Source: a virus. Taken from it: DNA of 23,807 nt. The stretch is taken from positions 1-23,807 of the IMG/VR virus record IMGVR_UViG_3300020445_000077; one strand, written 5' to 3'. Positions 1-23,807 of the stretch are shown piece after piece; the first letter of the stretch is position 1; each line of letters starts with the position of its first letter. The notes beneath the pieces were generated by a model. It worked only from the letters and a program-made list of their open reading frames with translations. It was not told where the DNA came from and searched no databases. Made by a program: the position numbers and the translations under genes.

Positions 1-2
1 TT

Positions 3-482
3 CATATCAAAGGTAGAGAGAAGGCAGAGTTAGCGTCAGCATTTCTTAAGAGGATTAATACTATACTGGAGACAGAGGGTGTTGAGTTCGAACTTAAGGT
101 AGTTGCTGAGGTTATACAAAAGCATTTCCCTGACTTTAGACGTACTCTTAATGAGTTACAGAGGTATGCATCGAAGGGTAGGATAGACACAGGTATATTG
201 GCACAGGTATCTGACGTTAAGATCAGTGATCTTATAGGGTATCTCAGGAATCGTGAGTTTACAAACATGAAAAAGTGGGTCACATCTAATATAGATAATG
301 AACCACAGGTGATCATGCGTAAGATCTATGATAACCTTTATACATATCTACTTCCCAAGTCTATACCAGAAGCAGTGCTAGTCATTGGTGAGTACCAGTA
401 CAAAGCAACCTTTGTCATGGATCAGGAAATTAATCTTGTGGCATTTCTTACAGAGTTAATGATGCGTTGCGAGTTTAAATGA
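3..482 (+). CDS. 44: Sliding clamp loader large subunit gp44, C-terminal part (5' end outside window)
   Basis: This reading frame is open from the window edge, so only the last 159 residues are seen. They match the C-terminal helical collar region of T4 gp44, the AAA+ ATPase that with gp62 loads the gp45 clamp onto primed DNA. Visible family features are the FPDFRRTLNELQRYASKG stretch (sensor 2-type arginines followed by the start of the collar) and the closing segment with YLLPKSIPEAVLVIGEYQ, which parallels the T4 sequence. The Walker motifs would lie upstream of the window. The stop overlaps the next start as ATGA at 479-482, so the next gene is translationally coupled. An internal ATG at 198 is not the gene start, because homology runs well upstream of it. 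Confidence 0.9.
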   Translation, partial: HIKGREKAELASAFLKRINTILETEGVEFELKVVAEVIQKHFPDFRRTLNELQRYASKGRIDTGILAQVSDVKISDLIGYLRNREFTNMKKWVTSNIDNEPQVIMRKIYDNLYTYLLPKSIPEAVLVIGEYQYKATFVMDQEINLVAFLTELMMRCEFK

Positions 483-1096
483 AGACACACCATGATCTAT
501 TTCCTACTAGAGTCTGGGAGTATCGCACAGATGATGATGAAGCGATAGACCAAGCACTTGATTATATCAAGACTCTGGATTTGCAAATGTTTAATTACCC
601 TGCAGGTGTTCGTACCAGTAAGGGTGACATACATAAGGATCCAGAGATGCAACCTTTAATGGATTTTTTTAATGATGCTATAGATGATGTCAGATGTGAA
701 CAATTCCTCCAAGTCGATGAACTCCGAATCTCCCTCGCATGGGGAAACTTCGCACCCAGTGGATCTGGTGCTGGTCATCCTTTGCATAGGCACCAGTATA
801 GCTATCTCTCTGGGGTATTCTATTTCACGGAAGGTGCGAACACTGTTTTCCAAGACCCCGTTGACATCCGAAACCTCGACACACTCGAAATAATTCGTGA
901 TAATTTTGATGGTCCTACTGAACGGTTCGAGGCAGAACGTGGTAAACTATTATTATTTCCTGGTTGGTTGAGACATTTCAGCGAACCACATGTAGGTGAT
1001 TTTGATCGTTACACCATGTCATTTAATACTTTGCCCCATGGTAGAGTGAACGCAGGGCCAATGGGTATACCCATGGCACAAATGCATGTATTATGA
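479..1096 (+). CDS. 2OG-Fe(II) oxygenase-like protein (TIGR02466-type)
   Basis: A 205-residue protein resembling the small non-haem iron, 2-oxoglutarate-dependent oxygenases common in marine T4-like phages. Iron-site candidates are the HRH segment at residues 103-105, followed by YSYLSGVFYF, and the distal His166 in LLLFPGWLRHFSEP. The probable 2OG-binding Arg177 lies in DRYTMSFN. This spacing fits the TIGR02466 pattern (HxH, SGvyY, LFPsWLrH, RisiSFN). The substrate cannot be read from sequence; protein, nucleobase or small molecule are all possible. It is coupled to gp44 and to the methylase by ATGA overlaps at both ends, so it is made with the clamp loader. Its place between gp44 and gp62 is unusual compared with T4, where those two genes adjoin. 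Confidence 0.75.
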   Translation: MKTHHDLFPTRVWEYRTDDDEAIDQALDYIKTLDLQMFNYPAGVRTSKGDIHKDPEMQPLMDFFNDAIDDVRCEQFLQVDELRISLAWGNFAPSGSGAGHPLHRHQYSYLSGVFYFTEGANTVFQDPVDIRNLDTLEIIRDNFDGPTERFEAERGKLLLFPGWLRHFSEPHVGDFDRYTMSFNTLPHGRVNAGPMGIPMAQMHVL

Positions 1097-1953
1097 AACT
1101 ACTGAAGACTCCTTTACGCTATCCTGGTGGTAAATCAAGGGCAGCAGCACAATTATATAAATGGTTTCCTGCTCAGATTGAGGAGTACAGAGAACCTTTC
1201 ATAGGTGGTGCTTCTATGGCACTATATTTTAGTCAGTTACACCCTGATGTTCCAGTATGGGTGAACGATAAGTATGACTACCTTTATAATTTCTGGAAAG
1301 TATTACAGTCAGATGGAAAGGAATTATCAGATGCTTGCATCGCTATCAAAAAGGATCATCCAGATCCAGTCTCAGCAAAGTCTTTATTTAATGAAGCAAA
1401 AGACTCCATTCAGCAGAAGGACTCTTTTGATCAAGCTGTTTTATTTTGGGTTCTTAATAAGTGCAGTTATAGTGGTTTGACTGAGAACTCTGCTTTCTCT
1501 GAAGCAGCATCCAGACAGAACTTCTCACTACGAGGTGCAGGTAAACTAGCAAACTACCCTGCTATTATTAAGGACTGGACTATAACCAACTTAGATTACA
1601 AGGAGTTGATGGCAGATGAACTTGATAACGATCAGCACCCTAATCCTTTTATCTTCTTAGACCCACCATATAAGATCAAGTCGTATCTATATGGTACTAA
1701 AGCAGATCTACATAAGAACTTCGATCATAAGAGATTCTATGATGACTGTAGTGTCTGTGCATATAGATGGATGGTCACATATAACGTTGACGAGGAGATA
1801 GAAAAGACTTATAGTAATTACAATCAGAAGTATTTCACGTTGACATATGGTATGCAGCATCGTGCTAACAACAAGAAGCAAGAACTGCTGATATCCAACT
1901 ACGATATACAACCACCCAATCCACTAGAGGCATTACTTTATGGCAGAGTTTGA
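1093..1953 (+). CDS. dam: DNA adenine methyltransferase, D12 class (Dam-like)
   Basis: A 286-residue N6-adenine DNA methyltransferase of the D12/Dam class, using S-adenosylmethionine. The N-terminal LRYPGGKSRA (residues 8-17) is the usual D12 opening. Motif I is EPFIGGASMAL (about 34-44), the ND pair of VNDKYDYLYNFW follows near 58, and catalytic motif IV is DPPY at 190-193. Length is typical (T4 Dam is 259). Known members mostly methylate GATC, and GATC is frequent in this window, but the actual target is inferred. It may protect phage DNA from host restriction or mark it for replication or repair. It begins inside the oxygenase stop (ATGA) and its last 14 bases overlap the gp62 start. Confidence 0.9.
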   Translation: MKLLKTPLRYPGGKSRAAAQLYKWFPAQIEEYREPFIGGASMALYFSQLHPDVPVWVNDKYDYLYNFWKVLQSDGKELSDACIAIKKDHPDPVSAKSLFNEAKDSIQQKDSFDQAVLFWVLNKCSYSGLTENSAFSEAASRQNFSLRGAGKLANYPAIIKDWTITNLDYKELMADELDNDQHPNPFIFLDPPYKIKSYLYGTKADLHKNFDHKRFYDDCSVCAYRWMVTYNVDEEIEKTYSNYNQKYFTLTYGMQHRANNKKQELLISNYDIQPPNPLEALLYGRV

Positions 1954-2332
1954 GTTTCCCTTAAAAGATTATCTAAATGGTGTCAACCTTAAGATGGGTA
2001 AACTTGAGGACAATGAACGTGCCATGAAGAAGTATCCAAAATATGTTGTTAACAAGATGTTATCTGGACATGTAGATTGCATCATGCATGTCAATGAAAT
2101 GAACCGATATTACAGTCTTGACAACGCTCTCCAATATCATTATTTTCTATATAGTATTAGGAAATCGAAGAGATTTTCTCCTTGGCACAAACAATCGACT
2201 GATAATGATTTGGAACTGGTGAAACAGTTTTATGGTTATAGCAATGAGAAGGCACGAACTGCTCTTTCTATTCTGACGAAAGAAGAATTAAAGGTCATCA
2301 AAGCGAAACTTGATACTGGAGGAATAAAATGA
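1940..2332 (+). CDS. 62: Sliding clamp loader small subunit gp62
   Basis: A 130-residue protein recognised as the cyanophage form of gp62, which joins a gp44 tetramer to open and load the gp45 clamp. Diagnostic stretches are PKYVVNKMLSGHVDC, the NALQYHYFLYSIRKSKRFSPW segment (parallel to the FNYLMAAVPRGKRYGKW region of T4 gp62) and a short C-terminal helical part. It is shorter than T4 gp62 (187 residues), as is usual in marine relatives. The ATG at 1940 lies within the end of the methylase gene. The stop overlaps the regA start as ATGA. In T4, gp62 directly follows gp44; here two accessory genes separate them. Confidence 0.85.
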   Translation: MAEFEFPLKDYLNGVNLKMGKLEDNERAMKKYPKYVVNKMLSGHVDCIMHVNEMNRYYSLDNALQYHYFLYSIRKSKRFSPWHKQSTDNDLELVKQFYGYSNEKARTALSILTKEELKVIKAKLDTGGIK

Positions 2333-2742
2333 GTGACGAGATCAACTGGTCTCAAGATATGATGCTTGAGGTTTCATTAAAAGAACCTGATGACTTTCTC
2401 AAAATACGAGAGACACTTACTAGAATAGGTGTAGCATCTCGAAAAGAAAAGAAACTGTATCAGTCTTGCCATATACTACACAAGAAGGGCAAGTATTACA
2501 TAGTTCATTTTAAGGAACTGTTTGCATTAGATGGGAAGCCAGCAAACATAACTAAGAACGACGTAGAACGTAGGAACAGAATTACAAAACTATTATTTGA
2601 CTGGGGTCTGGTAGAACTATCCGAACAACCTACCGAGATAGCACCTCTGAATCAGATAAAGGTATTAAGTTATAAGGATAAGTCAGATTGGACACTAGAA
2701 TCGAAGTATAATATAGGTAAGAAGAAAGTCACTACTGAATAA
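2329..2742 (+). CDS. regA: RegA translational repressor
   Basis: A 137-residue homologue of T4 RegA, a small RNA-binding protein that represses translation of many early mRNAs at their initiation regions, including its own and the clamp-loader genes. The match is strong over EPDDFLKIRETLTRIGVAS, then KKLYQSCHILHKKGKYYIVHFKE, and the DWGLVEL segment, followed by the conserved end KSDWTLESKYNIG. It is slightly longer than T4 RegA (122) because of a short N-terminal addition (MSDEINWSQDM) and a basic tail. The start overlaps the gp62 stop (ATGA) and the stop overlaps the next start (TAATG). It ends the replication part of this operon. Confidence 0.95.
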   Translation: MSDEINWSQDMMLEVSLKEPDDFLKIRETLTRIGVASRKEKKLYQSCHILHKKGKYYIVHFKELFALDGKPANITKNDVERRNRITKLLFDWGLVELSEQPTEIAPLNQIKVLSYKDKSDWTLESKYNIGKKKVTTE

Positions 2743-4196
2743 TGAAATTTCTTGGATTGAGAATCGATGACCACGATTCCAATGTCACTTACACCGACGG
2801 TAAGAAGGTTAAGTATTGTGCAACGGAAAGGTTATACGGTATAAAACATCATGGTTGGGATAACATATGGCAATGGGAAGATGTCCTAAACAAATGGGAT
2901 ATCAAGGTAGAAGATCTTGATGCCATTGCTATCATTACAGACGATATAAACTTCGAAGAAGGAGAATCGTATAGAGAATTAGATATGGGGTTTCCCTGCA
3001 GAACATTTGCAGTAGACCACCACTATGCACATCACTTAAGCATCTGGCCAGTTGGGGAAGTACCTCACACTGGCTATGTTTATGATGGGTATGGTAACGA
3101 TAATCATTCATTCTCTCTGATACAGGGTGAAAAGGTATCAATAACACATGATGCAGAGGAGTATGGATCCATCGGTACAGAGATGGCAAATGTTGGTATA
3201 CAGGTAGGACTTAAAGCAGATCCACAGGGGTTAGATTTAGCAGGTAAAGTCATGGGACTTGCTGCTTATGGTCTTATAGATAAAGAATATTATGAAAAGA
3301 TATCTCAGCATGGGTTTGTAGATATAAAACGTATATGGAACTACAAATCATGGACTAGGAAGTGGGATAATGATTTCGATATTAATTGGTTGAGGACAGT
3401 ACATGAATACACTGGAGACCAGCTTGCTCTTTTTCTCTCTCATCCCGTTGGTGGTGATGACATCATTGGGTATAGTGGTGGTGTTGCACAGAATTGCAAC
3501 TTTAACGGTAAGATCCGTAAAACAGGTCAAGGAGTCTTAATACCTCCTCATGCAAATGACTGTGGTCTATCCTTAGGAGCAGTAGAATTTTTAAGAAGAA
3601 GGTTCCATGAAGAACCATTTAGTAATGAAGGGTTCCCATTCTGGCAGGATGATGAAGCACCAGAAGAAGAACCAGATGATAGGACTATAGAGAAGGCAGC
3701 TATCTCATTACGGGATGGTCATATACTAGCTTGGTATCAGGGACATGGAGAGATTGGTCCCCGTGCTCTTGGGCATAGAAGTATTTTGATGTCAGCGAGG
3801 AACCGCAGGGCCAAGTTACATTTAAACAGAGAGGTCAAGCATAGAGAGCATTTCAGACCATTTGGTGCTGCTGTACTGAAGGAAGATACCTCTAAGTATT
3901 TTGATTACGATGGTGACTCCCCGTACATGAACACATCAGTACCCGTATTAGATGAAGGTCTCTCATCTGTCACACATGTAGATGGTTCTTGTAGGATTCA
4001 GACAGTTGATGGTGATGATAGTTTTGCTAGACTCTTAAGGAAATATAAAGAGATGACAGGTGATTCTGTTATACTTAATACTTCCTTAAACATCTCTGGA
4101 TCCCCTATTGCATCTAGGATCTGGGAGGCAAAGGAGATGTTCTCTAAGAAGGGAATTAATACCATGGTAATAGGTAATAATTTATTTGATAAATAG
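2742..4196 (+). CDS. NodU/CmcH-family carbamoyltransferase
   Basis: A 484-residue protein of the NodU/CmcH/TobZ carbamoyltransferase family. These enzymes make carbamoyl-adenylate from carbamoyl phosphate and ATP, then pass the carbamoyl group to a hydroxyl of a sugar or antibiotic. Visible landmarks are HDS (11-13), the metal-site histidines of DHHYAHHLS (about 91-99), LDLAGKVMGLAAYG, GYSGGVAQNCNFNGK (about 244-258), GEIGPRALGHRSILMS (about 336-351), REHFRPFGAAVL, and the C-terminal NTSLNISGSPI. The set spans both the Kae1-like N-terminal and the YrdC-like C-terminal halves, so it looks complete. The acceptor is unknown; a phage or host surface glycan, or a modified base, are possible. It begins in the regA stop codon and is the last gene of the operon. 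Confidence 0.85.
   Translation: MKFLGLRIDDHDSNVTYTDGKKVKYCATERLYGIKHHGWDNIWQWEDVLNKWDIKVEDLDAIAIITDDINFEEGESYRELDMGFPCRTFAVDHHYAHHLSIWPVGEVPHTGYVYDGYGNDNHSFSLIQGEKVSITHDAEEYGSIGTEMANVGIQVGLKADPQGLDLAGKVMGLAAYGLIDKEYYEKISQHGFVDIKRIWNYKSWTRKWDNDFDINWLRTVHEYTGDQLALFLSHPVGGDDIIGYSGGVAQNCNFNGKIRKTGQGVLIPPHANDCGLSLGAVEFLRRRFHEEPFSNEGFPFWQDDEAPEEEPDDRTIEKAAISLRDGHILAWYQGHGEIGPRALGHRSILMSARNRRAKLHLNREVKHREHFRPFGAAVLKEDTSKYFDYDGDSPYMNTSVPVLDEGLSSVTHVDGSCRIQTVDGDDSFARLLRKYKEMTGDSVILNTSLNISGSPIASRIWEAKEMFSKKGINTMVIGNNLFDK
4188..4195 (+). promoter_or_regulatory. Late promoter-like element GATAAATA
   Basis: GATAAATA overlaps the carbamoyltransferase stop codon and lies 24 bases before the next ATG at 4220. 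It fits the NATAAATA form of the T4-like late promoter. The predicted start near 4201 gives a leader of about 20 bases without a clear Shine-Dalgarno. No other promoter is evident for the 4220-6538 gene block. Confidence 0.45.
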
Positions 4197-4219
4197 GGCT
4201 GAAGCAATCCTCTATATAG

Positions 4220-4645
4220 ATGACAGAAGAAATAAAAGAAGATGTCAAAGAACCTAAGAAGAAAGGTTTCTTTGGTAAAGCTAAAGCCGCTATTCTTCCT
4301 GACCCTGAAGAGCAAGCAGCAATCATCTCTACAATGGTCAGAATCACAGTCCTGGCCTGGTCTGGTGGGATATTAACTTTAAACTATGTTGCCATACCTG
4401 GTATCCCTCAACAGAAAATAGATCCAACATTTATAGCTTCGGTTTTTACTGGAGTTTTAGCTAGCTTCGGAATTCAGACTGCATCTAAGAAGGGTGATGG
4501 TACTATGAAGATGAATGGTAATGGTAACGGTAATGGAGTTGGTAAGAACGGTGGTCCTACACAGACTATTGTTATAGAACAGGCACCATTAAAAATTATT
4601 GCTGAGTCACCTAAGAAAGACACAGATAAGAAATACACATTATAA
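4220..4645 (+). CDS. Small membrane protein with Asn-Gly repeat (holin-like in layout)
   Basis: A 141-residue protein I do not recognise at family level. It starts with a charged, lysine-rich segment, followed by two hydrophobic stretches that could span the membrane (about 40-60, RITVLAWSGGILTLNYVAI, and about 72-86, FIASVFTGVLASFGI). Next is a low-complexity NGNGNGNGVGKNGG run and a polar tail ending in lysines. Two membrane segments with a charged tail would suit a holin or another inner-membrane protein, but nothing proves this. The ATG at 4220 has no good Shine-Dalgarno and sits just after a late-promoter-like site, so late expression is likely. It heads a block of five small genes. Confidence 0.65.
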   Translation: MTEEIKEDVKEPKKKGFFGKAKAAILPDPEEQAAIISTMVRITVLAWSGGILTLNYVAIPGIPQQKIDPTFIASVFTGVLASFGIQTASKKGDGTMKMNGNGNGNGVGKNGGPTQTIVIEQAPLKIIAESPKKDTDKKYTL

Positions 4646-4658
4646 ACTTGAGGTTATT

Positions 4659-5255
4659 ATGGAAAAGATTAATTGGACAAAATGGATTGCTGTGGGAGCA
4701 GGTGCTGTTCTAGGTGTCTCACATATAGGTATGATAGGTCTGCTTGCTACTCGACAAGAGAGCAAGTTTCCTACTCTTCCTACAGGAGACTATACTTCTT
4801 ATCAGATACAGTCAGGTGCTGAAGGATATACGATCAATTACAGAGCGAATGATCCTTTACGTTTGACAACCATTAAAGACATCAAGAAGAAGGGTGGTTT
4901 CTTAGGACTAGCAAACAACACTACAAAAGTCCGAGAAGAATATGTAATGGATGGGGCTAAGCATCAAGGTGGTCCTGTATCTAACCACAGATCTTGGCAA
5001 GATCCTTCTACTATGAGGGAGGCATCATCGGGGGGAAACCTCAGTGACAAAACTGTGGAATGTATCGAAGCAATCGGTGGAGGAAAGAACACAGGTAGGC
5101 TCGTTGGTACATCAGTTGGTACTGCTGCTGCTCCTGCTCTGTCTGGTATCCCCTTTGTTGGTTGGGTTGCTGCTGGTTGGGTGGCAATGTTTGGTGGCAA
5201 TCAGGGTGCTGACATAGGTGGTAACATGGCAGAGGAAATGAGTCGGGATTGTTAA
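4659..5255 (+). CDS. Glycine-rich membrane-associated protein of unknown function
   Basis: A 198-residue protein. I chose ATG 4659 over the upstream in-frame ATG at 4599 because GAGG sits correctly before it and 4599 lies within the previous gene. The N-terminus WTKWIAVGAGAVLGVSHIGMIGLLA is an uncleaved signal anchor or a single membrane span. A polar middle follows (SYQIQSGAEGYTINYRANDP). Near the C-terminus is a glycine/alanine-rich hydrophobic stretch, VGTAAAPALSGIPFVGWVAAG, that resembles glycine-zipper membrane segments. The protein probably sits in the inner membrane with a periplasmic domain, or in the virion. Its neighbours are also membrane-type proteins, which suggests a shared envelope role. 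Confidence 0.7.
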   Translation: MEKINWTKWIAVGAGAVLGVSHIGMIGLLATRQESKFPTLPTGDYTSYQIQSGAEGYTINYRANDPLRLTTIKDIKKKGGFLGLANNTTKVREEYVMDGAKHQGGPVSNHRSWQDPSTMREASSGGNLSDKTVECIEAIGGGKNTGRLVGTSVGTAAAPALSGIPFVGWVAAGWVAMFGGNQGADIGGNMAEEMSRDC

Positions 5256-5264
5256 TACATACTA

Positions 5265-5492
5265 TTGTATGCTACAATACCCTCAGTGGATTATAATGAT
5301 GTTATACCATATCATGAACTCCTACTAATAAACGAAGAACTGGAACGTATGAATCACATATACCAGGAAGAAATCGAAATACAAGTCAAGACTATTGACG
5401 AATTAAAACAGGAAGTAAAATTCCTTAGGAAGCAACTGGAGTATAAGACTCTTGGACCTCCTATTCACTCACAAGATTACAAAGAGGATTGA
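5265..5492 (+). CDS. Small coiled-coil protein, start uncertain
   Basis: A frame of up to 75 codons between two membrane-type genes. The protein is largely helical and acidic. From about residue 20 it shows heptad-like spacing typical of a coiled coil (LLLINEELERMNHIYQEE, then VKTIDELKQEVKFLRKQLE), so it may oligomerise or bind a partner. The start is not settled: TTG 5265 gives the longest form, GTG 5286 and ATG 5349 are in frame, and none has a convincing Shine-Dalgarno. I have no family name for it. The stop at 5490-5492 directly precedes the ATG at 5495. Confidence 0.55.
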   Translation: MYATIPSVDYNDVIPYHELLLINEELERMNHIYQEEIEIQVKTIDELKQEVKFLRKQLEYKTLGPPIHSQDYKED

Positions 5493-5494
5493 TC

Positions 5495-5731
5495 ATGGAC
5501 AAAATTTTTAAAGCGATGACTGTAGTATCTTTTGCTACTAGCTCACTCGTTGTTGGAGTCGCAGGCTATACTTACTTTAATCGTACTGCGATTATAGACT
5601 CAGTTAAAGACAGAGCTGCTGAAGAACTTAGTAACATATTACCAGGTTTAGTTAAGGGTTCATTACCTGCAGTACCATCAGTACCTGCACAAACAGGACC
5701 AGCGAACTTCCCTACACCTCCAGCACAGTAA
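5495..5731 (+). CDS. Single-span membrane protein with proline-rich tail
   Basis: A 78-residue protein. ATG 5495 is preferred over TTG 5489 because AGAGGA (5483-5488) is well spaced before it. It has a short basic N-terminus, one hydrophobic span (about 8-26, AMTVVSFATSSLVVGVAGY), an amphipathic helix (IIDSVKDRAAEELSNILPGLV), and a proline/alanine tail ending NFPTPPAQ. The layout resembles small conserved proteins of T4-like cyanophages that I recall without a known function. It abuts the next gene with no gap (TAA then ATG), so the two are probably translated together. Confidence 0.7.
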   Translation: MDKIFKAMTVVSFATSSLVVGVAGYTYFNRTAIIDSVKDRAAEELSNILPGLVKGSLPAVPSVPAQTGPANFPTPPAQ

Positions 5732-6538
5732 ATGACTGACCCTATCAAGGATATATTTGTTAGGGTACAGAGTATTAAACCAGTTCCTGCAGCAAACATA
5801 CCCGAAGTTGATATTGATATCCCTAAAGTTATGATTAGGGGTACCACTTCTGGTGGACAGGTACTAATATATGAGGCTAGACCACCTCTAGTGGGCACTG
5901 TAACAGTCCCAGTCACACAAAACTTAGGCAAACCAATTGTGGACATGCCTGGTTGTGTGGAGGCACACAAGGACAATACAGGTAAGAATGAGAACCTAGT
6001 GGATGATGATCCAAAGGGTGTACAGATTTTTTGTGACGCAGGTACGCCAGCGTTTACTCCTATAGATTACAATAAAGGTGATCTAAAGATGGAGGTGGAA
6101 CCATATGAACCTGACTTTAAGATAGGACCACCTCCACCAGTACCAGAAACACCTGGTATACCAGAGACACCTTGTGTCAGACCTAAGATCAGGGATCCTA
6201 TTACTCAGCAATGTGTAGATCCACCCGAACCTAACCCTGAACCTGTAATAGAGCAACCGCCACCACCTATTGTTATTAGTGATTATGTTCCTGAGCTTTC
6301 TGTGGTCACAACCACAGCAGCAATTGCAACCACAGCAGCAGCGTCAGCATTGTTAGCAAAACCACTTGCTGATTTTCTAATGAAGGTCTTTAAACCTGCT
6401 GCTAAGAAGGCAGTTGCTAAGGTTCAGGCTCTGCTAGGTAAGACTCCTGTCAAACCCAGTAGGAGTGAGATTATTGCTGATGAGTACAGGAAAAAGAAGG
6501 GTCTGTTACCCCTAAAAAAGAAGGGTAAAAAGAAGTAA
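5732..6538 (+). CDS. Proline-rich protein with hydrophobic segment and basic C-terminus
   Basis: A 268-residue protein of unknown function that begins immediately after the previous stop. The first half looks like a beta-rich domain (VMIRGTTSGGQVLIYEARPP, VGTVTVPVTQ). Residues about 125-190 are proline-rich with PPPPVPETPGIPETPC and a second PPPP run. A threonine/alanine hydrophobic stretch follows (ATTAAASALLAKPLADFLM). The end is very basic (KKAVAKVQ, then RKKKGLLPLKKKGKKK). Four cysteines occur in the middle (GCVEAH, IFCDAG, TPCVRP, QCVDPP). A spanning or membrane-anchored virion or envelope protein is plausible. It closes the small-gene block; a late promoter follows. Confidence 0.7.
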   Translation: MTDPIKDIFVRVQSIKPVPAANIPEVDIDIPKVMIRGTTSGGQVLIYEARPPLVGTVTVPVTQNLGKPIVDMPGCVEAHKDNTGKNENLVDDDPKGVQIFCDAGTPAFTPIDYNKGDLKMEVEPYEPDFKIGPPPPVPETPGIPETPCVRPKIRDPITQQCVDPPEPNPEPVIEQPPPPIVISDYVPELSVVTTTAAIATTAAASALLAKPLADFLMKVFKPAAKKAVAKVQALLGKTPVKPSRSEIIADEYRKKKGLLPLKKKGKKK

Positions 6539-6543
6539 CTAGG

Positions 6544-6551
6544 CATAAATA
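6544..6551 (+). promoter_or_regulatory. Late promoter-like element CATAAATA
   Basis: CATAAATA fits NATAAATA and lies 33 bases upstream of the better match at 6577. The two could be tandem late promoters for the 6672 gene, or this one may be chance in AT-rich DNA. Confidence 0.3.
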
Positions 6552-6576
6552 TTTGTTAACTCCAGGACATTTCTCT

Positions 6577-6584
6577 TATAAATA
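6577..6584 (+). promoter_or_regulatory. Late promoter TATAAATA
   Basis: An exact T4-type late promoter core in the 133-base gap after the proline-rich gene. The expected start near 6590 gives a leader of about 80 bases that begins with an ACC-GAAA-GGT mini-hairpin and carries a second hairpin at 6630-6652 before the Shine-Dalgarno of the 6672 gene. Confidence 0.7.
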
Positions 6585-6629
6585 GTGGTAGTCACCGAAA
6601 GGTACACGACGGAGCAACAAGATGCACTG

Positions 6630-6652
6630 AAACCTCATATATCATGCGGTTT
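6630..6652 (+). other. Leader hairpin before the 55-residue gene
   Basis: AAACC (6630-6634) pairs with GGTTT (6648-6652). After one mismatch, CAT pairs with ATG around the loop ATATC. It ends eight bases before the AGAGGAGG ribosome site. It could stabilise the mRNA or shape access to the start. It is a modest stem with no known family. Confidence 0.4.
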
Positions 6653-6671
6653 AAAATAGTAGAGGAGGCAC

Positions 6672-6839
6672 ATGCATAACAAACTCTCACATAATCAATT
6701 AGCAAGTTGGAATCATGTTGAGAAAACACCCCTGTATACACTTACAGACGACCTTATAGACGACTACTTCGAATGCCTAATCGATTGTGAGACAGACAAC
6801 CACAGTTGTAAGACCATATGTACAGACCTCTTAAGGTAA
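6672..6839 (+). CDS. Small acidic, cysteine-containing protein (55 residues)
   Basis: A 55-codon gene with every expression signal: an exact late promoter at 6577, a structured leader, a strong AGAGGAGG site (6661-6668) and an intrinsic terminator just after the stop. The protein starts MHNKLSHNQLASWNHVEK, is rich in acidic residues in the middle (TLTDDLIDDYFECLIDCE) and has four cysteines in the second half, including a CX6CX3C spacing in CETDNHSCKTIC. It has no signal peptide or membrane span. The cysteines might bind a metal or form disulphides. I do not recognise the family. As a monocistronic, strongly signalled late gene it may be made in quantity. Confidence 0.75.
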   Translation: MHNKLSHNQLASWNHVEKTPLYTLTDDLIDDYFECLIDCETDNHSCKTICTDLLR

Positions 6840-6856
6840 AGTAAAATTTAAAAAGA

Positions 6857-6883
6857 AAGAGACCCCCTAGGGGGTCTTTTTTA
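6857..6883 (+). terminator. Intrinsic terminator, probably bidirectional
   Basis: AGACCCCC (6860-6867) and its complement GGGGGTCT (6870-6877) form an almost loopless palindrome around TA, extended by A-T pairs. A T-run follows at 6877-6882 on the plus strand. On the minus strand the sequence after the stem is also T-rich. It lies between the stop of the 55-residue gene and the stop of the converging 6881 gene, so it can end both transcripts. Confidence 0.85.
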
Positions 6884-8014
6884 TTTCTTCTTTAGTTCGA
6901 AGTTCTCCCTTGGTCCAAAGTTCTCCCGTTTGATTAGGGTAGCGTTCCCGTCAGCATCATATTCGAATGTAGATACTTCACTACCATTGGTCTTGATCTC
7001 AAACTTGGTTTCTAGGAGAGACTTATTACCATTTGCATCTATCTTATAGGTATTCTCTTGCTTAGGTTCCCAGTTCAGGAAGGTCTGGTCGATACCGTGA
7101 GTGTGTTGCTTAACTATATTCTCATTACCTTTTATAGTATGACTAGCTACGTCTACATCAGCACAAACTTTGGCGTATTGAGACCCAGCCTTAAATGAGA
7201 TGCCAGCCTGTATCAATTGACCACAATTCTTTAGCCTTGCAATCTCAAAGTCTAGACGCTTGTTAGCCAGGATCTGCTGTTGTAAGGCTATCTGTGTATT
7301 AAATGCGTTCTTACAACCTTTCTGTAGTTGTCTGTCTAGTGGTATTGATATGGTAGCACTAAGACCTAACGATACGTTTGTATTATTCTTCTGTCCTGTC
7401 CTTGTTGGAACGTAATAAAGGACTTCACCTGGATTATCTGGTACACCATCATCGTTAGCATCTACGTTGTTGTAGACTGGATCTTGATAGATGTCCTCAT
7501 ATGGATGCTGTTGAGATAACGCTCCTGTAACGAAGGGGGTCACGTTAAGGGTCGGTCCTTGACATGATATACCACCACCATACTGGTTGTTAATATATGG
7601 ACCTTGTAAAACTTGTATTGCCTGGTTGGTAACTGAGCCAGAAGAGTTGGCGATAGGACTAGCAGTAGCCGATACACCACCAACGTCAGTAGCATATGCA
7701 GGAGAACATGTTAGTAATGCTACTACTGGGAGAAGATACTTGTTGTATCTGTTACGCTTGTTATGGTGGTTTCTCTTTGGATCACGGTCTGATTCGAGAT
7801 ACCTGGTCCTTGATATGTATTTGTGAGTTGGAAGGCTGCTCCTGGTGTTGTTATGGTGTAGTCTCCCATCGTCGAGAGATCCAGACCATGAGTGGTTTGG
7901 GGTGTGGTTCCTGAACTTCCGAGAAGGTCTATGCTTCCCGATGAAGTCACTCCATCTGGTAAGATGCTGTCGCCATTGTGGGAAACCCCTGTCCCTGTCA
8001 CTGAATATTGCCAT
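6881..8014 (-). CDS. Exported protein with Ca-binding-like DxNDDG motif; start unresolved
   Basis: The frame is open for 377 codons from the ATG at 8012-8014. Family-like protein begins only at about residue 84, where a basic stretch and a hydrophobic core (YLLPVVALLTCSPAYA, cut expected after AYA-108) form a good signal peptide. The mature part is about 268 residues. It contains a glycine-rich start (NNQYGGGISCQGP), a calcium-loop-like NVDANDDGVPDNPGE (183-197), a helical middle with QIALQQQILANKRLDFEIAR, four cysteines and a polar end with DANGNK and DADGNA. The first 83 or so codons overlap the next gene in another frame and look like its shadow, but no ATG, GTG or TTG occurs in frame between 8014 and the signal peptide. 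Alternative explanations are a -1 ribosomal frameshift from the upstream gene, an unusual start, or an indel. A periplasmic or virion protein is likely. Confidence 0.6.
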   Translation of the reverse strand: MAIFSDRDRGFPQWRQHLTRWSDFIGKHRPSRKFRNHTPNHSWSGSLDDGRLHHNNTRSSLPTHKYISRTRYLESDRDPKRNHHNKRNRYNKYLLPVVALLTCSPAYATDVGGVSATASPIANSSGSVTNQAIQVLQGPYINNQYGGGISCQGPTLNVTPFVTGALSQQHPYEDIYQDPVYNNVDANDDGVPDNPGEVLYYVPTRTGQKNNTNVSLGLSATISIPLDRQLQKGCKNAFNTQIALQQQILANKRLDFEIARLKNCGQLIQAGISFKAGSQYAKVCADVDVASHTIKGNENIVKQHTHGIDQTFLNWEPKQENTYKIDANGNKSLLETKFEIKTNGSEVSTFEYDADGNATLIKRENFGPRENFELKKK

Positions 8015-8175
8015 CCTGTATTATAATCAATTGAGTTTATGGTCTCAGTTACGGTAGATGTAGTCTCCGTATGGCTCGTCATCGAGCCCTGAGTAAAATT
8101 GGGGACCACTGGAACTGCCATCACTGGAGTTCCTAGTGACACGATAGTAAGACTAGCTATAACTACCCGTTTCAT
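7723..8175 (-). CDS. Exported Ser/Thr-rich protein (paralogue of the 8190-8708 product)
   Basis: A 150-residue protein with a clear signal peptide, KRVVIASLTIVSLGTPVMA, cut after AMA-type residues near 20. The mature part is threonine, serine and glycine rich, with no cysteine, and looks beta-structured. Its segment MGDYTITTPGAAFQLTNTYQ parallels AGTYDINTAGSAFSFSETF in the upstream gene product, and YSVTGTGVSHNGD parallels YSVSGNNIKVASAD. The two are therefore probably tandem duplicates. A GGGTGA ribosome site (plus-strand 8185-8190) overlaps the upstream stop. Export suggests the periplasm, the outer membrane or the virion surface; function is unknown. Confidence 0.75.
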   Translation of the reverse strand: MKRVVIASLTIVSLGTPVMAVPVVPNFTQGSMTSHTETTSTVTETINSIDYNTGWQYSVTGTGVSHNGDSILPDGVTSSGSIDLLGSSGTTPQTTHGLDLSTMGDYTITTPGAAFQLTNTYQGPGISNQTVIQRETTITSVTDTTSIFSQ

Positions 8176-8189
8176 TATTATATATCACC

Positions 8190-8708
8190 CTAATTTATAG
8201 TAAGTTCAGATACGAATTGACCTGTAGCTGTTGTGCCCGCCCCTCCAGCTGTTATTGTCATTGCACCTGCTGAGGTTATAGTTCCTGCAAGGGTTCCTGC
8301 GACACCGCCACTTTGAGTAGTCGTATTACCGAAAGCTGGCATGTCTACAACGACACCACTGGATACGTCAACACCTGTACCAATTGGATTTACAGCGTCT
8401 CCTGAAATGAAAGTTTCGCTGAAGCTGAAAGCTGATCCTGCAGTATTAATATCGTATGTACCAGCATCGAGTGTTGCTGCTGCTGTACCGCTAGGTGTTA
8501 CTAGCTTACCAAAGTGATCGTCTGCTGATGCGACTTTGATGTTGTTACCACTTACACTGTAAGTACTTCCGATTCTGGTAGCTTGAGTTGCTGCACCATC
8601 AACACTTAACTGAGTTGATGTAGTTAAACGATGGACCAAGTCCGCCTTTGCAGCACCAGTACCTGTGAACAGCATCCCCATACCCAGAAGTAAAATTAAT
8701 TTCTTCAT
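8190..8708 (-). CDS. Exported Gly/Thr-rich protein, first gene of the minus-strand unit
   Basis: A 172-residue protein with a standard signal peptide (MKKLILLLGMGMLFTGTGAAKA, expected cut near residue 22). The rest is low in charge and rich in Gly, Ala, Thr and Ser, with many short beta-like repeats (GGVAGTLAGTITSAGAMTIT) and no cysteine. This resembles secreted or surface adhesin-like proteins, but I see no named domain. GGAGAA (plus-strand 8711-8716) is a good ribosome site, and a GATAAATA late element lies upstream on the same strand. The next gene starts 15 bases beyond its stop and encodes a related protein, so this is an operon of exported late proteins. Confidence 0.75.
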   Translation of the reverse strand: MKKLILLLGMGMLFTGTGAAKADLVHRLTTSTQLSVDGAATQATRIGSTYSVSGNNIKVASADDHFGKLVTPSGTAAATLDAGTYDINTAGSAFSFSETFISGDAVNPIGTGVDVSSGVVVDMPAFGNTTTQSGGVAGTLAGTITSAGAMTITAGGAGTTATGQFVSELTIN

Positions 8709-8738
8709 CGTTCTCCGAATGTTATAGGATCCTAAGCC

Positions 8739-8746
8739 TATTTATC
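8739..8746 (-). promoter_or_regulatory. Late promoter-like GATAAATA for the minus-strand operon
   Basis: Read on the minus strand, GATAAATA lies 31 bases before the ATG of the 8190-8708 gene. The start would fall near 8733, within or next to a TAGGATCCTA palindrome (8725-8734). With the plus-strand late promoter at 8811 it forms a divergent pair. Confidence 0.5.
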
Positions 8747-8810
8747 AAAAGAAGATGCTTAAGAGAGTATTAATACGGATAGCACTACTGGTAGTATTGT
8801 AGAACTGTGC

Positions 8811-8818
8811 TATAAATA
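8811..8818 (+). promoter_or_regulatory. Late promoter TATAAATA for hsp20
   Basis: An exact late promoter core 57 bases upstream of the Hsp20 ATG. The expected start near 8824 would place the GAAA-tetraloop hairpin of 8821-8843 at the very 5' end of the mRNA. Confidence 0.7.
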
Positions 8819-8820
8819 TA

Positions 8821-8843
8821 TGTGGATGCCGAAAGGATCCACA
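8821..8843 (+). other. 5'-terminal GAAA-tetraloop hairpin in the hsp20 leader
   Basis: TGTGGAT (8821-8827) pairs with ATCCACA (8837-8843), and CC (8829-8830) pairs with GG (8835-8836) around a GAAA loop, leaving G8828 bulged. GNRA loops are unusually stable. Depending on the exact start, the outer one to three pairs may be missing from the RNA. A role in protecting the 5' end is an inference. Confidence 0.5.
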
Positions 8844-8874
8844 ATCAAACAACTCGCTTACAAAGGAGACTATT

Positions 8875-9309
8875 ATGACAAATTTAGCAAGATATCGTGC
8901 AGCCGATCTACCAGGCTTGATGGATAAGATCAATAAGTATGGTATAGGTTTAGATACTTACTTCGATCAGTTCTTCAGCTACAATGAGAACAGTAACTAT
9001 CCACCCTATAACCTAATCCATCTAAGCAATCACGAAAGTAGATTAGAAGTAGCACTAGCAGGATTTAAAAAGGAAGAAGTTAAAGTCTACACAGAGTATG
9101 GTAAACTCTATGTGACAGCAGAACTACCAGAAGAGAAGAAAGAAGAAGGTGAATTCATGCATCGTGGTCTTGCTAAGAGACCTTTCACTAGAATGTGGCA
9201 GATGTCTGAAGACGTAGAGATCAAACACGTTGACTTTGAGGATGGTCTTCTTAACGTATTGTTAGGGAAGATCGTTCCTGAGCATCATGCTCGTAAAGAT
9301 TACCTCTAA
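8875..9309 (+). CDS. hsp20: Small heat-shock protein Hsp20
   Basis: A 144-residue alpha-crystallin type chaperone, common in T4-like cyanophages. The alpha-crystallin domain runs from about residue 47 to 130: RLEVALAGFKKEEVKVYTEY, then KLYVTAELPEEKK, then RPFTRMWQMSEDVEIKHVDF, then DGLLNVLL. These correspond to the usual order of strands (elpGfkkedi.v, L.I.ge, F.R.f.Lpe.v, A...nGvL.v). Such proteins hold unfolding proteins in a refoldable state, and a role in virion assembly has been suggested for phages. The start has AAGGAG seven to eight bases upstream. The late promoter and stable 5' hairpin suggest strong late expression. The stop sits in a short CCTCT-AAAT-AGAGG inverted repeat (9303-9316) that lacks a real T-run. 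Confidence 0.9.
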   Translation: MTNLARYRAADLPGLMDKINKYGIGLDTYFDQFFSYNENSNYPPYNLIHLSNHESRLEVALAGFKKEEVKVYTEYGKLYVTAELPEEKKEEGEFMHRGLAKRPFTRMWQMSEDVEIKHVDFEDGLLNVLLGKIVPEHHARKDYL

Positions 9310-9334
9310 ATAGAGGCAGTTGTAATTCTTCCCT

Positions 9335-9511
9335 ATGGGTAAGGTAATGGGTCACCCTCTATGGATGCTACCAGTCATGATTCTTGGTTTAGTAGCAATG
9401 ATAGAGGGTCTCCATACAAGTGCACACTTGCACATGAAAATAGATGCTGATGCGTATTGTAGGAACAACGCTGAATGGGTAGAATCACATACAAATGATG
9501 ATGATTATTGA
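9335..9511 (+). CDS. Small membrane protein (58 residues)
   Basis: A 58-codon gene in the gap after Hsp20. It starts MGKVMGHPLWMLPVMILGL and has one hydrophobic stretch (about 8-24, PLWMLPVMILGLVAMIE). It then has a histidine-rich segment (GLHTSAHLHMK), two residues of tyrosine-cysteine (AYC) and a strongly acidic tail ending in DDDY. It could be a signal anchor with the His/acid-rich tail outside. A second in-frame ATG at 9347 is possible. No strong Shine-Dalgarno is seen, which lowers certainty. Its TGA stop overlaps the -35 of the promoter at 9508. Family unknown. Confidence 0.55.
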   Translation: MGKVMGHPLWMLPVMILGLVAMIEGLHTSAHLHMKIDADAYCRNNAEWVESHTNDDDY

Positions 9512-9536
9512 CACCTACACAATATCATGGTAGTAT
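9508..9536 (+). promoter_or_regulatory. Sigma70-like promoter (TTGACA, 17 bp, TAGTAT)
   Basis: A perfect -35 TTGACA at 9508-9513 is separated by 17 bases from TAGTAT at 9531-9536 (4 of 6 matches to TATAAT). It precedes the 9568 gene, whose leader of about 25 bases carries AAGAGGTGA. This host-type promoter, unlike the late elements elsewhere, suggests early or middle expression of the 9568 gene. Confidence 0.55.
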
Positions 9537-9567
9537 AAACCCTAGTAACTTAAAGAGGTGATAACGA

Positions 9568-9846
9568 ATGAAGGCATCAGATATCGATCTTCAGATCGAT
9601 CCAACTCCACCGACTGTAAATAACGTTGATACGATCACTGGTATACCTACAGGAGATATTAAAATAGAATACCCAGACAACACTGGTACTTTTAATATAG
9701 ATCTCCCACCAGCATCGCACGCTCCTCATCCAGAGGTGATTGCAGCAATCGAGGCAGTCAATACTAAACTGGATCATGCTTTAGAGCATCTTCATAAACT
9801 GGATAAGAAACTATCTGGACTGAACCTCAAAGTAGTGACAGGATAA
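9568..9846 (+). CDS. 92-residue acidic protein of unknown function
   Basis: A 92-residue protein in its own transcription unit: a sigma70-like promoter in front, a good AAGAGGTGA ribosome site, and an intrinsic terminator right behind. The first half is proline- and aspartate-rich with alternating hydrophobic residues (ASDIDLQIDPTPPTVNNVDT, DIKIEYPDNTGTFNIDLPP). The second half is a likely coiled-coil helix (HPEVIAAIEAVNTKLDHALE, then HLHKLDKKLSGLNLK). No cysteine, signal peptide or membrane span. An early host-interaction protein would fit the promoter type, but I do not recognise it. Confidence 0.75.
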   Translation: MKASDIDLQIDPTPPTVNNVDTITGIPTGDIKIEYPDNTGTFNIDLPPASHAPHPEVIAAIEAVNTKLDHALEHLHKLDKKLSGLNLKVVTG

Positions 9847-9869
9847 AGTGCATATATAATGTACAACCG

Positions 9870-9897
9870 AAGAGACCCCAGAGGTCTCTTTTTGTTT
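9870..9897 (+). terminator. Intrinsic terminator after the 9568 gene
   Basis: AAGAGACC (9870-9877) pairs with GGTCTCTT (9883-9890) around the loop CCAGA. T-rich sequence TTTTTGTTT follows. It separates the 9568 unit from the gp43 gene block. Confidence 0.85.
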
Positions 9898-9908
9898 GGA
9901 ATAAAATC

Positions 9909-10151
9909 ATGAATGTTTATGTAAATCTCTGTCCTCATTATAATGAGAAGTCAGAAACCCTAACTGTTGATGTCCCACCCGAATATATGGATGAGTTCAC
10001 ACAGATGGTACACATCCTTGCAGATGAGAAGAATATATCTGCACGCAGATCCTTTACTGACTTGGTAAAGACATCGTTTAACACCCTAATGGAGAAAGAT
10101 TATGAGCGTAAGAGTCGTAAGAATGCAAAACGGAGAGGACGTAATAGCTGA
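9909..10151 (+). CDS. Small basic-tailed protein of unknown function
   Basis: An 80-residue protein that starts 12 bases after the terminator's T-run. The N-terminal half has short beta-like segments (MNVYVNLCPHYNEKSETLTV) followed by a helix with EYMDEFTQMVHILADE. The C-terminal 17 residues are very basic (ERKSRKNAKRRGRNS), which suggests binding to nucleic acid. The ribosome site is weak (GGA at 9898-9900). The last 50 bases overlap the next gene. No promoter stands out between terminator and ATG, so it may depend on read-through. Confidence 0.65.
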   Translation: MNVYVNLCPHYNEKSETLTVDVPPEYMDEFTQMVHILADEKNISARRSFTDLVKTSFNTLMEKDYERKSRKNAKRRGRNS

Positions 10152-10473
10152 CGTTAAGGAGATGCGTAACCAAGATGGTACACCTCTTGCTTACAAATTG
10201 GATTTTGCTTATGCATTGTCCTTGCAACCTAACAAGACTATGCTCCTAGAAGAAGGTGAGTCTATGTCCATGGATAACTTGGACGTTGAGTTCCAAACCT
10301 ATGTGCCACTTTCTAAACATTCATACATCATGCTCCCGATCCCCTCGGTTGCATTAATATATGAACCACATGACAATCTCCTGTCCAAGTACAATGAACT
10401 ACTAGAAGAAAATGCTAAAGATACTGATACTACAATCAAACCCCCTGATACACCTGATCGGAATGATGACTGA
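10102..10473 (+). CDS. Conserved small phage protein with Sm-like/SH3-like pattern
   Basis: A 123-residue protein. The N-terminal VRVVRMQNGEDVIADVKEM, followed by a long beta-rich section (PLAYKLDFAYALSLQP, VEFQTYVPLSKHSYIMLP) and then PSVALIYEPHDNLLSKYNEL, is a pattern I know from small Sm-fold-like proteins of T4-like marine phages. The assignment is by resemblance only. Such a fold would suit RNA binding or oligomeric ring formation. The tail is polar and acidic (TDTTIKPPDTPDRNDD). It overlaps the 9909 gene by 50 bases and the 10463 gene by 11, so it is co-translated with them just upstream of DNA polymerase. Confidence 0.7.
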   Translation: MSVRVVRMQNGEDVIADVKEMRNQDGTPLAYKLDFAYALSLQPNKTMLLEEGESMSMDNLDVEFQTYVPLSKHSYIMLPIPSVALIYEPHDNLLSKYNELLEENAKDTDTTIKPPDTPDRNDD

Positions 10474-10651
10474 GTTGGATGAAGAACCATCCATTCTAAT
10501 AGAAGGGTGCTACAGCATCACACCAGACGGAGAACTGTCACAGTATCCTATGCACACAGATCAACGTGACCTCTTCTTGACAAGTGAGAATGTTTTTACT
10601 ATAATTGATCCATCTCCCGAAATAGCGGAGAAGTACAGAGCGATTACTTAA
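10463..10651 (+). CDS. 62-residue acidic protein upstream of gp43
   Basis: A short acidic protein starting at ATG 10463 (or the adjacent ATG 10466). I reject the longer form from 10412, which would lie inside the previous gene. Sequence landmarks are SILIEGCYSITPDGELSQYP and a C-terminal PSPEIAEKYRAIT. No membrane segment. The TAA stop overlaps the gp43 ATG (TAATG at 10649-10653), so its translation probably controls or helps polymerase initiation. Family unknown. Confidence 0.6.
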   Translation: MMTELDEEPSILIEGCYSITPDGELSQYPMHTDQRDLFLTSENVFTIIDPSPEIAEKYRAIT

Positions 10652-13137
10652 TGGGTTTTTATACAGACTGCTTACTTCTTGGTGATGATATCCTTTACCG
10701 AGGGTATGAGGATGGTGATGCCATTACATATCGTGAGAAGTGTAGACCCACCTTGTATTTTGTACCTCAGGATCAGTCCAAGAAGTCAAAATATAAAACA
10801 CTAGACAATAGGTATGCTCATCCTAAGAGGTTCGATGGAGCTAGGGATGCTCGTTCTTTCATAGAGAAGTACGAGAACGTGGAAGGTCTAGAGGTGCATG
10901 GTTATGACAGGTTTGTATATCAATTCATCGCTGAGAAGTTCCCTGATGAGGTGGACTTTGATATGAATCTCATGAAGATCTTTACGATTGATATTGAGGT
11001 TGGATGTGACAATGGATTCCCTTCTGTAGAGGAGTGTCGTGAGGAGGTGCTATGCATCACCATGAAAAATCTCATCACCAAGAGGATTACTACTTGGGGT
11101 ACTCGTGAGTTCCAAGGGGAATATGAGTACAGGTTATTTCAGACGGAATCAGAGTTGCTTGAGGACTTCCTTCATTGGTGGGTCTCTGAAGCTCCTGATG
11201 TCATTACTGGATGGAACTGCAACTTATATGACATACCTTATATTTGTCGCAGGGTCGAGCGTGTGTTAGGTGAAAAGTGGAAGAAGTCCCTATCCCCATG
11301 GAATAGGGTATTGGATCGTGAGGTAGTTATCAAGGGTCGTAAGCAACTTGCATATGATATTGCAGGTGTTACGATCCTTGACTATCTTGATCTGTATCAG
11401 AAGTTTACCTATAGTGCTCAGTCATCCTATCGTTTAGATCACATTGCTAATGTGGAACTGGGTCAACAGAAGTTAGACCACAGTGAGTACGAAAACTTTA
11501 AGGCATTCTATACTAATGACTGGCAGAAGTTTGTAGAATATAATATACATGACGTGGAACTTGTTGACCGTTTGGAAGGCAAGATGAAACTGATTGAGTT
11601 AGCAATCTCCTTAGCGTATGATGCTAAGGTTAACTTGCGTGACGTGTATTCACAGGTTCGTATGTGGGATACATTAATATACAATGATCTTAAGAAAAGG
11701 AACATAGTTGTTCCACCAAAACAAGGGAGTAAAAAGAATGAACAATACGCAGGTGCTTATGTCAAGGAACCGAAACCAGGTATGTACGATTGGGTCGTCA
11801 GTTTTGACCTTAATAGTCTGTACCCTCATCTCATCATGCAGTACAACATCTCCCCCGAAACCCTTGTTGAGAGAAGACACCCAACCGCTTCCGTCGAAGG
11901 ACTGCTCAATAGAGAAGTTAGAATCGATGGAGATTTTGCAGTGTGTGCCAATGGAGCACAGTACAGACGGGACATCCACGGCTTCCTCCCAGATATAATG
12001 CAAAGGATCTACGATGAACGTACGATCTATAAGAAGAAGATGATACAAGCGAAGAAGGATTATGAGAGTGACCCTTCTCCACAACTTAAGAAAGATATTT
12101 CTAAGTTTAATAACATTCAGATGGCGAGGAAGATCCAACTGAACTCTGCCTATGGTGCTATTGGTAACCAATACTTTAGGTATTATAATCTTGCTAATGC
12201 TGAGGCAATTACATTGTCTGGACAGGTCTCTATCAGATGGATAGAGAACAAGATGAACTCTTATCTCAATAAATTATTAAAGACTGATGATTATGATTAC
12301 GTTATTGCTTCTGACACCGATAGCATTTACTTGCACCTTGGTCCTCTTGTGGAGAAGGTATTCCAGAACAGAGAGAAGAGCGATCAAGGCACACTTAGGT
12401 TCCTTGAGAAGGTGTGTGATGTGGAATTTGAGAAGTATATTTCGAATTCTTACGAGGAGTTGGCCACCTATGTAAACGCATACTCTCAGAAGATGGTCAT
12501 GAAGAGGGAGAACATTGCCAACAAAGGTATATGGACTGCCAAGAAGAGATACATCCTTAATGTATGGAACAGTGAGGGTGTACAGTATGCTGAACCTAAA
12601 CTCAAGATGATGGGTATAGAAGCAGTCAAGTCTTCTACTCCTATGCCATGCAGGAGTGCTATTAAGAAGGCACTTGAGTTGGTTATGACCAGTAGTGAGG
12701 CAGATGTACAGAAATATATCTCAGGATTTAGAAAGGAGTTTGAGTCAATGCCTTTAGAGGACATCTCATTCCCTCGTAGTTGTAATAACCTACAGAAATT
12801 CACGTCAACTAAGGACATATATGGTAAGGGGTGTCCGATACACGTCCGTGGATCTCTTCTCTACAACCACTATATTAAGAAGCACAAGATCGCTCACAAG
12901 TTTCCTCTTATACAGGAGGGTGAGAAGATTAAATACCTTTACCTTCGGAAACCTAATCGCATAGGGGAGAATGTTATCTCATTTTTCCAGACTCTTCCAA
13001 CCGAGTTCGAACTTGACGGATCAGTGGATTATGAGGTACAATTTGACAAGAGTTTCTTGTCTCCCATTAAAGGTATCCTCGATGCGATTGGGTGGACACC
13101 AGAAAAACAAGTTACATTGGAGCACATTTTCGGATGA
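10651..13137 (+). CDS. 43: Family B DNA polymerase gp43
   Basis: The replicative DNA polymerase with 3'-5' exonuclease, 828 residues (T4 gp43 is 898). Exonuclease motif I is FTIDIEVG (acidic pair at 114-116), motif II is [14 protein letters not shown] near 188-201 and motif III is [10 protein letters not shown] near 298-307. Polymerase motif A is [11 protein letters not shown] near 387-397, motif B is [13 protein letters not shown] near 494-506, motif C is SDTDS near 553-557, and KKRY lies near 630. The C-terminal end (LEHIFG) matches the clamp-binding end of the family. All catalytic residues appear present. It starts in the stop of the 62-residue gene and its TGA overlaps the uvsX ATG. Confidence 0.97.
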
Positions 13138-14153
13138 CAAGTTCATTTTTACAGGACATAAGCAAGGAGATAGGTAATGAGTACGCTGCTATCGTTAGCG
13201 ATGGTGTCGCTGCTGGTGACACAAGTAATTTTATCGATACAGGTAGCTACCTCTTTAACGCACTTGTCTCAGGAAGCATCAAAGGAGGTGTTCCAGGGAA
13301 CAAGATCACAGCTATTGCAGGTGAGTCAAGCACTGGCAAAACTTATTTCTGCCTCGGCATTGTACAGTCTTTCCTCAATGACAATCCTGATGGTGGGGTT
13401 ATTTATTTTGAGTCTGAAAGTGCGATAAGCAAAGACATGATTGAGAATCGTAACATCGATTCTAATCGTATGATGATTGTACCTGTTGTTACAGTACAGG
13501 AGTTTCGTCAGCAATCAATTAAAATTATTGATAAGTATCTAGCACAAGATGAGAAGGATCGTAAACCATTAATGTTTGTGTTAGATTCTTTAGGTATGTT
13601 ATCTACCAGTAAGGAAGTAGAAGATACTGAAGCAGGTAAAGATACTAGAGATATGACTAGAGCACAGGTTGTGAAGTCTATCTTCAGAGTTCTTACACTT
13701 AAGTTGGGTAAAGCAAATGTACCAATGCTAGTGACCAACCATACCTATGATGTAGTGGGTGCTTATGTACCTATGAAAGAGATGGGTGGTGGTAGTGGTC
13801 TTAAGTATGCAGCATCTACTATCATATACCTCAGCAAATCCAAAGAGAAAGATGGTAAGGATGTGATTGGTAACATTATTAAATGTGAGACTAAGAAGTC
13901 TAGGTTCACTAAGGAGAACATCAAGATAGAATCAAGACTATTCTATGATGAGAGAGGACTGGATAAGTATTATGGTCTCCTTGAGTTAGGAGAGAAACAT
14001 GGAGTGTTTACAAGAATAGGTAACAGGTATAAGATGGGAGAATCAAATCTATATCCTAAACAGATCTTGAGTAATCCAGAGAAATATTTTACACCCGAAG
14101 TACTACAGGCACTTGATGAAGTTGCTGCTAAGGAGTTCCGATATGGATCTTAA
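13134..14153 (+). CDS. uvsX: RecA-like recombinase UvsX
   Basis: A 339-residue homologue of T4 UvsX, the ATP-dependent strand-exchange protein used for recombination-dependent replication and repair. Walker A is GESSTGKT (63-70), the catalytic glutamate region is YFESESAIS, and Walker B is LMFVLDSLG (about 146-154). The DNA-binding loop regions lie in the [12 protein letters not shown] and [15 protein letters not shown] stretches. ATG 13134 is preferred to the upstream ATG at 13092 because it gives the ATGA overlap with gp43 and begins the family-like sequence. It sits directly between polymerase and helicase, matching a recombination-replication role. The last 11 bases overlap the next gene. 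Confidence 0.95.
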
Positions 14154-14709
14154 AGATTATGTCAGACACTATCCATTGGCATTGGATCCTAGTCTCTGTC
14201 GTAACATAATTGAGTTAGGAAAGAAGACAGAACTAGAAAGGTGGGAGCAGAAGGGTAGACCTCAATGGAATATGTTTAACATTACCCATGAGATAGAGAA
14301 AGAAGGTGCTAGGGAAGAATGGGTCAAGATTCATAATCAATTGATCCAATATATCAAACGTCTTTCTGAGATCTATATGGCAGAGGTTGACTGTAAAGAC
14401 TTCTGGCCAGTAGAGAATTCATTTGAGCAGGTTAAACTTAAGCACTATGAGTGTGAAAGGAATGATAGGTTTGATCTACATGTGGATGTAGGCAACCATG
14501 ATAGTGCTCGGAGATTCCTTGCACTCTTCTTCTATCTTAATGATGTTGACAAAGGTGGAGAAACATGCTTTCATAATATAGATCACAGCATACAACCAAA
14601 GGAGGGTAGTGCCTTAGTCTTCCCTCCCACATGGATGTTCCCTCACTCAGGCAAAGCACCCCTGTCTAATGACAAGTGGGTGGTCAGTACTTATTTACAC
14701 TACCTCTAA
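14143..14709 (+). CDS. 2OG-Fe(II) oxygenase, prolyl-4-hydroxylase type
   Basis: A 188-residue oxygenase of the P4H-like group. ATG 14143 is chosen over ATG 14113 because AAGGAG (14130-14135) precedes it. The iron ligands are His113 and Asp115 (LHVDVG) and His168 (MFPHSG). Lys178 in [10 protein letters not shown] is the expected 2-oxoglutarate binder. The core also shows [15 protein letters not shown] and [12 protein letters not shown], both typical of P4H-like folds. Such enzymes are frequent in cyanophages and have been linked to protein hydroxylation or 2OG metabolism; the substrate is unknown. It is inserted between uvsX and gp41, and its TAA overlaps the gp41 start (TAATG). Confidence 0.85.
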
Positions 14710-16079
14710 TGCAAAAGATCGAAGAGATCACCCTCAGTAAACTCATCCTTGATGAGAATTATTGTAGGCAGGTCATGCCTTTTATTAAGGATGAGTACTT
14801 TGACACTATCAACAATAAGGTCTTGTTCACTGCTGTACAAGACTATGTGCAAGAGTTCTCGGCATTACCAGAACCTCAAGCACTTAAGATTGAGGTGGAA
14901 AAGCGTAGGGATATAAGTGAAGAAATTATTAAGGAGATAGAAGAGTTCCTAGATAATAAGATCGACAAAGATCATTACAATAAAGATTGGTTATTAGACA
15001 CAACAGAGAAGTGGTGTAAGGAACGTGCTATCTACCTTGCACTCATGGATAGTATCAAGATTGCTGACGGTCAGGATAAGACTCGTACCAAGGATGCTAT
15101 TCCACATATCATGTCCGAAGCATTAGGTACAAGTTTCGATGACACAGTTGGACACGATTACATCAAAGACGCAGACGAAAGATACGACTTCTACCACAAA
15201 ACTGAGGAGAAGATTCCGTTCGACTTGGAACTCCTCAACAAGATTACAAAGGGTGGTCTTCCTAACAAGACTCTCAACATTGCTCTTGCAGGTACTGGTG
15301 TGGGTAAGTCTTTGTTCATGTGCCATTGTGCTAGTGCTGCTCTCCTCCAAGGTAAAAATGTTCTTTACATTACTCTTGAGATGGCAGAAGAAAAGATCGC
15401 TGAAAGAATAGATGCTAACTTACTTAATGTTCCCATCCAACAACTCAATGATCCTCTATTCAGTAAGGCACAGTTTAGAACTAAGATTGATAAACTAAAT
15501 AAGAAGACTCAAGGTCGTCTTGTTATCAAGGAGTACCCCACAGCATCTGCTCATGTAGGTCACTTTAAGTCACTGCTTAATGAGTTAGCAATGAAGAAGG
15601 GGTTCAGTCCTGATATTATATTCATAGACTATCTTAATATCTGTTCATCCTCTCGTTATAAAAACTCAATTGTCAATTCATACACATTCGTCAAAGCAAT
15701 CGCAGAAGAACTTAGGGGTCTCGCAGTTGAGGCGAACGTTCCGATTGTATCTGCCACTCAAACTACTCGTAGCGGCTACGGTAGTAGCGATGTGGACCTT
15801 ACTGACACCTCTGAGTCTTTTGGACTCCCTGCTACTGCTGACCTTATGTTTGCCCTTATTTCTACAGAAGAGTTGGAGGGTGTGAATCAAATAATGGTCA
15901 AGCAGTTAAAGAATAGATATAATGATCCTACAGTTCACAAGAGATTTGTCATAGGTATTGACAGATCCAAGATGAGGCTGTATGATTGTGAACAGCAGAA
16001 ACTTACCGACTCTGGTAATGAAGAAGAAGTCTTAGAGATTGCTAAGACAGTAACCAAATTCGATTCATTTAAGATATGA
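14709..16079 (+). CDS. 41: Replicative DNA helicase gp41 (DnaB-like)
   Basis: A 456-residue hexameric 5'-3' helicase that unwinds DNA ahead of gp43 and interacts with the gp61 primase. A helical N-terminal domain (about 1-145) is followed by the RecA-like motor. Walker A is AGTGVGKS (about 194-201), the catalytic-Glu region is NVLYITLEMAEEKIAERID (H1a) and Walker B is IIFIDYLNI (about 303-311). SATQTTRSGYGSSD corresponds to motif H3 with its sensor Gln. ATG 14709 is preferred over the upstream ATG 14676 because the latter lies inside the oxygenase gene. The stop overlaps the mazG start as ATGA. Confidence 0.93.
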   Translation: MQKIEEITLSKLILDENYCRQVMPFIKDEYFDTINNKVLFTAVQDYVQEFSALPEPQALKIEVEKRRDISEEIIKEIEEFLDNKIDKDHYNKDWLLDTTEKWCKERAIYLALMDSIKIADGQDKTRTKDAIPHIMSEALGTSFDDTVGHDYIKDADERYDFYHKTEEKIPFDLELLNKITKGGLPNKTLNIALAGTGVGKSLFMCHCASAALLQGKNVLYITLEMAEEKIAERIDANLLNVPIQQLNDPLFSKAQFRTKIDKLNKKTQGRLVIKEYPTASAHVGHFKSLLNELAMKKGFSPDIIFIDYLNICSSSRYKNSIVNSYTFVKAIAEELRGLAVEANVPIVSATQTTRSGYGSSDVDLTDTSESFGLPATADLMFALISTEELEGVNQIMVKQLKNRYNDPTVHKRFVIGIDRSKMRLYDCEQQKLTDSGNEEEVLEIAKTVTKFDSFKI

Positions 16080-16747
16080 GCAAGCACGACCATGACCATA
16101 AGGACTCAGTACCTGGTCCAATTCCATTTGATCCTGCATCAACTGACAATGCACAGAAAGTAGCAGAGACTATGAATAACTCTGCACAGGATGCTAAAGA
16201 TGACATGGCAGAAGGTGCAAAGAAGATTGCTGATGAAACTCCTAAGACACCAGAAGAGTTTATTAAACAGAAAGGTTTTACTGCATGGCAAGCAGCAGAG
16301 AAAGTCAGAGCAGAAGAGAACAAGAAAAAGGACAAGGAGAAGTTCCAGATAGACTTAGATAAGTATATGCATTTTCAGGACAAGACTTGTTCTGATGCTA
16401 GTAAAGATAAGATTCAGTACATTGATCGACTGAGACAACTATCTGAACAGGGATGTGACATCGCTCGTTTAGATACTGCTTCTCAGGGATTGACTGCTGA
16501 AGCAGGTGAGTTCTGTGAGATCGTCAAGAAGATGAAGTATCAGGGCAAACCATGGAACGATGCTAACAAAGAGCATCTTATCAAAGAGTTGGGTGATGTA
16601 CTATGGTATGCTGCTTGTGCAGCAAGAGCATTAGAAGTCCGTTTGGATGATGTGTTCTATACCAACTCACTTAAACTTGCTGCCAGATATCCTGGTGGTG
16701 AGTTCTCTATCGAAGACTCAGAAAATCGCAAAGAGGGAGACATTTAA
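16076..16747 (+). CDS. mazG: MazG-type nucleotide pyrophosphohydrolase with long N-terminal extension
   Basis: A 223-residue protein whose C-terminal half (about 112-210) is a MazG domain. The metal-binding signature is present as E145xxE148 (EAGEFCE) and E171xxD174 (KELGDVLWY). Family members cleave NTPs to NMP and pyrophosphate. Cyanophage MazG was proposed to act on host (p)ppGpp or on non-standard nucleotides; which one applies here is unknown. The first 110 residues are unusual: a His/Asp-rich start (MSKHDHDHKD), then a lysine/glutamate/alanine-rich likely helix (AEKVRAEENKKKDKEKFQ). Many phage MazG proteins lack such an extension. It overlaps gp41 by ATGA. Confidence 0.85.
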   Translation: MSKHDHDHKDSVPGPIPFDPASTDNAQKVAETMNNSAQDAKDDMAEGAKKIADETPKTPEEFIKQKGFTAWQAAEKVRAEENKKKDKEKFQIDLDKYMHFQDKTCSDASKDKIQYIDRLRQLSEQGCDIARLDTASQGLTAEAGEFCEIVKKMKYQGKPWNDANKEHLIKELGDVLWYAACAARALEVRLDDVFYTNSLKLAARYPGGEFSIEDSENRKEGDI

Positions 16748-16828
16748 TTGCATTTAGTTTATGGAGCGATTGCTATTGCATTGATAGTAGCAATCATCGT
16801 GACCCTAGTGTGGTATGATCCACATTAA
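16748..16828 (+). CDS. Possible 26-residue single-span membrane peptide (TTG start)
   Basis: Immediately after the mazG stop, TTG opens a 26-codon frame. The peptide is almost entirely one membrane span (HLVYGAIAIALIVAIIVTLVW) with a short YDPH end. GGGAG (16734-16738) lies about nine bases upstream. The next gene starts within it at 16815. Tiny single-span peptides are common in T4-like phages. The start codon and small size keep this uncertain. A GATTGCTA/TAGCAATC inverted repeat (16768-16775 and 16788-16795) within it may simply reflect the Ala-Ile codon repeats. Confidence 0.35.
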   Translation: MHLVYGAIAIALIVAIIVTLVWYDPH

Positions 16829-17051
16829 AGAGGTCTGGAAAGTCTGGAAGTATACTTTGGGATCCTTCCAAGACGAAACCACGAAGAGGTATGATGATAT
16901 TATCTGCATCATCAGAACCTTTATCTTTGTACAGTTGGTTCTAACCAACTGTTTTATTATTGCAGGTAACATTAGACATTGGAATGACAATCATGGCACT
17001 ATCACAACAGGTAGAGTACAGTTTGAGAGAAGCACAAGAGTCTCTCCGTAA
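16815..17051 (+). CDS. Small membrane protein with RT-FxxVQ span
   Basis: A 78-residue protein. The N-terminal WKVWKYTLGSFQDETTKRYD is polar, followed by one hydrophobic span (about 32-51, IICIIRTFIFVQLVLTNCFIIAG) and a polar tail. I recall short cyanophage proteins with the same layout (LGSF.DE.T..D, VRTFI, N.FI...IR.W). This supports a real gene although the ribosome site is weak. The last 59 bases overlap the next gene in another frame, so the true end may have drifted. A terminator-like inverted repeat (16931-16952) lies within the membrane-span codons. Confidence 0.6.
   Translation: MIHIKEVWKVWKYTLGSFQDETTKRYDDIICIIRTFIFVQLVLTNCFIIAGNIRHWNDNHGTITTGRVQFERSTRVSP
16931..16958 (+). terminator. 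Possible intragenic terminator or palindromic site
   Basis: ACAGTTGGT (16931-16939) pairs perfectly with ACCAACTGT (16944-16952) around TCTA, followed by TTTTATT. It has the shape of an intrinsic terminator but lies inside an open gene. It could attenuate transcription before the 16993 gene or be a protein-binding palindrome. Confidence 0.4.
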
Positions 17052-17199
17052 TGCTCTATCCTTCGCAGCAAGATCCGAAAAACCGTACATCTCAAAGCAT
17101 ATTGCTGATATGCTGGCTAATATTGATAACCTCTGCCACGTTTCAGAGCTTATCGAATCACTGGAGGATGCACAAGATGCAGTTAAAGATAACGAATGA
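16993..17199 (+). CDS. Conserved small helical protein
   Basis: A 68-residue protein, start at ATG 16993 rather than the in-frame ATG at 16960, because MALSQQVEYSLREAQESLRN begins a compact helical domain that I recall in many T4-like cyanophages. It continues ALSFAARSEKPYISKHIADM and ends in an acidic helix (ELIESLEDAQDAVKDNE). No membrane span or cysteine pattern. Function is unknown. The helical repeats suggest a small protein-binding bundle. It overlaps both neighbours (16815 and 17177 genes), consistent with a tightly packed operon behind mazG. Confidence 0.7.
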   Translation: MALSQQVEYSLREAQESLRNALSFAARSEKPYISKHIADMLANIDNLCHVSELIESLEDAQDAVKDNE

Positions 17200-17305
17200 A
17201 GAGTTTGATACTATTATAATGAATCTTTGGATGCATCGTAAGACCGATAACAAAACCAGAGAATTATATGAAAGACTTAAGGTCGAACAGAAAGACAATA
17301 AATAA
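17177..17305 (+). CDS. 42-residue basic protein, last gene of the replication operon
   Basis: A 42-codon frame starting at ATG 17177 with GGAGG (17163-17167) well spaced upstream. The protein is MQLKITNEEFDTIIMNLW followed by a charged helix with RKTDNKTRELYERLKVEQKD. It is too short for a known domain. An ORF extended upstream from 17051 exists but is a shadow of the 16993 gene. Its stop lies directly in front of, and partly within, the terminator and late promoter at 17297-17327. Confidence 0.6.
   Translation: MQLKITNEEFDTIIMNLWMHRKTDNKTRELYERLKVEQKDNK
17297..17304 (+). promoter_or_regulatory. Late promoter-like AATAAATA nested in the terminator
   Basis: AATAAATA fits NATAAATA. In T4, late transcription starts about six bases after this element, here near 17310, which falls inside the terminator's 5' stem arm (17304-17311). 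Late transcripts would therefore lack most of that arm and escape the terminator. Confidence 0.5.
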
Positions 17306-17327
17306 AGGGTAGAGATACCCTTTTTTT
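17304..17327 (+). terminator. Intrinsic terminator ending the gp43-mazG operon
   Basis: AAAGGGTA (17304-17311) pairs with TACCCTTT (17316-17323) around a GAGA tetraloop, followed by an unbroken T-run to 17327. It is a strong terminator directly before the ATG at 17329. Confidence 0.9.
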
Positions 17328-17328
17328 A

Positions 17329-18105
17329 ATGGCTGCGAGGACAGATCCAGAACCATTATATGATGGTGAGGAACCACAACTAACAGAGATTCCTAGAAAT
17401 GCAGGGTTTGCATACGAACTAGATGTGTATCGGAAACTTAGAGATGCTCAGTTTAATGTTGACCCACCAGCAGGTGCTGACAGTGCTAAGGCTGACATAG
17501 AAGTCAAATTAGATAATAATTATGGTAAGATAACTAAGTTCGAATTAAAGGAGAAGTTATCTGCTGACTTTGCACAGATGAATTTTGATTGGGATTCTAC
17601 TAAGGGATTTTATATTGATAAGAATAAGAAGTCTGCTAAGAAAGATGCTGCTAAAGTTATGATAGGTATTGCTGAAGATAGAAACATACTTGATGTAGCC
17701 AATACACATTGGGATCAACCTGCTCAGGTGCCTGGTAAATTTGTCACTAGCAATGATAGAGCTTCTAAACTTAGAGCATGGAACTTAGATAAGGCTAGGT
17801 TTCCTGATAAGAAATTTGATAACGGTGTTGCAGCAAGATTAGTAGAAAAATATTATAATTCTAAGGATACATATTACATACAGATAAAGGGGAACGGTTT
17901 ATATCATATGGGTAGTGACCCCGAAAATTTTGGTACTCCTAGCTTCAGAACCAACGTTGCAACCAGTTACATTAGGATACGATTAAAGACCAACTCAGCA
18001 AGCAAACCAGCATGGTCATTCTTGATGGCACTTAAGATTGGTTCTGTTACAAGATCTAACATTGACCTCGATGGGGATCTCAGTTTCCTTAGACAGGCTG
18101 TATAA
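17329..18105 (+). CDS. Possible PD-(D/E)XK nuclease-like protein
   Basis: A 258-residue protein that starts two bases after the terminator, with no Shine-Dalgarno in between. I do not know its family. Residues 28-85 carry a pattern seen in the PD-(D/E)XK nuclease fold: a helix with E30 (FAYELDVYRKL), an acidic strand with D56 (KADIEVKL), ten to fifteen residues later the strand FELKEK with E72-x-K74, then a helix with Q83 (FAQMNF). A basic stretch follows (DKNKKSAKKDAAKV). The second half has YYIQIKGNGLYHMGS and a strand-rich end. Such folds cut or recognise DNA, but structural virion proteins also occur here. It heads a late-looking module. Confidence 0.6.
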   Translation: MAARTDPEPLYDGEEPQLTEIPRNAGFAYELDVYRKLRDAQFNVDPPAGADSAKADIEVKLDNNYGKITKFELKEKLSADFAQMNFDWDSTKGFYIDKNKKSAKKDAAKVMIGIAEDRNILDVANTHWDQPAQVPGKFVTSNDRASKLRAWNLDKARFPDKKFDNGVAARLVEKYYNSKDTYYIQIKGNGLYHMGSDPENFGTPSFRTNVATSYIRIRLKTNSASKPAWSFLMALKIGSVTRSNIDLDGDLSFLRQAV

Positions 18106-18112
18106 TAGAGTT

Positions 18113-19300
18113 ATGGCAAAGAACACACACTTAGAACACATAGAAGATGAGCTTATCAACACTGGATATGCAGGTGGTAGTAATGCGATAAAATTTTTAG
18201 AGTCGCTACGGGACATGCTTAGTAATACTGGTGGTAATAATACAAAGGTTACTGTCAAATGGGATGGTGCACCCGCTATCGTATGTGGTATTGACCCTAA
18301 AACAAATCTGTTTTTCGTTGGTACTAAGTCAGTCTTTAATAAAGGACAACCGAAGATAGGATATGATCATGATTTTATAGATTTTCACTATTCAGATAGT
18401 CCAGTGAAGGATGTATTGCATAAGTGTTATGATGCATTTAAAGACCTAGGTATTACTGGTGTACTGCAGGGTGATCTTTTGTACACTAGGACTCCACCTG
18501 CAGCCACTATGTGTGGTAAGGTATGTTATAAGTTTAAACCTAACACTATCACATACTGCGTGGAAAAGAATACAGTAATGGGTAAGAAGGTTGGAGATTC
18601 TACGTTTGGTATAGTATTTCATACCAGTTATAGTGGTCAGTCTGTTGCGGAAATGTCTGCTTCATTTGGTGTTGATGTTAGTGGTCTACAAGGTAATCCT
18701 AAGGTTGCAGTGTTCTCTTCAGATTTTCAGAATGTGAATGGTGTTGCTAACCTTTCTAAAGCTGATAAGCAGAACTTTAATAAACAGATTGTTATTGCTA
18801 AAAGTGGTATAACTAAGGGCAGAAACTTCCTTGATCTTCTTGGAGGTAAGAAACCATTTGAGTTTACTGCATTGTTTAAGATGTACTTTAACCAAGTGGT
18901 TCGTAGTGGTAAGGTTCCATCATCCTCTGCTGTTATGCTTAGATCATTTGTTACCTTTGTAACAGAGAAGTTTGATATGGAGATTGCCAAAAAGAAAACT
19001 GAGAAATCTCAGTTACAATGGGATAAAAAGAAACAGAGTACTATTAAATACCTAAATAATAACAAAACTGCCATACATAATGCTATGAATGCCTTTACTG
19101 CTTTGATGACTGCTAAAAACATCATCATCAGCAAACTACAAAAGGTTAAAGGCATTGGTACGTTCATAGAGGATGAAGATGGGTATCGTGTAACAAGTCC
19201 TGAGGGATTCGTTGCTATTAAAGACGGTACTGCTATGAAACTGGTCGATAGACTAGAGTTCAGTCGTGCTAACTTCACTGTTGCAAAAAATTGGGGATAA
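18113..19300 (+). CDS. Nucleotidyltransferase (DNA/RNA ligase-like) candidate
   Basis: A 395-residue protein. Start at ATG 18113 (TAGAG upstream) rather than 18038, which lies in the previous gene. It shows, in order, motifs of covalent nucleotidyltransferases (DNA/RNA ligases and capping enzymes): motif I KWDGAPAIV with Lys49 as the candidate AMP-accepting residue, motif III GVLQGDLLYT (116-125), IIIa FGIVFHTSYSG (165-175), IV SPEGFVAI (362-369) and V MKLVDR (375-380). A helical, lysine-rich insert of nearly 190 residues separates IIIa from IV, which is atypical. It may seal nicks, ligate RNA or adenylylate another target. I recall such proteins annotated as unknown in marine myoviruses. The next gene starts right after its stop. 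Confidence 0.65.
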   Translation: MAKNTHLEHIEDELINTGYAGGSNAIKFLESLRDMLSNTGGNNTKVTVKWDGAPAIVCGIDPKTNLFFVGTKSVFNKGQPKIGYDHDFIDFHYSDSPVKDVLHKCYDAFKDLGITGVLQGDLLYTRTPPAATMCGKVCYKFKPNTITYCVEKNTVMGKKVGDSTFGIVFHTSYSGQSVAEMSASFGVDVSGLQGNPKVAVFSSDFQNVNGVANLSKADKQNFNKQIVIAKSGITKGRNFLDLLGGKKPFEFTALFKMYFNQVVRSGKVPSSSAVMLRSFVTFVTEKFDMEIAKKKTEKSQLQWDKKKQSTIKYLNNNKTAIHNAMNAFTALMTAKNIIISKLQKVKGIGTFIEDEDGYRVTSPEGFVAIKDGTAMKLVDRLEFSRANFTVAKNWG

Positions 19301-20380
19301 ATGTTAACATTTCACGTCTTTATAACTGAAGCAGAAGCAACTAAGAAACCAGTTGCTAAGAAGAAGCCTGTGGGTAACACTAAGGCAGACAAACTTGCTG
19401 CAGATAAGCATGTCGCTATAACATTCGGTAGGTTTAACCCACCTCATGCAGGTCATGGTAAACTTATGGATGCTGTTAAGGCACATGGTGGTGACTCTGG
19501 TAATTACAGGATCTATCCTAGTAGAACACAAGATCATAAGAAGAATCCTTTAAGTGCTGACCAAAAGGTTGAGCACATGCGTAAGATGTTTAAGGGTCAC
19601 AAGGATGCGATCCAAAACTCTGAGCAACATAGGAATATATTTGACATCATGCGTGACCTCAATGATGAGGGACATGAGCATGTTACTATGGTAGTTGGTG
19701 ATGACCGTGTAAAAGAATTTCAGAAATTAACTGACAAGTATAATGGTGTACACTATGACTTTAAGTCTATCAATATAAAGTCTGCTGGTGCTAGAAATCC
19801 AAAGTCTGAGGATCCTTTGGAGAAACTTAGTGCAAGTGCTTTGCGTAAACATGCTACAAGTGGAGACCATGAAGCATTCCATGCTGGCACTGGTGGATAT
19901 AAGCATAGTAAGCAGATGATGGCAGATGTTGCAGCAGGTATGACACCACCAGAGAAAGCTGCTAAGAAGAAGAAAGCAAAGGCTAAGAAGGAGAGTTGGT
20001 TGTTCGCACCTAAGTTATATCAACAGGAATTAAGGGAGCACTACATCGAAGAAGATCTTTTTGCTGTAGGCACACTCGTAGAGTATGATGACACTGGTAT
20101 TCGTGGTAATATTGTTCACCGTGGTAGTAACTATGTAATCCTTAAGGATTCTTATGGCGATGAGTTTCGCACATGGTTACATCATGTGACAGAAGTTACA
20201 GATGCTAGTAAGAACAGAGAAGATCAGTCTAACTTCTCTGCTGATGACGGTAGTGGCAATGACTGGAAAGTTGGCACAGATAAATATCGTCAGGCGGTAC
20301 AGGCAATGACACCTGGACAAGCAACCACTAAGTTTGGAGTTAAGTTTTCAGACTTTAGAAAGACTGCAACACCTAAATAA
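19301..20380 (+). CDS. HxGH-type nucleotidyltransferase fused to an SH3-like domain
   Basis: A 359-residue protein directly after the ligase-like gene. After a lysine/alanine-rich N-terminus (FITEAEATKKPVAKKKP), residues 37-200 form a nucleotidyltransferase domain of the NMNAT/cytidylyltransferase type: GRFNPPHAGH (43-52, with the HxGH ATP-binding motif), VVGDDR (131-136) and SASALR (177-182, the ISxTxxR-like motif). This group transfers AMP or CMP, for example in NAD or phospholipid precursor synthesis. A basic linker (KKKKAKAKK) leads to FAVGTLVEYDDTGIRGNIV (254-272), an SH3/KOW-like module I associate with cyanophage virion-type proteins. ITE|A at 8-11 could be a prohead-protease site. GGGGA precedes the start. 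Confidence 0.75.
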   Translation: MLTFHVFITEAEATKKPVAKKKPVGNTKADKLAADKHVAITFGRFNPPHAGHGKLMDAVKAHGGDSGNYRIYPSRTQDHKKNPLSADQKVEHMRKMFKGHKDAIQNSEQHRNIFDIMRDLNDEGHEHVTMVVGDDRVKEFQKLTDKYNGVHYDFKSINIKSAGARNPKSEDPLEKLSASALRKHATSGDHEAFHAGTGGYKHSKQMMADVAAGMTPPEKAAKKKKAKAKKESWLFAPKLYQQELREHYIEEDLFAVGTLVEYDDTGIRGNIVHRGSNYVILKDSYGDEFRTWLHHVTEVTDASKNREDQSNFSADDGSGNDWKVGTDKYRQAVQAMTPGQATTKFGVKFSDFRKTATPK

Positions 20381-20404
20381 TAGTTACGGACCTACTTAAA
20401 AACA

Positions 20405-22036
20405 ATGGTTGATATTAAAGTATCTGCAGAACTCATGGGTTACACCATGGAAGAACAGATGACAATCCTAAAGCACGTTGATAGAGAGTCAGCAGCTCCC
20501 TCGAAACGTATGCAGGAGACAGTTGATAAGATCACTAAGATCATTGACGAGTCACCTATCCAAGAAGTCTTCGAAGGGTATGGTGGGTTTCCGATAGAGA
20601 AGGAAGCGATCAATAAGAGTAAACGCAAGTCACCTGATGACCGTAACATAGGTAGAGTAATCTCACCTGGTGGACAGTCTATGGTTATTACTGGTCGTAA
20701 AAGTGATGGTCGTTACATTGTAGTAGGTAAGAAAGGAGAGAAGACTGCTAAGTATGCAGAGGATATTGGTGTCCAAGAGTCCATTGATATTGAGGACTTA
20801 CATCAGTCTATGTTAGAAGCTATGACTGTTACTAACGCTGATAAAAAGGGCAACACACCTGCATGGCAGAACTATAAGAAAGGCATGAAGAACAAGCAAG
20901 GCAAGCCAGTATATAAGGCTGCTGATCATGTCAAAGAAGATACCATTAATGAGATTTCTGCTGACCTCGCACTGAAAGCATCTAAGAAAGCAGATGTAGA
21001 GAGAGGAAAGGCAGCAGCAGCAGGTGATAAAGAGAAGGCAAAGTCTAAAGCAGGACAAGCATCTCGTTTATATGCTGCACAGAAAAAGAAAAGACTTGGT
21101 GAAGAGACTATCGATGATCTTATAGAGAGATTCATTGACCTAGATGATGACTACATAGATGAAATTAGTTTCGAAGACCTCGAAGCGATGTGTATAGAAG
21201 CATTAGAAGAGCTAGATGAAGTTTCACTTAATGAAGCACTCGAAGCCATAGATGGTATAGAGTTGTTGACGGAAGCACCATCAAAGCATTCTGCAATGCC
21301 TAATATTGCTGTACAAGCACCCCAGAAAAAACCTGAGAGAGATGCAGGTTCATTAGCTCGTAAGAAATTACTGTCTAAGTCATCTGACTCTGGTCCTTCT
21401 CGTTCAGATAAGGTTAAGTCAGCACTTAAGAGTGCTGGTTCTGCTGTCAAGAAGGGGTTAGGTAAGGCAGGTGAAGCAGCAGGTAATGTTGCTAAGAAGG
21501 TACCATACAAAGCAGGTCAAGCCGCAGGTCATGCAAAAAATGTTGCTGATAAGGTAGGTAGTGCTGCTAAGAAGGTAGGAAGTGCTTTAAGTAAGGCAGG
21601 GTCAGACGCTAAGGCAGGGTATGCATCAACTCGCAAGAAGCCAGGCGTATCAGATTCAGCTAGACCTGATAAGAAACCAGGTGTATCAGATTCAGCTAAA
21701 CCTAAGTCTAGTGCAGGTGGTGGAAGTTCTAGTGGTTCAGGTGGAAGAGGACAAATCAAACAGTCCTTCTCTAAGTCGAACTCATCTTCATCAGAAACAT
21801 CAAGTTCATCATCAAGTACAACAAGTAGTTCATCATCAAGTAGTTCCTCAGGATCAAAACCAGCAGGAGCACCAGCAGGAGGATCAAAACCTGCAGGATC
21901 AGGTATTGGTGGTAAGCTAAAGCGTGGTATCAAAAAGGTAGTTGGCAAAGTGGCTCGTGGTGTCTCCAGTGGAGCAGACCGTGTTGCAAATCGCATGGGT
22001 GAGAGTTATGATTGGCGTAAAGAAATGGGGATTTAG
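20405..22036 (+). CDS. Basic, low-complexity Lys/Ala/Ser-rich protein (histone H1-like tail)
   Basis: A 543-residue protein in three parts. Residues 1-140 look folded, with a small beta domain (IGRVISPGGQSMVITGRKSD). Residues about 140-300 alternate basic (KASKKADVERGKAAAAGDKE) and acidic segments (DDLIERFIDLDDDYIDEIS). After SLNEALEAIDGIELLTEAP the rest is low complexity: KSAGSAVKKGLGKAGEAAG-type lysine/alanine repeats, two KKPGVSDSA repeats (coding 21635-21667 and 21671-21703), and a long serine/threonine run (about 21776-21856). It ends with a basic helix and ESYDWRKEMGI. LTE|A and several LxE sites resemble prohead-protease targets. A DNA-binding scaffold or internal head protein is plausible; not proven. 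Ribosome site weak. Confidence 0.65.
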   Translation: MVDIKVSAELMGYTMEEQMTILKHVDRESAAPSKRMQETVDKITKIIDESPIQEVFEGYGGFPIEKEAINKSKRKSPDDRNIGRVISPGGQSMVITGRKSDGRYIVVGKKGEKTAKYAEDIGVQESIDIEDLHQSMLEAMTVTNADKKGNTPAWQNYKKGMKNKQGKPVYKAADHVKEDTINEISADLALKASKKADVERGKAAAAGDKEKAKSKAGQASRLYAAQKKKRLGEETIDDLIERFIDLDDDYIDEISFEDLEAMCIEALEELDEVSLNEALEAIDGIELLTEAPSKHSAMPNIAVQAPQKKPERDAGSLARKKLLSKSSDSGPSRSDKVKSALKSAGSAVKKGLGKAGEAAGNVAKKVPYKAGQAAGHAKNVADKVGSAAKKVGSALSKAGSDAKAGYASTRKKPGVSDSARPDKKPGVSDSAKPKSSAGGGSSSGSGGRGQIKQSFSKSNSSSSETSSSSSSTTSSSSSSSSSGSKPAGAPAGGSKPAGSGIGGKLKRGIKKVVGKVARGVSSGADRVANRMGESYDWRKEMGI

Positions 22037-22038
22037 TA

Positions 22039-22539
22039 ATGACATCCAAAGCACAACAGACATTATTAAATAAGAATGATAGACGTGACAAAGACAGTCA
22101 ACATCCCATCATGAAGGGTGGGACCAAAGTAAAGAAAGGTATCACGATTAATCCAAAGAAGGAGGATCTTATGTCAGAGAAATTAGATCCCGTCGGTAAA
22201 GAGGATTCAGACATCAACAACGACGGTAAAGCAAACCGCAAAGATGACAAGTACCTAAAGTATAGAAGGAAGGTACGCTCTTCAGTCATCAAGCGAAGAG
22301 ATCATTTACAAAAAGAAGCACTACAACTAGCAAAGTCTGGTGTCCCTGATGGGTATGATGCTAGAGTAGATATAGAAATAGAAGAAATAGAAGAGGTAGC
22401 CGTAACAGGTGCTGCTCTTCCTGCATCTGTAGGTTCTACTGCTCACAGTAAGACAGATAAAGCAAAAGAGAATCTCAAGAAGAAGATGCTCCAAGCAACT
22501 GCTGAGTATGATAAGAAGAAGAAGGAGGGAAGACGATGA
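22039..22539 (+). CDS. Basic protein with EF-hand-like DINNDGK loop
   Basis: A 166-residue lysine-rich protein with GGGGA before its ATG. The middle carries EKLDPVGKEDSDINNDGKAN followed by RKDDKYLKYRR, a calcium-loop-like DxNxDG pattern that I recall in several cyanophage structural-type proteins. The N-terminus is basic (QHPIMKGGTKVKKGITINPK). The C-terminus has a short acidic beta part (ARVDIEIEEIEEVAV) and a lysine-rich helix (KAKENLKKKMLQATAEYDKK). It follows the basic 20405 gene and overlaps the next start by ATGA, so the three make a coherent group of basic, possibly DNA- or head-associated proteins. Function unknown. Confidence 0.65.
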   Translation: MTSKAQQTLLNKNDRRDKDSQHPIMKGGTKVKKGITINPKKEDLMSEKLDPVGKEDSDINNDGKANRKDDKYLKYRRKVRSSVIKRRDHLQKEALQLAKSGVPDGYDARVDIEIEEIEEVAVTGAALPASVGSTAHSKTDKAKENLKKKMLQATAEYDKKKKEGRR

Positions 22540-22775
22540 AACTCCTGGAGTGGGATAACTCTGAACAAGCAGCCAAACTCAAGCGTTATGATGCAGAGAA
22601 GGTCAAGGCTAAAGAAACTTTGTACAAGTCTAAGCATGGACCTAAAAGGTACAAGGAATTTATGAAGAAGGATGCTGAGGCTAAGGATAAACCTATCAAG
22701 AACCCTAAAGGTGTGAGAGCATTACATAAAGGTAAGTGGGGTTACATGAAGAACAGGAAGTTTACTTCAGACTGA
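22536..22775 (+). CDS. 79-residue very basic protein
   Basis: A small, highly basic protein (MKLLEWDNSEQAAKLKRYDA, then KSKHGPKRYKEFMKKDAEAK, ending LHKGKWGYMKNRKFTSD). Over a quarter of residues are lysine or arginine. It has a GGAGG site (22525-22529) seven bases ahead and overlaps the stop of the previous gene (ATGA), and its own stop overlaps the next ATG (TGATG). Nucleic-acid binding is likely from charge alone. Family unknown. Confidence 0.65.
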   Translation: MKLLEWDNSEQAAKLKRYDAEKVKAKETLYKSKHGPKRYKEFMKKDAEAKDKPIKNPKGVRALHKGKWGYMKNRKFTSD

Positions 22776-22990
22776 TGCCCAAGAAACCATTACATAGATT
22801 GCCACTGGACAGTTGGTTCGATGATGTTCCTCATCCCTATGATACATGGCCAGTAGCAAAAGATTTAGACTTGGATGAACATATACCATACCCTTATGAT
22901 GGGGTTGTAGAAGAAACTATACATGAGAAGATGTATAGATTGGCAACCAAGAATAATAGAATAGGTGGGTCGGAAGCATATATAGAATAG
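22775..22990 (+). CDS. 71-residue protein with repeated PYD motifs
   Basis: Start at ATG 22775, which overlaps the previous stop, rather than the upstream in-frame ATG 22736 inside that gene. The protein has two short repeats of the form P(H/Y)PYD: DDVPHPYDTWPVAKD and HIPYPYDGVVEE. The second half is helical and charged (TIHEKMYRLATKNNRIGG). No membrane segment or cysteine. Unknown function; probably co-expressed with the basic proteins before it. Confidence 0.6.
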   Translation: MPKKPLHRLPLDSWFDDVPHPYDTWPVAKDLDLDEHIPYPYDGVVEETIHEKMYRLATKNNRIGGSEAYIE

Positions 22991-23006
22991 TTAATAATTT
23001 TGTATC

Positions 23007-23201
23007 ATGTTATCTTTTTTACTCCCACTAGCATCAAAAATCATTTCAGATGCTGTAGATAAGATCCCCGAAGACGCAGAGCTCGGTGAGAAACTTATAG
23101 ATATATGCCTTAAGATCATTGGTAAAGCAGTCAAACTTACAAAGACTGATGCTGATGATAAGTTGTTTGCTCAAGTAGAGAAAGCAATCAAGGCTCGTTA
23201 A
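23007..23201 (+). CDS. 64-residue small protein with hydrophobic N-terminus
   Basis: A 64-residue protein beginning MLSFLLPLASKIISDAVDKI, an amphipathic or weakly membrane-binding helix, then a conserved-looking helix (AELGEKLIDICLKIIGKAV) and a charged end (KLFAQVEKAIKAR). I recall similarly short proteins with this opening in T4-like cyanophages. The leader has no good Shine-Dalgarno. The stop is followed within three bases by a late promoter, so this is the end of the module that began at 17329. Function unknown. Confidence 0.6.
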   Translation: MLSFLLPLASKIISDAVDKIPEDAELGEKLIDICLKIIGKAVKLTKTDADDKLFAQVEKAIKAR

Positions 23202-23203
23202 AT

Positions 23204-23215
23204 TATAAATAAATA
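23204..23215 (+). promoter_or_regulatory. Late promoter TATAAATA with overlapping second AATAAATA
   Basis: TATAAATA (23204-23211) is an exact late core and AATAAATA (23208-23215) overlaps it in the same direction. Starts near 23217 and 23221 would give a leader of about 30 bases with GAGGA before the ATG at 23249. Confidence 0.7.
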
Positions 23216-23248
23216 ATAGGATACCAACAACTTTTCAGAGGAATTACA

Positions 23249-23807
23249 ATGTCTGTCGTAGGAAAAATAGACGCAGCTGCATTCTCTAACACAATTGGAG
23301 TCACTAATGGTGATGCTACTGTGTCTAAGAATGCGGGAGATGAAGTTACTGTGGGTGACGTGCTAGAGATTAGTAGCGTTGCATATATTGTTAAGCAAGT
23401 AACAAGTACAACTGCAATCGAACTGCATAAGAACTATGCAGGATCAACAGCAACTGTTGCTGCTGCTAGTGTAATTAAAAGGACACCGCCAAAGGCAGTG
23501 GCTGAGTACGTTATACTTGGAGGAGACTCTAACTCATATGAATTAGTGTTTGTAGATACAACTGAAGATAGCATCGCATCTAACAAGACTCGTGGCATCT
23601 CAGGACCAGGTTGGTGGCAGTATCGTACATACCAAACACACAATGGTGACACCAAGCATAAAGCTGAGTGCATCGTACCTCTTAAAGTTGCAGTTGGAAC
23701 TTCTGGTGACCAAGCAGACGAGACAGTCGTTGCTGACGTACTTGAGACAATTACTGTTGGTACACAACCTGCTAACTCCACCTCATCTTCTGGTGCTGGA
23801 ACATTCG
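23249..23807 (+). CDS. Probable virion structural protein, N-terminal part (3' end outside window)
   Basis: A frame open from ATG 23249 to the window edge (186 complete codons, no stop). GAGGA (23238-23242) and a late promoter precede it, so it is a late gene. It begins MSVVGKIDAAAFSNTIGVTN and continues with a beta-rich, glycine/threonine-rich sequence (VGDVLEISSVAYIVKQVTS). Later come TRGISGPGWWQYRTYQTHNG and a serine/glycine-rich stretch. The opening resembles a family of abundant structural proteins of T4-like cyanophages, from memory and not checked. It is read as a virion protein on that basis and on its promoter; exact location in the particle is unknown. Confidence 0.75.
   Translation, partial: MSVVGKIDAAAFSNTIGVTNGDATVSKNAGDEVTVGDVLEISSVAYIVKQVTSTTAIELHKNYAGSTATVAAASVIKRTPPKAVAEYVILGGDSNSYELVFVDTTEDSIASNKTRGISGPGWWQYRTYQTHNGDTKHKAECIVPLKVAVGTSGDQADETVVADVLETITVGTQPANSTSSSGAGTF

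Follow-up and report, generated by a model that had tools for sequence, protein, structure and literature searches.

A conserved overlapping gene pair in marine cyanophages whose second protein has a predicted signal peptide far downstream of its probable start codon

Introduction

Long tails ahead of an ordinary signal peptide are found in the extended signal peptide regions of autotransporters, in which the extension is a conserved motif. Among phage spanins, 116 o-spanins lie in the -1 frame, and spanin genes have been missed or given wrong starts (Kongari et al. 2018, PMC6139136). In T4-like cyanophages, T4-GCs 218, 219, 234, 235 and 237 form a clustered cassette in all cyanophages compared except S-PM2 (Sullivan et al. 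2010, PMC3037559). The T4-GC 235 and T4-GC 237 families of that study are those treated here; the part of the paper dealing with the cassette lists it without T4-GC 236 and does not discuss an overlap or the start. In the open literature, DUF6322 was found in no paper, and cyanophage, overlapping genes and signal peptide were found jointly in none; PMC10976474 concerns other genes in its available text.

Here, we describe a pair of overlapping genes in a 23.8 kb virus record (IMG/VR IMGVR_UViG_3300020445_000077, positions 1 to 23,807; this whole stretch of DNA is called the window below). The minus strand of the window carries three adjoining exported-looking genes, and the neighbouring genes (DNA polymerase gp43, UvsX, MazG-like and others, from ORFs and the annotation of relatives) are of T4-like cyanophage type.

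Results

The features of the locus are as follows (T4-GC numbers are shortened to GC in the text).

8190..8708, minus strand: T4-GC 237 gene (phrog_564; OMP1 in S-RSM2), exported-looking, upstream of GC236
7723..8175, minus strand: T4-GC 236 gene (DUF6322, PF19847; phrog_650), 150 aa; Pfam E 3.6e-34, PHROGs 2.9e-51
6881..8014, minus strand: T4-GC 235 gene (phrog_848/1755), 377 aa counted from ATG 8014; from profile match and relatives' layout
7723..8014, minus strand: GC235/GC236 dual-coding overlap, 292 nt, GC235 in the -1 frame of GC236
8012..8014, minus strand: proposed GC235 start codon ATG, made of the last base of Gly GGA and the first two of Trp W1
7778..8014, minus strand: GC235 N-terminal tail, 79 residues, spacer-like
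7691..7777, minus strand: GC235 basic n-region KRNHHNKRNRYNKY, hydrophobic core and AYA cleavage site, with the GC236 stop codon inside
6884..7690, minus strand: mature GC235, predicted exported; beta-rich part and 42-residue helix, four family-invariant cysteines
5732..6538, plus strand (opposite): T4-GC 234-like neighbour (phrog_570), context only
4220..4645, plus strand: DUF6450 protein, two hydrophobic stretches, holin-like shape, context only

The 7723-8175 product belongs to DUF6322 (117.7 bits against a gathering cut-off of 30.6, residues 44-150) and has its own signal peptide, MKRVVIASLTIVSLGTPVMA. The 6881-8014 product matches phrog_848 (E 3e-125) and follows GC236 in the same order as in records tagged T4-GC 235. 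The GC235 signal peptide, KYLLPVVALLTCSPAYA followed by TDVGG (about 7741-7688), straddles the TAG of GC236 and lies about 90 residues past ATG 8014. A preliminary description had remarked on this signal peptide without a local start, and indeed no in-frame ATG, GTG or TTG occurs between 8014 and the signal peptide; its further observation that the stretch is coded in another frame by a gene with a natural ending is borne out by the 292-nt overlap and the TAG. The ATG spans Trp codon W1 of GC236 (TGG at 8011-8013), and the nearest upstream stop in the GC235 frame is a TAA at 8021-8023, three codons ahead of it. GC237 and GC236 may be old duplicates, since GC237 matches the DUF6322 of the latter weakly, below threshold (E 0.056).

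By tblastn, GC235 is found in 426/50,697 phage records, nearly all of them Synechococcus or Prochlorococcus phages, with matches reaching the T7-like P-SSP3 and P-SSP7 at 27-28% identity; GC236 and GC235 occur together in both T4-like and T7-like marine cyanophages. The Pfam and PHROGs entries give no function for either. Predicted models (pLDDT 70.7 and pTM 0.35 for mature GC235; 70.9 and 0.37 for GC236) gave no PDB match at E <= 0.001 in a fold search, and a sequence search against solved structures gave no match. Beta-pore names among the GC236 fold matches have E about 1 or worse and are not evidence. An alignment of 36 mature GC235 sequences shows four invariant cysteines, consistent with an exported GC235. 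An AxA-like cleavage site was found in 176/178 GC235 sequences with a permissive pattern of our own, and a second hydrophobic stretch in the GC235 tail in 0/178.

The arrangement was followed through 232 loci with one script; 8 had no anchor and 10 truncated loci were dropped, and the other 214 hold both genes. Removal of identical overlaps left 187, nine of which run off the contig, giving 178 distinct loci with an open upstream side (115 T4-like and 63 T7-like). GC235 lies in the -1 frame of GC236 in 214/214 loci, as it does in 15/15 loci from a separate collection of whole-genome contigs, each of these having an in-frame NTG start. The signal peptide shares its reading frame with GC236 in 0/214 loci, which excludes the indel or local mutation that the preliminary description had offered as an option. 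The window comes from just one contig of a metagenomic virus record, so a sequencing or assembly mistake at this spot, or a start lost by decay, might be suspected; however, two other IMG/VR records (L001 and L002) are identical to it over the junction, P-RSM6 has the same layout at 81% DNA identity, and all 214 loci agree, so that this explanation is already refuted and keeps a negligible probability. When the codons of L001 were shuffled synonymously, the -1 frame was open in 1.4% of 2000 draws (across single loci, the shuffle probability of an open frame ranged from 0.000 to 0.39). Given the two identical records, the constant -1 frame and the shuffle, the layout of the window is beyond chance. 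Judged from these sequences, the predicted export tag of GC235 is written out of frame in the end of GC236, a real and conserved arrangement and no assembly error.

The genome-contig scan found no cellular homologue with a plain start, all 15 loci sharing the -1 layout; by our reckoning, several of these loci are phage contigs in bins. Records titled Nonlabens xiamenensis (L238, a 188 kb contig), Bacteroidetes (L233), Lewinella (L237) and Chloroflexota (L239) also hold GC235 and a -1 partner, and are probably cyanophage contigs placed in the wrong genome or bin. ACG-2014g (about 3001-3201) has an interruption of the GC235 frame after 123 codons, and in its annotation the gene begins downstream.

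An in-frame NTG was present within the open stretch in all 178 distinct loci. In-frame ATG codons occur in 115/115 T4-like loci (exactly one in 114/115) and in 54/63 T7-like loci, the remaining nine having only GTG or TTG. Each of the 188 in-frame ATGs overlaps a GC236 TGG codon, because an ATG in the -1 frame reads xxA TGx, where only Trp or Cys fit. Trp and Cys codons are few in GC236, and therefore the GC235 start must sit far upstream. In T4-like loci, the ATG follows the last stop at a median distance of 4 codons. Two sites account for nearly all T4-like starts: W2, which lies 54-58 codons ahead of the GC236 stop (44/115), and W1, 96-108 codons ahead of it (70/115, the window included); in freshwater DSL-LC03 the start is at a different site, 20 codons ahead of the stop. 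An A precedes the Trp codons used as start in 115/115 cases and unused Trp codons in 6/76.

The base before each Trp codon follows the site in use. In a first set of genomes, A precedes W2 in 45/45 W2 genomes; genomes lacking W2 and having W1 read GGA-TGG in 10/10 cases, and W2 genomes with a Trp at W1 have GGA in 0/11 and GGC or GGT in 11/11. In a larger set, GGA precedes W1 in 68/68 W1-type versus 14/40 W2-type sequences. Between W1 and W2, stops in the -1 frame number 0/3111 codons in the 68 W1-type sequences and 131/1390 in the 40 W2-type sequences (this comparison omits seven of the 115: DSL-LC03, excluded deliberately, and six that lack the N-terminal motif). In a tree built from 116 GC235 rows, the W1/W2 label changes at least three times, two of the changes being forced by starred branches, and the small group of the window lies near W2 rows on an open branch. 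Since the tree needs only three changes, the W1/W2 contrast represents few independent events, and Fisher values that treat the rows as independent overstate it. The GC236 codon six before W1 is Met (ATG) in 37/40 W2-type sequences and Ile or Val in 68/68 W1-type sequences; perhaps a rival upstream ATG has been removed where W1 is the start, and shared ancestry may also account for this pattern.

The preliminary description had listed a -1 frameshift fusing the two products as another option. Such a programmed ribosomal shift, out of GC236 and into the 6881 frame, would suit both a downstream frame that is always -1 to GC236 and the lack, among T4-like loci, of any start next to the signal peptide. 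Frameshifting does not require an ATG, yet an in-frame start is kept in every distinct locus, and it leaves unexplained the moving edge, the frame being open further up exactly where the ATG is further up. XXXYYYZ heptamers occur in only 31/178 overlaps, scattered and with no conserved heptamer; the window overlap has none in frame, in agreement with the preliminary description. A fusion would also be expected to use the GC236 signal peptide and to place the basic-hydrophobic segment inside, against the positive-inside rule. We therefore disfavour frameshifting and regard it as highly improbable.

A normal signal peptide would begin about 10-20 residues ahead of its core, and a non-standard start near it, or re-initiation after the GC236 stop with the upstream open frame incidental, would provide this. 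The preliminary description had proposed looking in homologues for a start near the signal peptide; P-SSP3 and many T7-like relatives do have one 21 codons before the GC236 stop, but the nearest start in T4-like loci is, with one exception, 54-108 codons before it. In the window, the codons near the core, read by eye, offer only AAG as a near-cognate, and such a start would leave the lack of stops between W1 and W2 and the kept ATG unexplained. This option is judged unnecessary and quite improbable. Ordinary initiation at ATG 8014, in a real and conserved overlapping pair with a remote start and no frameshifting, is very probably what these comparisons reflect, which is the option of a true overlap of about 290 bases with an odd N-terminus that the preliminary description had also listed; its interpretation as a whole is partly supported.

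Upstream of W2-type starts, an anti-SD match spans -18 to -14; the mean energy is best at -16 within -60 to +40. These starts carry GGNGTGA at the right spacing, with Val there encoded by GTG in 38/38 cases versus 103/391 elsewhere. W1-type starts, that of the window included, lack an anti-SD match at the usual distance, their best one overlapping the ATG. It is in this missing well-placed match that the case for the window itself is weakest.

Selection in the second frame is concentrated at the end of the overlap. Over the last 16 overlap codons of the 115 T4-like loci, the -1 peptide has a net charge of +4.59, against -0.07 expected from synonymous re-draws; the 63 T7-like loci show a smaller excess over the same codons (2.37 versus 0.97 expected), and T4-like overlap segments further upstream show none by the same re-draws. 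Fourfold-site identity is not raised over the overlap as a whole, which counts against the dual-coding reading (before, middle and end: 0.503, 0.547 and 0.487 in W1-type; 0.368, 0.448 and 0.418 in W2-type) and makes the tail amino acids seem little constrained. As tests of a same-strand overlapping pair, then, the second frame is conserved, open and selected beyond the demands of the first, and raised synonymous-site conservation was not found. With the charge excess confined to the end and fourfold sites not raised, the signal peptide itself is selected in the second frame, and the tail seems only to need staying open, as a spacer.

Discussion

Comparison shows the overlapping layout, the presence of an in-frame start, the openness of the frame and charge selection near the signal peptide, and from these we infer initiation, export and cleavage. 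Translation of GC235 would start within the GC236 gene at ATG 8014, in the -1 frame, the start having been placed on Trp W2, or on W1 once W2 was lost, as in the window. Ribosomes would read about 90 codons, a hydrophilic tail followed by the basic n-region and hydrophobic core across the GC236 stop, and the chain would enter the Sec pathway N-in and be cut after AYA. The pair would provide a clean example in which a first gene limits the start of an overlapping gene to its own Trp and Cys codons, with relatives shifting between two sites.

Gene callers truncate, drop or mis-start one gene of the pair in many cyanophage records. Among 18 annotated records, GC235 is called from the far-upstream start in 11, from after the signal peptide in 6, and is omitted in 1; the annotations of P-RSM6, S-SM2 and S-RSM2 (all W1-type) omit GC236. 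Because of this mishandling, the signal peptide and the fact of export are often lost.

The boldest reading is that GC237, GC236 and GC235 together with the DUF6450 protein form an outer-envelope-disruption (lysis) module replacing spanins, a reinvention of the Rz/Rz1-like layout. GC236, GC235 and DUF6450 are common to T4-like and T7-like cyanophages, and the DUF6450 protein of the window (4220-4645, plus strand) is 49% identical over 89 residues to that of P-SSP7 (L060:2349-2660), both with two hydrophobic stretches. In P-SSP7 (2020-6346), the GC236/GC235 relatives, with DUF6450 adjoining them, lie between the tail-fibre genes and the small terminase, near a 568-aa ORF that matches an endolysin family (E 9.8e-10). 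T7 has lysis genes in that same region. P-SSP7, P-HM1, P-SSM2, S-SM1 and S-SM2 are among the phages listed as spanin-less (Kongari et al. 2018, PMC6139136). Against it stand the lack of a lipobox in GC235 (the o-spanin lipobox of two-component spanins was matched in 1/178 GC235 sequences by our own pattern, GC235 alone being scanned) and of a significant fold match. From sequence and gene order, we consider a lysis role doubtful; if the exported set did act in lysis, it would explain how marine cyanophages without recognised spanins breach the outer membrane. Homology of the 5732-6538 product to P-SSP7 gp42 was considered and is not supported (BLASTP E 0.091).

Of the known systems, autotransporters resemble GC235 in having a long tail ahead of the signal peptide, and differ in that the residues of the GC235 tail look little constrained. 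Rz/Rz1 spanin genes are like GC236/GC235 in encoding two envelope proteins from overlapping frames of the same strand, with the difference that GC235 has an AxA-like cleavage site in place of the lipobox.
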